Shown here piece by piece: positions 1 through 64,000 of a DNA stretch of 64,000 nt. Source of the DNA: Parapedobacter indicus (lineage in GTDB: Bacteria > Bacteroidota > Bacteroidia > Sphingobacteriales > Sphingobacteriaceae); the NCBI RefSeq assembly GCF_900113765.1, contig NZ_FOQO01000011.1:1-64000 (forward strand). The letters run 5' to 3'. The notes under the pieces were generated by a model. That model was given only the letters and a program-made list of their open reading frames with translations. It ran no database searches and was not told the origin of the DNA. Position 1 is the stretch's first letter. Every line of letters begins with the position of its first letter. Both the position numbers and the translations under genes were made by a program.

Positions 1-94
1 TAACAAAAGGTTAGATAATAAGAGCCGTGTAAGCGGAGACGCTTACGCACGGTTCTGTGAGAATCTCGGGCTGAAATGCCCGGGTTTACTTGAC
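1..94 (+). mobile_element. 3' end of a group II intron (domains V and VI)
   Basis: This is the tail of a bacterial group II intron; its body and any reverse-transcriptase gene lie left of the window. Domain V spans 22-55. GAGCCGTG (22-29) pairs with CACGGTTC (48-55), TAAGCG (30-35) pairs with CGCTTA (40-45), the tetraloop is GAGA (36-39), and a two-base CG bulge sits at 46-47. The catalytic AGC triad is at 23-25. Domain VI follows as a CGGGC/GCCCG hairpin around 67-83. The intron ends TTTACTTGAC at 94, with a candidate branch-point A at 88, seven bases from the end. All of these are hallmark features seen directly. Whether the copy is intact and active cannot be judged from its tail. Confidence 0.9.
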
Positions 95-119
95 AATGTA
101 GTTTGTTGATAACGAAACG

Positions 120-1970
120 ATGGAGATGCTTCGTGATATCACAATAAAGGCCGTTTTCATGGGGTGGATTGTTTGCAGCGGCGCCCTCGGACTGAAAGCG
201 CAGCCGATCCGGCTTGCATCCGACGGTGCCGCTAACTACCGTATTTTCACTGCGGATTCGAGTCGTATCGCTTCGGAGGCCAGTGAAGAGTTAAAGAAAT
301 ACCTCGCACAGCTGAGCGGCGCGGTTTTCGCGGATTCGGACGGATTAACCGGACGCACGATCGTGGTAGGTACAGCGCTCACAATCAAACAGCATCCTGC
401 TGCGATCGATATTCCCTTGCTAACCCATGATTCCTATGGCTTGCTAAAACGTGGGCATACGATTTATTTGCTGGGGGGATCCGAACGGTCTATTTGGTAT
501 GCCGTGTATGATTTTCTGTCGAGACTGGGGTGTCGTTGGATAGCACCTGAATTTACCTTTTATGAAGGAAAGGATAAATATGTGCCCGTACGACCCCGGC
601 TCGACTACCGCTATGCGGGTGATATCATCGAACAGCCGGCATTCAATTATCGAAAATTATATATCGAAGAAGGGCTTTCGCATAACGTTGAAAACCTATT
701 GCAGTTGATTAGGTGGATGCCACAAGCCCGTTTCAATGTGCTGGTTGCCCCTATTGACTATCAGGGGCACGGTCGTGCCCAATGGGACAATTGGCGCCAA
801 CAGCTGATTCCGGAGCTTAAAAAACGCGGAATCGGCATTGAGGTAGGCGGACATGGCTACCAGAACTTCCTGCATGCAGGGATGGAAGATGGACGGTTAT
901 ACACCGATCATCCGGAGTGGTTCGGAATGGACCAGAACGGACACCGTTCGGCGGATCCACATATTGTGTTCTGCACATCCAATGCGGAGGCCGTTGCCTA
1001 CCTGAATCACCGCATTGGTGAATACCTGGATGCTCATCCTGAGATTGATATTTTTGATTTCTGGCCGCCGGACAATGAAAAGTGGTGTATCTGTGAACGT
1101 TGTGAGGCGTTGGGAACGGTAACAGAAAGACATGCTTTGCTGGTTAGCGAAACGGCCAGCTACCTGAAAAATAGATGTCCCGATGTAAAATTGGAATGCC
1201 TGGCTTATCACCATTATACGGAACCTCCGCAACACACCACGTTGGATAACAGCGTTCTGCTTGATTTCTGCCCAATTAATCAGCAGTTCGAGTACCAGAT
1301 TTATGAACAAGAATCGGAAAACAACAAACGTTACAACGAAAGTTTACGTCGTTGGATGGACAGTTTCGGTGGCGATATCAGCATTTATTCTTATTATCGG
1401 AAATATGCTTGGCGCAGCTTGCCCAATGTGATTCCCCACTATATGCAACGTGATCTTATTTATTATCGAGACATTGGTATTAAAGGAATTTCTGTTTACT
1501 CGGAACCTGGCGATTGGTTTACTTTCGGATTGAACCACTATGTATTGGGAAACTTAGCTTGGAATCCGCGAATTCATGTAGATAGCTTGATACAGGGGTA
1601 CTGTACGACGTTATATGGCGAAGCGGCAGATTTGGTTGGTGATATTTATACGGAACTGGAGGATATTGTTCGATTTGGATGTAATATTCCTTTTTCTGCA
1701 CCGAAAACTATGGCAGCGTATGAAGCGTATACTGCCCGCCTTCTGGTATGTGGTGAGCAGCTCGAAGCGGCAACGGCAAATCCGGATTTGGACCTCATAA
1801 CGCGTAGACACCTAAAACGTGTAGCGCTTATGGTAGGATATGCTAAGGCGAGCGCGCGTACGAAGTTGCTGAGTACACGCGGTGCGGTGGAAGAAGCCAA
1901 TCGGGTGGCGAGGGAGATGAAACAAACGATCAATGAAAACAAGCATGCAGGGGTATTTATCCCGCGATAG
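120..1970 (+). CDS. DUF4838-family secreted glycoside hydrolase-like protein
   Basis: This is a secreted protein of 616 residues. It has an N-terminal signal peptide (hydrophobic stretch about 11-25, likely cleavage after LKA at 27). The next section resembles the N-terminal domain of alpha-glucuronidase-like enzymes, including the stretch SIWYAVYDFLSRLGCRW. A TIM-barrel-like DUF4838 core follows, with the motif WPPDNEKWCICERC near residue 315. DUF4838 proteins are common in polysaccharide-use loci of Bacteroidota, and their substrates are mostly unknown. The start at 120 is the first in frame after a stop at 99-101; a second ATG at 126 is equally possible. The coding region begins only 25 bases after the group II intron end. 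The next gene starts five bases after the stop, so they are probably co-transcribed. Confidence 0.8.
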   Translation: MEMLRDITIKAVFMGWIVCSGALGLKAQPIRLASDGAANYRIFTADSSRIASEASEELKKYLAQLSGAVFADSDGLTGRTIVVGTALTIKQHPAAIDIPLLTHDSYGLLKRGHTIYLLGGSERSIWYAVYDFLSRLGCRWIAPEFTFYEGKDKYVPVRPRLDYRYAGDIIEQPAFNYRKLYIEEGLSHNVENLLQLIRWMPQARFNVLVAPIDYQGHGRAQWDNWRQQLIPELKKRGIGIEVGGHGYQNFLHAGMEDGRLYTDHPEWFGMDQNGHRSADPHIVFCTSNAEAVAYLNHRIGEYLDAHPEIDIFDFWPPDNEKWCICERCEALGTVTERHALLVSETASYLKNRCPDVKLECLAYHHYTEPPQHTTLDNSVLLDFCPINQQFEYQIYEQESENNKRYNESLRRWMDSFGGDISIYSYYRKYAWRSLPNVIPHYMQRDLIYYRDIGIKGISVYSEPGDWFTFGLNHYVLGNLAWNPRIHVDSLIQGYCTTLYGEAADLVGDIYTELEDIVRFGCNIPFSAPKTMAAYEAYTARLLVCGEQLEAATANPDLDLITRRHLKRVALMVGYAKASARTKLLSTRGAVEEANRVAREMKQTINENKHAGVFIPR

Positions 1971-1975
1971 ACACC

Positions 1976-3544
1976 ATGAATATCAATTATCATAGCGCAG
2001 CAAGTCGGTTACTTCAGGTAGCCAAACAGACGGTTGTTATGCTATTGGCTATGGCCTGTATCACTGGCTGTAAACGAAATAATATCCTACCGGATGATGA
2101 AGGAAATCTTCCGGAAGAACCGACGGAAACCGAAGCATATCCGGGCGTGCCAAAATCAACAATCTATGAGGTGACGATCATTCGCGAAAACGAACAGCAA
2201 AAAATGACCGTTTTTCAAAATTCATGTCCTGAATTCTCTTTGGGGTATATGGACATGCAGGAAAATGACCGGTTTCCCTTGGATATCTTTGCCGGTCGCA
2301 GCATCAACTGGACTCAATTCTCCTTTTCGGGGAGCGTTACCGTAGAGGTGAAAGTGGTCGATCCGCAGAAAGTACCGGTTGGAGAAACCATTAGCGTATG
2401 GCCTTCGCGGCATAGAGTATCAGCCACCGTCGAGGGAAACACCGTGCGGTTTACATTGACCAAACCGGGACAGTATTCGGTAGAAATTGGTGAAAACGGC
2501 TATAAAAATGGTTTGGTTATTTTTGCAGATCCACCGGAAACAGATCCACCGGGAAGCAATCCCGAGGGCTATGCGCTCTTAGATCAAGCTACAGCCGCCC
2601 AAGTCAATGCAGTGCCCGCTTCCTATTCAGGTGTTTACTTCAGGAAGGGCGTGCATGACATCGGTGTGTATCGTGTCCCTCCGCATATAAAAAATATTTA
2701 CTTTGAAGCGGGCTCCTGGGTATACGGGGCGTTAATCATGGACGGGAATCCAAACGTGAAAATCTTCGGAAGGGGTGTCCTTTCTTCCGGTAGACTGAAA
2801 TACCGCGAGTCCCATTGCATAGAGGCGATCAATCAAAGTAATAACATCCATATCGACGGGATTGTAGTAGCCGATCCAAAGTATTTTGCCGTCCGGTTAA
2901 TCGGACAGAATAATACAGTCAAATGGACTAAGGTCGTCGGCGGATGGGTCTATAACTGCGACGGGATTGCAGCCTATGCCGGTTCTACGGTGTCGGATTG
3001 CTTCATCTGGGCGAATGACGATGCCATTAAAGTATACCGCAACAACATCACCTGGTCGGACTGTGTGGTATGGCAACTGAACAACGGGGGAGTCATCCAA
3101 ATGGCGTGGGGCGGCTCCAACGCGACCAACGTGCACATCCGCGGTGTGGATGTGCTGCGCGCCGAATGGAACAAACCGGGTTTTAATCGGGCCTTGCTCA
3201 GTTGCGTAGGGAACCGGTATCAAGAGCCGGGCAAGTCCGGTAGTCAGCAAGATTGGGTCATCGAAGACGTGACCACGGAAACTCCGATTCCCATCGTCTT
3301 TAACGTTGTGCCTGATCCGTTCAGTCCAAATACCATCCACGGATTGAACCTTAAAAACTGGGATGTAAAAATGCCAATGGACACAGAATACCGAAACACC
3401 ATTGTCGGAAATGATCCGGACGAACCGTTTGATGGATTTGTTTTTGATAACTTCCAGTTTAACGGAACGAAACTTACGCCAGCCAATTGGCTGGAAGTAA
3501 CCGATTTGGAGGTAGACAATCTGATAACCCCTGAATTTAAGTGA
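1976..3544 (+). CDS. Right-handed beta-helix glycosidase-like lipoprotein (GH28/GH49-like)
   Basis: This is a 522-residue predicted lipoprotein with a lipobox ending ITGC (Cys32). A beta-sandwich-like N-terminal half of about 200 residues is followed by a right-handed parallel beta-helix. Recognisable motifs are NCDGIAAY near residue 327, NDDAIKVY near 348 and NNGGVIQMAWGG near 370. The paired Asp residues in NDD resemble the catalytic acids of GH49 dextranase/isopullulanase-type enzymes and, more distantly, of GH28 polygalacturonases. It probably cleaves a glycan backbone or side chain at the cell surface or in the periplasm. It sits between the DUF4838 gene and the sulfatases with gaps of 5 and 1 bases. 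The exact CAZy family is uncertain. Confidence 0.7.
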   Translation: MNINYHSAASRLLQVAKQTVVMLLAMACITGCKRNNILPDDEGNLPEEPTETEAYPGVPKSTIYEVTIIRENEQQKMTVFQNSCPEFSLGYMDMQENDRFPLDIFAGRSINWTQFSFSGSVTVEVKVVDPQKVPVGETISVWPSRHRVSATVEGNTVRFTLTKPGQYSVEIGENGYKNGLVIFADPPETDPPGSNPEGYALLDQATAAQVNAVPASYSGVYFRKGVHDIGVYRVPPHIKNIYFEAGSWVYGALIMDGNPNVKIFGRGVLSSGRLKYRESHCIEAINQSNNIHIDGIVVADPKYFAVRLIGQNNTVKWTKVVGGWVYNCDGIAAYAGSTVSDCFIWANDDAIKVYRNNITWSDCVVWQLNNGGVIQMAWGGSNATNVHIRGVDVLRAEWNKPGFNRALLSCVGNRYQEPGKSGSQQDWVIEDVTTETPIPIVFNVVPDPFSPNTIHGLNLKNWDVKMPMDTEYRNTIVGNDPDEPFDGFVFDNFQFNGTKLTPANWLEVTDLEVDNLITPEFK

Positions 3545-3545
3545 T

Positions 3546-5123
3546 ATGAACAAATTCAACAGACTGCTGACATTGTTTTTACTTGGGTACCTCGTTGTGC
3601 CGTCTGCTTTGGGGCAGGACAAGGAACAGTTGCCTAACATTGTCATCATTATGGGCGATGATCTCGGCTGGGGCGACTTGAGCTGTTACGGTGCCACCGG
3701 CACGTATACCCCGGCCATTGATAGTCTCGCCGCTCATGGGATGCGGTTCACGGATGCGCATAGCTCATCCTCCCTGTGTTCGCCATCGCGATACAGTTTA
3801 ATGACCGGGCGTTATTCCTGGCGTACTCATCTGAAGAAAGGGGTGCTCAAATGGTTTGCCAAACCGCTCATCGAAGAAGGACGGACAACGCTGGGAACCA
3901 TGTTGCAAGCACAGGGTTACCAAACGGCCTATATTGGCAAATGGCATTTGGGATTCGAATGGCCCCTGCTGGCCGATCGACTGCCGGCCGATGCGGATAA
4001 GGAGGTGTTTGATACCTGGGAACGGACCTCGCAGGATTACATCGACTTTTCACAACCCGTGAAACAGGGGCCAACGCAGCGTGGATTTGATTATTACTAC
4101 GGCATTGCGGCATCCAACAACATGATCCCGTTTGTCTTCATCGAGAATGACCGGGTGGTACAGCCGCCGACGGTAGAAAAAGAATATGTATACGACACGG
4201 ACCAGGCTAAACCGCGTGCTCCCAATTGGGAATTGGAAAAGCTTGATCAGCATCTAACCGAGCAAGCGGTCAAAGTCATCGACCATCATTTTTCATCGGT
4301 AACCAAAAATCCATTGATGCTCATTTTCTCCACCGCATCGGTTCACCGCCCGTGTCTTCCCACCTTTACGAAGGGGAAAAGCAAAGCGGGGTTGCGCGGT
4401 GACATGGTGCTGGAATTTGACTGGGTGGTCAATGAAGTTGTCCAGGCATTGAAACAGCACGGTGCATTTGAAAATACCCTGCTGATCGTCACATCTGACA
4501 ACGGCGCGGTGCCCGGCGATCCGGTGTTCGCGCTGGAGCGCTATCACAGGGATTTGGGGGACAAATATTACCTGGATTATTTTGACGGGCAGGTGCCGGA
4601 ACACATCGACCCGAACGGTAACGAAATTGCGCAAAAAGGATGGTATACGTACGGCCATGCATCCGCCGGACCGTTTCGGGGGTTCAAATCGGAACCGTGG
4701 GAGGGCGGACACCGCATCCCGTTGATCGTACATTGGCCGGGAAAGATACGGGCGGGCAATGTGAACGACAATATGATTTGTAATGCGGATGTTATGGCTA
4801 CGCTGGCTGAGCTAACCGGATATCAGGGTGGGATCGGGCAAGACAGTTATAGTTTTTTAACTAACTTGTTGAGCCAATCACCCGACCAACCCCGCCAATC
4901 CATGGTATTGGCGTCCGGTAGGAGCGGAGCGCTCATTGCCCGAATGGGCGAATGGAAATACATTGCCGAAGCCAATGGCCACCAAAAAGGAAGCCTATAT
5001 AACATGATCGATGATAGCAAGGAACAGCACAATGTATATAACCAGTATCCGGATACCGTGATGGCTATCCAGCAGCTAATTGATCAAGTGGAACAATATA
5101 ATAAACGGGAGACTTTACCATGA
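3546..5123 (+). CDS. Sulfatase, family S1 (formylglycine type)
   Basis: This 525-residue secreted arylsulfatase-type enzyme would remove sulfate esters from a glycan in the periplasm. The signal peptide is about residues 1-23 (ending ALG-Q). The metal-binding Asp pair is in GDDLGWGD (38-39). The formylglycine motif is CSPSR at 78-82, inside the signature ending SLMTGRY. A second metal-site motif, TSDNGA, lies near 317, and the GGHRIPLIVHWPG stretch near 385 is typical of the family. A Cys-type active site needs conversion to formylglycine by a maturase, and none is seen in this window. The gene overlaps the next sulfatase by four bases (ATGA), so translation is probably coupled. Which sugar position it desulfates cannot be told. 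Confidence 0.93.
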   Translation: MNKFNRLLTLFLLGYLVVPSALGQDKEQLPNIVIIMGDDLGWGDLSCYGATGTYTPAIDSLAAHGMRFTDAHSSSSLCSPSRYSLMTGRYSWRTHLKKGVLKWFAKPLIEEGRTTLGTMLQAQGYQTAYIGKWHLGFEWPLLADRLPADADKEVFDTWERTSQDYIDFSQPVKQGPTQRGFDYYYGIAASNNMIPFVFIENDRVVQPPTVEKEYVYDTDQAKPRAPNWELEKLDQHLTEQAVKVIDHHFSSVTKNPLMLIFSTASVHRPCLPTFTKGKSKAGLRGDMVLEFDWVVNEVVQALKQHGAFENTLLIVTSDNGAVPGDPVFALERYHRDLGDKYYLDYFDGQVPEHIDPNGNEIAQKGWYTYGHASAGPFRGFKSEPWEGGHRIPLIVHWPGKIRAGNVNDNMICNADVMATLAELTGYQGGIGQDSYSFLTNLLSQSPDQPRQSMVLASGRSGALIARMGEWKYIAEANGHQKGSLYNMIDDSKEQHNVYNQYPDTVMAIQQLIDQVEQYNKRETLP

Positions 5124-6697
5124 ATACCAGACTCTTTTATTTGCTAATCGTATTTTTAGCGATTCGCCTAACCAGTGTGGCACAGGAACGCCAGCAGACA
5201 GGCAATCGGATGAATGTCATCTTCTTTCTGGTAGATGACTTGGGGTGGAGTGACGTAGGCTGCTATGGCAGCGACTTTTACGAAACCCCGAATATTGACC
5301 AATTGGCCAAGGAAGGGGTCAAGTTTGAACAAGCCTATGCATCCTGCCATGTATGTTCGCCTTCCCGCGCCAGCATGCTTACAGGTAAATATCCGGCCCG
5401 CCTCAACCTGACGGACTGGTTGCCGGGGCGAAAGGAATTTCCGTTCCAAAAGCTCAAGAATGCAGAAATCAACCAACATCTACCCTTGGAAGAGACAACG
5501 ATTGCGGAAGCGTTACACGAACAGGGGTACCAAACGGCAATTATCGGCAAATGGCATTTGGGCGAGGAAGGATCAACGCCCCTAGACCATGGATTTGACT
5601 ACCGGATTACGTCTTGGAATAAAGGTTGGCCGCTGACTTACTATGCACCCTTTCGGCTGGGAGGTATGGAAAACGTAAAGGAAGGCTATCTTACAGACTA
5701 CCTGACGGATAAGGCCGTTGAATATATAGAAGATAACCAAGAATCACCTTTTTTTATGTACCTATCCCATTTCGCCGTACACGATCCCATACAGGGCCGT
5801 CCGGATCTGGTCAAGAAATATGAAGCCAAACTTGCTAAACTGGAACAGGTGCAAACACCGCCTTACATCCTCGAAGCGAATCCGGATACGGTTTCACCAT
5901 TTTCGAGGAGCGAGCTGAATCGCATGTTGGAAGAACCGGCTTATCAAGGATTTGATCTGATGCCCAATCGTATTGTGAAAATCAAGCAACGTCAGGACAA
6001 TGTTCAGTTTGCGGCGATGGTGGAAAGTATGGACGAAAGCCTAGGACGTATCGTGGCGAAGCTAAAAGAGTTGAATTTGTATGACAAAACCATCATCATC
6101 TTTACCTCCGATAATGGGGGAATGGCTGCGGCCAATTTTGGAAATCCTGCCAAGCACATCCCTGCTGAGGCTGTCGATAAACAGTTTTCTACGTCAAACT
6201 TGCCCTTGCGGGGAGCCAAAGGCTGGTTGTATGAAGGAGGAATCCGAGTACCTGCAATTGTGAAAAATCCACAGGTGTCTAAGAAGGGTATGGTTTGTGA
6301 AACCCCTATTATTAACACGGATTTTTATCCTTCAATTCTGGATATGTTGGATCTGCCGCTGCTTCCTGAGCAACATGTCGATGGCCAGAGCTTTACAGAC
6401 TTACTGGCAAATAAACGCAGACGAACCGACACACCACTTTACTGGCATTTCCCACATTACAGCAACCACGGCCTGCAAAGCCCAGGAGGTGCCATCCGAT
6501 ATGGTGACTATAAGTTGATTACTTATTTTGAAAACGGTACCGTGCAACTTTTTAATTTAGCCAAAGATATGGGTGAACAACACGATATTGCGTCGGAAAA
6601 ACCCAAAAAAGTGGCGGAACTGCAATCCATGCTAGCGGCATGGCAGAAACGCGTTTCTGCCCAAAAGATGGTGCCTAATGAAGCATATAAACCCTAG
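5120..6697 (+). CDS. Sulfatase, family S1 (formylglycine type)
   Basis: This is a second secreted S1 sulfatase of 525 residues, divergent in sequence from its neighbour. The signal peptide is about 1-21. The first metal motif is VDDLGWSD (39-40). The formylglycine signature is CSPSRASMLTGKYPAR, with Cys79 and Arg83, followed by TDWLPG. TSDNGG lies near residue 330 and LRGAKGWLYEGGIRVP near 368. The two adjacent enzymes probably act on different sulfate positions of the same glycan, which is inference from adjacency and divergence. The start codon overlaps the stop of the preceding sulfatase. The gap to the next gene is 25 bases. Confidence 0.93.
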   Translation: MNTRLFYLLIVFLAIRLTSVAQERQQTGNRMNVIFFLVDDLGWSDVGCYGSDFYETPNIDQLAKEGVKFEQAYASCHVCSPSRASMLTGKYPARLNLTDWLPGRKEFPFQKLKNAEINQHLPLEETTIAEALHEQGYQTAIIGKWHLGEEGSTPLDHGFDYRITSWNKGWPLTYYAPFRLGGMENVKEGYLTDYLTDKAVEYIEDNQESPFFMYLSHFAVHDPIQGRPDLVKKYEAKLAKLEQVQTPPYILEANPDTVSPFSRSELNRMLEEPAYQGFDLMPNRIVKIKQRQDNVQFAAMVESMDESLGRIVAKLKELNLYDKTIIIFTSDNGGMAAANFGNPAKHIPAEAVDKQFSTSNLPLRGAKGWLYEGGIRVPAIVKNPQVSKKGMVCETPIINTDFYPSILDMLDLPLLPEQHVDGQSFTDLLANKRRRTDTPLYWHFPHYSNHGLQSPGGAIRYGDYKLITYFENGTVQLFNLAKDMGEQHDIASEKPKKVAELQSMLAAWQKRVSAQKMVPNEAYKP

Positions 6698-6722
6698 TAC
6701 TCGTATATAAACTCAAACAGAT

Positions 6723-8273
6723 ATGAAAAAGAGAGCCAATTTGATGCCTATTTGCATGGTTGCCCTGATGTCGGGCTGTACGGCCACGAACCCTTCCGGT
6801 GGACATGATCTGCCCACTGAAAAGACGCTGTCCACTGACGTGCTTCAAGACAAAATCAAGGGGGGATGGGCCGGTCAAACGATTGGTGTAACCTATGGCG
6901 GTCCCACCGAATTTAAGTACAACGGAACATTTATTCAGGACTATCAACCGATTCCCTGGTACGATGGTTACCTCAAGAAGACCATGGAGGAAACCCCCGG
7001 TCTATACGATGATATCTATATGGATTTAACTTTTGTGGATGTGTTCGAGCGGCTGGGGCTGGATGCTCCCGTAGATTCATTCGCACATGCATTTGCCCAT
7101 GCCGAATATAGCCTTTGGCACGCCAATCAGGCAGCGAGGTACAATATATTGAACGGAATGAAAGCTCCGGAATCCGGTCACTGGCTCAACAATCCACATG
7201 CAGATGATATCGATTACCAGATTGAAGCTGATTTCGCAGGACTGATGTCGCCCGGTATGCCTAATGCAGCTTCGGCTATCAGCGATAAAATCGGTCATAT
7301 TATGAACTACGGCGATGGATGGTATGGAGGTGTTTACGTGGGTGCCATGTACGCCTTGGCCTTCGTTTCGGACGATATAAATTTTGTCGTGCATGAAGCG
7401 CTAAAGACCATTCCAGTCGAAAGCAATTATTACAAATGCATGGCCGATGTGATTAAGTGGCACGATCAATATCCCGATGACTGGAAACAGACATGGTTCG
7501 AAATCCAGCGGAATTGGTCAGAAGATATCGGTTGTCCGAAAGGTACATTCAGTGCGTTCAATATTGACGCTACGATTAATTCTGCCTATGTACTTTTGGG
7601 ATTGCTGTATGGAGGTGGTGATTTTGCAAAGACCCTAGATATCGCTACCCGTGCGGGACAGGACTCGGATTGTAATCCGGCTACGGCAGCAGGTATACTA
7701 GGTACCATGATTGGCTACGACCAGATTCCTGACCAATGGAAATTGGGATTGGCCGAAGCCGAAGATCTGGACTTCAAATATACCACCATGTCGTTGAATA
7801 AAGTATATGAAACGGGGTATAAGCATGCACTGGAGATGATCAAAAGAAACGGGGGCACCGTATCTGATACAGAAGTAACGATTGCCGTTCAGCAACCCGA
7901 GCCGGTCCGGTTGGAAAAGGCGTTCGAAAATCTCTATCCAACTGAACGGATAGAATGGGGTAAGAACCTCGCCGCCGGTGAGCATACCTTTGAATTCGAA
8001 GGTACAGGTATCGTGATCGGCGGAAATGCGGTAAAACGGCAGAATGATCTACCGCACGCAGTTCTTGAAGCAACGCTGTTTGTGGATGGCCAGGAAGTCG
8101 AAACGGCAAAGTTCCCGACGGATTTCGTGACGAGGCGATTGGAGTTGTTCTGGAAATACCAGTTGCCGAAAGGAAAGCATTCCGTAAAAATTGTAGTCAA
8201 AGACCATTCCCAAGGATATGAGCTACGTGCTACGGATTATTTAATCTATTCGGATACACCGCATAAACATTAG
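6723..8273 (+). CDS. ADP-ribosylglycohydrolase-family lipoprotein
   Basis: This 516-residue exported protein has a lipobox ending MSGC (Cys19). Residues 40-380 match the all-helical DraG/ADP-ribosylglycohydrolase fold. The first metal-site motif is DDIYMD at 96-101, and the second is AGQDSDCNPATAAG near 310. A C-terminal beta-rich domain (about 400-516) may bind carbohydrate. Intracellular members cleave N- or O-glycosidic bonds of ADP-ribose. The exported copies in glycan loci are largely uncharacterised and may act on another furanoside. It lies between two sulfatases. A paralogue occurs at 22356-23885. Confidence 0.85.
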   Translation: MKKRANLMPICMVALMSGCTATNPSGGHDLPTEKTLSTDVLQDKIKGGWAGQTIGVTYGGPTEFKYNGTFIQDYQPIPWYDGYLKKTMEETPGLYDDIYMDLTFVDVFERLGLDAPVDSFAHAFAHAEYSLWHANQAARYNILNGMKAPESGHWLNNPHADDIDYQIEADFAGLMSPGMPNAASAISDKIGHIMNYGDGWYGGVYVGAMYALAFVSDDINFVVHEALKTIPVESNYYKCMADVIKWHDQYPDDWKQTWFEIQRNWSEDIGCPKGTFSAFNIDATINSAYVLLGLLYGGGDFAKTLDIATRAGQDSDCNPATAAGILGTMIGYDQIPDQWKLGLAEAEDLDFKYTTMSLNKVYETGYKHALEMIKRNGGTVSDTEVTIAVQQPEPVRLEKAFENLYPTERIEWGKNLAAGEHTFEFEGTGIVIGGNAVKRQNDLPHAVLEATLFVDGQEVETAKFPTDFVTRRLELFWKYQLPKGKHSVKIVVKDHSQGYELRATDYLIYSDTPHKH

Positions 8274-8294
8274 TTAGTCTAGCATTTATCCAAC

Positions 8295-10103
8295 ATGTGT
8301 AAACTGTTCTCCAGCTTTGTGACTATAGCGGCAATCTGTATGGGTGCGCCAAATGGGGCACGGGCTGCACTGCAAACAAACGTCGAAAACACGTCGGCTA
8401 CATCGGCGCATCGGCCAAATGTTATCGTCATTCTATCGGACGACCAAGGCTACGGCGATTTTTCCTGTCATGGAAATCCGATACTGAAAACACCGGCACT
8501 GGACAAATTGAACGGCGAGAGCATCCGTTTCAGCAACTTTCACGTAGCCCCGCTGTGCACTCCCACAAGAGGCCAGTTGATGAGCGGAATGGAGGCGATG
8601 CGTAACAAAGCCAGCACCGTGCTTACGGCACGCGGCCTGATGCGTCGGGATATTTTGACAATGCCGGAAGTATTTGCCGACAATGGGTATCGTACCGGCA
8701 TTTTCGGTAAATGGCACTTGGGAGATGCTTATCCCGATCGTCCAATGGACCGAGGCTTTGAAAAATGTGTCTGGACGAAGGGATGGGGCCTGCTTTCTGA
8801 GATGGAATTTGATAATGATTATTATCAAACGCGGTATTTGGACAGCTTGGATACGTGTTATGCTGAAAAATACTGTACCGATCTATGGTTTGATGAAGCA
8901 ATGGCCTGGATGGGAGAAATGGCGAAGGAGCAACAGCCCTTTTTTACTTACCTCGCATTGAACGCCCCACATGGACCTTTTCATTCTCCTGAAAAAAACC
9001 GGAAACATTACCTAGGGAAAGTGGCCGATGACAAGGTGGCATCTATCTACGGTATGGTCGAAAACATCGACGAAAACATGGCGAAACTAGATGCATGGCT
9101 CGAACAGCAAAGGTTAAAGGAAAATACGCTTATCATCTTCATGAATGACAACGGTGCACCCAAGGGGTTGGAGATGTACAATGCAGACATGAGGGGATGG
9201 AAAGGTGATGTATATGATGGTGGGCACCGTGCCGCTTGTTTTATTCGGTGGCCAAATGGCAGTTTTGGCCGGCCGACAACGGTTGGTTATCCCACAGCCA
9301 TTCATGACCTACTGCCTACATTTATCGATCTTTTTGACTTCAGTGTGCCGAGTGGCTATCCACCATTTGATGGCATCAGCTTGGTATCCGTTCTTGAACG
9401 CCCCATGGCCGACCACGGTAGCCGCATGTTTGTGGTTCAATATGGCAATTACCCAAAGACTCAACAGTACGATGGTTGTGTGGTCTGGGATGCGTGGCGT
9501 TTGGTAGGAAAAGATGAATTGTATAACCTCGATGAAGATCCGGGGCAGGAAAGAAATATAGCTAAAGAGTATCCGGATGTCGTCGAACAAATGAAAACTT
9601 ATTATGACGCTTGGTGGACGGGTGTTGCGCCGGGTATCGATGAGTTCGTGCCGCTTATTGTTGGCAGTGAAGAAGAAGACTCCGTAATATTAAGCTGCGG
9701 ATTCTGGGAAGGAGGGGATGTCAACACGCAATGGGCGGTGGCCAATGGTGCGGGTGGCGAAACCGGCGGACAATGGCATATCGACGTAGTAAAACAGGGT
9801 ACTTATTTGCTTGAATTGAGCAGATGGCCATTTCACCTTGAACGTCAACTTACCCAAAATGGGCCGTCGGAGTCTATTGCAGGAACTGCCTTGAGAACAG
9901 GTAAATCGCTGCCGATTACTTATGGTTGCGTACAGGTGGATAATAGCGAACGAATAACCTCTTCCGCAGCGGCTGGCGCGGTTACTGTAAATACCAAAGT
10001 AACGTTAACGAAGGGTCCACATTTACTGAAGGCCTTTTTTAAGGATAGAAATAAAAATAACGTATGCGGAGCCTATTATGTGCGGGTAAGTCGATTAAAA
10101 TAG
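8295..10103 (+). CDS. Sulfatase, family S1, with extra C-terminal domain
   Basis: This is the third S1 sulfatase, at 602 residues longer than the other two. The export signal is about 1-25. The metal Asp pair is in SDDQGYGDFSCHG (49-50). The formylglycine signature is CTPTR at 88-92, with Thr in place of the usual Ser, which the [C/S]-x-P-x-R family consensus allows. MNDNGAPKG is near 283 and GDVYDGGHRAACFIRW near 304. The last 150 or so residues form a separate beta-rich domain absent from the other two. This is the end of the first gene run; a 205-base spacer with a promoter-like sequence follows. Confidence 0.92.
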   Translation: MCKLFSSFVTIAAICMGAPNGARAALQTNVENTSATSAHRPNVIVILSDDQGYGDFSCHGNPILKTPALDKLNGESIRFSNFHVAPLCTPTRGQLMSGMEAMRNKASTVLTARGLMRRDILTMPEVFADNGYRTGIFGKWHLGDAYPDRPMDRGFEKCVWTKGWGLLSEMEFDNDYYQTRYLDSLDTCYAEKYCTDLWFDEAMAWMGEMAKEQQPFFTYLALNAPHGPFHSPEKNRKHYLGKVADDKVASIYGMVENIDENMAKLDAWLEQQRLKENTLIIFMNDNGAPKGLEMYNADMRGWKGDVYDGGHRAACFIRWPNGSFGRPTTVGYPTAIHDLLPTFIDLFDFSVPSGYPPFDGISLVSVLERPMADHGSRMFVVQYGNYPKTQQYDGCVVWDAWRLVGKDELYNLDEDPGQERNIAKEYPDVVEQMKTYYDAWWTGVAPGIDEFVPLIVGSEEEDSVILSCGFWEGGDVNTQWAVANGAGGETGGQWHIDVVKQGTYLLELSRWPFHLERQLTQNGPSESIAGTALRTGKSLPITYGCVQVDNSERITSSAAAGAVTVNTKVTLTKGPHLLKAFFKDRNKNNVCGAYYVRVSRLK

Positions 10104-10202
10104 ACGAATGATTTTCTTTTATTATATTTTCGCTATAAAAATTGTCTCTCAGCGGCAGCCGAGCAGATCGATAAACTCGCTTTTATATTCAACGCGATTA
10201 TA

Positions 10203-10233
10203 TTGCATATAAAAGTGAATTTATCTAAGTTTA
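10203..10233 (+). promoter_or_regulatory. Candidate promoter for the nucleoside hydrolase gene
   Basis: TTG at 10203-10205, a spacer of exactly 20 bases, then TAAGTTTA at 10226-10233. This is one mismatch from the Bacteroidota consensus TANNTTTG. The predicted transcript would start near 10240, about 70 bases before the start codon at 10309. It is the only decent match in this gap. Confidence 0.5.
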
Positions 10234-10308
10234 GCAACTATTTGAAAATGACAAATATGAGCCAGCTCGGTAGGCAATATGAAACGCGTAAAAACAATTA
10301 GCTAAAGA

Positions 10309-11334
10309 ATGAACACAGCCAAAAGGTTTACCATCCCTTATATTCTTGTTGCAATACTGGCAGCCGCTTTTTCCGTTAGTTGTACGGGCGAAGACGAAAA
10401 ATCTAGGCATCTTGCTGGCTCTACACCGAAAATTATCTTTGACACCGATATAGGCCCGGATTACGATGACATAGGTGCTATTTCTGTATTGCACGCACTT
10501 GCGGATAGTGGCGAATGTGAAATACTGGCAACCGTAGCCAGCGATGCACATCCATCCATCGCACCTACAATAGCCGTATTTAACCGTTATTTTGGCAGGG
10601 ATAGTTTGCCTATTGGTGCAGCAGTTCAAGGAGCGCCCGACTTCACCGCTGAGAATGGGTGGAATGATACGTTGATCAATACGTTTGCACCAGATGTGCG
10701 GACAAAAGATTATCCGGATGCAGTAACAGTTTACCGACGTGTGTTGGCTAGCCAACCAGACAACAGCGTGACCGTTGTAACCGTGGGATTTTTGTCAAAT
10801 ATCAGCGCATTGTTAGATTCGCAACCCGACGAATATTCGGAACTTACCGGTATAGCGCTCGTTAATACGAAAGTTAAGCAGCTGGTTGCGATGGCAGGTA
10901 CATTTCCCGAGGGTACTGAATTCAACGTAAACAAGCATGCTTCGGCATCTGTAAATGCGATTAACAGGTGGCCGAAACCGATATTGTTCAGCGGATTCGA
11001 AATCGGTGCCAAGATCTTTACGGGAGGTAAAGTAGCCCAGCAAACGGGAAATAATCCGGTAACCAAAGGCTATGCCTACAACCTTAAAACGTACACCGAG
11101 AAGGGAGAAACCAACCGTAATTCCTGGGATCAAACGGCAGTATTGGTTGCAGTCCGTAATCCAGAGGATTACTTTTATGTAAACGGACCGGGAAAATTCA
11201 CGGTGCAGGAGGATGGTTCAAATACGTGGGATCCGACGGTCGATGCCGGCCATTATTTCATCAGCCATAAATATCCGTATAGTCACATTGCAGGAGTAAT
11301 CGAAGGACTGATGTTGCAGGCACCAAGTCACTAG
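10309..11334 (+). CDS. Nucleoside hydrolase-family lipoprotein
   Basis: This 341-residue protein has the inosine-uridine nucleoside N-ribohydrolase fold. A lipobox ends SVSC (Cys25), so it is exported, unlike cytoplasmic nucleoside hydrolases. The Ca2+-binding signature is DTDIGPDYDD at 45-54. Family members hydrolyse the N-glycosidic bond of ribonucleosides. Exported relatives in glycan loci may accept other pentosides, which is inference. It stands alone, with about 205 bases upstream and 124 downstream, and probably has its own promoter (10203-10233). Confidence 0.85.
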   Translation: MNTAKRFTIPYILVAILAAAFSVSCTGEDEKSRHLAGSTPKIIFDTDIGPDYDDIGAISVLHALADSGECEILATVASDAHPSIAPTIAVFNRYFGRDSLPIGAAVQGAPDFTAENGWNDTLINTFAPDVRTKDYPDAVTVYRRVLASQPDNSVTVVTVGFLSNISALLDSQPDEYSELTGIALVNTKVKQLVAMAGTFPEGTEFNVNKHASASVNAINRWPKPILFSGFEIGAKIFTGGKVAQQTGNNPVTKGYAYNLKTYTEKGETNRNSWDQTAVLVAVRNPEDYFYVNGPGKFTVQEDGSNTWDPTVDAGHYFISHKYPYSHIAGVIEGLMLQAPSH

Positions 11335-11458
11335 TACGGTAGTCAGGCCAATATAGTACCAAAATACGCTAACAATTTGTTGGAAAACCACCGAATTGTT
11401 GGCTTATTTTGTCCTAATATTTTGAGAACGTATAATCCAGTTAATTAACCAAGAACTG

Positions 11459-12973
11459 ATGACAACGAGGACAGACAAACATGAGAGCGGATCGCCCACC
11501 TTATTGAATTGGGCCGAAGTTGAAGCATATATAAAACGTGCGAAAGATGCGTTTGAACCCTACAGGCAATCCGCTGTATCGCAACGTATTGACTTTTTAC
11601 GGCAAATTGCTCGTGAAATTGATGCCATTCGGACTGATCTGATTGAAGCCAGCCACCGGGAGACACACCTTCCAGAGGGGCGCCTTGGTGGCGAGATCGA
11701 CCGGACGATCAACCAGATCAACTTGTTTGCCGGGGTGTTGGAGGAGGGATCGTGGGTAAATGCAATTATTGATACGGCTAATCCACAACGTATGCCGCTT
11801 CCGAAGCCGGATATCCGGCAAATGCAACTGCCCATCGGCCCGGTGTGTGTGTACGGGGCAAGCAATTTCCCGTTTGCTTTCTCGGTGGCTGGGGGTGATA
11901 CAATATCGGCTTTGGCCGCAGGGTGCCCTGTAGTATACAAAGTCCATGAGGGGCATCCGCAGACATCCTCGCTGGTAAGTGGTTGCATCGAAAGGGCTGC
12001 CCGCGAAACGGGTATGCCGGATGGTGTATTCGCTTCGCTGACGGTGGCGAGGGAGGTTGGCGTACAGGTGGTTACTCATCCGTCGATCGCGGCAGTTGCC
12101 TTTACAGGCTCTTTTGCGGGGGGCAAGGCGTTGTCCGACGCAGCGGCAAAGAGACAGGTGCCGATTCCGGTTTATGCTGAAATGGGAAGCATCAACCCGG
12201 TTTTTTTACTGCCTGATCAATTGAAGCTTCATGCGGAGGCAACCGCCACAGCTTTGGCGGCGTCTAATACATTGGGGGCCGGGCAATTTTGCACCAATCC
12301 GGGATTGATGGTTCTGTTGCAATCGCCCGACACGGAACGTTTCCTGTCAATTTATGGAACGCAGTTGGAAGAACAGACCTGCCACGCTATGTTGACGCCG
12401 GGCATCTACAGGGCGTACTCAGCAGGGGTGGAGCGTTTAAAATCCATCGGTGCGCTCAGCCTAATGGGTGAAGGTAAAAATTCGGAATTGGCTGAAGCTG
12501 CCGTTCCGGTGGCTTTCCGTGTCAGTGGAAGCGATTTTCTTCGAAATGAATTCTTGCAGGAAGAGTATTTCGGACCGGCATCCATCCACGTGGTTGCCGA
12601 AGATGAAGCGCAACTGATGGAAATCGCAAACGCATTGGATGGGCAGCTGACAGCTGGAGTTTGGTGCACCGACACGGATATCGATGCATTCGAGCCGTTA
12701 TTTCGGGTATTGGAGCACAAGGCAGGAAGATTGATCATCAACGGAGCACCTACGGGGGTGGAGGTATGCCACGCCATGGTTCATGGTGGACCTTTTCCTG
12801 CTACCACGGACGCCCGGAGCACGTCAGTAGGAACCCAGGCCATTTACCGTTTTACACGGCCGGTGAGTTACCAGAATTATCCGGATCGGTTACTACCTGT
12901 TGAACTGCGGGACGGTAACGAATCCAGCATTTGGCGGAAAGTGGATGGCGAACTGACCCGGAAATCACTTTAA
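11459..12973 (+). CDS. Aldehyde dehydrogenase (NADP+), 2,5-dioxovalerate dehydrogenase-like
   Basis: This 504-residue cytoplasmic enzyme of the ALDH superfamily is closest in character to 2-oxoglutarate semialdehyde (2,5-dioxovalerate) dehydrogenases. The catalytic Cys is C278 in GAGQFCTNPG, the general base is E241 in YAEMGSINP, and the cofactor motif is FTGS at 215-218. YGASNFPFAFSVAGGDT near 132 is typical of this subgroup. It would oxidise 2,5-dioxovalerate to 2-oxoglutarate. It is the first of three genes (with UxaA-type dehydratase 11 bases downstream and the FAH-family enzyme) whose activities together form a non-phosphorylative sugar-acid route. A weak promoter-like TTG-N21-TTATTTTG lies at 11380-11411. 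Confidence 0.9.
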   Translation: MTTRTDKHESGSPTLLNWAEVEAYIKRAKDAFEPYRQSAVSQRIDFLRQIAREIDAIRTDLIEASHRETHLPEGRLGGEIDRTINQINLFAGVLEEGSWVNAIIDTANPQRMPLPKPDIRQMQLPIGPVCVYGASNFPFAFSVAGGDTISALAAGCPVVYKVHEGHPQTSSLVSGCIERAARETGMPDGVFASLTVAREVGVQVVTHPSIAAVAFTGSFAGGKALSDAAAKRQVPIPVYAEMGSINPVFLLPDQLKLHAEATATALAASNTLGAGQFCTNPGLMVLLQSPDTERFLSIYGTQLEEQTCHAMLTPGIYRAYSAGVERLKSIGALSLMGEGKNSELAEAAVPVAFRVSGSDFLRNEFLQEEYFGPASIHVVAEDEAQLMEIANALDGQLTAGVWCTDTDIDAFEPLFRVLEHKAGRLIINGAPTGVEVCHAMVHGGPFPATTDARSTSVGTQAIYRFTRPVSYQNYPDRLLPVELRDGNESSIWRKVDGELTRKSL

Positions 12974-12984
12974 AAAAATAGGTA

Positions 12985-14637
12985 ATGGCTATCAGATCGT
13001 TACGGATACATCCACACGACAACGTGGAAGTGGCATTGACCGACTTGTCGACAGGAGAATGGATAGAGGCAGACAACGAACGGATTCGCCTATTGGACGA
13101 TGTGCCGGCCAAACATAAGTATGCCATTAAAGATTTTGAGGTAGATGCGGATATCATCATGTACGGCGTGTTGGTAGGCAAGGCGGTTGTTCCCATCCGA
13201 AAGGGGATGTTGATTTCGACTTCAAACATTCGCCACGCATCCGGTGAATACCGCGTGAGTCAGCGAAAGACAGATTGGTTACGGCCAGATGTATCCCCAT
13301 GGAAAGAGAGAACCTTCATGGGGTATCATCGGGCCGATGGATCGGTGGGGACGAGAAACTACTGGCTCCTCATTCCATTGGTGTTTTGTGAAAATAAAAA
13401 TGTGAGCGTTATTCATGAAACCCTCGTAAAAGAATTGGGTTATCAGCGCGAAATATCTCCTTACGGTGGTTTGGTACGGGCATTGAAACAGCGGTATCAC
13501 AACGGAGGTAACGGCGATGTATTGGAGCCTTCGATAGTCGATACCGTGTACGATGCCCCGGAAGATAACGTATTCGGCAACGTTGACGGCATCAAGCTGC
13601 TCACCCATACCCTCGGCTGCGGGGGAACCAAAGACGATGCACGGACGCTGTGCGGATTGCTTGCCGGCTACATCACACACCCAAACGTAGCGGGTGCAAC
13701 GGTGTTGAGCCTCGGATGCCAAAATGCCCAAATCCCATTGCTTGAAGCGGAGATTGCCCGCCGTGACGCACACTTCAGCAAACCTTTATACCTACTGGAA
13801 CAACAGCGGATCGGTAATGAATCGGAGTTGTTGCGTGATGCCATTACCAAGACCTTCGCCGGATTGGCGATTGCCAATACATGCATGCGTCAACCTGCGC
13901 CACTTAGCAAATTATGTCTGGGTTTGGAGTGCGGCGGTTCCGATGGGTTTTCGGGAATTTCGGCGAATCCGGCCTTGGGTTATGTATCCGATGTGTTAGT
14001 GAGCTTGGGTGCATCGGTGATCCTTTCCGAATTTCCAGAACTCTGTGGCGTGGAGCAGGAGCTTAGCGATCGATGTGTAGATGAGGATACCGCGGATAGA
14101 TTTATACAGCTGATGCAGACGTATCAACATAGGGCAGAGGCCGTGGGATCGGGATTTGACTCCAACCCCTCGGCGGGTAATATCCGCGATGGTTTGATCA
14201 CCGATGCCATTAAATCGGCAGGTGCTGCCAAGAAGGGCGGGACGTCGCCTGTGGAGGATGTATTGGATTATCCCGAAAAAGTAAGCAAACCGGGGCTAAC
14301 GTTACTATGCACACCGGGTAGCGATATTGAATCCACTACGGCAGAGGTGGGATCCGGTGCGACGGTGGTGGTGTTTACCACCGGGTTGGGCACGCCGACG
14401 GGAAATCCGATCGCGCCTGTGGTGAAGGTTTCGACAAACACCACGCTGTACGAGAAGATGAAAGACATCATCGATCTCGATGCCGGACCGGTGATCCGAG
14501 GAGAAGAGACGATTGAAGAGGCAGGAGAGCGGATTTTGGAGCACGTGATCCAGATAGCAAGTGGCGGGTCAATGGCCAAAGCAGAGGCAGGCGGACACGA
14601 CGATTTCATCCCCTGGAAACGAGGAATTTCGCTTTAA
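12985..14637 (+). CDS. UxaA-family sugar-acid dehydratase (altronate/galactarate dehydratase-like)
   Basis: This 550-residue protein has an N-terminal SAF domain (about 1-95) and a UxaA/GarD catalytic domain, marked by YHRADGSVGTRNYWLLIPLVF near 113 and THTLGCGG near 207. Family enzymes dehydrate aldonic or aldaric acids such as altronate and galactarate to 2-keto-3-deoxy acids using a divalent metal. The FAH-family partner downstream suggests the product is a 2-keto-3-deoxypentonate, so the substrate could be a pentonate rather than altronate. That is inference. The gene sits 11 bases after the dehydrogenase gene and 18 before the next gene. Confidence 0.87.
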   Translation: MAIRSLRIHPHDNVEVALTDLSTGEWIEADNERIRLLDDVPAKHKYAIKDFEVDADIIMYGVLVGKAVVPIRKGMLISTSNIRHASGEYRVSQRKTDWLRPDVSPWKERTFMGYHRADGSVGTRNYWLLIPLVFCENKNVSVIHETLVKELGYQREISPYGGLVRALKQRYHNGGNGDVLEPSIVDTVYDAPEDNVFGNVDGIKLLTHTLGCGGTKDDARTLCGLLAGYITHPNVAGATVLSLGCQNAQIPLLEAEIARRDAHFSKPLYLLEQQRIGNESELLRDAITKTFAGLAIANTCMRQPAPLSKLCLGLECGGSDGFSGISANPALGYVSDVLVSLGASVILSEFPELCGVEQELSDRCVDEDTADRFIQLMQTYQHRAEAVGSGFDSNPSAGNIRDGLITDAIKSAGAAKKGGTSPVEDVLDYPEKVSKPGLTLLCTPGSDIESTTAEVGSGATVVVFTTGLGTPTGNPIAPVVKVSTNTTLYEKMKDIIDLDAGPVIRGEETIEEAGERILEHVIQIASGGSMAKAEAGGHDDFIPWKRGISL

Positions 14638-14655
14638 AAGAACTAATCGATTGTT

Positions 14656-15501
14656 ATGAAGCTATACAAAACTATGCGAAGTGTCTTGCTCCATGCAGCA
14701 GGCGGTTATTATCAGGTCGATCAAGATTGGGATCAACTCATCAACCGGGACCGGCTTTACGATTACCTCAACGATCAGTTGAAATCAGCGCGCGCGGTAC
14801 AAGAGGGGGATGCCAAGGCATGGATCGCCAACGAAGTGTTGCCCCCGATCGGAAACCAGGAGGTGTGGGCTGCCGGAGTAACGTATTTCCGAAGCATGGA
14901 AGCCCGGATGGAAGAGGCTAAAGAGTCGGGCGGAGCCGACTTATACGATAAGGTCTACCATGCCGAGCGGCCTGAACTGTTTTTCAAAGCGTTGCCACAT
15001 CGGGTAGCGGGTCATGGTCAGCCAGTGAGTATCCGCAAGGACTCGGCGTGGGATGTTCCTGAACCGGAACTGACACTTTTCATTAATTCGGCGGGAAGTA
15101 TTCAGGGATATACCATAGGAAATGATATGAGTTCTCGGAGCATCGAAGGGGAAAATGCGCTGTATCTTCCGCAAGCAAAAGTATATGACCGAAGTGCGTC
15201 ACTGGGTCCCTGTCTTTACGTGCCGGAACTGCCGATTGACCCCGAAACGACCATTGCGATGCAGATCTCAAGGGCGGGCAAGGTGATGTTCAGCGATTCG
15301 GTGCAGATCAATCGGATCAAACGCCCGTTGGGAGAGCTGGCGGCTTTCCTATACCGCGAATGTCAATTTAGGTATGGAAGCTATCTGATGACGGGTACCT
15401 GCTTGGTTCCTCCCACTGATTTTACGTTGGCTCCGGGAGATAAAGTCGATATTGCCATCGACTCCATCGGTACGTTGAGCAACGTCGTAGGCTACAATTG
15501 A
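14656..15501 (+). CDS. FAH-family enzyme, 2-keto-3-deoxypentonate dehydratase-like
   Basis: This 281-residue member of the fumarylacetoacetate hydrolase superfamily carries the metal-binding acids in PEPELTLFI (near 136) and [11 protein letters not shown] (near 155). [18 protein letters not shown] near 75 is typical of the group that includes 2-dehydro-3-deoxy-D-arabinonate dehydratases, which form 2,5-dioxovalerate. That is exactly the substrate expected for the aldehyde dehydrogenase two genes upstream. It is the last gene of the three-gene operon. Its last 10 bases overlap the end of the convergent AraC gene. Confidence 0.85.
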
Positions 15502-16370
15502 GGATTGGCTGTGTAGGCTTTTACATACTGAAGCGGGGTAAGTCGCATCACCGATTTAAACTGGCGGTTAAAATTCGATAGGTTGTTGAAACCGGATTCA
15601 AAGGCGATATCGGAAATATTGCGTCTATTTTCAATCAGTAGTTTGCAGGCATGACCGATGCGCACTTCCAACAGGAACTGCCAATAGGTTTTCAACGTAC
15701 GGGTTTTGAAATACCTGCAGAAGGAATGGGGACTAAGGTTCACGGCTGATGCTACTTTGTGAATGGATAGCGGCTCTTTGAAATGGGTGAATGTGTAGTT
15801 GAAAATCTGATCGATCCGGTCTGTATTGCTGGCATTAAAGGTTTGGACAAATCCGGTACTGGACAATAATTCGTATTCTTCCGACGTAGCGATGCCGTTG
15901 AGTATATGAAGCAGCTGTTCAACGCGGGCAATCCCCTGTGTGTGGATAATTTCCTCCATTTTTTTTGCGATATAGGTTCGCATATTGCCCTTGATTTTTA
16001 TTCCATGTTGCGCGCGCTCCATTAGTTTTTTTACGGGGACCATCTCCGGTAGTGCCAAAAAAGCCTCACCCCAGAAATCGCCTTTGAAATGAATAGCGAC
16101 GGCTTCAATGACTAAATCGGACGAGGGTTCAAAGTAACTGGCATCACTGCGCCACAGGTGTGGCACATTGGCACCGAGAAGGATCAGGTCGCCGTCTTCA
16201 AACGGTTGCATGCTGTCGCCGACCAGCCGCATGCCCTTCCCCCGGCGGATCAGGGTAAGCTCAACCTCCGGGTGGTAGTGCCAATGATGATACAAATACG
16301 GATGAATATCTTCCCGTATGCTGAACGAATAATCGGCACCTGTATCGATTTTCCGGAGGATGGGTTTCAC
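15492..16370 (-). CDS. AraC-family transcriptional regulator with cupin domain
   Basis: This regulator of about 292 residues has an N-terminal cupin-like sensing domain ([18 protein letters not shown], then [14 protein letters not shown]) and a C-terminal double helix-turn-helix AraC domain (from about 195; [20 protein letters not shown] in the second motif). I place the start at the GTG at 16370, giving MKPILRKI. This matches the MKPLLKI start of the paralogue at 16453 and lies downstream of a TAAATTTG promoter element. A TTG at 16397 would overlap that element. It probably senses a sugar or sugar acid and controls the sugar-acid operon or the SusCD operon. It ends within the convergent FAH-family gene (10-base overlap). 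Confidence 0.88.
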
Positions 16371-16394
16371 GTTGGAATGCTGAATAAATTTTAC

Positions 16395-16402
16395 CAAATT
16401 TA
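16395..16402 (-). promoter_or_regulatory. Candidate -7 element for the leftward AraC gene
   Basis: On the minus strand this reads TAAATTTG, an exact TANNTTTG match. It predicts a transcript start near 16389 and a leader of about 19 bases before the GTG start at 16370. No TTG lies at the usual distance upstream, so only the -7 half is supported. Confidence 0.45.
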
Positions 16403-16452
16403 CATTAAATTAGGATAGATCTGGAACAATACTGCGTATTAGAAGAAAGAAA

Positions 16453-17328
16453 ATGAAGCCATTATTGAAAATTATCAATAAGGAGCAGCAGGATGTGTTC
16501 CAACTGATGCGGGTTTGTGAACCCCATTTCTTCCCGGCGTTGCATTTCCACCCCGAATGCGAAATCATGTTGGTACTCAAAGGAACCGGGATCCGGTTTG
16601 TCGGTGACAGCATGGAGCGTTTTCAGCCGGGAGACTTGGTTTTCTATGGCAGGGATATTCCCCATTTTTATCGGAACGACCGGAGTTTTTATCAACAGGT
16701 CTCTGATTCGGCCGCCCAAGCCATTGTCATCTATTTCCGGGAGGATTTTTTGGGAAAGGAGTTTTGGGAATTACCCAAAAACATCCAGCTAAAGAAATTA
16801 TTTACGAACTCAAAACGGGGTATCAAATTCACCGGCAAATCCAAAACGGAGCTGGAAAGACAAATCAAACGATTAGATGATCACAAAGATAGCCTAGCCA
16901 AATTGATTGATTTGTTATCTATCTTACAAGTGATGGCCAATTCTAAGGAATGCGAGCTGTTATCCAGCCGTGGTTTTGTCTTGCCCATAGAAGAAAATGA
17001 ATGTAAGCGGATGAATGATGTTTATCAACATATTATCAATCATTACGTGAGCAACCCGTCTTTGGAAGAAGTTTCGGCCATCGCAAATATGAGTCCGTCT
17101 GCTTTTTGCCGCTACTTTAAACAGCATTCTAACAAGACGTACACCCAGTTTTTGAATGAAATTAAAATTGGGAATGCTTGTAAGTTGCTTATCGATAACA
17201 AGCTGCCTATTTCGCAAATTTGCTTTGAGGTTGGCTTTAACAACTTTACCCATTTTAATGGCCAGTTCAGACGGATTATCGGCGTAACTCCCAGTCAATA
17301 TCAGCGGCAACACCTATCAATGAGCTAA
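16453..17328 (+). CDS. AraC-family transcriptional regulator with cupin domain
   Basis: This 291-residue regulator is paralogous over its full length to the divergent neighbour. The shared features are the MKP[IL]L start, the cupin stretch with G.G[IM]R.VGDSM, the ELLSS.GFV linker motif, the [11 protein letters not shown] helix, IG.ACKLLI, and FE.GFNN....N.QF in the recognition region. The cupin is at about 25-75 and the AraC DNA-binding domain at about 190-288. The two starts are 82 bases apart, so both genes share one control region. The SusC operon begins 296 bases downstream in the same direction and is a likely target. Confidence 0.9.
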   Translation: MKPLLKIINKEQQDVFQLMRVCEPHFFPALHFHPECEIMLVLKGTGIRFVGDSMERFQPGDLVFYGRDIPHFYRNDRSFYQQVSDSAAQAIVIYFREDFLGKEFWELPKNIQLKKLFTNSKRGIKFTGKSKTELERQIKRLDDHKDSLAKLIDLLSILQVMANSKECELLSSRGFVLPIEENECKRMNDVYQHIINHYVSNPSLEEVSAIANMSPSAFCRYFKQHSNKTYTQFLNEIKIGNACKLLIDNKLPISQICFEVGFNNFTHFNGQFRRIIGVTPSQYQRQHLSMS

Positions 17329-17624
17329 ATCGATTCCTTCACATTCCGAACCGATAGAGTTAAAGTATTTTGCCTTCAATATGAATTATTTTGCGGTTGT
17401 AGCTGTCAAAATAATTTAATCATTAAACAGAATACTTGTAGCCCGAACTGCGTTTTGATGATACCTTCGTAACTATAAACATCAAGTACTAACTAGCGTG
17501 CTTGAGACCAATTGTAGCCGTGATCTTACGTGTGATGTGTGCGATGTAGTGCAGCCATCAATGGATTTGAGGCAAACTGGATTACAGAATTTAATAACCA
17601 AGTTATAACCAAAAGTAAGTTAAC
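17329..17624 (+). promoter_or_regulatory. Leader and promoter region of the SusC operon (boundaries unclear)
   Basis: This 296-base gap separates the AraC gene from susC and should hold the operon promoter and regulator sites. I found no exact TANNTTTG. The nearest matches are TTATTTTG (17386-17393), TACCTTCG (17462-17469) and TGGATTTG (17562-17569), each one mismatch away and none with a well-spaced TTG. No convincing terminator or small gene was seen. A regulator-dependent promoter with a poor basal sequence would fit. Confidence 0.35.
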
Positions 17625-20600
17625 ATGAAGAAAATTAAACATTTCCTTGTGCTGTTCACTTTTCTTCCAGGGTGTTTAGTGGTTTTGGGACAAACTAAAC
17701 GGATATCCGGTACGGTGACCTCGTCGGGAGACGGAACCGCATTAAATGGCGTATCGATATGGGTGAAGGGAAGCGAGCGGGGAACAACTACGGATGAATC
17801 GGGTGTATTTGCCATAGATGCTGCCAAAGGAGATACCTTGCGTCTTACGTACGTAGGTTATCGACAACAGGATGTCGTTGTTGGAGAGGCCAATGCGTTA
17901 ACCATTCGATTGGAATTGTCAGCGGGAAATTTGGACGAGGTGGTGGTGGTTGGGTATGGCACACAAAAGAAGCAAGACATCACCGGCGCCATCACCTCCA
18001 TTTCAACGCAGGCGCTCCGCGAAGTACCGGCAACAAGCGCTCCGCAGATGCTGCAAGGACGGGCGGCTGGCGTGGATGTGGTGCATGCAGGTAATAAACC
18101 CGGTGCGGGCGTTACAGTGAGGGTGCGGGGAAGGCGGTCGTTCAACGCAGGAAACGACCCGCTGTATGTGGTGGATGGCATTCCGATATCAGGAGGATTC
18201 AACGATATCAATCCCGATGACATTGAATCCATTGACGTACTAAAGGATGCCTCTGCTACGGCAATATATGGTTCGAGGGGTGCAAACGGAGTGGTTCTGG
18301 TTACTACCAAACGGGGGAAAAGTGGCCGCACAAACATCCATTACGATGCCTATTATGGAAGTTCAACCATTATGAGGTATGCTGAGTTGATGAATGGCGA
18401 AGAATTCGCCGAATATAAACGGGAATCGAGGAGAGCGGTAATTAGCCCCGTGACGGGCAGGCCTTTGTATGACGATGAGGATCCCAATGCGGATGTAAAT
18501 TCAGGCATATTTGATGCTGTTGAACTTCAATCAATCACCGAAGGGAGGTCGACCGACTGGCAGCGGTTAATGATCAAAGACGGATCGGTGCAGAATCACG
18601 GACTGAGCGTTTCGGGAGGAACTGACCATACCAACTTTAATATTTCATTGGGATATTTTAATGACGTGGGTATTTTGAAAGGACAGGATTTCACCCGTTA
18701 TACCACACGGCTTAATGTTGACCAAAAGATTGGCAAACGGGTAAAAGTAGGCATGTCGACGCTTGGTTCGTATAGTGAGCGAAATGGAGAAGATGTCAAT
18801 CCATATAATGCGGGTGCCGATTTTGGAACCTTGACAGAAAATCCACTGGGCATACCGTATGATGAAAATGGAAACATCATCTTCCGCCCGACAAGTGATG
18901 GACTTCGTACCAATCCGTTGTTGGAAATTGTGCCGGGTGCGGTTATTAATAAATCGAAGGTAGTCCGCTTATTCAGCAGCATATATGGCGAAGCCGAGGT
19001 ATTTGATGGCCTGAAATTCCGGATGAATTTTGGGCCCGATTTACGTCAAGATCGGAAAGGCGACTTTCGTGGTAGCCTCACCAATGCGCGCCAGGGAGGA
19101 GACCCCGCCGCCAACAATGCTGAAAATTTTGCTTTTCAATATGCGTGGGAGAATATCCTGACCTACCAGAAGACCCTCAGTGAGAAGCACCAATTGGATA
19201 TAACCGGTTTATACAGTGTGCAATCGCTGCAACAGGAAGGAACAACCATCAATGTATTGGGGCTGCCTGTGGAATCACTGGAATATTATAACCTCGGGGC
19301 AGCGTCGACCATCAATTCGGTAGGAAGTGATTATGAAAAGTGGACCATCCTTTCTTATATGGCCCGGATTAACTACATATTTGACCAGCGTTTTCTTCTT
19401 ACGCTGACAGGTCGCGCGGATGGATCTTCGAAATTTTCCACGGGCAATAAATGGGGATATTTTCCCTCGTTAGCCCTTGGCTGGAATCTCAAAAATGAAC
19501 AGTTTTTGCAGGAAAGCAACCTTTTTTCCAATTTAAAATTGAGGCTTAGTTACGGGGAAACAGGCAATGAGGGCATCATGCCTTATCAAACCCAGGGATT
19601 GGTGTCCCGAACCGTTTATGATTTTGATGGTAGCTCGGCATTTGGATATCGACCTTCCACTATCCGGAATGACGGCCTGAAATGGGAAACTACCAAGTCT
19701 GCAAATATCGGTCTGGATTTTGGACTTTGGAATAACCGGGTAACCGGGGCTATTGAAGTATATCAGTCGCGAACCACGGATTTATTACTTCCCCGGGTTT
19801 TGCCTATAACAAGCGGATATAATTCGATTTTATCAAATGTTGGCGTAAAAAGAAACAGGGGACTGGAAGTGTCGGTTTCTTCCCTAAACATTGTTTCGAA
19901 CGATGAACAGGGCTTCGAATGGGCCACCGATTTGAATCTTTACACCAACCAGGAGCAGATACTTGAATTGTCGCAGGGAAAAGTAGATGACATCGGAAAT
20001 TTGAGATTTATCGGGCATCCCGCGGTGGTGTATTATGATTATGTTAAAGCGGGCATTTGGCAGCTGGGGCAGGAAGGGGAGGCCGAACAATATAGCTCGA
20101 TCGTGGGTGGGGTGAAAGTGAAGGATGTAAATGGAAACGGCGTAATTGACCCCGACGACCGGCAAATATTGGGAAGTGATATACCCAAACTGTCTGGAGG
20201 TTTGACCAACCGATTTCGCTATAAAGGATTCGATTTGTCAATTTTTGCATTTGCTCGATTAGGAGGAATGATTCAAAGTACGGAATACGGGACCTTTAGG
20301 TTCCTGTCAGGAAGGGTAAACCAGTATCGGGTGGATTATTGGACAAAGGATAATCCGACAAACGCATTTCCACAACCTAATTCCAATTTGGAAACACCTT
20401 ATTTTGGATCGACACTGCGCTATTTCAGCGGAAGCTTTGTAAAAATCAGAAACATCAATTTAGGCTACAATTTTTCGGAACGTATCGCCCGTAGCATAGG
20501 AGCCCAATCGTTGCGGATTTACCTAAGCGCGCAGAACCCGTTAGTTTTCTCGGAATACGTCTCCAAATACAGCGGACTTGATCCCGAAAACCCAACCAAT

Positions 20601-20651
20601 AGCACACCCCCGAGCCGCGTTTTTTTGGCTGGGCTGAATGTTAGATTTTAA
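17625..20651 (+). CDS. susC: SusC/RagA-type TonB-dependent outer-membrane transporter
   Basis: This 1008-residue outer-membrane protein imports oligosaccharides together with SusD. The signal peptide is about 1-23. A carboxypeptidase-regulatory-like domain follows (25-100; ISGTVTSSGDGTALNGVSIW, then LRLTYVGYRQQ), then the SusC signature LDEVVVVGYGTQKK near 105, the plug domain with YVVDGIPISGG and SATAIYGSRGANGVVLVTTK, and a beta-barrel to the C-terminus. No sigma/anti-sigma signalling extension is present, so control probably comes from the AraC proteins next door. It is the first gene of a seven-gene operon; SusD starts 12 bases later. The symbol is used in the generic family sense. Confidence 0.95.
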   Translation: MKKIKHFLVLFTFLPGCLVVLGQTKRISGTVTSSGDGTALNGVSIWVKGSERGTTTDESGVFAIDAAKGDTLRLTYVGYRQQDVVVGEANALTIRLELSAGNLDEVVVVGYGTQKKQDITGAITSISTQALREVPATSAPQMLQGRAAGVDVVHAGNKPGAGVTVRVRGRRSFNAGNDPLYVVDGIPISGGFNDINPDDIESIDVLKDASATAIYGSRGANGVVLVTTKRGKSGRTNIHYDAYYGSSTIMRYAELMNGEEFAEYKRESRRAVISPVTGRPLYDDEDPNADVNSGIFDAVELQSITEGRSTDWQRLMIKDGSVQNHGLSVSGGTDHTNFNISLGYFNDVGILKGQDFTRYTTRLNVDQKIGKRVKVGMSTLGSYSERNGEDVNPYNAGADFGTLTENPLGIPYDENGNIIFRPTSDGLRTNPLLEIVPGAVINKSKVVRLFSSIYGEAEVFDGLKFRMNFGPDLRQDRKGDFRGSLTNARQGGDPAANNAENFAFQYAWENILTYQKTLSEKHQLDITGLYSVQSLQQEGTTINVLGLPVESLEYYNLGAASTINSVGSDYEKWTILSYMARINYIFDQRFLLTLTGRADGSSKFSTGNKWGYFPSLALGWNLKNEQFLQESNLFSNLKLRLSYGETGNEGIMPYQTQGLVSRTVYDFDGSSAFGYRPSTIRNDGLKWETTKSANIGLDFGLWNNRVTGAIEVYQSRTTDLLLPRVLPITSGYNSILSNVGVKRNRGLEVSVSSLNIVSNDEQGFEWATDLNLYTNQEQILELSQGKVDDIGNLRFIGHPAVVYYDYVKAGIWQLGQEGEAEQYSSIVGGVKVKDVNGNGVIDPDDRQILGSDIPKLSGGLTNRFRYKGFDLSIFAFARLGGMIQSTEYGTFRFLSGRVNQYRVDYWTKDNPTNAFPQPNSNLETPYFGSTLRYFSGSFVKIRNINLGYNFSERIARSIGAQSLRIYLSAQNPLVFSEYVSKYSGLDPENPTNSTPPSRVFLAGLNVRF

Positions 20652-20663
20652 TCCATTTTTGAT

Positions 20664-22331
20664 ATGAAAACGGTTAACTGTCTTTTATTTATCGTAATCG
20701 CCACCTCCTTTTTCTCTTGCAGTAATCTACTGGAAGAAGATGTCAGGTCGCAGATTACAGACAACCATCTCAGTACGGCTGGTGGGTGGCTCGAAGGTGT
20801 GAATGCATCCTATAGTTTCTTGCGGTCTTTTTACGGAATAAATGAGAACGGAGCTACGGTGACTGTATTTGGTACCGATGAATTTACGAATGGGTTTGAC
20901 GGAGGACTGAAAAGTTTTAATTTTTACGACTTTGGCCTGAATCCACGAAATGGTGTTGTCAATACCCTTTGGAACAATCTGTATGTTGCTATCAATACCT
21001 GCAACGCCGTGATTAGCCGGGCACCGGAAGTGACTGGCCTGGATGAAGCGCTTAAAGAGACTCGGCTGGGGGAAGTACATTTTTTACGGGCGCAGTATTA
21101 TTTCCTGCTTGTGCAGTTATTCGGGCCGGTACATCTAACCCTTGAAGAGGTTCAGGGTATCCAAACTTCAGCGGCACGTGCACCCGTTGAGGATATTTAT
21201 GCGACCATTATAGAAGACCTGAATTTTGCGCTTGGGCGATTGCCAATGATCGCTTCGGACTATGGCCGTGTTACCAAGCCCGCAACCGAACATTTGCTGG
21301 CCAAAGTTTATTTGACCAAAGCTGGGTCGGCAGCGCAACAGGCGGATGATTATACAAAAGCCGCTGATTACGCCAAAGGCGTGATTGATAACTACAGCTT
21401 CCGGTTGTTGGACGACTTCATTACCGTTTTCGAGCAAGGGGAAGGTGAGAAAAATGACGAAGTTATCTGGTCTATTCAAAACAGCAAGAGTTTTATCACC
21501 GCTGGTCAGACAGCATGTTGCGACGGTGGAAATACGTTGCATACCTATTTTTTGATGAAGTATGACGATTTGCCGGGAATGCAGCGTGACATTGAAAATG
21601 GAAGGCCCTGGGCACGGTTTAGGCCTACTCGGTTTACATTGGAACAGTTGTTCAACCGAACCTTGGATGATCGGTACGAAAAGAGTTTTAAGCGTGTGTT
21701 TTATGCCAATAGGCCCGGTACCTATACAATTAACGGAAGGCAGATAACGTTTAATACGGGTGATACTGCCGTTTTTGTATCGGATCGGGAGTGGTCAGCA
21801 AGCGAATTGAGCCAGGTTAATTATAACGTTTTTCCTCCAAGTCGCCAAAATGAACGGGTCTATCCCACGTTAACTAAGTTTTTAGATCCAGATCGTCCTG
21901 ATCCGCAGGAAATGCGAGGTTCGAGAGACTTTATTGTTTTTCGGTTGGCAGACACCTATCTCATTGCAGCTGAGGCATTGATGAGCGATAACAAAACTGA
22001 CGAAGCTATAGAATATGTAAATGCGGTACGCCGTCGCGCGGCAAAGAAGGGAAATACCGCCGAGGAAACGCTAGCCAATCAAAAACAAATGGAGGTTACG
22101 GCCGATCAGTTGGATATTGATTTTATACTCGACGAGCGTGCCCGGGAGCTTTTGGGTGAAATGACTCGCTGGTTTGACTTGGTACGCACAGGGAAGTTGG
22201 TAGAGCGGGTAAAAAAATATAATCCAGATGCTGCGAATAACATTGAGCCTTTTCATGCATTGCGGCCTATCCCTCAAGATCAGATTGATCGGACCGATAC
22301 CGAGTTTCCGCAAAACGAAGGATACCAGTGA
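20664..22331 (+). CDS. susD: SusD/RagB-type surface glycan-binding lipoprotein
   Basis: This 555-residue surface lipoprotein caps the SusC channel and binds the glycan. The lipobox ends FFSC (Cys19). The family features are the N-terminal TPR-like region (LWNNLYVAINTCNAVI, and GEVHFLRAQYYFLLVQLFG near 135), a long central insert, and the C-terminal SusD domain (RDFIVFRLADTYLIAAEAL near 420, then FILDERARELLGEMTRWFDLVRTGKL near 490). The length is normal for the family. It sits between susC (12 bases) and the second ADP-ribosylglycohydrolase-family gene (24 bases). The ligand is unknown. Confidence 0.95.
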   Translation: MKTVNCLLFIVIATSFFSCSNLLEEDVRSQITDNHLSTAGGWLEGVNASYSFLRSFYGINENGATVTVFGTDEFTNGFDGGLKSFNFYDFGLNPRNGVVNTLWNNLYVAINTCNAVISRAPEVTGLDEALKETRLGEVHFLRAQYYFLLVQLFGPVHLTLEEVQGIQTSAARAPVEDIYATIIEDLNFALGRLPMIASDYGRVTKPATEHLLAKVYLTKAGSAAQQADDYTKAADYAKGVIDNYSFRLLDDFITVFEQGEGEKNDEVIWSIQNSKSFITAGQTACCDGGNTLHTYFLMKYDDLPGMQRDIENGRPWARFRPTRFTLEQLFNRTLDDRYEKSFKRVFYANRPGTYTINGRQITFNTGDTAVFVSDREWSASELSQVNYNVFPPSRQNERVYPTLTKFLDPDRPDPQEMRGSRDFIVFRLADTYLIAAEALMSDNKTDEAIEYVNAVRRRAAKKGNTAEETLANQKQMEVTADQLDIDFILDERARELLGEMTRWFDLVRTGKLVERVKKYNPDAANNIEPFHALRPIPQDQIDRTDTEFPQNEGYQ

Positions 22332-22355
22332 TATGTATAAACCATAAATGATAAA

Positions 22356-23885
22356 ATGATGAAAAGAATCACGCATTTGACGATCTTATTTTTAGCAATA
22401 CAGGGGCAAACTGTATACACGCAGACCACCCAGAAACCGGGAACATTACAGGTACCTGTCGAAACAGTTGTTGACAAAATCAGAGGCGGTCTATTGGGAC
22501 AGATTTTAGGGAATTTAAACGGCTTACCGCATGAGTTTAAGTATGAGAAAGAACCCGGACAGGTAAAAAATTATGTGCCACAGCTCTTAGAAGGTGCTCG
22601 AACGGATGACGATACCGATTTTGAATGGGTATATATCCTGGAGATGCAAAAGAAAAGGAACGTTTTCTTACCGTATGACGAAATAGAAGCCTTATGGAAG
22701 GACCGGATCAACCGAAGGATATGGTGTTCAAACCGGTATGCAAGGCATTTGATGGATTTAGGTATAAACCCACCCTATACGGGGAATGTGTTGCTAAACC
22801 CCTGGGCCGATTTTAACGTCTCTGGCCAGTTTTTATGCGAGACATTTGGACTGCTCGCGCCGGCGATGCCGCAAACAGCGGCCAAGATCGGTCTCAATTA
22901 CACTCAGGTCGCAATTGATGGTGAACCGGCACAAACCACTCAGCTGTTTACGGCGATGATCGCGACTGCCTTTTTAGCGCGCGACATTGACGAAGTACTT
23001 GAGGCGGGTATTGCAGCCATCGATCCTAAAAGCAATACCTACGTAATCATTGAGAATGTCCGGAACTGGCATCGTCAATATCCCGAAGATTGGCGGGAAG
23101 CAAGGCGCCAAATACGAGATAAATATACGCAGGAAGGGGGAGCAATTCGGGACATGAATGGTACGGAATTGAATACGGCGGCTATCATCGCTGCTTTATT
23201 GTACGGGGATGGGGATTTTGCAGAGTCCTTGAAACTGGCTTTCAACATGGGCTGGGATGCGGATTGCAATGCGGCGACTGTTGGAACAATCATGGGCGTT
23301 TTGGAAGGTTACCGAAGCCTGATGAGTAACGAGTGGAGAATTGTTGACCGATATCAGAATACAACCCGCGACAACATGCCGATGGACGAGACGATTACCA
23401 GCTTTGCCGATCGTTTGATCGATCTCTTCGAGATCGTGAACGAAGACAACGGGGGAAGCAAAGCAGTTTCCGGCCAAAAATTGGTATACAACATCGTTCG
23501 AGAAGAACCTAAGCCAGTCATTGTAAAAAGGCCCGAAGAAGCACTGAAAAAGGAACTTCTGGAACAAGAGCCAATGGAGGTGCTGATTTCAAAAATCAAG
23601 GAAGGAACCAGCGAGGAAAAAGCACGTGCCGCTTATATTGCAGTTTGTCTCGATCTGTATCCCGAGATCAGTAAGAAATATCCGTCCGAATGGGCCGTAG
23701 CTAAACAGGCGTTAAGCGGCTATGTAAAAGTGATGAATAACGTATTTTATGGAGGCAATTTTAAATCCCTGACGGCATTGAAACAGAAATTCGTTTCTGC
23801 TGGCTTCACCGCTCCTGCACAGCGGTTGACAGACAACGAGGTATACAGCGAAGTAGTATGGGTAGATCCGAAAGGGCTGAACTGA
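22356..23885 (+). CDS. ADP-ribosylglycohydrolase-family secreted protein
   Basis: This 509-residue exported protein has a signal peptide of about 1-22 (ends VYTQ) and no lipobox. It has the DraG-like helical fold with the metal-site motifs ARTDDDTDFEW (84-90) and MGWDADCNAATVG near 305. These Asp clusters match the dinuclear metal site of ADP-ribosylhydrolases more closely than those of the paralogue at 6723. The C-terminal 130 residues differ from that paralogue. Its place directly after SusD implies a role in processing the imported glycan. An unusual glycoside bond is possible, but the activity is unknown. ATG codons at 22356 and 22359 are both usable. Confidence 0.85.
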   Translation: MMKRITHLTILFLAIQGQTVYTQTTQKPGTLQVPVETVVDKIRGGLLGQILGNLNGLPHEFKYEKEPGQVKNYVPQLLEGARTDDDTDFEWVYILEMQKKRNVFLPYDEIEALWKDRINRRIWCSNRYARHLMDLGINPPYTGNVLLNPWADFNVSGQFLCETFGLLAPAMPQTAAKIGLNYTQVAIDGEPAQTTQLFTAMIATAFLARDIDEVLEAGIAAIDPKSNTYVIIENVRNWHRQYPEDWREARRQIRDKYTQEGGAIRDMNGTELNTAAIIAALLYGDGDFAESLKLAFNMGWDADCNAATVGTIMGVLEGYRSLMSNEWRIVDRYQNTTRDNMPMDETITSFADRLIDLFEIVNEDNGGSKAVSGQKLVYNIVREEPKPVIVKRPEEALKKELLEQEPMEVLISKIKEGTSEEKARAAYIAVCLDLYPEISKKYPSEWAVAKQALSGYVKVMNNVFYGGNFKSLTALKQKFVSAGFTAPAQRLTDNEVYSEVVWVDPKGLN

Positions 23886-23886
23886 C

Positions 23887-24675
23887 ATGGGGAACCGATT
23901 GTTTGAGCTAATGGGCAAAAATGCCCTCGTAACCGGCAGTACCCAAGGCATCGGGTTGGCTATTGCCCGAGGACTGGGTGCGGCAGGGGCTAGAATCATC
24001 ATAAACGGCCGCGATAATTATCGGGTGCAGGACGTCGCAGCGATGTTGCAAGCAGACGGACTAAATGCCGATGGCTATTCATTTGATGTGACGGATGAGC
24101 GGCAAGTTAGCGAAGCGGTTGCCGGGATAGAATCTGCTGTGGGTCCGATCGATATTCTCGTAAATAACGCCGGAATTATCAGGCGTGTACCCACGGAAGA
24201 GCTGGAAGAGTCCGACTGGAATGCGGTTATTCAAACCAATCTTACCGCTCCTTTTTTGGTATCAAAGCACGTCGGCAAATTCATGATTAGGCGGAAAAGA
24301 GGAAAAATCATCCATATCTGCTCGCTGATGAGTGAGCTGGGGCGGGATACGGTTTCTGCATACGCGGCGGCTAAAGGTGGGTTGAAAATGCTTACCCGCA
24401 ATCTGGCTACCGAATGGGCAGTCCATAATATTCAAGTAAATGCCATCGGACCGGGTTATATTGCCACACCCATTAACATAAGCTATCGGGATCCCGACAA
24501 CCCGTTAAACCGATACATCATCAGCCGTACGCCGGCAGGGCGTTGGGGTACACCGGATGACTTGGTGGGTACGGCGGTTTTTTTGGCATCCGCCGCGTCG
24601 GATTTCGTTAACGGACAGCTTATCTATGTGGACGGCGGATTGGTTACCTCGTTTGGTAAGCCCTTTGACAACTAA
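23887..24675 (+). CDS. SDR-family oxidoreductase, gluconate 5-dehydrogenase / DhuD-like
   Basis: This 262-residue cytoplasmic short-chain dehydrogenase has the cofactor motif TGSTQGIG at 16-23, NNAG at 93-96, catalytic Ser146 and the Tyr159-x3-Lys163 pair, and ends with the usual YVDGG. It resembles gluconate 5-dehydrogenases. That annotation also covers enzymes (KduD, DhuD) that reduce 2,5-diketo-3-deoxygluconate to 2-keto-3-deoxygluconate in uronate catabolism. It starts one base after the preceding stop. With the RpiB-like protein at the operon end it could form a DhuI/DhuD-style pair, which is inference from known streptococcal pairs. Confidence 0.88.
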   Translation: MGNRLFELMGKNALVTGSTQGIGLAIARGLGAAGARIIINGRDNYRVQDVAAMLQADGLNADGYSFDVTDERQVSEAVAGIESAVGPIDILVNNAGIIRRVPTEELEESDWNAVIQTNLTAPFLVSKHVGKFMIRRKRGKIIHICSLMSELGRDTVSAYAAAKGGLKMLTRNLATEWAVHNIQVNAIGPGYIATPINISYRDPDNPLNRYIISRTPAGRWGTPDDLVGTAVFLASAASDFVNGQLIYVDGGLVTSFGKPFDN

Positions 24676-24687
24676 GTTATTAGCCAA

Positions 24688-25980
24688 ATGAACAAGCGTA
24701 TCCGTATCAAAAATTTCCGTTGGTGGATTGTTGCATTGATTGCGCTGGCCACCGCGATCAATTATTTAGATAGGCAAAATCTGCCCGTTGCATTAAGCGA
24801 AATCAGAAAAAGTTTTGAAATCAGCGATGTCGATTACGGTCTGATAAATAGTCTTTTTCTGTTTGCTTATGGGACCATGTATGCCGTTGGTGGGCGGATC
24901 ATCGACGTGTTGGGTTCCCGAGTCGGTTATTTTATATTGATTGTGTGGTGGTCCATCGCCAATATGTTTCACGGATTAGTGTCCAGTGTCATGGGATTGG
25001 GAATTGCCCGGTTTTTATTGGGGATAGGTGAGGGGGGAGCTTTTCCCGGTTCAGCAAAAGTCGTGTCGGAATGGTTCCCTAAAAAGGAACGAGCCTTAGC
25101 GTTTGGGATTTTCAATACAGGTTCAAGTGTGGGTGCGGTGGTCGCTCCACCAGTGATTGCACTGATCATCGCGACCTGGAACTGGCATTGGACGTTTTTT
25201 ATTTTTGGTGCCGTGGGGTTGATATGGGCAGTTGTGTGGTTGATCGTATACACGGTACCCGCGCGCAGTAAATTGGTGACCGATGAAGAACGTGCATGGA
25301 TTGCCGCCAGCCAAGCGGAGGGACAATTGGAGGATCAACACGCGACGCAACGGATTCCTTGGATAAGTCTCTTCAAATACCGGAAGCTATGGGGGCTCTT
25401 AGCCATTAAGTTTTTGCCAGATGCGGGTTGGTATTTTTTTATTTTTTGGCTTCCAAAATACCTGAATGACGTGCGGGGCTTGGACATTCAAGGTATCGGT
25501 TCGTATGCGTGGATTCCATATGCCATGGCGGGAGGAGGAAGTTTTCTCGGAGGTTGGCTAAGTAGCTTTTTGCTGCGGAAGCAATTTTCCTTGGATCTTT
25601 CCCGAAAAATACCCCTTGGCATCGCGGCTGCATTGCTCCCTCTTTCGTTGTTTATTACGGATGCTTCGTTGCACATGGCGGTATTCTTTTTCGGGATGGC
25701 GATGTTTGGGCATCAACTATACTCTACTATTGTGCAGACGTTGGTGGCGGATATGTTTCCTTCCCGTGTCGTAGGCTCGGTTTCAGGGTTGATGGGATGT
25801 GCAGCTACCTATGGAGCGATGTTATTCAGCTTGGTCATCGGATTTATTATCGACGATTATGGGTACAGACCGGCTTTCTTTATTGCGGGTTTATTGCATC
25901 CGCTGAGTTTTATTTTATTATTTATCATTATTAAACGGATAGAAATGATCAAAATTAGTGGATCTGTCATCAATCGTTAA
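24688..25980 (+). CDS. MFS transporter, hexuronate/anion:cation symporter type
   Basis: This 430-residue inner-membrane carrier has about 12 membrane helices. It belongs to the anion:cation symporter branch that includes ExuT. The signature NYLDRQNLPVALSEI lies just after helix 1. It also has GSRVGYF in the loop between helices 2 and 3, and the GIGEGGAFPGSAKVVSEWFP stretch near 110, which is typical of hexuronate and galactonate carriers. It would import an acidic monosaccharide released in the periplasm, consistent with a uronate- or aldonate-processing locus. The gaps are 12 bases upstream and 20 downstream. Confidence 0.9.
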   Translation: MNKRIRIKNFRWWIVALIALATAINYLDRQNLPVALSEIRKSFEISDVDYGLINSLFLFAYGTMYAVGGRIIDVLGSRVGYFILIVWWSIANMFHGLVSSVMGLGIARFLLGIGEGGAFPGSAKVVSEWFPKKERALAFGIFNTGSSVGAVVAPPVIALIIATWNWHWTFFIFGAVGLIWAVVWLIVYTVPARSKLVTDEERAWIAASQAEGQLEDQHATQRIPWISLFKYRKLWGLLAIKFLPDAGWYFFIFWLPKYLNDVRGLDIQGIGSYAWIPYAMAGGGSFLGGWLSSFLLRKQFSLDLSRKIPLGIAAALLPLSLFITDASLHMAVFFFGMAMFGHQLYSTIVQTLVADMFPSRVVGSVSGLMGCAATYGAMLFSLVIGFIIDDYGYRPAFFIAGLLHPLSFILLFIIIKRIEMIKISGSVINR

Positions 25981-26000
25981 CCGGAACATAGCTAAAACTC

Positions 26001-26834
26001 ATGATAAAATTATCCATTGCCATAGCCGATACTCACGCGCTACCTAGCGCTTTCGTTGTATTTCGAGGATTCGATGCGTGCATACCTAAAGCAGCGCAAT
26101 TGGGATTTAACGGCGTTGAGTTGGCGTTAAAACGACGAAGCGAAATAGACGAACACCGATTAAAGCAACTCTTAGAAGAACATCACCTAGCGGTATCCTG
26201 TATTTCAACAGGACAAGTATATGCTGACGGGGGACTTACGTTAACGGAAGAAGATATCGAAAAGCGGGAGGAAGTGATTTCGATCTTTAAAGAACTGATT
26301 GATCTGGCAGAAAAATTTGGAAAGCTGATCAATATAGGGCGGGTGAGGGGACAAATCGGGCAACGGCAAACCGAGGAAGTAGAAGTTATTTTTTGTGAAA
26401 CCGTCCGCTTGCTGTGCGACTATGCGGCACCAAAAGGAGTGACCTTGATGCTAGAACCCGTGAATCGGTATGAATGTGATTTTGTTAATTCGATTGAAGA
26501 GGGAGTGGCATTGCTGAAGCGGATTGATAGACCCAATTTTAAATTGATGCCGGATGTTTTCCATATGAATATCGAAGACGTTACGATAGCCGACGAGTTG
26601 GCAAAGTATATCCGTTACATCAGTTATATACATTTGGCAGATTCGAATCGATTGGCACCAGGGCAAGGACATACTGATTTCAAGAAGATTTTTGATCGAC
26701 TGGCTGCGTCGCAATACGATGGATGGGTGTCGGTCGAAATTTTGCCCAGGCCGGATCCTGACACAGCAGCTTTCCAGTCCGTCGATTTTTTATTACCTTT
26801 AATAAAGGCATATAATGAGACCGTATTTCAATGA
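26001..26834 (+). CDS. Sugar phosphate isomerase/epimerase-family TIM-barrel protein
   Basis: This 277-residue protein of the xylose isomerase-like TIM-barrel / AP endonuclease 2 superfamily has expected metal ligands E152 (LEPVNRYE), D185 with H188 (MPDVFHMN), H211 (YIHLADSN) and E246 (VSVEILPRP). The family includes ketose 3-epimerases, hydroxypyruvate isomerases and enzymes acting on 3-keto glycosides. No signal peptide is seen, so it is cytoplasmic. It lies between the MFS gene and the RpiB-like gene, so it likely acts on the imported sugar or sugar acid. The exact reaction is unknown. Confidence 0.87.
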   Translation: MIKLSIAIADTHALPSAFVVFRGFDACIPKAAQLGFNGVELALKRRSEIDEHRLKQLLEEHHLAVSCISTGQVYADGGLTLTEEDIEKREEVISIFKELIDLAEKFGKLINIGRVRGQIGQRQTEEVEVIFCETVRLLCDYAAPKGVTLMLEPVNRYECDFVNSIEEGVALLKRIDRPNFKLMPDVFHMNIEDVTIADELAKYIRYISYIHLADSNRLAPGQGHTDFKKIFDRLAASQYDGWVSVEILPRPDPDTAAFQSVDFLLPLIKAYNETVFQ

Positions 26835-26853
26835 AATGATAAGCGTAAGAACG

Positions 26854-26859
26854 AGGAGG
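26854..26859 (+). promoter_or_regulatory. Strong Shine-Dalgarno site for the RpiB-like gene
   Basis: AGGAGG lies five bases before the ATG at 26865. Full-strength sites are uncommon in Bacteroidota, whose anti-Shine-Dalgarno is usually sequestered. It fixes the start codon here. Confidence 0.7.
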
Positions 26860-26864
26860 TTTCT

Positions 26865-27362
26865 ATGAACGTGAAAAAAATTATCATCGGAAATGATCAT
26901 GGCGGTTATGATCTAAAGAAAGTCATAGTCAAACACCTGGAACAACAAGGGTATTCGGTTGAAGATGTCGGATCGCATTCGGATGCCATTGTGAGGTATC
27001 CGTATTATGCCGCTTCGGTAGCCCATGCCGTAGCTCAAAATCCGGAAGATAATAAGGGCATACTAATCTGCTCCACAGGAATCGGCATGTGTATCATTGC
27101 CAATAAATTTAGGGGAATTCGGGCGGCACTATGCAATACCTCGTATCAGGGAAAGATGACGTCAGCCCACAATAATTCAAACATCTTGTGTTTGGGAGGA
27201 CGATGCATCGGCGCCTTTGAAGCAATTGATATTTTGGATGCATGGTTAAATACGCCTTACGAGGGCGGCCGCCACGATATATCACTCGGATTGATCGGAG
27301 AAGCAGAAAATACCAATTTTTCCGATGAACAATGGAACCCTGATATTCCGGATATCCCGTAG
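26865..27362 (+). CDS. RpiB/LacAB-family sugar isomerase
   Basis: This 165-residue member of the RpiB/LacA/LacB family has the N-terminal GNDHGG (D11, H12), the active-site Cys69 in GILICSTGIGM, and the base His102 in AHNNSN. The C-terminal tail after residue 145 is longer than the tail of housekeeping RpiB of about 150 residues. Family members isomerise ribose-5-phosphate, galactose-6-phosphate or, for the DhuI subgroup, unsaturated-uronate-derived 4-deoxy-5-keto sugars. The operon context (SDR and hexuronate-type carrier) favours a uronate- or pentose-related substrate, so I do not assign the symbol rpiB. This is the last gene of the operon. Confidence 0.88.
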   Translation: MNVKKIIIGNDHGGYDLKKVIVKHLEQQGYSVEDVGSHSDAIVRYPYYAASVAHAVAQNPEDNKGILICSTGIGMCIIANKFRGIRAALCNTSYQGKMTSAHNNSNILCLGGRCIGAFEAIDILDAWLNTPYEGGRHDISLGLIGEAENTNFSDEQWNPDIPDIP

Positions 27363-27481
27363 ATCCGGCCTATTTATATTAGACTGATTACTGACCTTAT
27401 TTTTTCTATAAATTGATTAATGAGGGCAAAAAACAGTTAGAATAGGATAGCAAATGAGTGGCTTGCCGCGTAGGGTGTTTT

Positions 27482-27489
27482 TATCTTTG
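27482..27489 (+). promoter_or_regulatory. Candidate -7 element for the DUF1080 gene
   Basis: TATCTTTG, an exact TANNTTTG match, 35 bases before the start codon at 27525. The nearest TTG (27463-27465) is 16 bases upstream, shorter than usual, so the -33 half is weak. Confidence 0.5.
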
Positions 27490-27524
27490 TTATAGTAAGT
27501 ATTACCTTAGTTAGCGAAAAGAGC

Positions 27525-28184
27525 ATGCGAGTAGTTTTGATATCCTCCTTTATGGTAGTGTGCGCATATCTTACCCCTGTGCGCGCCCAACCGTCTGTTC
27601 AATCGGAAAAGACAATCAATTTATTTGACGGAAAGACATTGAATGGCTGGAGAACGGTAAACCCCGACGACGCGAAATATTGGAGGGCAAAAGATAGCCT
27701 GATTGTGGGCGGAGACGGTGACACCAATGTGCCTCAAAATACGTATCTGCAAACAATCGATGAGTACGATGATTTTGAACTTAGATGCCTTTTTCGGCTT
27801 TCCGGTGACCCCAATACAGGTTTCATCAATAGCGGCATTCAATATCGATCCAAAGTGGTAGCGAATGACATCATAGGCTATCAAGCAGATATCGGCGATG
27901 GACATTGGGGCGATATTTATGACGAACATCGCCGTGGGTTATTACAATCAGGGGACTTGCATACCGTTTGGCGCATCCTCAAGAAAGATGGTTGGAATAG
28001 TTATATCGTCCGGGTTCGGGGGAACCATCATGAGCTTTACATCAATGGCGTCAAAACATGTGACTACATCGAAAAAGATGCGACTGTCCCCGTCAAAGGT
28101 ATCATTGCGTTTCAGCTCCATGGCGGTGGGGCCGCAAAAATCGAGATAAGGGATGTGACAATAACCCCTTTGACTAAACGGTAA
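27525..28184 (+). CDS. DUF1080 (3-keto-disaccharide hydrolase-like) secreted protein
   Basis: This 219-residue exported protein has a signal peptide of about 1-22 (ends VRA-Q). It consists of one concanavalin-like jelly-roll domain of the DUF1080 family, with the hallmarks NLFDGKTLNGW near 30, GFINSGIQYRS near 105 and GYQADIGDGHWGDIYDEHRRG near 120. Some family members hydrolyse 3-keto-glycosides made by sugar dehydrogenases. Others are uncharacterised. It precedes the cupredoxin/propeller gene by 64 bases and may be co-transcribed with it. Confidence 0.88.
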   Translation: MRVVLISSFMVVCAYLTPVRAQPSVQSEKTINLFDGKTLNGWRTVNPDDAKYWRAKDSLIVGGDGDTNVPQNTYLQTIDEYDDFELRCLFRLSGDPNTGFINSGIQYRSKVVANDIIGYQADIGDGHWGDIYDEHRRGLLQSGDLHTVWRILKKDGWNSYIVRVRGNHHELYINGVKTCDYIEKDATVPVKGIIAFQLHGGGAAKIEIRDVTITPLTKR

Positions 28185-28248
28185 CCAGTCTCAAATTACC
28201 TACAATATTTCTGTGAATTATTCAGCATACATAACCCGTTTATTAACA

Positions 28249-31050
28249 ATGCAATCACGCCTATTTACCCTTTATTTTCTCAGTTTGTTTATCGCAATAG
28301 CAGGAATTTCCTGCACTGGTAATTCCGACTCAACGGATTCACACCAGATTGACCGCGAATATGTATTGAACGCCAAGATGGTTGGCTATACGGGGGTGGG
28401 TGGCGATATCGACGGACAGCACAATCCAATATTGCGTGCAAAGAAAGGTGAGCGGGTAAAGATTTCGTTAATCAACGGAGAGCTCATGGCCCACGATATT
28501 ACGTTTGAAAAGCAATCGGATATAAAAAGCGAGACAATGCTCGAAGAGGGGGATACCACCAGCATCATTTTTATGGCGACGGAAGACGATACCTATTATT
28601 GTAGTTTACCCAATCATAAGCAATCCATGCACGGCGACTTTAAAATTGTTGACCAGATTGAAGCGGTGGCTGCAACGGAGGATAACTGGGGAAGCTCGCC
28701 GCGGAACGCCGATGGAAGACCATTGAATTTCGGATTTGAACGGGCAAGTCTACAGGATTGGAAAGCAACCGGCGATGCATTTGGCCCGAATGCGGTGGCG
28801 TTTGATCCTAGACCTTGGTATCCGGACAGTATGGTGCTGAAACAAGCGGGCGACTACTATGTAACCAGTGGGGGCACGTCGAATTATAAGGCAAAAGGAA
28901 CACTTACTTCGACGTCGTTTAACGTAACACACCCGTGGGCTTCCTTTAGGATTACCGGTGGGGCAATGGAAGGATTACGGGTTGAGCTGGTCGACGCGAA
29001 AACAGATACGGTCATTTTTAAGATTTCAGGCTATATAAACGATAGTAATCCAGGCAATCCTGAACATGCGGCGTTCCGGCCGGTGGTCGTGGATATGACG
29101 CCGCATAAAAACAAAGAGATATACATCCGCGTGGTCGACGAAGAGACCGGTATGATGCCTGAAATTCCTTATGTCGGAGATAACCCATGGGCGCATATTT
29201 CGTTTGACGATTTCCGCTTCCATACTAAACGGCCTACATACCCGAACGAATTGCGGCCGGATGACGTGATTATCCTGCCTCCTCGCGATCCCGTGCCACA
29301 TGCCGGCCTGTCCGGGAAGGAAGCGGCGGAGGCGATGGATGTGCCCGAAGGATTCAAAATTACCCTAGCAGCTGCAGAGCCGGATGTTGTACGGCCGATC
29401 GCATTTACACTGGATGATCGCGGACGCCTGTGGGTCGTAGAGGCACACACGTACCCCGTAAGGGCAGCGGAAGGGCAGGGCAAGGACCGCATCCTGATTT
29501 TTGAAGATACCGATGGCGATGGTACGCTGGACAGTCGGAAAGTCTTTATAGAACAGCTCAACTTGGTAAGTGGCATTGCATTGGGATTCGGCGGCGTTTG
29601 GGTAGGTGCTGCTCCCAACTTGTTGTACATCCCGATCGACCAGGAAAAGGATTTACCCGCGGGCAAGCCTCAGGTAATGCTCGACGGATTCGGTTACGAG
29701 GATACTCACGAGGTGTTAAACACGTTTAGATGGGGGCCGGATGGATGGCTGTATGGTACACACGGGGTTTTTACCCACTCCAACGTGGGTAAACCCGGTA
29801 CGCCTGACGATGAGCGCACCAAACTCAATGCGGGGGTATGGCGTTACCATCCTACAAAACATGAGTTTGAGGTATTTGCCCATGGAACGAGTAACCCCTG
29901 GGGGGTTGATTTTAACGACTATGGTCATGCATTTGCTACGGTTTGTGTGATCCCGCATTTATACCACATCGTTCCTGGAGGAAGATATCTCAGACAAGCC
30001 GGTGCACATTTTAACGCCTATACGTACGGTGATATCAATACCATTGCCGACCATGTTCACTGGTTAGGAGATCAGGGACCGCATGCGGGTAATTTCCGGT
30101 CGGCCGCGGCTGGAGGAGGTCACGCGCATGCAGGAGCGATGTTTTACCTGGGTAATAAACATTGGGGGATCGATCGGAATGCGATTTTTATGAACAATAT
30201 CAATGGCTTCCGCGTCAATATGGATGTAACCGAACGGTCAGGGTCGGGATACGTGGCCCATCACGGCAAAGACTTTATCTTGAATAACGATTTTTGGTCG
30301 CAATGGTTGAATTTCCAGATTGCTCCCAGCGGATCGGTGTATGTGAATGACTGGTACGACAAAAACCAATGCCATAGTCCAAATCCCGATGTGCACGACA
30401 AAACATTGGGGCGTATTTTCAAAATCTCCCACGAAAAGGATCAGTGGGTTACTGTGGATTTAGGGAAGAAAACAGATGCGGAATTGGTAGCTTACCAACT
30501 CCATGAGAATGAGTTTTATGTGGTGCACAGTCGCCGATTGCTGCAGGAACGGGGAGGCAATGCCGAAGTCCATGCAGGCTTATGGAAGATAGTTAACGAC
30601 AATCCGGATGTCACCCGTAAACTGCGCGCGTTGTGGGCCTTGCATGTTACGGGAGGAATCAATGAAGAGCAGGCTGAGCGCTTGTTGGATCATGCCGACG
30701 AATACGTTCGATCTTGGGTTATTCAACTGATTGCGGAAGATAAAACGGTGCCTGCGGGGGCGCAGCGCCGGTTTGAATCGATGGCAAAGCGGGATACATC
30801 GGCATTGGTACGCTTGTACCTCGCCTCAGCACTTCAGCGGATGGCTCCGGATCAGCGGTGGGAAATTGTCAAAAACCTCAGTATGCATGAGGAAGATGCG
30901 GCAGACCAAAATATTCCGCTGATGGTTTGGTATGCACTGGAGCCGTTGGTGGCTGAAGATGCCGAACGCGCGACCGAATTGGCGAAAAATTCGAAACTGC
31001 CAAATTTACAGGAATTTGTTTCAAGACGTATTGCAGATGGGAAAAAATAA
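28249..31050 (+). CDS. Cupredoxin / PVC-type beta-propeller lipoprotein
   Basis: This lipoprotein is about 933 residues long. The ATG at 28249 gives a clean lipoprotein signal (GISC, Cys22); a GTG at 28213 would add 12 residues before it. A cupredoxin domain follows (about 35-135), with type 1 copper ligands H82, C118, H123 and M127 in YYCSLPNHKQSM. A beta-sandwich stretch (about 150-350) comes next, then the PVC-type six-bladed propeller (VPEGFKITLAAAEPDVVRPI from 364 to about 735) and a helical, HEAT-like tail. Many propeller relatives end in a CxxCH cytochrome domain. None is present here. It may transfer electrons from, or oxidise, a sugar in the periplasm; the function is not established. 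Confidence 0.83.
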   Translation: MQSRLFTLYFLSLFIAIAGISCTGNSDSTDSHQIDREYVLNAKMVGYTGVGGDIDGQHNPILRAKKGERVKISLINGELMAHDITFEKQSDIKSETMLEEGDTTSIIFMATEDDTYYCSLPNHKQSMHGDFKIVDQIEAVAATEDNWGSSPRNADGRPLNFGFERASLQDWKATGDAFGPNAVAFDPRPWYPDSMVLKQAGDYYVTSGGTSNYKAKGTLTSTSFNVTHPWASFRITGGAMEGLRVELVDAKTDTVIFKISGYINDSNPGNPEHAAFRPVVVDMTPHKNKEIYIRVVDEETGMMPEIPYVGDNPWAHISFDDFRFHTKRPTYPNELRPDDVIILPPRDPVPHAGLSGKEAAEAMDVPEGFKITLAAAEPDVVRPIAFTLDDRGRLWVVEAHTYPVRAAEGQGKDRILIFEDTDGDGTLDSRKVFIEQLNLVSGIALGFGGVWVGAAPNLLYIPIDQEKDLPAGKPQVMLDGFGYEDTHEVLNTFRWGPDGWLYGTHGVFTHSNVGKPGTPDDERTKLNAGVWRYHPTKHEFEVFAHGTSNPWGVDFNDYGHAFATVCVIPHLYHIVPGGRYLRQAGAHFNAYTYGDINTIADHVHWLGDQGPHAGNFRSAAAGGGHAHAGAMFYLGNKHWGIDRNAIFMNNINGFRVNMDVTERSGSGYVAHHGKDFILNNDFWSQWLNFQIAPSGSVYVNDWYDKNQCHSPNPDVHDKTLGRIFKISHEKDQWVTVDLGKKTDAELVAYQLHENEFYVVHSRRLLQERGGNAEVHAGLWKIVNDNPDVTRKLRALWALHVTGGINEEQAERLLDHADEYVRSWVIQLIAEDKTVPAGAQRRFESMAKRDTSALVRLYLASALQRMAPDQRWEIVKNLSMHEEDAADQNIPLMVWYALEPLVAEDAERATELAKNSKLPNLQEFVSRRIADGKK

Positions 31051-32233
31051 ATTTATCTTGCTTGTTATGGCACCTTTGGTTCTGGGTGTAGCTTGTGACG
31101 ACGCAAGGACACAGGAGCGTACAGGAAGCGGAAGTGATGTAATATTTAAAAAACAGGTGCTGACCACCGAATTTATTTCGGAGGGAGTTGCGGTAGCGGA
31201 TGTAAACAAGGACGGGGTTGTCGATATCATTGCGGGGGCCAAATGGTTTGAAGGACCGGATTGGAAGAATGTACACGCTATCTATCCCGAAAATCAGGTG
31301 TTTGACGGTACGACGGGATACAGCAATTCCATGTTAAACTTCACCGCTGATATCGATCAGGACGGGTGGATCGATTACATCCGCGTGGATTTTCCAGGCA
31401 AGGAGGTATGGTGGTACCGAAATCCGGGGACGGATGGTGGGTTTTGGAAACAACATACCGTCGCAAAGACAGCATCCAATGAATCGCCTGCATTTGTGGA
31501 TATCGATGGCGATGGACGCGCCGATATGTTATGCGGTGATCCGCACACTGGCGAGATGGTTTGGTTCCGATGTCCTTCCACCAAGGGCGATACCTCGTGG
31601 GTTCGTCATACCATCAGTGAGCCAAAGATGCCCGGTACAGAAATTTTTTCCCATGGGCTTGGTTTCGGAGACATTAACGGAGACGGTCGTGCGGATGTCA
31701 TCATCAAAGAGGGGTGGTGGGAAGCACCTGTAGACCCAACACAGCCCGGCTGGACGTTCCATAACGCTGAATTGGGACTGAACGCCGCCCAAATGTATGT
31801 AATGGACGTAAATGGCGACGGCTACTCGGATGTGATCAGTTCATCAGCCCACCGATTCGGAATGTGGTGGTATGAACAAGGACGTGATGCCGGAGGCAAG
31901 ACGACATGGAAACTCCACGAAATCAACAGCGAATATTCACAAACCCACGCATTGTCCCTGGTGGATTTAGATAAGGATGGTGATCTGGATCTGGTGAGTG
32001 GTATGCGCTATTTTGCCCACCAGGGCCATGATCCAGGCGAATCCAACGACCCAACCCTTTTCTGGCTGGAATTTAAGGCGGGAGAGACACCGAAGTGGAC
32101 CTTACACGTTATTGACAGCGATTCCGGAGTGGGAGTAAACAATGTGGTGGAGGACATAAATGGCGACGGGTTATTGGACATCGCCATTGCCAACAAAAAG
32201 GGTGTGTTTTACTTTGAGCGGGTCGCTCCGTGA
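31037..32233 (+). CDS. FG-GAP/VCBS-repeat lipoprotein
   Basis: This is an exported protein of 398 residues. The ATG at 31037 gives a lipoprotein signal with Cys20 (LGVAC) and overlaps the end of the propeller gene by 14 bases; longer in-frame starts upstream would bury the signal. The rest is an integrin-like beta-propeller with calcium-binding DxNxDGxxD repeats: DVNKDGVVDII, DIDQDGWIDYI, DIDGDGRADML, DINGDGRADVI, DVNGDGYSDVI, DLDKDGDLDLV and DINGDGLLDIA. Seven repeats fit a seven-bladed propeller. It probably binds carbohydrate or protein partners; no catalytic motif is visible. It ends 25 bases inside the convergent retropepsin-like gene. Confidence 0.87.
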   Translation: MGKNKFILLVMAPLVLGVACDDARTQERTGSGSDVIFKKQVLTTEFISEGVAVADVNKDGVVDIIAGAKWFEGPDWKNVHAIYPENQVFDGTTGYSNSMLNFTADIDQDGWIDYIRVDFPGKEVWWYRNPGTDGGFWKQHTVAKTASNESPAFVDIDGDGRADMLCGDPHTGEMVWFRCPSTKGDTSWVRHTISEPKMPGTEIFSHGLGFGDINGDGRADVIIKEGWWEAPVDPTQPGWTFHNAELGLNAAQMYVMDVNGDGYSDVISSSAHRFGMWWYEQGRDAGGKTTWKLHEINSEYSQTHALSLVDLDKDGDLDLVSGMRYFAHQGHDPGESNDPTLFWLEFKAGETPKWTLHVIDSDSGVGVNNVVEDINGDGLLDIAIANKKGVFYFERVAP

Positions 32234-32670
32234 ACGGCCCGTTGCCGCAGCTGAAGCCTGTTTTTTCGGTAATCGATAACGCCGCCGTAACGTGCGAGGA
32301 TATCGCCCCCAATGACTCCGATAACCGGCTCTACCTCCAGTTGTTCGTACGCAAAGTTGATCGAAGATAAATCAAGGATAGCCACCTCGTAATCGCGAAG
32401 ATGTAATCCGCCAATTTGCAGATCAGGCACGTTTAGAACGAAGCTGGGCATGGAAGTGGTCCCCAGGCCAGTGGACAGCATGTCGGTGTGCCGTAGCACG
32501 CTGTCGGGGTGGAGATGGAGATGTGTTTCCACCGTTGCCTTATCAAATACGGTTTTGGAAGCACCTGTATCCAAAACAGCTTTGAAATGCTTGCCAAAAA
32601 CAATGACTTCCAACAAAAGGTGGAAGCCATCGTCCTGTAGGTTAAGTAGCGTCAGGGGAATGTAAACCAT
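32209..32670 (-). CDS. Retropepsin-like aspartic protease
   Basis: This 153-residue protein has a single retropepsin fold. The catalytic motif is DTGAS with Asp34, preceded by the hydrophobic strand KHFKAVL, and VEPVIGVIGGDILARYGGVIDY near 112 forms the second conserved psi-loop-like segment. Such single-domain proteins act as dimers. No signal peptide is present, so it is probably cytoplasmic; the substrate is unknown. It starts three bases after the malate dehydrogenase stop and is probably co-transcribed with it. Its 3' end overlaps the convergent FG-GAP gene by 25 bases. Confidence 0.85.
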   Translation of the reverse strand: MVYIPLTLLNLQDDGFHLLLEVIVFGKHFKAVLDTGASKTVFDKATVETHLHLHPDSVLRHTDMLSTGLGTTSMPSFVLNVPDLQIGGLHLRDYEVAILDLSSINFAYEQLEVEPVIGVIGGDILARYGGVIDYRKNRLQLRQRAVHGATRSK

Positions 32671-32673
32671 GAA

Positions 32674-33612
32674 TTACAAGGCCCCGATCTCTTTTAATAC
32701 ATTATTCATGTTACGTACCGCATCGGCGCTCTTTGCAAAGGTCGCTTTTTCGTCTTCATCAAGCGGAAGCTCGAGGATACGCTCCCAACCGTTTTTACCA
32801 AGGACTACAGGAACACCAAGGTTGATGTCTTCCTGGCCATATTCGCCTTCCAAATAAACCGAAGCCGTAAATAGTTTCTTTTGGTCGCGAACGATACTTG
32901 CTACCACGGCTGCGCTGGACGCCCCTGGCGCATACCATGCGGAGGTACCAATCAACTTAGTGAGGGTAGCACCACCCACCATGGTATCCGCTACAATCTG
33001 TTTCTGTTCTTCGTCCGTCAGGAATTGGGTCACGGGCAAGCTGTTCCAAGTGGCGTGCTTAATCAGCGGAATCATGGTTGTGTCGCCATGGCCACCGATG
33101 ACAATCGCATTGAGATCGGCAGGGGAGGCCCCAAGCCGCAGACTGAGCTGGTACCTGAATCGGGAGGAGTCCAATGTGCCTCCCATACCGATAATCCGGT
33201 TTTTGGGTAATCCAGTGGCTTTCAGCGCCAGATAAGTCATGGTATCCATCGGGTTGGAAACGACGACCAGAATGATATCCGGCGAATGTTTCAATAGGTT
33301 TTCGGCAACGTTCCGCACGATGTTGGCGTTGGTGCCGATCAGCTCCTCACGGGTCATTCCCGGTTTACGCGGCAATCCCGAAGTGATCACAGCAACCGTA
33401 GAGCCGGCTGTTTGGCTGTAGTCGTTGGTCACACCGATGATTTTGGAGTCAAATCCCAGCAATGCCGCCGTTTGCGACATGTCCTGTGCTTTGCCTTCGG
33501 CAAATCCTTCTTTAATGTCCAGTAATACAACTTCTTCAGCGAGTTCACTGCGGACAATGTTATCAGCAGTAGTGGCACCTACGGCACCGGCACCTACAAC
33601 GGTTATCTTCAT
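32674..33612 (-). CDS. mdh: Malate dehydrogenase
   Basis: This 312-residue enzyme interconverts malate and oxaloacetate with NAD in the TCA cycle. It belongs to the lactate dehydrogenase-like malate dehydrogenase group. The NAD motif is GAGAVG at 7-12. The substrate arginines are in LPRKPGMTR (R82, R88) and at R151, the catalytic pair is D148 with H175 (IGGHGDTT), and D32 ends the second strand, which favours NAD over NADP. The length is typical. Upstream lies a repeat-rich spacer of 144 bases; I saw no clear promoter in it, so it may be partly co-transcribed with tamL. Confidence 0.95.
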   Translation of the reverse strand: MKITVVGAGAVGATTADNIVRSELAEEVVLLDIKEGFAEGKAQDMSQTAALLGFDSKIIGVTNDYSQTAGSTVAVITSGLPRKPGMTREELIGTNANIVRNVAENLLKHSPDIILVVVSNPMDTMTYLALKATGLPKNRIIGMGGTLDSSRFRYQLSLRLGASPADLNAIVIGGHGDTTMIPLIKHATWNSLPVTQFLTDEEQKQIVADTMVGGATLTKLIGTSAWYAPGASSAAVVASIVRDQKKLFTASVYLEGEYGQEDINLGVPVVLGKNGWERILELPLDEDEKATFAKSADAVRNMNNVLKEIGAL

Positions 33613-33674
33613 AAGTTATTTTTTAGTTGGTTCTCAATCGTGTTTAATGGAACGGTAGCTAAGGTAATTATTAT

Positions 33675-33754
33675 AGTTGAAAATGGAAAGTGAATTGACA
33701 ATGGAAGTGAATGGAAAGTGGAAAGTGAAGAATTGAAAAATTCAGCATTCAACT
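33675..33754. repeat. Purine-rich degenerate direct repeats (intergenic)
   Basis: AATGGAAAGTG occurs at 33682-33692 and 33710-33720, with AATGGAAGTGA at 33700-33710 and GGAAAGTGAAG directly after 33720. An AATTGAAAAATTCAGCATTC stretch follows. The block has very skewed composition (almost no C) and lies between the tamL stop and the mdh start. The same kind of sequence recurs between genes in many Bacteroidota genomes, as I recall. Its role is unknown. Confidence 0.65.
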
Positions 33755-33756
33755 AG

Positions 33757-36069
33757 TTAAAATGGATATCCGATGGCCAGATTGAAGACAAGGTTATTCC
33801 GCCGCCAATCACTATTCCGGAAATTGATTTCATCGAATACCCAGCGATCGCCTTTGGCTCGGTACGGGATACGTAAAGGCATTGCCAAATCTGTTCGAAG
33901 GATTAAGAAGCTTAGGTCGAACCGAAGGCCTAAGCCTGCGCCCACTGCCATTTCATTGATGAAGTTACTGCTGAATGCCGCTCCTGGTTTTTCGGGGTCT
34001 GAACGCTGGAGCCATATATTGCCCGCGTCGATAAATGCGGCCCAGTGGATGATGCTTGCCAGCTTGGCCCGGTACTCGGTGTTCAGTTCAAACTTAATGT
34101 CTCCCGTTTGGTCCGCGAAGAAATTGTCTTCTCCATAGAATTCCGGCGTATACGAGCCGGGGCCTAATGCGCGGGCACGAAAGGCCCGCAACCCATTGGG
34201 ACCACCCATAAAGAATTGCTTTACGTAGGGAAGCTGCGTGGAGTTTCCGTAAGAGTATCCGAAACCGGCCATGGCGCGGGATGCCCAGGTTGCATTTGCC
34301 CCGACTTTCATGTAGTGCCTGAAATCGGCCTCCATTTTTACGTATTGCGAAAAATTGGCATTTAAAATTTGGTATTGCCGACCTTTAAGTACATTCGCTC
34401 CGCGGATGATGCCATAAAGGTTAGCAGAAAGATCCAGCCCACCCTTAAAATAATAGGTGTGTTTCAGGGTTGCGTTTGTGGTGTTCGTACGGGTATAATT
34501 GTATAGGGGGCCAAACGTGAACATCGGCTCGATCGCATGGCGGAGCGGAGGGACCGTATCGAGCATCGCCTGATACGATTCGGTGATATTCCGGGGTTGT
34601 ACATATGCCACTTCCAGTACTTTCAGGTCGTGATTTTTCTCGATGCTTTCCTGCCACTGATACCCAAAGGAAAAACGCATGGAATTGAGGCTGTAGGCAG
34701 TCCGGCGATTGAGGTATTCGTAACCTACCTGGAAGATCGAACGGGGTACATACTTGCGCGTAGGCTGCCAATTGAACGGGGCGATCATACGTGGAAAGGA
34801 AAGACTGACCTCAGCCCCGTATCGATAAAAACTGGAATTGAGATTGACGTTGCCGCCGGTTTGTGTTTCAAATCCACCAAACACCGTAAATGTAAGAAGT
34901 TCAGCACTTTTGAATGCATTACGATGTTGCCAATTTACATTGATTTCGGAACCATTGTACACCGCCGCTGTTTTGCCCAACAGTTCCGTTCGAAGACCGT
35001 GCTTGGGCATGGGAGTAAGGTAGTAATAGGCATCCAGTCGATTGGTTTTGCCCGAATCGACGTCTACAAACTCATTACGCACAAAACTAAAACTCCCCAT
35101 GCCAACCAACTGTCTGAGAGTGCGTGATTGATCGCCACGGGTATAAAGTTCGCCGGGATAAAAGATAATTGCATTGGCCAGGGCAAACCGCCGGAATGTG
35201 TACTCAGGGTCAATGAAGTACAGGTCGTGGTAGCGTTCCGCTTTTGTAGAGTCTGCCCGTTGATATCCGCCTTCTGTGAGCTTATAGTTGGGATAAATAT
35301 ATATGTTATTGATGTAATAGGGTTGTTTGGCCTTTTTTGGGGTTTCTTCTTTGACCCGTACATAGAGGTCTACATGGTGATCCTTGCCCGTACTGTCAAC
35401 ATCCACGATCAGATGGTCTGGACTGAAATAATAATACCCCGCATTCTTGATGGCCCAATCGATGCGCTCGCGTTCGGCTATAATGTTGTCCAAGTTGTAC
35501 GGACGGCCCGGCTGGAGAAGCGACTCGGGTTCGGTGGCTTTGATGGCTTTTCCCAGTTCGCTGCTGTCCACTTCAAACGTAACCGAATTGATCCGGTAAA
35601 TAATATTTGGTGTAGCCGTATAGGTCACTGTGGCTTTGCGATTCTTAATTGTGGTGTCTGATTTGACCGCGGCATTGAAGAACCCGATGTTTTCCAGTCG
35701 ATTACGAAGTACGTTTTCGTTGTATTCCCGGTTGACATCACTGAGTAGCACCGGCGGTTGTCCCACTTTGTTTTTTAACCAATTGCGAAACCCCCGGTCA
35801 CTTTTGGGTTCTCCCGCAATGTTGTATAGGTAGAGTTGGGGGCGCATTCCTAAAATCGTGGTGTTCGGTTTAGGCCGAAGTAAATCTTCCAGGTTTGTTG
35901 TCAACGGCGCGATGTACTGATCGGGTATGGTATCGGTGTCGATTTCCACTTCGCCTTTTACGTAGAGGTTCTCCCCTTCGGGCAAATATTTGATGTTGCT
36001 GCAACCGATGAAAAATAGGACAGCTACTATCAGATGACTTAAACGTATAAATGTACTACTCATTTTCAT
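33757..36069 (-). CDS. tamL: TamL: TamA/BamA-like outer-membrane assembly lipoprotein
   Basis: This Omp85-family protein of about 770 residues is the Bacteroidota lipoprotein counterpart of TamA. I take the ATG at 36069 (MKMSSTFIRLSH), which gives a signal with lipobox FIGC; a start six bases later also works, while upstream starts lack a signal. POTRA-like domains (about 30-350) are followed by a 16-stranded barrel with GGPNGLRAFRARALGPG near 630 and a C-terminal aromatic signature (LAIGYPF). It works with TamB in inserting or transporting outer-membrane material. Its start overlaps the tamB stop, and the pair is one operon. Confidence 0.9.
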   Translation of the reverse strand: MKMSSTFIRLSHLIVAVLFFIGCSNIKYLPEGENLYVKGEVEIDTDTIPDQYIAPLTTNLEDLLRPKPNTTILGMRPQLYLYNIAGEPKSDRGFRNWLKNKVGQPPVLLSDVNREYNENVLRNRLENIGFFNAAVKSDTTIKNRKATVTYTATPNIIYRINSVTFEVDSSELGKAIKATEPESLLQPGRPYNLDNIIAERERIDWAIKNAGYYYFSPDHLIVDVDSTGKDHHVDLYVRVKEETPKKAKQPYYINNIYIYPNYKLTEGGYQRADSTKAERYHDLYFIDPEYTFRRFALANAIIFYPGELYTRGDQSRTLRQLVGMGSFSFVRNEFVDVDSGKTNRLDAYYYLTPMPKHGLRTELLGKTAAVYNGSEINVNWQHRNAFKSAELLTFTVFGGFETQTGGNVNLNSSFYRYGAEVSLSFPRMIAPFNWQPTRKYVPRSIFQVGYEYLNRRTAYSLNSMRFSFGYQWQESIEKNHDLKVLEVAYVQPRNITESYQAMLDTVPPLRHAIEPMFTFGPLYNYTRTNTTNATLKHTYYFKGGLDLSANLYGIIRGANVLKGRQYQILNANFSQYVKMEADFRHYMKVGANATWASRAMAGFGYSYGNSTQLPYVKQFFMGGPNGLRAFRARALGPGSYTPEFYGEDNFFADQTGDIKFELNTEYRAKLASIIHWAAFIDAGNIWLQRSDPEKPGAAFSSNFINEMAVGAGLGLRFDLSFLILRTDLAMPLRIPYRAKGDRWVFDEINFRNSDWRRNNLVFNLAIGYPF

Positions 36070-39000
36070 CTTGCTCGTCACGCCAAGCGATGACATCATT
36101 ATTGTGTGATCGGGTATCCGTTGATCGGTTATTTTTCTGATTTTCCCGCTCATGACGGCGCCGCTCCATCCGCTCTCTGAACTCGGGATCATGCTTTTGC
36201 AGGCTATCAAGGATTACCTTTCGTACGCTATCTCGATATACAGAATCCGTCTCGATGCGTTCGGCATCCCACCGCCTTCTGAACCGACGTGAGTCTGTGT
36301 TAAATTCTTGTGCTTGGCGGTTGCGACGGTTGAATATTTCCCTGAATTCATCGTAATCCATGTTCATGATAAAGCCGAGGCCCGTTTCTACGAATTGCCC
36401 TTGCAGCGTTACTTGATATTGGTTTTTACGGTAAGCACGGACGAGGTAGCGCCCATCTTCCGTCAATTGATAATCTACAGAGATGTCTCCCGCTATGTTG
36501 GTAGTCTGCTCACCGGGGCGGGCATTTCCTTCCAATTCAAAATTTGATCCTACCGTTACCTTCATGCGGTCATTGAACAACATTTTGGATACGCCGACGT
36601 TCAAATCAGTTCGATTCTGGCCGACCCCGGTAGAATAGTCTTCTTCAGATTGCAGGTTGAAATCGAACTCGACACCCTGTATCAAGTTGCCTGCCAAACG
36701 ATTAAGCTGACTGCTTAAAAATGAACTCACGGTACTACGAGCGATGGCTTCGGCACCGCCGCCCCCGGAAAGGCTTTCAAATGGATTGGACGCCATAAAC
36801 CGGCCTAATACGATCAGCGAGAATACCTGTTTGTTCATTTCGGATTCATTCTCACGTAACTGTGTTAATCCGGTATTTACCCGGCTTACCACGTCTTGGG
36901 AAGCAACCGCGTTGTTTTCATCCAGATCAATGTCAAACTTTAGCTGAGGTTGAAAGAGCTGCTCCGTAATTTGCAGCTTTACGTCAAACGGAATACGCTG
37001 TTTATAGAGGCCGGACTGCTGATTCCCGATTTGCGCTTGGACAAGTTCTAACGTAGGAGCTTTCAGTTTGTAAACAGCGGTGATATCCATACGTGCATCC
37101 ATCGGATCGCCTGACCAGGTGAGCGTACTTCCTTTTTCAAATTCGAAAAGCCGCTTTACGGGTCCGAAGGAGAACGAATAGTTGCCGGATTCAACGGTGT
37201 AAGTGCCTGTGAGCCGAATATCTCCGCTGGGAGTCATTCCCGCGTTCAGCTCGGCCTCGCCTTGAATCTTCAGGGCATCCTGGCTTCCGGGATCGATTAC
37301 CACCGTAAATGCCGCATCTTTGTCGGTTGCGATGTTGACGGAGAGGTTGATACCGCTCAATTCGGTGTGTGTAAGTGAATCTACTCCAGCGAACACGTTT
37401 GTCTGCGTGGTATCACTTCTATCGACAAAACGTACAATGCCCTGCCTATCCACCATCCCTGGGTCGTCATTAGGCAATACGAAGGTCACATCCGTCTTGT
37501 CGTCTACCCGCAATGTGCCGTTTACCGACGGGCTTTCCATGTCGCCTGTTATATTGAGGTTGGTAGATATGAACAGGAGGCCGTAATACATGTCGTTATC
37601 CTGCTGAGTGGAATTCAGTACCTGGAAATCATCCGTTCTTAGTGTCAGTCCGAATGCATAATCCGTATATGTTTTCGTATTAATTGTGCCGTTCAATACG
37701 GCCGTATTGCCTTTACTATCTTTGAGCTGGAACCGGTTAAAACGCAGTCCGTTGTTATTGAAATTAATGCTTTGTCCGTCTACGTTAAAAGTCGCATTCA
37801 GCATGGCTACGTTGAGACTCGCCTTGTCAAAATTGAGCGCACCGTTGATGCGGGGCTGATCCGTTGTGCCCGTGATATCGAGTTTCCCATTAATGGCTCC
37901 GGAAGTATTGCGCAGGTACCCCAAACTGAATGCCTCCAATGTATGCATAGAAAGGGGGTTCACATTCAATACAAAGTCTAGTTGAGCCGTGCCGCCGGGC
38001 GGACTGATGAAATCGCCGGTGAGCCTAACATCATTTCCATTTCCTGTGATACTGATGTCTGCGGCGAATACATTCTCACGCTCGTTGTTTACCTTAAGGT
38101 TAATGTCGCCCACCGTGTCTGCACCGAAGTAAAACTGATCGATCGTGATGTCTGATACAAAAACCGGCGAGGTTTCCAGCCGGGATACGGTGGCGGTCCC
38201 GTTGATGCCGCCGCCCATATCAAGCAGATCACTTTCGAGCATTTTGCTGAAGGTTTCGATCCTGAAATTCTTGAAAACCAGATCAAGTGGAGCGTTCAGT
38301 GTTGAGTCTTTAGATTGCAGCGTCATTTCCTGTCCGCTGTTGCTCAGGATAAACTGGTGCACACGGAGACCATCGTTTCCAAAGGTAATCGCATTTTCAG
38401 GATTTACCTGCCATTGATCGTAGTTAAGCATCAGACCATCTTCCCTCAGATTGAAGAGGAAATTGCCGGCATCTACTTTAAGCCCCATCCCCAAATGGTA
38501 GCGTTCTTTGTCTGCATTGTCTTTGATCCACAGGCCGAAATCCAGCTGGTTGTGCTGCACGCTTCCGCTGAACAATGTATTAATAAGCTCAATGTTTCCA
38601 ACGCCAATCCGGTTGATTAATGTATTATAATACAACGTACTGTCATACGTGTTGATGTCAAATCCGACATGATCGACGGTCGTACCCGCATACACGATAT
38701 GTGGTGCAACAGCTTTAACGAGAAGCAACTTATCCGTACTGTTAAACGACCCATCCAGTGTCACATCATCCATTTCGGTTAGATCAGGAACCAGCCCCCG
38801 TATGAATCGGGAACGGGTAAACTGCGCACTGAAATCAAACCGCTGAGGAGAATATTCGTACACGGGTGCAATGGAATCCGGTTGATAATAAACGGCGATG
38901 ATGTCTTGTATGGAGGTGCTCAGCTCGCTCAATTTATAGTTGCCAACCATATGGGCATTCAAAAATTCGGATTGCAGCTGCAATAGATTTGAGCTATCTT

Positions 39001-41305
39001 GTGAAACGGCTTGCAATCTGACGGTGTCCAACGTATAGCGTTCGTCGTTGTAAGCAATGGAAGAATTGACGACATCTATCGTTCCATTTAGGTAGTCTAT
39101 ATCCGCAGTTTCCAAATCTGCAATCAATCGGCCATGGTAGCGGAATTCGTCGTTCATCAACTTGAGGTTTTTAAGGTTGATGCTGTCTACCATCATGTTC
39201 ACACGCACTTTCGGATATTGGCCGCGCATATCTGCATGTGCATCCAGGTTAAAATCTAGATTCGGATCGTCACTTATCACGGTTGCCGTGATGTCTCCGC
39301 TTTTTGCCGTTGCATTGATACCTACATCCGTGTATTCATATCCCATCGCCTCCAAACTGATCAGTTTTCCCTGAATATCCGCGATGGCCGTAGCCGGATC
39401 CAACCCCGAACCTTTTGCGTGAGCTGCAAATGAGATTTTACCGATTACCGAATCCATTTTCAGCAATTTTCCGATATCAATATCTTGAATACTTATCTGC
39501 GCATTGTAGGTGGTGTCGCCCGTTTGTCCATTAGCCTGATAGTCGGCATCGACGCTGGCGCTGCCCATTGTCGTACGGAGCTCCATATCGGTTTGAAAGC
39601 TATTCAGTCCACCATTAAAGGTTCCGGCAAGCTGAATGTCCTGAGGGAAATTGATGCTGTCCGGTAGCATGCTTTTAGCAATCAAGCGATCCAAATCACT
39701 TTTTCCCGTTGTCAGTTCGCGTAAGTTGAGATCGATGGTAAATTTATCGACATCCGGCAAGCCTTTGATGTGCGCTTCGGCCGCGATGCGTGTGTTGTCG
39801 AGTGCGGTTATTTCCAAATTTGGGATTTGGAGGTCATCCAATCGCCCGCTGATTTCCGTATTGACATGAAAGGTGTGCGCCCAGAGGGGTTTCATCACCT
39901 CCATGGTATCCAGGTCGGGCACGAAATACAGTACATCTTCCATACCCAAATGGCTCTCTCTGATATCGGCGGTCAGTTCGATTTTATCCAGCTGTTCCGT
40001 AATGGTTTCCAGGGAGGGATAACGGACTTTTAGGTAATCACGGATGAGTGTGTGTGGCGTTTCGGCGTAAAGATCGCCCAATTCCACCCCCTGATTTGTA
40101 TAAACGAAATCCGTTTCGAGTTGGTTCAGTACGAATCCGCTGTGATCTTCGGCTTTCAAGCCCGATACCTGCCCCCGGATGGTGTCGGCCGAATAATATA
40201 GATCGGTTAGCTCGCCCTCAAAGCCGGTGATTCCAATGTTGCCGTAGTCGAAGCCTTTGGCTATTCGTGGCTGGTTGGCATCTTCAAAAGCAAAATTCGT
40301 ATTAGCAATCCGGATTGAACGGGCATTTACCCGCCAATTGACGGGTTCACCAGCGGATGAGTCCGTAGATGAAGTAGCAGGAGTGGTTATTTGTCCGAAG
40401 AAAATGCGCGAATCTGACCCATCCAAGTCGATTTCACGAATGTCTACTACTTCTTTATTAAGATCGAGCTTGTTTAGCCGTGCCAATAGTTTGCCTATCT
40501 TGAACCGGGTGTCCATGGCACTGGCTTCGTCCACGTAAGCGAAGTCGATCTCAGCGAGGTTAAATGTTTCAAAGTCCAAATCGGGTAGCAGAGAGGATTC
40601 GGTTGTGTCGGGAATACCAAAATCGCCCGCATCAGGCGCTTCTTCGGAAGCAGCAACCGCCCATTGTCTCACCGAGCCCTGTAGTCCGTTTATGTTAATG
40701 CGGGGTATGCCGAAGTGCATATTTTCTTCCAGGTCAAATGTTTCAATACGTGTATCCAGGTGATTGAGATTGACTTCTGCGGCCATGCCAATCACTTCGT
40801 CGCGGTAAATGAAACGGATGCGGTCGAGGTTTACTTTGTCGATGTTAAATTTCATCGGGGCGGAGCTATCCGGTGATGCGGGTTCATCCTGCTCGCTGAC
40901 AAATGCCCGGATGATGTAATCGAAATTGAATGAACTGTCGGGCAGCGTCCGGTTTATTTTGGCGGTGATACCCTGCAAATCGATTTGACTGATTTCGACC
41001 GTGTTTTTCAGCAGTTTCAGCATGCTGATGTCCACCCTCAATTTTTCACCCGCGAGTAGCGTGTCACGGGATTGATCTTCGAAATACACACCTTCAAGAA
41101 CCAGCATTTTAGGGAGATCGAGGCTTACATGTGCAATCCGGACGGGGGTTTTGATTTTATTTTCAAGGTAGGAAGTAACTTTTTGAACTACATAGTTCTG
41201 TACGGTGGGAATGCGGATGAGTATAAAAACCAGCAATATCAGCCCAATGATGCCCCCGATAATCCAGAGGAGTGTTTTAATTGCTATCCTACCTATCCTG
41301 TTCAA
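36056..41305 (-). CDS. tamB: TamB: translocation/assembly module protein
   Basis: This 1749-residue protein has an N-terminal membrane anchor (about 10-32, IAIKTLLWIIGGIIGLILLV), then a very long repeated beta-structure forming a lipid-conducting groove, and the conserved TamB/DUF490 C-terminal domain (about 1250-1700, including GNYSFSFGPVKRLFEFEKGS and LRENESEMNKQVFSLIVLGR). AsmA-like features fill the N-terminal half. It bridges the inner membrane to TamL in the outer membrane and probably carries phospholipid. The charged tail (about 1690-1749) is rich in Arg and Glu. The last bases overlap the start of tamL. Confidence 0.93.
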   Translation of the reverse strand: MNRIGRIAIKTLLWIIGGIIGLILLVFILIRIPTVQNYVVQKVTSYLENKIKTPVRIAHVSLDLPKMLVLEGVYFEDQSRDTLLAGEKLRVDISMLKLLKNTVEISQIDLQGITAKINRTLPDSSFNFDYIIRAFVSEQDEPASPDSSAPMKFNIDKVNLDRIRFIYRDEVIGMAAEVNLNHLDTRIETFDLEENMHFGIPRININGLQGSVRQWAVAASEEAPDAGDFGIPDTTESSLLPDLDFETFNLAEIDFAYVDEASAMDTRFKIGKLLARLNKLDLNKEVVDIREIDLDGSDSRIFFGQITTPATSSTDSSAGEPVNWRVNARSIRIANTNFAFEDANQPRIAKGFDYGNIGITGFEGELTDLYYSADTIRGQVSGLKAEDHSGFVLNQLETDFVYTNQGVELGDLYAETPHTLIRDYLKVRYPSLETITEQLDKIELTADIRESHLGMEDVLYFVPDLDTMEVMKPLWAHTFHVNTEISGRLDDLQIPNLEITALDNTRIAAEAHIKGLPDVDKFTIDLNLRELTTGKSDLDRLIAKSMLPDSINFPQDIQLAGTFNGGLNSFQTDMELRTTMGSASVDADYQANGQTGDTTYNAQISIQDIDIGKLLKMDSVIGKISFAAHAKGSGLDPATAIADIQGKLISLEAMGYEYTDVGINATAKSGDITATVISDDPNLDFNLDAHADMRGQYPKVRVNMMVDSINLKNLKLMNDEFRYHGRLIADLETADIDYLNGTIDVVNSSIAYNDERYTLDTVRLQAVSQDSSNLLQLQSEFLNAHMVGNYKLSELSTSIQDIIAVYYQPDSIAPVYEYSPQRFDFSAQFTRSRFIRGLVPDLTEMDDVTLDGSFNSTDKLLLVKAVAPHIVYAGTTVDHVGFDINTYDSTLYYNTLINRIGVGNIELINTLFSGSVQHNQLDFGLWIKDNADKERYHLGMGLKVDAGNFLFNLREDGLMLNYDQWQVNPENAITFGNDGLRVHQFILSNSGQEMTLQSKDSTLNAPLDLVFKNFRIETFSKMLESDLLDMGGGINGTATVSRLETSPVFVSDITIDQFYFGADTVGDINLKVNNERENVFAADISITGNGNDVRLTGDFISPPGGTAQLDFVLNVNPLSMHTLEAFSLGYLRNTSGAINGKLDITGTTDQPRINGALNFDKASLNVAMLNATFNVDGQSINFNNNGLRFNRFQLKDSKGNTAVLNGTINTKTYTDYAFGLTLRTDDFQVLNSTQQDNDMYYGLLFISTNLNITGDMESPSVNGTLRVDDKTDVTFVLPNDDPGMVDRQGIVRFVDRSDTTQTNVFAGVDSLTHTELSGINLSVNIATDKDAAFTVVIDPGSQDALKIQGEAELNAGMTPSGDIRLTGTYTVESGNYSFSFGPVKRLFEFEKGSTLTWSGDPMDARMDITAVYKLKAPTLELVQAQIGNQQSGLYKQRIPFDVKLQITEQLFQPQLKFDIDLDENNAVASQDVVSRVNTGLTQLRENESEMNKQVFSLIVLGRFMASNPFESLSGGGGAEAIARSTVSSFLSSQLNRLAGNLIQGVEFDFNLQSEEDYSTGVGQNRTDLNVGVSKMLFNDRMKVTVGSNFELEGNARPGEQTTNIAGDISVDYQLTEDGRYLVRAYRKNQYQVTLQGQFVETGLGFIMNMDYDEFREIFNRRNRQAQEFNTDSRRFRRRWDAERIETDSVYRDSVRKVILDSLQKHDPEFRERMERRRHERENQKNNRSTDTRSHNNDVIAWRDEQDENE

Positions 41306-41440
41306 TGTCTACTAAATAACTTAAGCTTTCCCTTCTACGATAAACATAGTGCTCTTAAAAAGGTTTAGCGAAGATGCCTAAAACTTTCGATTTAGAAAAA
41401 CGCAAAAATTAAACCGAATTTCTTAAATTGGCTTTTTAAA

Positions 41441-43555
41441 ATGAAACAACCGATTCCGCTCCATAAAGGACATGTTCCCTTTGCCCGGTTTTTGATGGCG
41501 CTCGTTGCGGGAATAGCAGTAAGTTACGTGTATGTGCCAAACAGGTCTTTATATCTTATTGTATGCGGCGTGCTGATCAGCTCCGTGATTACTTTTGCTT
41601 CGCTGATTTTACTGACGCGGTTACGGCGACAACGGTATTATGGAGCAATGGGCTTTCTAGTGTTTGCAGCTTTGTTTGCCACGGGTGCTGTATTGACTTG
41701 GCAAACTCATCCGGAAATCGATCAACAGCATTTTAGTCATGGAAGATACCGTGCTTTAATCGGTAGTATTGCGGATGAGCCGGTGGTTCGCAGCGGTTAT
41801 ATCCGGTTTCCACTGGAAATCAGCCAGGCATATGGAGCAGACACCCTTACCGATGTGAGGGGTAAACTGATGCTAACGGTAACCATGCACGACAGTTTGT
41901 CGCAGTCGTTCAATTATGGGGATGAACTCGTGATACCGGCTACGTATGACGATGTGCCTCCTCCGTACAATCCCAGTGAGATGGATTACCAACGTTACCT
42001 GGCGAACAAGAACTGTTGGCATCGGGCTTATCTGTCATCAAATGAAGTGCAGCGGATCGGAACGGGGAAAGGTAGTTGGTTGATGGCGTATGCGCTCATG
42101 TTACGGAGGCAGCTCGTTGGTAAGTTTGAACAATATCTGCTTGATAAAGATGCCCTCTCGGTAGCGTCTACCCTGATTTTGGGATACCGTGCAGATTTGA
42201 GTGACGAATTGCTCCAAGCATTTTCGAATACCGGAACCATTCATGTATTAAGCGTATCGGGAATGCACGTGGTGATTGTATTCTGGATGTTCTCAAGACT
42301 ATTGGGATGGATGAACCACGGCCGAAAACTACGAGTGGGTAAATTTACTATTTTGGTGACTGCTGTGTGGAGTTACGCAGCGCTTACGGGGTTTTCGCCA
42401 TCGGTATTGCGTGCCGCAACTATGATCACCTTTGTGATAGCCGCTTCAACGTTTAGCCAGCAAAACAGAATCTACAACAGTATTTCCGCGTCGGCATTTT
42501 TTCTGTTGTTATACAACCCTAAATTTATCGTGGACATCGGTTTTCAGTTGTCTTATCTCGCTGTATTGGGGATTGTTTTCCTGATGCCTATATGGAAAGC
42601 AGCCTTCCAGACAGACTACCGGTTGATCAAACCTATCAGCGATTACGTAGGGATGTCTGTATCGGCTCAAACGAGTGCAGGACCGTTGGCCGCCTATTAT
42701 TTCCACCAATTTCCGCTGTATTTCTTGCTTGCCAATCTGTTTATCGTATTGCCAGCAAGCGGCATCATGTATATCGGGTTTATTTTGCTGATCCTGCCAT
42801 CAGGTATCGTTGCTTCTGTGGCAGGTGAAATACTTGAAAGGCTGATTTTGATAGTGAAATCCGGATTGCACTATATTGAGCAATTGCCCGGGGCAACTAT
42901 TCGAGGGATTTGTTTGACCGGGTGGGATTGCCTATTGATTTACATGTGCTTATTTGCGGGAGCGATGGCGGCGGTAAATCGTAGTAAGCAGTGGTTTTAC
43001 GCGGCTTTTATGTTTGTATGTATGTTGGTTGTTTTTTCTTTTATAGCAAATTTTCAGAAACTTAACCGTCACGAGGCTATCATTTTCAATGTCCGGCAAA
43101 AGCTATCCATCGGTTTAATGGACGGCGGAGAAGCATGGGTATACAGTGACCTAGGTTCTTTGGATGACCGAACGATGCGCTATGCGGTATTACCGGAATT
43201 GGAGGCTTATACATCGGCAGATAAGATCCACTTCGTGCCGAGCGACAGCAGCTATCGCAGCGATCGTATATATATAAAAGACCAGATACTACAATTCGGT
43301 AATCTGCGACTTATGGTATATGATGGCGAAAAAACTTACGGAGGAAAGTTCGAAACAGATATCTTGCTGATCAGAAACAATCCGTCGATTTCGTTGACTG
43401 AATTGGTTAAGAATATTCGTTGCAAACAATTGGTGGTTGACGGATCCAATTACAGTTCGACCATTAACCGACTATTATCCGAGGCCAAAATAGCGGCTAT
43501 CCCCATCTATGTACTGAAGGATAATTTTGCATATCGTTATCGAATAACAGATTGA
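41441..43555 (+). CDS. comEC: ComEC/Rec2-family DNA uptake channel protein
   Basis: This 704-residue inner-membrane protein moves single-stranded DNA into the cytoplasm during natural transformation. It has two N-terminal helices, an OB-fold/DUF4131-like segment (about 95-190; GSIADEPVVRSGYIRFPLEI), then the competence domain with many helices (LSVSGMHVVIVFWMFSRLLG near 270 and GFSPSVLRAATMITF near 315). The C-terminal 170 residues are soluble and lack the HxHxDH motif of the metallo-beta-lactamase domain found in Bacillus ComEC. The start follows a 135-base gap divergent from tamB. In many Bacteroidota the gene is present without known competence. Confidence 0.9.
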   Translation: MKQPIPLHKGHVPFARFLMALVAGIAVSYVYVPNRSLYLIVCGVLISSVITFASLILLTRLRRQRYYGAMGFLVFAALFATGAVLTWQTHPEIDQQHFSHGRYRALIGSIADEPVVRSGYIRFPLEISQAYGADTLTDVRGKLMLTVTMHDSLSQSFNYGDELVIPATYDDVPPPYNPSEMDYQRYLANKNCWHRAYLSSNEVQRIGTGKGSWLMAYALMLRRQLVGKFEQYLLDKDALSVASTLILGYRADLSDELLQAFSNTGTIHVLSVSGMHVVIVFWMFSRLLGWMNHGRKLRVGKFTILVTAVWSYAALTGFSPSVLRAATMITFVIAASTFSQQNRIYNSISASAFFLLLYNPKFIVDIGFQLSYLAVLGIVFLMPIWKAAFQTDYRLIKPISDYVGMSVSAQTSAGPLAAYYFHQFPLYFLLANLFIVLPASGIMYIGFILLILPSGIVASVAGEILERLILIVKSGLHYIEQLPGATIRGICLTGWDCLLIYMCLFAGAMAAVNRSKQWFYAAFMFVCMLVVFSFIANFQKLNRHEAIIFNVRQKLSIGLMDGGEAWVYSDLGSLDDRTMRYAVLPELEAYTSADKIHFVPSDSSYRSDRIYIKDQILQFGNLRLMVYDGEKTYGGKFETDILLIRNNPSISLTELVKNIRCKQLVVDGSNYSSTINRLLSEAKIAAIPIYVLKDNFAYRYRITD

Positions 43556-43661
43556 TCCAATTGGTGTCTCCGTATTGGTTTTAAGCTGGTTAATGGTGGT
43601 GTCGAAACGGATGGTGTCACCGCCAATGGTTTATAGCTAGGGAATAAAAATGACTAACAGA

Positions 43662-43669
43662 TAATTTTG
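43662..43669 (+). promoter_or_regulatory. Candidate -7 element for recQ
   Basis: TAATTTTG, an exact TANNTTTG match. It puts the transcript start near 43676 and leaves a leader of about 24 bases to the ATG at 43700. No TTG is seen at the usual -33 distance. Confidence 0.5.
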
Positions 43670-43699
43670 TATGTTTGGTCGTTGGAATCCCTTTATGCG

Positions 43700-45586
43700 A
43701 TGAATAGTGTAGATGTACTCCGAAAATACTGGAAACATGAGTCGTTCCGGCCATTGCAGGAAGAAGTCATCCAGTCGGTGCTGACTGGAAGGGACACCCT
43801 CGCGCTGATGCCTACCGGCGGGGGCAAGTCGGTATGCTTCCAGGTGCCTGCATTGATGATGGATGGGATATGTATTGTCGTGACGCCACTCATCGCACTG
43901 ATGAAAGATCAGGTGGAAACTCTTAAATCGAAAGGTATTGAAGCAGTGGCCATTTTTTCGGGTATGAGGAAACGTGAGGTCGATATTGCGCTGGATAATT
44001 GCATCTATGGGCCGGTGAAATTTCTGTATCTCTCGCCGGAGCGACTCAGCAGCGACATTGTTCGCGAACGGATCCGTTACATGAATGTTAACCTCTTTGC
44101 GATAGACGAGGCACACTGTATTTCGCAATGGGGGTACGATTTCAGGCCTTCCTACCTCGATGTGGCGGTATTACGGTCTCTGCATCCCAACATCCCGTTT
44201 TTGGCACTCACAGCTACCGCGACGGCAAAGGTTGTGGATGACATTCAGCAGAAACTTACTTTCCGGGAATACCATGTGCTGAAAAAAAGTTTCTTTCGGG
44301 AAAATTTGGCTTATATGGCGTTTGACGAAGAGCATAAAACACGTCGTATGCTACGTATCATCCGTAAATTGGGCGGAAGTGGCATTATCTATGTCCGTAA
44401 CCGCCGTGAAACGCAGGAAGTGACCCGGATCTTGTTGAACGAAGGAATTTCTGCAGACTTTTACCATGCGGGTTTGGAAACACCAGATCGCGCGCGTAGA
44501 CAAGAAGGATGGAAAAGCAATGACATCCGGGTGATGGTAGCGACCAACGCTTTTGGTATGGGCATCGATAAGCCCGACGTCCGCTTCGTCATACATCTGG
44601 ACTTACCCGAATCACTTGAAGCCTATTACCAGGAAGCAGGCCGGGCTGGCCGCGATGGCAAGAAGGCTTATGCGGTATTACTCCATCATCAGAGCGATCG
44701 CAATGAACTGCTAAAAAAGTACCAATTAAGCTTCCCCTCAATTGACTACATCAGGCAGGTATATCAGCAGTTAGCGAACTATTACCAATTGGCGTACGGC
44801 GCTGGGGAGGGGCTTACGCTTGATTTTGATGTGGCCGACTTTTGTAGTCGGTATAAGCTAGATGCCTTGATAACACTCAGCGCGTTAAAGTTTCTGGAAC
44901 GCGATGGATGGATCAACGTAAGCGAAGCTGTGTATCTACCTTCACGGATCAAATTTGAGATCGATCAACCGGATTTATACAAGTTTCAAGTAGAAAATGC
45001 TACCTACGATGGATTAATCAAAGTTATTCTTCGAAGTCATGGCGGTGCGTTTGACCATTTCGTTCCCATCCGAGAAACGGAGTTGGCAAGGCGGGTAGGT
45101 AAGCCGTTGACGGCGATTGTTGAAATGATTGACTACCTTAAAAAAAGTGAGATACTCAGTTATCTCCCCCAAACAGACAGTCCGCAATTGCAATTTTTAC
45201 GGCCCCGAATGGATAACAAGCGCCTACATATTGACAGTCAATACATTCGTGAACGGAAAGAAGTAAAGCAGCAACAGATGGACGCGGTTTTTCACTATTT
45301 AGATGACCTGAAATGCCGCAGTAAATTTCTGCTGGCTTATTTCGGTGAAAATAAACCTCAACGCTGCGGAATTTGTGATCGTTGCCTGAAAGCCGTGAAG
45401 ACAGAAGGCTTGGAAGATAGATTAATGGGCGAGCTAACCGAAATCTTGGCCGAGGGGCCCGCAACAATCGACAAACTTATCACTCGTATGGTGTCAGGTG
45501 ATGAAGAGGCCCGTTTAGCGTTTACTCGCAAGTGCTTGGAAGAGGGGAAATTGAAAGTAAATGGGGATAAATATTATTTAAGCTGA
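43700..45586 (+). CDS. recQ: ATP-dependent DNA helicase RecQ
   Basis: This 3'-5' DNA helicase of 628 residues is used in recombination and repair. The Walker A motif is PTGGGKS (38-44), the DEAH box is at 136-139 (IDEAHCISQWGYDFRPSYL), ALTATAT marks motif III and QEAGRAGRDG motif VI. The zinc-binding cysteines (KCRSKFLLAYFGE, then CGICDRC) lie near 530-555, followed by a winged-helix remnant. No full HRDC domain is obvious. The start at 43700 is chosen over one 33 bases upstream because that one lies within the candidate -7 element and would precede the conserved N-terminus by 11 odd residues. Confidence 0.95.
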   Translation: MNSVDVLRKYWKHESFRPLQEEVIQSVLTGRDTLALMPTGGGKSVCFQVPALMMDGICIVVTPLIALMKDQVETLKSKGIEAVAIFSGMRKREVDIALDNCIYGPVKFLYLSPERLSSDIVRERIRYMNVNLFAIDEAHCISQWGYDFRPSYLDVAVLRSLHPNIPFLALTATATAKVVDDIQQKLTFREYHVLKKSFFRENLAYMAFDEEHKTRRMLRIIRKLGGSGIIYVRNRRETQEVTRILLNEGISADFYHAGLETPDRARRQEGWKSNDIRVMVATNAFGMGIDKPDVRFVIHLDLPESLEAYYQEAGRAGRDGKKAYAVLLHHQSDRNELLKKYQLSFPSIDYIRQVYQQLANYYQLAYGAGEGLTLDFDVADFCSRYKLDALITLSALKFLERDGWINVSEAVYLPSRIKFEIDQPDLYKFQVENATYDGLIKVILRSHGGAFDHFVPIRETELARRVGKPLTAIVEMIDYLKKSEILSYLPQTDSPQLQFLRPRMDNKRLHIDSQYIRERKEVKQQQMDAVFHYLDDLKCRSKFLLAYFGENKPQRCGICDRCLKAVKTEGLEDRLMGELTEILAEGPATIDKLITRMVSGDEEARLAFTRKCLEEGKLKVNGDKYYLS

Positions 45587-45740
45587 TTTACTAAATAACT
45601 TGTTGGTCGAGGTTAGATTACCTTCTATTTGAGGATAGAATTTTGTTGAATGTGACGTCGTTGTAACGTAAAAAAAACAACTGGAGCCGGAAGTTGGTTT
45701 GTTTTTTAAATCGGAATTCGCGAATGCAAAGCATTTTGCC

Positions 45741-45748
45741 TAAGTTTG
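45741..45748 (+). promoter_or_regulatory. Candidate -7 element for isocitrate dehydrogenase
   Basis: TAAGTTTG, an exact TANNTTTG match, 57 bases before the start codon at 45805. No well-spaced TTG is present. The remainder of the 218-base gap after recQ shows no gene. Confidence 0.5.
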
Positions 45749-45801
45749 TGGCCGCTCAGTGGCCATAGCGCCATCAAACCCTTAACATTGTTATACAGTA
45801 A

Positions 45802-48018
<2,217 letters not shown>

Positions 48019-48021
48019 TTT

Positions 48022-48055
48022 ATGCTTGGGGGGTGAAATACCCCCCAGCATTTTA
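48022..48055. terminator. Hairpin terminator between icd and the DUF1801 gene
   Basis: ATGCT-T-GGGGGGT (48022-48034) pairs with ACCCCCCAGCAT (48040-48051). This gives 12 base pairs with a single bulged T and a five-base loop. A short T run (TTTT) follows on the plus strand. It lies 4 bases after the icd stop and before the convergent gene, so it may act in both directions. Confidence 0.75.
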
Positions 48056-48061
48056 TGGCTT

Positions 48062-48487
48062 TCAATCTGGGTATTTTTTCCGCGTCCAGTTTAGGGAAGC
48101 GCTGATCAGCTTTCTCAGTATGTTTTCGTCAATATCTGCCAGTTTTTTTACATAAATGCAGGCCTTCCCGCTCTTGTGTTTGCCGAACTCACGAAGCATA
48201 TCCTCCCTTCCGTCAAAATCATGTGCTAGGTAAAGCACCAGTTCCTTTTTGCGAGGAGAGAAGCCTATTAAGGGTGCATCTCCCTCTCGTCCACTATCAT
48301 AATGGTAATGGTAACTTCCGAAACCAATGATACTGGCGCCCCACATACGAGGTTCAAAGCCAGTTTCGGTTTGCAGGATTTCCACGAGGCGCAAGCTATC
48401 TTTCCGCTTGGTTTCATCCATGACGGTGTCGATAAATTGGAGTACGCTATCGGTAGTTTCAACCGTTTTGTTTTTCGCTTGGGGCAT
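48062..48487 (-). CDS. DUF1801-family protein
   Basis: This is a small cytoplasmic protein of 141 residues from the ATG at 48487 (MPQAKNK), which lies 4 bases after the upstream stop; an in-frame start at 48517 would overlap that gene. It matches the DUF1801 fold, related to YdhG/iron-chaperone-like proteins, with MWGASIIGFGSYHYHY near 48, LIGFSPRKKELVLYL near 75 and a C-terminal LNWTRKKYP. The function is not known. It is the third of three small minus-strand genes that appear to be an operon. Confidence 0.82.
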   Translation of the reverse strand: MPQAKNKTVETTDSVLQFIDTVMDETKRKDSLRLVEILQTETGFEPRMWGASIIGFGSYHYHYDSGREGDAPLIGFSPRKKELVLYLAHDFDGREDMLREFGKHKSGKACIYVKKLADIDENILRKLISASLNWTRKKYPD

Positions 48488-48491
48488 TTGG

Positions 48492-49058
48492 TTATTTTTT
48501 AGGCTTATACTGATCATGTAATCCTACACCCTGCAGAATGAGTGGTTTGATTTTTTCAACCCTCGAAAATTTGGTGGTTTCCTGTTTCGCCCCGGTAATG
48601 TATTCGACGTACTCATTTTGTTTATAAGGAGGAAGGTTCTCAAAATGTTGCTTCAGGGCCTCGTTTTTTAACGCATCTTCCAATTGGGATGGAATGGGCA
48701 GTTTTCCTTTCGCTTCCGGTTTCCAGACTTTGCCCTGTTTTTCATTCGCTATTGCTTCATTGATATAAGCAATAATCAGTGACTCATTGATTTCTGTACC
48801 AGAGTTGAAACGCCATTGCCGCAACGACTTAGTCTTACCCTCCTGTGCATTGGTTAAGACATGGGCCTTATCATCCAGGAAAACACCCTTGTAGAACCAG
48901 AGTGTGAAATGGGATTTAAAGCCTGCTATCCCTACGACATTCCGCCTGTTATAAGTGAATACGGGTATTCCCCATTTAATCGTTTCTTCAAGCTCAGTTT
49001 TCCGAAGGATGGCGATCAATAGTGCCAGTTCTTCTTCCCAGCCGTTTGCCGCACCCAT
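48492..49058 (-). CDS. YdeI/OmdA-family protein
   Basis: This 188-residue protein has a DUF1801-like N-terminal half (EETIKWGIPVFTYNRRNVVGI, then FTLWFYKGVFLDD) and a C-terminal bacteriocin-protection/OmdA-like half (IPSQLEDALKN, then YKQNEYVEYITGAKQETTKFSRVEK). Relatives are linked to stress or peptide resistance, but the mechanism is unclear. No signal peptide is seen. It lies one base after the SRPBCC gene and four bases before the DUF1801 gene, so the two DUF1801-type folds are translated side by side. Confidence 0.82.
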   Translation of the reverse strand: MGAANGWEEELALLIAILRKTELEETIKWGIPVFTYNRRNVVGIAGFKSHFTLWFYKGVFLDDKAHVLTNAQEGKTKSLRQWRFNSGTEINESLIIAYINEAIANEKQGKVWKPEAKGKLPIPSQLEDALKNEALKQHFENLPPYKQNEYVEYITGAKQETTKFSRVEKIKPLILQGVGLHDQYKPKK

Positions 49059-49059
49059 A

Positions 49060-49584
49060 CTATTGATTTTCCAAGACAGTTTTCAATCCCTTCAGGCCTT
49101 CATCGAAATCATCTCCCATATCAAAAAATAGTCCCATAAGGTTAAAGGGATAAGGAGATTTACCTGAAATTCCCCACTTTACCACGGTTTGATTGGGCCC
49201 CTGTGCTTCGGTAATCAGGTAACAGGAAGCCGTCGATTCAAACGGAGTTTTGAATCGGAGTTCGGTATCGACCCGTTCATTTTCCTCGATATTGGTAATC
49301 TCCTGTTCTCCCTTGCCAATTTTTTCCCCATCCCAAGCATATACAAAGCCAACGGTACCATCTGTGCCACGTGTAGTCGTTTGGGCTCCTGGATCCATTT
49401 TATGCCACGTGTCGTAGTTTTTTTGATTGTTAAGGTGTTTAATGTAGTCAAACACTTCCTCTCGCGGTTTGTCGATGGTAATCTGGCGTTCGCTGGTAAA
49501 CTCCCGCTTGACAAATAAGGCGGCAATCAATGGAATTGCAATGATAATGGCCAGGATGATTAAGATTCGCTTCAAGGTTTTCAT
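49060..49584 (-). CDS. SRPBCC-family (polyketide cyclase/START-like) protein
   Basis: This 174-residue protein has one N-terminal membrane helix (about 6-24) and then an SRPBCC hydrophobic-pocket domain, with SERQITIDKPREEVFDYIKHLNNQKNY at the first strand and helix and KWGISGKSPYPFNLMGLFFDM toward the end. It probably binds a small hydrophobic ligand at the membrane. It heads the three-gene minus-strand group. The ligand and role are unknown. Confidence 0.85.
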   Translation of the reverse strand: MKTLKRILIILAIIIAIPLIAALFVKREFTSERQITIDKPREEVFDYIKHLNNQKNYDTWHKMDPGAQTTTRGTDGTVGFVYAWDGEKIGKGEQEITNIEENERVDTELRFKTPFESTASCYLITEAQGPNQTVVKWGISGKSPYPFNLMGLFFDMGDDFDEGLKGLKTVLENQ

Positions 49585-49637
49585 CGTTTATAGGGGTTAA
49601 TTCCTTGAACCAAATTACGGATTAATTCCAAATATGC

Positions 49638-49670
49638 AAAAAAAATCCCCACTCCTGATGGGGAGTGGGG
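49638..49670 (-). terminator. Rho-independent terminator of rpsA
   Basis: CCCCACTCC (49647-49655) and GGAGTGGGG (49662-49670) form a perfect nine-pair stem with a six-base loop. On the minus strand it is followed by an eight-T run (49645-49638, after one A). It lies 25 bases after the rpsA stop. Confidence 0.92.
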
Positions 49671-49694
49671 AGTATAGTTGTTACGTTAAGACGA

Positions 49695-51638
49695 TTACTT
49701 TTTGGCTTTTTTTGCGCTTTCTTCGTCTTCCAACTGTTCTTTCAATTGAGCAAGAACATCGAGATCTCCCAACGTAGATTTTTCAACAGAATCCTTCACT
49801 TTCCGTACCGCAGATGTAGCTGCTCTGGCCTCTTTCTTACGATTGTTGAATTCTTCCATACGTGCTTCAGCCCGTTGATCTTCCCAGATGCGGGAATGCG
49901 AGATCACCACACGCTTATTGTCCTTGTTGAATTCGATGATTTTGAAGTCAGCAGTCTCATCCAATTTCAATACGCTTCCATCTTCTTTAACGCTGTGTTT
50001 AGCAGGGCAGAACCCTTCAACACCATAGGGCAGCGATACAATGTTTCCTTTTTCGCCTACCTTGATAACCGTTCCTTGATGGATGGAATCCAGCGTGAAA
50101 ATGGTTTCGAACGTATCCCATGGATTCTCTTCCAATTGCTTGTGACCCAAGCTCAGCTTCCGGTTTTCTTCGTCAAGCTCCAGAACAACCACTTCTAATT
50201 CCTCACCAACTTTGGTGAATTCATTGGGGTGATTGATTTTCTTAGACCAAGAGAGATCCGAGATGTGAACCAATCCATCGATACCTTCTTCCAACTCCAC
50301 AAACACACCGAAGTTCGTCATGTTTTTCACTACGGCCTTTTGCTTGGAGCCAATTGGATAACGCTCGGCGATGTTTTTCCAAGGGTCGGGCGTCAATTGT
50401 TTGATGCCAAGGCTCATTTTGCGCTCGTCGCGATCCAATGTAAGGATTTGAGCTTCTATTTCGTCGCCCACCTTCAGGAATTCAGACGGGCTGCGCAAGT
50501 TTTGCGACCAAGACATTTCCGAAACGTGAATTAATCCCTCTACACCCGGAGTGATTTCGAGGAACGCTCCGTAATCGGCTACCGTTACGATCTTGCCTTT
50601 TACCTTTGAACCCACTTCCAATGCAGCATCCAATGATTCCCAAGGATGTTCGGTCAGTTGTTTCAAGCCGAGCGCAATCCGTTTTTTCTCGTCGTCGAAA
50701 TCGAGTACAACGACGTTGACGGTTTGATCAAGCTGCAATACTTCTTTCGGGTGTTCGATACGACCCCACGAAATATCGGTGATGTGCAACAGACCGTCTA
50801 CGCCACCCAAATCGATGAATACACCGAAATCGGTAATATTCTTGACGGTACCTTCCAATACCTGTCCTTTTTCGAGTTTGGAAACGATTTCGGTTTTTTG
50901 ATTTTCCAAATCATCCTCGATAAGTACTTTATGCGAAACAACCACATTCTTGAATTCATGGTTGATTTTCACCACCTTGAATTCCATGGTTTTGCCTACA
51001 TAAATGTCGTAGTCGCGGATTGGTTTTATATCAATTTGAGATCCCGGCAAGAAAGCTTCCACGCCTTTGATGTCCACAATAAGACCACCTTTGGTACGGC
51101 TTTTTACAAAGCCATCGATGATCGTATCATTTTCAAGCGCTTCATTAATTTCTTCCCAAGATTTTTGCGTCTTGGCACGTTTGCGCGAAAGTACCAACTG
51201 ACCGTTGGCATCTTCCTGTGACTCAACGAATACGTCTACCACATCACCCACTTTTAAATCCGGGGTGTCGCGGAATTCAGAAAGGGATACCAAACCATCC
51301 GACTTGAACCCGATGTTGAGTACCACATCTTTGTTGTTGATGGATACCACGGTTCCCTGTACAATTTCACCCTTGTTGACCGAATTGAAAGTACCGGCGT
51401 AGAGGTCTTCCAGCTTAGCGCGCTCTTCGTCGCTATAGTTGCCAAAGCCCTTTTCATCCTTGTCCCAATCAAAATCATCGTCAGGAGTGCTCCAGGTGGT
51501 TGATTTGATTTCGTCCATGAACTTCGAATCGGCCTCCGATTCGATGTCTTCCTTCTCCTTCACCAAGGTATCCTCAGTGTCTTGAAGTTCAGCTTTTTTT
51601 GCTGCTAGTTCCTTTTCTGCTTCTTGTTTTTTTGCCAT
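49695..51638 (-). CDS. rpsA: 30S ribosomal protein S1
   Basis: This 647-residue protein binds mRNA on the small ribosomal subunit. Six S1/OB domains are visible, at about 89-153, 170-236, 257-326, 342-411, 429-498 and 514-583; typical repeats include TDFGVFIDLGGVDGLLHITDISW and TNFGVFVELEEGIDGLVHISDLSW. It is longer than E. coli S1 (557) because of an 88-residue charged N-terminal extension, usual for Bacteroidota, and a Lys/Glu-rich tail. Expression appears tightly controlled: there is a -7 element, a leader hairpin, a Shine-Dalgarno site and a two-codon ORF just upstream, and a strong terminator after the stop. Confidence 0.97.
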   Translation of the reverse strand: MAKKQEAEKELAAKKAELQDTEDTLVKEKEDIESEADSKFMDEIKSTTWSTPDDDFDWDKDEKGFGNYSDEERAKLEDLYAGTFNSVNKGEIVQGTVVSINNKDVVLNIGFKSDGLVSLSEFRDTPDLKVGDVVDVFVESQEDANGQLVLSRKRAKTQKSWEEINEALENDTIIDGFVKSRTKGGLIVDIKGVEAFLPGSQIDIKPIRDYDIYVGKTMEFKVVKINHEFKNVVVSHKVLIEDDLENQKTEIVSKLEKGQVLEGTVKNITDFGVFIDLGGVDGLLHITDISWGRIEHPKEVLQLDQTVNVVVLDFDDEKKRIALGLKQLTEHPWESLDAALEVGSKVKGKIVTVADYGAFLEITPGVEGLIHVSEMSWSQNLRSPSEFLKVGDEIEAQILTLDRDERKMSLGIKQLTPDPWKNIAERYPIGSKQKAVVKNMTNFGVFVELEEGIDGLVHISDLSWSKKINHPNEFTKVGEELEVVVLELDEENRKLSLGHKQLEENPWDTFETIFTLDSIHQGTVIKVGEKGNIVSLPYGVEGFCPAKHSVKEDGSVLKLDETADFKIIEFNKDNKRVVISHSRIWEDQRAEARMEEFNNRKKEARAATSAVRKVKDSVEKSTLGDLDVLAQLKEQLEDEESAKKAKK

Positions 51639-51687
51639 TAATTCATATTTCTCCTTTTTCCCGATTTTTATCGGGACTGCAAAGGTA
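51636..51687 (-). promoter_or_regulatory. rpsA promoter and structured leader
   Basis: On the minus strand, TACCTTTG (51687-51680) is an exact -7 element. The predicted transcript then begins almost directly with a perfect hairpin, CCCGAT-AAAA-ATCGGG (51675-51660). AGGAG follows at 51655-51651, four bases before ATGAATTAATGG. That sequence holds a start-stop-like ORF (ATG AAT TAA, 51646-51638) whose stop overlaps the rpsA start codon by one base. The AGGAG is 12 bases from the rpsA ATG, too far for an optimal site, so it serves the tiny ORF better. Confidence 0.65.
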
Positions 51688-51751
51688 CGAAAACTTTTAT
51701 TTATAGGGAGTTATTTGTTAAAAAAACATTTTTGGCATTAAGTTGGTATGA

Positions 51752-51776
51752 TACCCTTGAATAACAAAACAAGGAG
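51752..51776 (+). promoter_or_regulatory. Candidate -7 element and Shine-Dalgarno site of the OmpA-family gene
   Basis: TACCCTTG (51752-51759) is one mismatch from TANNTTTG, with TTTG at 51731-51734. AAGGAG ends at 51776, five bases before the ATG at 51782, a full-strength Shine-Dalgarno site unusual for Bacteroidota. The promoter half is the less certain part. Confidence 0.5.
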
Positions 51777-51781
51777 ATAGT

Positions 51782-52705
51782 ATGAAACGATTATCAATAT
51801 ACACAGGCATCGCGTTTATGGCGGTAGCATTGCTTCTGTCGGGATGTGTGAGCAATAAGAAATTCCGGTCACTGCAGGCAAGTTATGATGAAATGCGTAC
51901 CAAGGAACAGGAGTTAAGCCGGAAATATCAAGATACCCAGCAACAACTTTCTGCTGCCAATACCCGCGTAACCAGTCTGGAAGATCAGATCGCATCCGAA
52001 CGAGCCAATGTGAAATCGTTACAAGAAGCGCTCAACCAGTGTCTTACTTCATCCAATCAGGGTAATGTAAATATTTCGAAACTAGTAGACGAGATCAATG
52101 CTTCCAACCGGTACATCCAGCATTTAGTGAATACCAAGAATAAAAGCGATTCACTTAATATGGTGCTTACCAATCGGTTGACCCGCTCACTGAGTCGTGA
52201 GGAGATGCAAGATGTAGACGTACAGGTGCTAAAAGGGGTAGTCTACATTTCATTGTCGGATAACATGTTGTACAAATCGGGTAGTTATGAAATCTCTGAA
52301 CGGGCGGGAGAAACGCTCAGTAAAATTGCAAAGATCATCATGGACTACCGGGATTATGACGTGCTGGTTGAAGGTAATACCGATAATGTGCCTATTTCGC
52401 AACCTAATATTCGCAATAACTGGGATTTAAGTGCATTGCGGGGCTCGTCGGTGGTCCAAGCATTGCAGGAAGAGTATGGGGTGGATCCCAAACGCCTTAC
52501 TGCTGCGGGACGAGGCGAATACAATCCCATTGCAAGTAACGAAAGTGAAAGCGGCAAAACGCGTAACCGCCGAACCCAAATCATTATTACACCTAAACTT
52601 GATCAATTCATGGAGTTAATTGATAAGGCACCCGAAAACGGGTCGTCTACGGGTACAGCGGACGTATCGAGTGATACGACCACGGTATCACCTATTCGGC
52701 AATAG
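51782..52705 (+). CDS. OmpA-family outer-membrane lipoprotein
   Basis: This 307-residue lipoprotein has a lipobox ending LSGC (Cys22). A predicted coiled coil (about 28-125, rich in Gln, Glu and Ser) leads to a C-terminal OmpA-type peptidoglycan-binding domain (about 160-285), marked by DVLVEGNTDNVPIS, NWDLSALRGSSVVQAL, LTAAGRGEYNPIASN and RNRRTQIIITP. It probably tethers the outer membrane to peptidoglycan. The tail is Ser/Thr-rich. It is divergent from rpsA and ends at a strong hairpin shared with the convergent kinase gene. Confidence 0.93.
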   Translation: MKRLSIYTGIAFMAVALLLSGCVSNKKFRSLQASYDEMRTKEQELSRKYQDTQQQLSAANTRVTSLEDQIASERANVKSLQEALNQCLTSSNQGNVNISKLVDEINASNRYIQHLVNTKNKSDSLNMVLTNRLTRSLSREEMQDVDVQVLKGVVYISLSDNMLYKSGSYEISERAGETLSKIAKIIMDYRDYDVLVEGNTDNVPISQPNIRNNWDLSALRGSSVVQALQEEYGVDPKRLTAAGRGEYNPIASNESESGKTRNRRTQIIITPKLDQFMELIDKAPENGSSTGTADVSSDTTTVSPIRQ

Positions 52706-52731
52706 CGCGAAAGCAGATTGTTAATTTGCAT

Positions 52732-52762
52732 AAAATCCTCGGCCAACCCGGCCGGGGATTTT
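52732..52762. terminator. Bidirectional terminator between the OmpA-family gene and the hybrid kinase
   Basis: AAAATCCTCGGCC (52732-52744) pairs with GGCCGGGGATTTT (52750-52762), thirteen pairs with one G-T wobble and loop AACCC. The A and T ends give a T run on both strands, which suits the two convergent genes. Confidence 0.93.
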
Positions 52763-52781
52763 GTATGCAGATTTGACGCAA

Positions 52782-54905
52782 TCAAGAAAGTGCTTTTAGA
52801 ATCGTTTTCACAATCTCCGCTTCTGTAAATGGCTTCTCAATAAATCCGTCAAAAGATGCTTCAACTTGGGCCTCTTCAGCATATTTCAGCGTAGAGATGT
52901 CTGCTGAAATAGCCACAACTTTAATGGATTTAAAGCGTTCATCCGTCTTTATTTTTTCAAGTAGTTGTATTCCGCTTATACCGGGCATATGGATGTCGGT
53001 GATGACCAGATCGAAAGGCCGCTCGTCCATCAGCACCAATGCATCTTCTCCATTATTGACAGTATATATATGTTCCAGACCTTTAAAAAACTGTTTCATC
53101 AACAGTATATTTATAGGGTTGTCATCCACTACCAGTAGGCGGAGATGTGGCGGCAGATCCGATAAAGTTGCTTTTCGGTGTTCATGTGTCTCCATCCGAC
53201 TATCAGAAAAAGGAATCTCGGCAAAGAAAATGGAGCCTACTGTCGATTTGCTCTTTATTCCAATGTTGCCACCTATTTCCTCAATCATGATTTTCGATAT
53301 ATACAGCCCTAAGCCGATGCCTCCAGCATTTGCATTGGTTGTGAAGTATTTGCGGAATACCTGATGTTGGTCTGGCTCGGTAATCCCGATGCCGGTATCT
53401 TCCACTTCCATATATAAGCGCTGGCCATCATTTGCCGTGGAGAGGGAAGCGCGAAATGTAATCTTACCTTTCTGCGTATATTTGATGGCATTACTCAGGA
53501 AATTGGAAGCCACTTGTTTCACCCTAAACTCGTTGTTTAACAAACTGAATCTAGGGTCTATGTCGATCGCTGTTTCCAGTTGTAGACCTTTCAGTTCAGC
53601 TTGGTTTTTGTGCAGTGTTACCAATTCCAGAAAGATTCGGTTTGGCGAAAAATACTCCATCGAGATATTGCCCTTGTTGGATGCCTCCAGTTTGCTGAGA
53701 CTGAGAATGTCTGCAATGTTGTTGCTGACGATGTTGATGCTGTAGTATGCGGAATCAATGAGTTTCCTATCTATGTTATCCGATTTCGTACGGTTTTTTA
53801 ATAAGTCAACCACGCCCAGCAATGAATTGAGCGGGGTGCGTATTTCGTGACTTATATTGGCAAGGACGCTGGTTTTTTCTTCAACGAGTTTTGCTGCGTA
53901 GTCTTTTTCCACGTGAAGCCTCCGTTCATAAGAAGTAGCATAGAGTTGATAATATACCAGGGCGGCAATCATGACCAGCATAAGCGCCAAGGCAAAAATC
54001 AGCTGCTTGCCGAACACGTCGATATTTTTTCGATAAAGTGAGAAATTATTTTCTTCCGCTTTACGTAGTGCATAGACATCAAGTGTTTTGATGATTTCCA
54101 TGCTTTTTTTAAGTTCGTTCAATAAATCGAAGTTGGTCGTAACAAGCTCTCTTTCTTTGCCTCGAAGCTTTAAAAACGTACTTTGAAGCTTGTCAATGGT
54201 ATTTATATAAGATTGCTCAATCCCCATCTGAACGGAGGAGAGGCTTTTTTTGAGTTCGGTTACCCGTTCCACGTCCAGCCGATTGTATTCGCGGGTAAGT
54301 ACAATGGTGTCGTCTTTTGGATCAAAGATTCGTTTAAGTAAGCCCCGGCGTTTTCTGACGATGGTATCGGCAGTAATTTTTTTTGTTGTGTCTTTGAGAA
54401 CATGATTAACTACAGATTCAATTTCAGGCGTATGAGGGGGGCTGAGGGAAATATTGCTGGTTAATAGGCCCAATGAATCACTGGTATGAATCACCAAATG
54501 ATCTAACCGCATTTTAAGGGCGGCAAATTCCAGTGCAATTTTTTGTTGGTCTAATACTTTAAGTGCTGGATTGTTTTGTGGACTGTGGGCAAACGGAAAT
54601 TTTAAGGAATCGACAAAGCTTTTAAGCAGATTGAGTTTATCAAGATATGCGTAATAACTGCTGTCGCTGAAATCCAACGTGTATAATCTGAACATGTTTT
54701 CAGCTTCACTATAGGTGGAAAACAGGTAATTTAAGTCTTCGGAACCGAGCTGTTGAGCTTTGTAAGCATCGGTCAGTCGTTTTTCAAGCGTACGGTATTG
54801 ACCATATTGATACACGAAGATGGTTCCGATGAATAGGAATGAGATTACGAAACTGTACAGTAATATAATCCTTACTGTCGGCGTTTTTCTGGCTTTTTTT
54901 TTCAT
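52782..54905 (-). CDS. Hybrid sensor histidine kinase/response regulator
   Basis: This inner-membrane signalling protein has about 707 residues from the ATG at 54905 (MKKKARK; a start 12 codons upstream is less likely). The first helix is at about 12-34, followed by a helical periplasmic domain of about 270 residues, a second helix near 302-322, HisKA with His353 (NISHEIRTPLNS), an HATPase_c domain (NFLSNAIKYTQKG, VEDTGIGI, GGIGLGLYISK), and a C-terminal receiver with phospho-acceptor Asp637 (DLVITDIHMPG). No DNA-binding output domain is fused, so a partner is expected. It has a TACTTTTG promoter element upstream. Confidence 0.93.
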   Translation of the reverse strand: MKKKARKTPTVRIILLYSFVISFLFIGTIFVYQYGQYRTLEKRLTDAYKAQQLGSEDLNYLFSTYSEAENMFRLYTLDFSDSSYYAYLDKLNLLKSFVDSLKFPFAHSPQNNPALKVLDQQKIALEFAALKMRLDHLVIHTSDSLGLLTSNISLSPPHTPEIESVVNHVLKDTTKKITADTIVRKRRGLLKRIFDPKDDTIVLTREYNRLDVERVTELKKSLSSVQMGIEQSYINTIDKLQSTFLKLRGKERELVTTNFDLLNELKKSMEIIKTLDVYALRKAEENNFSLYRKNIDVFGKQLIFALALMLVMIAALVYYQLYATSYERRLHVEKDYAAKLVEEKTSVLANISHEIRTPLNSLLGVVDLLKNRTKSDNIDRKLIDSAYYSINIVSNNIADILSLSKLEASNKGNISMEYFSPNRIFLELVTLHKNQAELKGLQLETAIDIDPRFSLLNNEFRVKQVASNFLSNAIKYTQKGKITFRASLSTANDGQRLYMEVEDTGIGITEPDQHQVFRKYFTTNANAGGIGLGLYISKIMIEEIGGNIGIKSKSTVGSIFFAEIPFSDSRMETHEHRKATLSDLPPHLRLLVVDDNPINILLMKQFFKGLEHIYTVNNGEDALVLMDERPFDLVITDIHMPGISGIQLLEKIKTDERFKSIKVVAISADISTLKYAEEAQVEASFDGFIEKPFTEAEIVKTILKALS

Positions 54906-54968
54906 GGTTAAATGGCTGATGTGCCTTGATACCGTCATCAATGCCGTTACCTAGCACTTTTGAATAGG

Positions 54969-54976
54969 CAAAAGTA
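54969..54976 (-). promoter_or_regulatory. Candidate -7 element for the hybrid kinase
   Basis: TACTTTTG on the minus strand (54976-54969), an exact TANNTTTG match about 64 bases before the start at 54905. No TTG at the -33 distance. Confidence 0.4.
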
Positions 54977-55001
54977 TGGCAAAAAAATGTAATGGGGAAA
55001 A

Positions 55002-56009
55002 TTAATTGAGATGCTTGGAACTCTTTGTTGTGAGTTTTTCCGGTTCCGCGTCGGATTTGAAGGTATTGAATTTACGTGGCCTTACAATCTTGATACTCTG
55101 TTTAGAAAGGGCGATACTGGCATTTAGTTCAAAACCCACCAACAAAATAAGCGAGTTAAGATATAGCCAAATCATAATTACAATCAACGTACCTATTGAA
55201 CCGTACAGTTTGTTGTACGCATTAAAGTTATTAATGTAAAAGGCAAATCCAGAAAATGTTAAAATGGCCAATATAGTAGCTAGCATTGCTCCAGGACTAA
55301 ATAGCTTCCATTTTCTTGACGAAGCCGGGCCAAACTTGTAGAGAATGCTGACCGTAAAGAAGTAGATGCCGAATAAAATAAGCCAGCGAGATGCGGTGAT
55401 GATAAAACCCCAAAATGCCGCATTGATTTTGATGTTATCCTGCAAATATCGGATGACATAGCCCGCGGCCGTGAAAATAGTCATTCCAGCTGCCAGCGCA
55501 ATGATAATCATCAATGTCAGGCCTATGGCAGCTAGACGTTGATGGCCCCAGCTGCGGCTTTCTATAATCAAGGAAGCTTTGTTGAAGGCGAGCATCAACG
55601 AGCTAACCCCATTGGTGGCAAAAAAGGTGGCTAATATAAAACCAATGGATAGTAAGCCACTATTTTGGTTTTTTACGATATCTTCCAGCGTTGACTCAAC
55701 AGTAAGGAAGGCATTTTCAGGCATCACCACTTCCATAAAGTTGAGCAACTGCTCCTGAAAATTGTCAATGGGTATATAAGGGATCAGCGTGAAGAGGAAG
55801 ATAATACCAGGAAAAATAGCCAACATAAAGTTGTAAGCCAAAGAAGATGCTTTGTTGAGAATAGACTCTCTTGCAATTTCCTGAAAGAAAAAGGTGGCCA
55901 CCGTGTATAATGGCAGCGAACCGAACCCTGGGAGCACAACAACCTTAGTCCACTCAATGAATTGGAAATAAGGTTTAAATTTTAACAGTGTTCGATGTGC
56001 CCAGTTCAT
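55002..56009 (-). CDS. YihY/BrkB-family membrane protein
   Basis: This 335-residue inner-membrane protein has about six helices. Family features are SLAYNFMLAIFPGIIFLFTLIPYIP near 40, FFATNGVSSLMLAFNKA near 125 and YGSIGTLIVIMIWLYLNSLILLVGFELNA near 270. Once misnamed ribonuclease BN, the family is now thought to transport or assemble envelope components. The basic C-terminal tail is cytoplasmic. It overlaps the preceding thioesterase gene by four bases and ends the operon with PASTA and MltG, which suggests an envelope role. Confidence 0.92.
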   Translation of the reverse strand: MNWAHRTLLKFKPYFQFIEWTKVVVLPGFGSLPLYTVATFFFQEIARESILNKASSLAYNFMLAIFPGIIFLFTLIPYIPIDNFQEQLLNFMEVVMPENAFLTVESTLEDIVKNQNSGLLSIGFILATFFATNGVSSLMLAFNKASLIIESRSWGHQRLAAIGLTLMIIIALAAGMTIFTAAGYVIRYLQDNIKINAAFWGFIITASRWLILFGIYFFTVSILYKFGPASSRKWKLFSPGAMLATILAILTFSGFAFYINNFNAYNKLYGSIGTLIVIMIWLYLNSLILLVGFELNASIALSKQSIKIVRPRKFNTFKSDAEPEKLTTKSSKHLN

Positions 56010-56419
56010 GGTTTATCAAAGTACCTTCGCAGCCGAGCCAGGAAATCCGCTGGAGCCTTGCACGGTTTGTTACGTTTCATGTCGATGAAGACCAATGTGG
56101 TACTACCTGTATTTAGTAATTCCCTGTTCTGATTAAACAATTCATAATCAAAACGGATTTTGACCGATGGTTTTTCCTTCAAAGATGCTTTCACTGATAT
56201 TTCTTCATCATATTTTGCGGGTTTCAGAAATTTCGATTGTAATTCGATGACTGGAAGCATGATTCCGCTGTCTTCCAACGCTTTGTAGGAAAATCCCAGG
56301 CTACGGAACAACTCGACACGACCGACTTCATAAAACATCGCGTAATTACCATAGTAGACGTAGCCCATTTGATCGGTTTCGGCATATCGGACTCGTACTT
56401 TTGTTTCAAACGTATACAT
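56006..56419 (-). CDS. Acyl-CoA thioesterase, YbgC/FadM-like hotdog fold
   Basis: This 137-residue single-hotdog enzyme has the YbgC/4-hydroxybenzoyl-CoA thioesterase signature RYAETDQMGYVYYGNY near 11-26, whose Asp is the catalytic residue (D16). It is followed by MFYEVGRVELFRSLG. It would hydrolyse short or medium acyl-CoA. The ATG directly follows the mltG stop and the gene overlaps the YihY gene by four bases, so the three are translationally linked. Confidence 0.92.
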   Translation of the reverse strand: MYTFETKVRVRYAETDQMGYVYYGNYAMFYEVGRVELFRSLGFSYKALEDSGIMLPVIELQSKFLKPAKYDEEISVKASLKEKPSVKIRFDYELFNQNRELLNTGSTTLVFIDMKRNKPCKAPADFLARLRRYFDKP

Positions 56420-57466
56420 TTAGCGCTTGATGTTTCGTTCATTCAATGCCTGCTGGAATTTTCGGGCATTTATATTGTGTTCGGCTTGGGTCACCGCAAA
56501 ATTATGATAACCTGAAAAATCGTCCTTGGCACACATATACAGATAATTATGCTTCTTATAATTTAATACTGCATCGATTGAAGAGATACTAGGCATCATA
56601 ATCGGCCCCGGCGGCAGTCCGCGATACAGGTAGGTGTTGTAAGGTGAATCTGTTCGTAGATGTCGATAGAGCACGCGCCGGATCGTGAAATCATTGTTGG
56701 CGAAAATCACGGTCGGATCAGCTTGCAACAACATCCCTTTCTGTAACCTGTTGAGGTATAGTCCTGCGATTGCCGGCATTTCGTCCGTATGCAGTGCTTC
56801 TCCCTTTACAATGGAAGCCAATACACTCACCTGTTGCGGTGTTAAATTGAGGTTGGCTGCTTTTTCTTTCCGTTCGTCGTTCCAGAATTTTTGGTATTCC
56901 TCATGCATTCGTTTGGCAAATGCGTCGGTAGAGGTATTCCAGTAAAACTCATAGGTATTGGGGATGAACATGCTGAAGAAATTCTCGGTGTCAAACCCGT
57001 AGCTGACCGCCAGGCTGTCGTTGTTCAGTACATTGATGAACGCAATGGAATCCGGTTCAAGTTGGTTTGCCAATACTGCCGCAAGGTTTTCTTTGAGTCG
57101 CACATTTTCAAAACGGAGCTTCACCGGCTCCTGAAATCCGCCGCCCAGCATGTTGATCAACGTACGGTTGTTCATGCCAGGGGTCAACTTGTACCTTCCG
57201 GGCTTCACGCGTGCCGGGTACTCCATTTTGTTTGCTGCCCATCGGAAGGAGACTGTATCATTCACAGCATGCAGCTCGCCCATGCTTTGTATTACATCTT
57301 CAAAATCCCAGTGCGAGTAAATGTAGAGGTACTCAACATCGGTGGTCACGTTGGGGGAGAAGAAGCCTTTATAATACTTGTAGCCAATAATCCCTCCAAT
57401 AGCCACGATCACTACGGTAATCGCCAATATAATTTTGAATAGCTTACCCTTTTTCGCTTTTTTCAT
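56420..57466 (-). CDS. mltG: Endolytic transglycosylase MltG
   Basis: This 348-residue inner-membrane lytic transglycosylase ends growing glycan strands. A single N-terminal helix lies at about 8-30 (KIILAITVVIVAIGGIIGY) after a basic stretch. A LysM-like segment spans about 40-150 and the YceG catalytic domain 150-345. The catalytic Glu is in SIVKGEALHTDEMPAIAGLYLNRL near 218, and ADPTVIFAN and YNTYLYRGLPPGPI are conserved. The PASTA gene lies 30 bases upstream. Confidence 0.95.
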   Translation of the reverse strand: MKKAKKGKLFKIILAITVVIVAIGGIIGYKYYKGFFSPNVTTDVEYLYIYSHWDFEDVIQSMGELHAVNDTVSFRWAANKMEYPARVKPGRYKLTPGMNNRTLINMLGGGFQEPVKLRFENVRLKENLAAVLANQLEPDSIAFINVLNNDSLAVSYGFDTENFFSMFIPNTYEFYWNTSTDAFAKRMHEEYQKFWNDERKEKAANLNLTPQQVSVLASIVKGEALHTDEMPAIAGLYLNRLQKGMLLQADPTVIFANNDFTIRRVLYRHLRTDSPYNTYLYRGLPPGPIMMPSISSIDAVLNYKKHNYLYMCAKDDFSGYHNFAVTQAEHNINARKFQQALNERNIKR

Positions 57467-57496
57467 AGATCTGTTTCGCTATTACGGTTGCAATAC

Positions 57497-58261
57497 TTAC
57501 TGATTTGCAAGTGCAATATTAATCGGGGAGCCGATACTCACAGCGGGATCTTCCGGTGTCGGTGTTTGAGAGATAACGGTTGCGCTGGCACTGTCGGCTA
57601 TCAATCCCATATAATTAACAGTTCCCAACGTTAGCGAATTCCCTTGAAGCGCAAAACGGACCTGGTCCAACGTCAGTCCAACTAAATCAGGCACCTGTAC
57701 TTCACTAGCGCCTTTACCATTCCCCAATACCAGATCTATGGTTGACCCTTTGGGTATGGGGCGTCCTGCATTGAGCCGTTCGCCACCGAATTTAACATCC
57801 AGCACCACATCACGGGCTATATCCGGAATGTATGTAGTATCACCCAATTTGAGGCCATAGCTGTTTAAAACGGCGCGAGCCTCTACAAAAGTTTTCTCTA
57901 CCAGCTCGGGAAATGCCACTTCAGGAGCCATACGTGTAATGATGGTGAGGTAAAGTGTTCGATTTTTCTTTACCTTGGTATTCGGATCAGGGTCCTGTTC
58001 GATTACCAAACCGGGTTTTTCATCTACCTGATAAACGGAATCCAAATCGTATTCGAAACCGGAGGCTTCCAATTTTTTGATGGCCTCATCTATCAAAATC
58101 CCCCTGAGTTCCGGTACTTGGACCGATTCATTATGGCGCGTATATTGACGAAGACCGAAAACTATGGCCAGGAAAAAAACGGTCAATCCAATCAATGCTC
58201 CGATAAGATTTTTTCGGAAAGTTTCAGTTCTCAGATATTGGAAAAATTTTACCATGTTCAT
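57497..58261 (-). CDS. PASTA-domain membrane protein
   Basis: This 254-residue protein has a short cytoplasmic N-terminus, one membrane helix (about 18-38) and three PASTA domains in the periplasm (about 45-115, 116-185 and 190-254; each shows the VPEL-like entry and G..L....Y segments, for example VQVPELRGILIDEAIKKLE). PASTA domains bind peptidoglycan stem peptides. There is no kinase domain, unlike PknB/Stk-type proteins. Starts at 58261 and 58255 are both usable. It is the first gene of the operon with mltG, behind a canonical promoter. Confidence 0.92.
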   Translation of the reverse strand: MNMVKFFQYLRTETFRKNLIGALIGLTVFFLAIVFGLRQYTRHNESVQVPELRGILIDEAIKKLEASGFEYDLDSVYQVDEKPGLVIEQDPDPNTKVKKNRTLYLTIITRMAPEVAFPELVEKTFVEARAVLNSYGLKLGDTTYIPDIARDVVLDVKFGGERLNAGRPIPKGSTIDLVLGNGKGASEVQVPDLVGLTLDQVRFALQGNSLTLGTVNYMGLIADSASATVISQTPTPEDPAVSIGSPINIALANQ

Positions 58262-58356
58262 CTTGTCGTATTGGCGGATACATGCAATTCAGCTGTTGTT
58301 TAGCAATATTAGCGCCATAGTTTTATACCTCCGTAACTTACCGGAAGTTAAGGCAA

Positions 58357-58387
58357 CAAACTTAGATAAACTTGCTTTGATATGCAA
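58357..58387 (-). promoter_or_regulatory. Promoter of the PASTA-mltG operon
   Basis: On the minus strand TTG (58387-58385), a spacer of exactly 20 bases, then TAAGTTTG (58364-58357). This is a full match to the Bacteroidota consensus. It predicts a start near 58351 and a 90-base leader. Confidence 0.8.
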
Positions 58388-58610
58388 GTCTGCGGATATG
58401 GAAACACAATGCCTTTGGGTTAGAAAAGGCAACTACCAAAACTAACTATCACACTGAAATAAAATGGTGTAAAATTTGATTTCACTTTTAGTTTATTCGG
58501 TTAACCACCGAGTAAACTCCGAATGAACTCCGAATAAAACCCAATGAATATCAAAGTTAAAAAGTGACTTGGGGTCAGTGAGGGGAGCGAAAGTATAAAG
58601 AGAAGGGGTA

Positions 58611-58641
58611 TTGCATTTGTACCGTCGGTTGTCTATGTTTG
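58611..58641 (+). promoter_or_regulatory. Promoter of ddl, placed for a leaderless mRNA
   Basis: TTG (58611-58613), a spacer of exactly 20 bases, TATGTTTG (58634-58641), a full consensus match. The ATG of ddl is at 58649, only seven bases after the element, so the transcript would start at or within about three bases of the start codon. Confidence 0.8.
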
Positions 58642-58648
58642 CCGAATC

Positions 58649-59674
58649 ATGAAAACAAAAATAGCCCTGATAATCGGCGGGTATACGGCAGAGTCCGAAG
58701 TTTCCTTTAAGAGTGCAGAATTCGTTTACGGACAATTGGATCAATCCAAATACGACATCTATAAAATCACCATTACTACCGATAGTTGGTTTCATGTCGG
58801 CGGGAATGGCATCAAGTACGTCATTGACCGCGATCATTTTACCTTACCTATGGATGAGCAGGTTATCCATTTCGATCTGGCCTTCATCATGGTGCACGGT
58901 TCACCGGGTGAGGACGGACGTCTTCAGGGGTATTTCGATATGGTGGGGTTGCCCTATACAACCTGTGATGCCCTTACCTCGGCATTGACCATGAACAAGG
59001 CGTATACCAAGGCTGTATTGGCAGGGATTCCTGAACTTTATCTAGCTAAGTCCGTACAATTGTTTGATGCCGAACGTGCGGAAGCGGTCGATAAAATACA
59101 CCGAGAACTGTCACTTCCGTATTTTGTCAAACCCAATGCCGGAGGAAGCAGCATCGGCATGACTAAGGTAAATGCCGAGCACGAATTGGCCGACGCCATA
59201 GAAAAGGCATTTAATGCAGAAAATACAGGTAAACAGGTGATCGTCGAAGAATTTGTAAAGGGTCGCGAGTTTTCAGTGGGTGTGTATCACCGGGCAGATG
59301 GAATCTTTGTATTGCCAGCAACAGAGGTGATTACCGAGCGTGAATTTTTCGACTTCGAAGCCAAATATGTACCGGGGTTAACTCAGGAAATAACGCCCGC
59401 GGATCTGACGTCCGAGCAGCGGGCACGCGTAGAGCGATTGGTGAAAGCAATTTACATCCGATTGAACTGCAAGGGGATGGTACGCATCGATTTCTTCTTA
59501 GAAGAGGGGACAGACCGTTTCTATTTTATTGAAATAAATACGGTGCCCGGACAGACTGCCCAAAGTTTCATCCCCCAACAAGTACGTGCCGCCGGTATGA
59601 CGGAAACGGCCTTTTATGGTGAACTCATTGAACAAGCGCTCACTCCACCACTTCCACCCATTGGCCTGCGGTAA
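58649..59674 (+). CDS. ddl: D-alanine--D-alanine ligase
   Basis: This 341-residue ATP-grasp enzyme makes D-alanyl-D-alanine for peptidoglycan. The N-terminal motif is IIGGYTAESEVS (8-19), the glycine-rich loop is KPNAGGSSIGMTKV near 168, ATP-binding residues are in VIVEEFVKGREFSVGVY near 197, and the C-terminal metal and product motif is FYFIEINTVPGQT near 290. The start at 58649 is firm because the GG[YH]xxExxVS motif begins at residue 9. Its last 35 bases overlap the convergent alpha-2-macroglobulin gene. It is divergent from the PASTA/mltG operon. Confidence 0.95.
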   Translation: MKTKIALIIGGYTAESEVSFKSAEFVYGQLDQSKYDIYKITITTDSWFHVGGNGIKYVIDRDHFTLPMDEQVIHFDLAFIMVHGSPGEDGRLQGYFDMVGLPYTTCDALTSALTMNKAYTKAVLAGIPELYLAKSVQLFDAERAEAVDKIHRELSLPYFVKPNAGGSSIGMTKVNAEHELADAIEKAFNAENTGKQVIVEEFVKGREFSVGVYHRADGIFVLPATEVITEREFFDFEAKYVPGLTQEITPADLTSEQRARVERLVKAIYIRLNCKGMVRIDFFLEEGTDRFYFIEINTVPGQTAQSFIPQQVRAAGMTETAFYGELIEQALTPPLPPIGLR

Positions 59675-62600
59675 GGGCTTGTATCCGGTTGTCGTACATC
59701 GCTTCCGCGCTGACTGCAGGTAAAAAGTAACGCCCGATATACGCTGCATTGAGTAATACACGGTAAGTCAGCGATTCATTTTGCCGGATATTGAAATGGG
59801 TGAGTACACGATCATCACGGATATCCTGATACGTAGCCGGTGATGAGCGAATGCCTGATTCACTGTCATTGAGTCGGGTATTGATGATTTCCCAACCCGA
59901 AGGGAATAGTTGGGCAAGTGCCATGTGCTCGTATGTACCCATGCTTCCGGTGTTCTTGAGTGTAACCTCCGCAACAAAATCAGTGCCCTGTGTCAACGTT
60001 TCCGGATTGATCTCTTCCCCTTCTCGATCCGTGTACCGCACATTCATGGTCAACAACTCAGGGTTATTCTTGAGGGGGGGATTTTCTCCTGCGGGTAATT
60101 GCCCTTCACGTACGATACGTACATACAACTTGTTGTTACCCGGGTTTTGCACACGTATCTGATTCTTTTTGTTATTGAAGTCAATCGGAATCCGATGTAA
60201 ATACGTATTCGCGGAAATGGAGTTTGACTGACCATTGAGCGTATAGGTAAAGTTATTCTTGCCGGCACCCTGGCGACCGAACTTACCGATGGCCAATAAT
60301 GCATACGCTGTAGTCTGGGTACTGTACCAACTGTTATTATCCAATCCTGCGGCCACGCCAAGCAACACCTTTTCTGCTTCCTGCCGGCGCCCCATTAAAT
60401 CCAGCGTTTCCAGGATCATGGCTCGGTCGCGCAGTGCCGATCCAAAGGTATATCCAGCATGTTCATAGGGTTTGCTTTCTGTTGGTCGATTTTTAACCAG
60501 CTGATTGGCAACAATACCTTGTCCGGCAAGCTGGTAGGCAGCAGCGAGCCGCCATGCGGCTTCATCCGAAAGATAAGGAAATTCTTTGAGGCGATTCATT
60601 GCCCCCAATTCGGGTGCCTTCGCCAGTGCAAGCAGGTAAAGCCGATAGGCCTGTACGAGATCCCCGCCCCGCCAGTTATACTGGTCGGGTGCCCAATTTT
60701 GTGCGGTATTCCGTTGATAACGCAACCACGCCTCCAGGAAGCCGGTTGGTAACGTGTATCCTTTCGCTTGCGCTTCCAGCAGGAAGTGCCCCGCATAGTT
60801 GGTACTCCACTCATTGGCTTCGGTGGCACCCGGCCAATAGCCAAGCCCCCCGTTGGCCAATTGGTAATTACGAAGCCGGTTGATACCTGCTTTGATGTTT
60901 CTGTCCGTAGCCGCCTTTTCCTGCTCTTTCAGGTCAACCAGCCGATCGAGCATGAGCTGCGGAAACACGCTGGATGTCACCTGTTCCACACAGCCATATG
61001 GATAGCGAATCAGGTAGTTCAGCCGTTTACTCAGGTTAATGGGCGGCAAGGAAGATATTTCCACCAGGGCGGTGTTGGCATTTCCAGGGCCTAACGGTAC
61101 AATTTGCCCTTGCCATTCCGAATTGGCATTGATTTCTTCTTTGTCAACCGAAGTAATGAATGGATTGGGGTTCCGGATGTCGATTTCAACTTCATATACC
61201 GCTGTTTCATTCCCGCTTTTGGCAACGGCACGCAGTTTGCCCACGCCGGTATTGCTGCCGGTTTTCACGGCGGCATAAGCCATTTGCTCGCCCTGTTGTG
61301 CGAAAGACAATGTCTGTTTGCCGTTTTGTATAGATAAGCCACCCGAAGCGGTCACTTCGAGACTTACCTGTTTGATGTTATTTTCCATGGCAAAGACCGT
61401 GAGGGGGAGCTTGAATGTTTCGCCGGGACCGATCACGCGGGGTAGGGTAGCCAACAGCATGAGTGGCTTTTTCACGGCAACCGCTTTCTCCGCAAAACCG
61501 TATGCACCATCCTGGCCGGCCACCACCATGGCACGCACCGACCCGATGTACTGAGGCAGGGTGAAGTCATGCTTGTTTTTACCACCTTTGCGGAGCGTGA
61601 AGGGACCAAGGAATTTGACTACAGGTTGAAAGCGATTAGCTTTGGCCGGGTTTACATTCCGGTCGATCTCCCCATCGCCACCAATGCTTAAAATACGCTC
61701 GAGGTCGCCTCCCCAGGCACCGAGTACCTGATCAAACAGGTCCCAGGATTTAACACCCAGTGCTTCGCGTGCATAGAAACTGGCGTGTGGATCGGGCGTT
61801 TTGAACCGTGTAAGATCAAGCAGCCCCTCGTCTACGATGGCGATGGTGTACGTCATCGCCTTGCCATTTGATTCGGATACGGTAATGCTCGATTTGGTCT
61901 CCGGACGCAAGGCTTCGGCCATAGTGATCTGAGGCGTTAAGATGGTTTTCGGATTTTCGACCAATAGTGGGATCACACCATACATCCGGATGGGAAGGTC
62001 ATTGGCTGTCTGCTCGTGGGGTTGTAACAGGGTAACGTTTACGAATACGTTGGGTGCCATTTCTTCCGTCACCTTAAATTTGTAAACCGTTTGCCCCTGT
62101 TGGGTTTCGATCCACCAGCTTTGCAGCACCCGGCTGCCGTTTTCGATGCTGATGAGGCCGCGGCCATCCGCTGAAGAGGGGATGGTCAACGTCACTTCCT
62201 CTCCCGCCTGGTAGGTTTCTTTATCGGAAGTGAACGACAGCATGGATGCCTCCGTCGGATTGTTTTGCTGCTCGCGTTGGGCCCATCCGGGCCAGTCAAT
62301 ATATAATGTCTTTCCAGTGGAGTGACCGCTTTCGAGGTCAACCACCCGTATCAGGTAGCGCCCCCAATCGGGGTAGTTTACCCGGATATTCCATTTGCCG
62401 CTGCCGTTGTTGAGGTTGATTGTTTCCTTTTTGAGCAATTGATTGTATTGATCCTGTGTGAAATTTCCAAGGTATTCGTCCTCTTGGTTCCACCACCATT
62501 GCCAGCGGATTTTGTAGAATTCTACCTGTACGCGGCGGGTTCCAGCAATTTTTTTTCCATTTGCATCTACATCCACAATGTCAACCGTGTGGTCCTGATC

Positions 62601-64000
62601 GGTCAGCAACATGCCCGAAAGACGGTCGCCCTGCGGGGTACGCAGCCCCACATAACTCGTATACGGGCTATAGGGCATGCTGATGTTGTCGATGCTGAAA
62701 TTACCGCCCGGTTCAAAGACACGGGTGGTAAAACTGGCACGGAGCATACCCGGAGCGCCGTTGGTGCCCGTAATGTCAGCCGGAAAAGCCGCATTGCCCT
62801 GCTCGTTGAGCGTGCCGTCAAAGAGTATCTGGCTTTCGGAAGCAAAGCTACGGGTCGGATCGTCAAACGTATACGATTTGTAATCGTTGAACGCTGTCTT
62901 TATCGGTGTGACGACGGCTTCTACACGTGCGTTGAGGTGCTGTACATCTGCACCGAAGAGCCATTTGGCCGAGAGTGCCACCGGTGTATTGCTATCTTTG
63001 GTGAGCACCTTTCGATTCCCGAAGTCCAACGTTATCTTGAGCCGGTTGGGCATCACGGTTTCTATTTTCAGGGTCTTCTGAAATACCGCTCCTCCTACAC
63101 TCACTTTTACCAGCCAGTTGCCCGTTGGGGCGGTGGTTTCCGTTTTGGTCTTGAATGTATAAAAACCGTTGGTATGCTTGGACTCAACCATGCGTTTGGC
63201 CAACTGGCCTTTGGGATTGAACAGTTCGAAAGTAACGGGATGACCGGTAGGAAGATTGGCCGATTGGTTCTCCATGATGAAGCCGACGTAAACCGAGTCG
63301 CCGGGACGCCAAACACCGCGCTCTCCATAAATAAACCCTTTAATGCCTTTCTGTACCACATCTCCTCCCACATCGAATCGGCTTAGGGGTAGGGTAGAGC
63401 CATCATCCAATTTGAGGTATCCGCGTTCATCGTTTTTGGAGGCAATGAGCATAAATGGCTTACGCGGCGCTTCAATGCGGGCAAACCCTTCGTTATCGGT
63501 CGTGCCCGTTTGGATAACCTGCTGTTGATAGTCAAGCAATTTCACTTCCACACCTTGCATCGGCTCGGTAGTAAGAATATCGGTGGCAATAACGGTTACG
63601 CTGTTGTCGTTGCCACGCTTCGCGATAAGCCCGATATTGGAAGCCAGCATATCACGGCTGGCCCACCGATCGGTCGTATAGTAGGCACTGTGGCAGGGAT
63701 TGTCCCGTTCGTTCCAATCGTAGTCATAGGGATAGTAGTTGTTATACCGGGACCAGAATTCGTCGTCTTCGTCGATGTCGTCTGAATAATAATAGTTGTT
63801 TTGTTCTGCTTCGGCATCGGCGATTTCTTCGGTATCTGCATCCCCGCAGGGATAGACGGAATAGCTGTGCCGGAAGCCTATCAACACGCGGTAAATCGCA
63901 CCCGGTTCGGTTTTTAATAGGTTGTCTATATCCAGCGAGAATCGGTTTTTCTTACGCAAGTTCACGCTTTTATCCGCGTCGAGTGCGATGGTTTTCTGGA
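59640..64000 (-). CDS. Alpha-2-macroglobulin-family protein (N-terminus outside window)
   Basis: At least 1452 residues are encoded; the reading frame stays open through the right edge (64000), so the start and export signal are missing. The visible part holds a low-complexity, Asp/Tyr-rich region (near 63750-63850), repeated MG beta-sandwich domains (for example RGVWRPGDSVYVGFIMENQ), the bait-like middle and the alpha-helical thioester domain. The internal thioester motif C-V-E-Q lies at 60992-60981 (context YPYGCVEQVTSS). Bacterial members trap proteases in the periplasm. It has no neighbouring penicillin-binding protein (PbpC) gene in view. Its 3' end overlaps ddl by 35 bases. Confidence 0.92.
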   Translation of the reverse strand, partial: QKTIALDADKSVNLRKKNRFSLDIDNLLKTEPGAIYRVLIGFRHSYSVYPCGDADTEEIADAEAEQNNYYYSDDIDEDDEFWSRYNNYYPYDYDWNERDNPCHSAYYTTDRWASRDMLASNIGLIAKRGNDNSVTVIATDILTTEPMQGVEVKLLDYQQQVIQTGTTDNEGFARIEAPRKPFMLIASKNDERGYLKLDDGSTLPLSRFDVGGDVVQKGIKGFIYGERGVWRPGDSVYVGFIMENQSANLPTGHPVTFELFNPKGQLAKRMVESKHTNGFYTFKTKTETTAPTGNWLVKVSVGGAVFQKTLKIETVMPNRLKITLDFGNRKVLTKDSNTPVALSAKWLFGADVQHLNARVEAVVTPIKTAFNDYKSYTFDDPTRSFASESQILFDGTLNEQGNAAFPADITGTNGAPGMLRASFTTRVFEPGGNFSIDNISMPYSPYTSYVGLRTPQGDRLSGMLLTDQDHTVDIVDVDANGKKIAGTRRVQVEFYKIRWQWWWNQEDEYLGNFTQDQYNQLLKKETINLNNGSGKWNIRVNYPDWGRYLIRVVDLESGHSTGKTLYIDWPGWAQREQQNNPTEASMLSFTSDKETYQAGEEVTLTIPSSADGRGLISIENGSRVLQSWWIETQQGQTVYKFKVTEEMAPNVFVNVTLLQPHEQTANDLPIRMYGVIPLLVENPKTILTPQITMAEALRPETKSSITVSESNGKAMTYTIAIVDEGLLDLTRFKTPDPHASFYAREALGVKSWDLFDQVLGAWGGDLERILSIGGDGEIDRNVNPAKANRFQPVVKFLGPFTLRKGGKNKHDFTLPQYIGSVRAMVVAGQDGAYGFAEKAVAVKKPLMLLATLPRVIGPGETFKLPLTVFAMENNIKQVSLEVTASGGLSIQNGKQTLSFAQQGEQMAYAAVKTGSNTGVGKLRAVAKSGNETAVYEVEIDIRNPNPFITSVDKEEINANSEWQGQIVPLGPGNANTALVEISSLPPINLSKRLNYLIRYPYGCVEQVTSSVFPQLMLDRLVDLKEQEKAATDRNIKAGINRLRNYQLANGGLGYWPGATEANEWSTNYAGHFLLEAQAKGYTLPTGFLEAWLRYQRNTAQNWAPDQYNWRGGDLVQAYRLYLLALAKAPELGAMNRLKEFPYLSDEAAWRLAAAYQLAGQGIVANQLVKNRPTESKPYEHAGYTFGSALRDRAMILETLDLMGRRQEAEKVLLGVAAGLDNNSWYSTQTTAYALLAIGKFGRQGAGKNNFTYTLNGQSNSISANTYLHRIPIDFNNKKNQIRVQNPGNNKLYVRIVREGQLPAGENPPLKNNPELLTMNVRYTDREGEEINPETLTQGTDFVAEVTLKNTGSMGTYEHMALAQLFPSGWEIINTRLNDSESGIRSSPATYQDIRDDRVLTHFNIRQNESLTYRVLLNAAYIGRYFLPAVSAEAMYDNRIQALTAGQWVEVVE

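Follow-up and report, generated by a model that had tools for sequence, protein, structure and literature searches.

The leader of rpsA in Parapedobacter indicus is, to judge from sequence comparison and predicted folds, a short element that spans the family Sphingobacteriaceae and consists of a 5'-terminal hairpin, an open Shine-Dalgarno (SD) site of 7 nt and an A+T-rich spacer. Because hairpin and SD site are strongly conserved, and this in a lineage whose anti-SD is reportedly hidden, their combination on a ribosomal-protein mRNA likely points to a special mode of initiation. The first-pass annotation of this DNA had drawn attention to a good SD site on such an mRNA, and this observation has gained in weight, the site being kept in all 89 family leaders counted. 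Its further suggestion, a self-regulating switch, may possibly apply.

Bacteroidota hide the anti-SD, and regulatory use of an SD has been demonstrated for rpsU (PMC9976891). With an invariant SD, rpsA would become a second natural case in which to test the purpose of the hidden anti-SD; the protein it encodes has been proposed to take the place of SD pairing in the selection of starts in the phylum (PMC3155529), and bS1 homeostasis in SD-poor bacteria would become testable with simple reporters.

The rpsA locus and its leader

The window is the whole stretch of 64,000 nt that was analysed. NCBIfam NF004953 (912.7 bits, cut-off 720) identifies the rpsA product as 30S ribosomal protein S1, and this product shares 94, 94, 95 and 99% identity with its counterparts in Parapedobacter species, the closest named relatives. 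On the minus strand TACCTTTG is followed 3 nt on by the hairpin, then by AAAGGAG, ATGAATTAATGG and rpsA, with 20 nt from the end of the stem to the rpsA ATG (Table 1). The elements listed in the first-pass annotation (among them hairpin, AGGAG, ATG-AAT-TAA and rpsA start) are all present on this strand; the hairpin, given there as CCCGAT-AAAA-ATCGGG, has one pair more. The TAnnTTTG box occupies positions -12 to -5 in F. psychrophilum (PMC9723704), and because of this box position we infer that the hairpin, which begins about 3 nt past the box, lies at or beside the 5' end of the rpsA mRNA. Elsewhere in the window, a match to a group II intron (RF00029, 56.3 bits) is found at 20-94 on the plus strand.

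Table 1. Features of the rpsA leader and gene, in positions of the window
Feature	Positions	Strand	Basis or remark
TACCTTTG, -7 promoter box of TAnnTTTG type	51680..51687	(-)	sequence reading; box type per PMC9723704
5'-terminal hairpin, 7-bp stem TCCCGAT/ATCGGGA, AAAA loop	51659..51676	(-)	predicted fold, covariation
Hairpin pieces: TCCCGAT, AAAA, ATCGGGA	51676-51670, 51669-51666, 51665-51659	(-)	sequence reading
AAAGGAG Shine-Dalgarno site	51651..51657	(-)	complementary to CUCCUUU of the 16S tail
A+T-rich spacer, TTA immediately before ATG	51639..51650	(-)	invariant T (-3) and A (-1), each in 89/89 family leaders
ATG-AAT-TAA two-codon frame	51638..51646	(-)	regarded as a side effect of a single substitution in the common ATTAATTAATG string
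rpsA, 30S ribosomal protein S1, 647 aa, six S1 stretches	49695..51638	(-)	start ATG 51638-51636

Conservation in the family Sphingobacteriaceae

Ninety rpsA leaders were read, 30 from matching loci and 60 further ones, with a match in 149 of the 151 genomes searched; an order-level genome search gave 61 genomes, every one a member of the Sphingobacteriaceae. The counts cover 89 leaders, whose last 45 nt comprise 79 distinct sequences; L129 was left out, as its match starts at residue 32. Read by eye, L129 has GTCCCCGC...GCGG, AAAAGGAG and an apparent TTG start.

AAAGGAG is found in 89 of 89 leaders, and a hairpin is predicted 5' of it in the same 89, so that two of the elements whose conservation in related rpsA leaders had been named as a check are kept. 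The stem starts 3 nt past TTTG in 77 leaders, and the longest perfect 5' stem, which measures 4 bp in 6 leaders, reaches 5 bp or more in the remaining 83. A separate collection contributed 47 named loci. AAAGGAG together with an ATG start is seen in 45 of them, 23 of which bring leaders absent from the first set; the other two, L049 and L055, carry GGGAAAAGGAG ahead of TTG.

Fold and covariation of the hairpin

The 47-nt leader of P. indicus folds at -10.1 kcal/mol into a single hairpin upstream of an open start region; shuffled versions average -4.4 (z -3.17), and none of 200 folds at so low an energy. The SD site is predicted to be open in the family leaders as well: its unpaired probability is 0.91 on average and 0.46 at the lowest, and predicted pairing reaches into the AAAGGAG stretch in 3 of 89. 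A simple switch in which the hairpin masks the SD was considered and rejected because the predicted fold leaves the site mostly unpaired.

Since a MAFFT alignment of the 79 distinct leaders put the stems out of register, a covariance model was built from 23 well-aligned leaders. It realigned 81 of the 90 leaders; all 81 given were matched (80 distinct rows). In this alignment, which leans towards structure in that it was fitted to the model and holds the 23 training sequences, 96.6% of 503 stem cells are paired, 71 cells are double changes and 7 of 7 stem pairs have changes on both sides; the covariation score is 0.378, against 0.133 for shuffled and at most 0.061 for slid versions. Compensating changes are visible by eye, for instance CCCGAT/ATCGGG, CCCTAC/GTAGGG and CCAATT/AATTGG. 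A covarying structure in the 5' leader of a ribosomal-protein gene, as asked of an r-leader, is present. The stem sequence is variable except for UCC/GGA at its base, which favours a role of the hairpin through its structure over one tied to its sequence.

Shine-Dalgarno site and start context

The 16S gene of P. indicus runs on as ...GGCTGGAATACCTCCTTTCTA and therefore contains the anti-SD core CCUCC, to which the rpsA site is complementary as listed in Table 1. Gene starts were surveyed in 326 genes in 464 kb of the same genome, crudely called by first ATG. AAAGGAG at -24 to -5 stands before one of the 326, namely rpsA. A general SD signal was not found in this set, AGGAG or GGAGG preceding 11 genes as against 6, 10, 9 and 4 in mock windows. 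The pattern AAAGGAGN{9,14}ATG occurs at 119 places in the genome, compared with 100 for the reversed control, and 3 of the 30 places examined pass a crude gene-start test; no weight is placed on this pattern. By raw energy the rpsA pairing (-9.5 kcal/mol) ranks 12th of 325 own genes, and mock windows reach lower, so that the case for the rpsA site rests on conservation across leaders and not on pairing strength. With the leader covariance model R1, rpsA is hit at E 7e-11 and the next place in the genome at E 2.34; by this model the structure stands before rpsA and not elsewhere in the genome, as is also asked of an r-leader. A 40-codon ORF (MARTIRVKIYKSAITG...) on contig 9 of the genome (14631-14650, L368) has an rpsU-like extended SD, GAAAGGAGGTAT, which pairs at -19.8 kcal/mol; the ORF has no match in Pfam or NCBIfam.

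The distance from GGAG to the rpsA ATG is 12 nt in 66, 11 nt in 19 and 14 nt in 4 of the 89 family leaders. In the P. indicus leader GGAG lies 12 nt from the rpsA ATG and 4 nt from the ATG of the two-codon frame. Of 30 rpsU leaders from the family, 18 carry GGAG, at 12 nt (11 leaders), 13 (3), 10 (2), 11 (1) and 14 (1), the other 12 having a variant core and standing outside the spacing counts. The rpsA spacing thus equals the commonest spacing of rpsU, whose SD is in use in F. johnsoniae (PMC9976891), and for this reason the AGGAG is read as serving rpsA itself. The first-pass annotation had assigned it to the two-codon frame, which the spacing does not support (11-12 nt to rpsA in 85 of 89 leaders); that assignment is explained by the general SD spacing habit of about 7-9 nt (PMC6847099), by which neither start is ideal.

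The immediate start context of rpsA is equally constant (Table 1). At -3, 37% of the 326 own genes have A and 21% have T. As A at -3 is a positive determinant in F. johnsoniae (PMC6847099), rpsA, with its T, is a gene without the usual determinant but with an SD. T at -3 is no rule for SD genes, since A is found there in 16 of 30 rpsU leaders. Nor does every SD come with a hairpin: a perfect 5' stem reaches 5 bp or a greater length in 83 of 89 rpsA leaders and in 6 of 29 rpsU leaders, one of the 30 having no promoter box by the search pattern.

There is no conservation of the two-codon frame: 13 of 89 family leaders have an ATG somewhere from GGAG to the start of rpsA, namely those of 7 of the 9 genomes of the genus set (own genome included), L160 and L164 with the same ATGAATTAATG, and those of four genomes of one genus with ATGAAAAAATAAATG; the two remaining genus genomes read ATT and ATC. 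The commonest string before the rpsA start is ATTAATTA (45 of 89 leaders), so that one T-to-G change makes the frame. AUG is scarce near starts in Bacteroidetes (PMC6847099). Five of the 45 ATG-start leaders of the named set have such an ATG (L035, L053, L062, L068 and L073); its frame differs in L062 and L068, and the genomes of L035 and L073 are already part of the genus set. Among the 326 own genes a tiny ORF (1-4 codons, with TAATG stop/start overlap) precedes 3, rpsA included, a count taken without shuffle control. Neither an upstream ORF conserved in relatives nor a ribosome-binding site spaced for it, as would mark an upstream minigene, is seen here (13 of 89 leaders; 4 nt as against 12 nt to rpsA). 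Of the two features whose loss in close relatives was to count against the first-pass annotation, the hairpin has stood and the tiny frame has not.

rpsA leaders in other Bacteroidia

From other families of the class 66 rpsA leaders were read, with a match in 118 of 119 genomes searched; L230, L246 and L263 did not reach the leader. Ten leaders from eight families are of the SD type by eye (L229, L234, L242, L243, L264, L273, L277, L282, L285 and L287), and SD-type rpsA starts are, on this reading, a minority outside the Sphingobacteriaceae. Within the ten, L264 and L273 have the motif AAAGGA only, L282 is ambiguous, and L229, L234, L242 and L243 lack an in-frame ATG ahead of the conserved part and have TTG behind the SD. 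A short inverted repeat directly before the SD is recognizable by eye in L234, L242, L243, L264, L273 and L287. A loose purine motif in a 120-nt window occurs in 14 of 66 leaders as against 8 of 64 mock windows; because the count hardly exceeds that of the mock windows, recurrence of the SD at class level is given no weight. In several lineages (L229, L234, L242, L243, L049, L055 and L129) rpsA seemingly starts with TTG behind a purine motif, an arrangement that looks like a weak start codon matched by an SD.

A second type of rpsA leader has ATACAA before the start in 24 of 66 leaders (e.g. L280, L271, L283 and L275), laid out as CU, a covarying stem and, a few nt short of the start, AUACAAAU. 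In 17 of 23 leaders the best stem that ends at ATACAA has at least 6 bp, a count made without shuffle control. For 17 leaders of this type, chosen from 29 for clear stems and hence biased in their pairing figures, 99.0% of 104 cells pair and the covariation is 0.731, against 0.243 shuffled. The corresponding model, R2, gave 18 places at E of 0.1 or below in 17 of the 119 genomes: 13 just upstream of rpsA (12 in training genomes; G221 is not one) and 5 elsewhere (E 0.038 to 0.045); it missed 5 of its 17 training leaders. Rfam had no match on the ATACAA-type leader in the 11 loci scanned.

Three further observations concern rpsA in the class. Bacteroidales leaders (L081, L083-L087, L092 and others) have strings like AATAATGTCTAACTTATTAATTA shortly before the start, and the ATG within them is sometimes TTG or AAG (L085, L091, L104), which makes the string look like a nucleotide motif and not a peptide. 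In one genome a Flavo-1 RNA (RF01705, 58.1 bits) lies about 210 nt upstream of rpsA (L293:174-249), and one genome has, in addition to its normal rpsA, a gene for a second S1-like protein of 55% identity (G107:C1:677145-678419).

Proposed mechanism and alternative explanations

Our leading proposal, held tentatively, is that rpsA may be initiated by an SD-led route, perhaps independent of bS1, which would protect the supply of bS1, with the hairpin as a 5'-terminal cap. The A+T-rich spacer sets the rpsA start codon 11-12 nt past GGAG, and initiation of rpsA by way of its SD and with T at -3 would need bS1 less, because most mRNAs of these bacteria have no SD and are believed to depend on bS1 and on A at -3. 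In a shortage of bS1 the SD-less mRNAs would suffer first and rpsA would be spared, provided that it behaves like rpsU toward bS1, and the level of bS1 would be restored. Added bS1 raised the amplitude of initiation on SD-less mRNA about 2-fold and hardly changed that on rpsU (PMC9976891), and binding of bS1 to unstructured leaders has been proposed as the start-selecting step in Bacteroidetes (PMC3155529). The hairpin would stabilise the mRNA and keep the start region open without masking the SD; in Prevotella a hairpin of -9 kcal/mol about 20 nt upstream did not lower expression (Accetto and Avgustin, PMC3155529). As counterpoints, stimulation by bS21-lacking ribosomes needs an extended SD (PMC9976891), and Prevotella reporters gave no response to an SD (PMC3155529). 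A wider version is more doubtful: invariant SD, T at -3 and terminal hairpin would form a "supply valve" for bS1 that lets bS1-poor ribosomes translate rpsA, and other Bacteroidia would use the second leader (CU-stem-AUACAAAU) to the same end.

A serious rival is stabilisation with strong translation and without any control. The hairpin would then be a 5'-end stabiliser of many strongly expressed transcripts and the SD a booster of constitutive translation, which we consider possible and rather less probable than the SD-led route. TANNTTTGCANTCC occurs 27 times in the P. indicus genome and 0 times for the reversed control; 11 of the 27 places lie within about 80 nt upstream of a tRNA gene, as would suit stabilisation, and the remaining ones include rpsU and rpsA, a few being inside genes. 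The initial CAGUCC at these places often has a stretch complementary to it downstream. At 10 of the 27 TTTGCANTCC places, against 3.7 expected, the 5' stem is perfect over 5 bp or a greater length (p 0.0025, 2000 shuffles); rpsA is one of the ten and its 7-bp stem is the longest. The 5'-terminal hairpin is for this reason a partly general habit, which fits the rival, as do the stem sequence that varies apart from its UCC/GGA base and the mostly open SD. A 5' hairpin at all promoters was tried and rejected: 6.0% of 84 promoter-like sites reach -7 kcal/mol or lower as against 1.6% shuffled, a modest excess, and the stem enrichment is clearer in the TTTGCANTCC subset. Against plain stabilisation, the genome has no general SD signal, so an SD is no usual booster of translation there, the SD geometry is common to rpsA and rpsU, and a T at -3 in every family leader is unlike selection for maximal initiation.

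Control of the rpsU type, in which ribosomes without bS21 or bS18 and with a freed anti-SD would prefer rpsA, is unlikely. The complementarity to the own anti-SD and the geometry shared with rpsU would suit it, but the pairing is weak by comparison. Computed throughout with the 16S tail of P. indicus, it ranges from -9.0 to -14.2 kcal/mol in the 89 rpsA leaders (mean -9.9) and from -16.5 to -20.7 in the 30 rpsU leaders (mean -19.3), and the -9.5 kcal/mol of the P. indicus rpsA leader misses the mark of below -13 kcal/mol published for rpsU-type sites (PMC9976891).

Autorepression, with bS1 binding its own leader in the gamma-proteobacterial style, is hardly better placed. The conserved A+T-rich single strand beside the hairpin would offer a target, for in E. 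coli the A+U-rich single strands in the leader of bS1 are what the protein is thought to recognise (review PMC10931766). According to the same review the gamma-proteobacterial site has no canonical SD and creating one abolishes repression, which makes an E. coli-type mechanism improbable for leaders in which AAAGGAG is invariant.

Reinitiation, with ribosomes starting on the two-codon ORF and restarting at the overlapping rpsA ATG as the first-pass annotation had it, is rejected as a conserved mechanism and very improbable at this locus too, for although frame and TAATG overlap are present here and in 7 of 9 genus genomes, the upstream ATG is missing in 76 of 89 family leaders, the SD spacing suits rpsA, and 85 of 89 leaders retain the TA directly before ATG (TAATG), whether an upstream ATG is present or not.

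Comparison with known systems

Rfam 15 has no match at the P. indicus rpsA leader, an S1 leader is missing from Table 1 of Eckert and Weinberg 2020 (PMC7247131), and among the matches listed in a literature search no title or abstract deals with a Sphingobacteriaceae rpsA leader. In the summary that McNutt et al. give of Jha et al. 2021, SDs are frequent at particular ribosomal genes, rpsU and rpsR among them; their own main text names rpsA once, in the methods (PMC9976891). As a ribosomal-protein leader the element may therefore be new, and its SD part may have been listed before, in the gene lists or supplements of Jha et al. 2021.

The r-leaders of S4, L13, S15 and S16 described from Bacteroidia and Flavobacteria (PMC7247131) likewise have a covarying 5' structure; the stem of the rpsA leader differs from them in its slight sequence conservation beyond the base. 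The autogenous rpsA region of gamma-proteobacteria (PMC10931766) is also an rpsA leader with an A+T-rich single strand, and is set apart by the SD, missing there according to the review and invariant here. A further parallel is the extended SD of rpsU (bS21) in Bacteroidota (McNutt et al. 2023, PMC9976891), which likewise belongs to the mRNA of a 30S protein in a lineage whose anti-SD is hidden. The family rpsU leaders share with rpsA the commonest GGAG-to-ATG spacing; rpsA is a different gene with a 7-nt core complementarity and weaker pairing, and it carries a 5' hairpin, whereas 23 of 29 rpsU leaders are without a stem of at least 5 bp.
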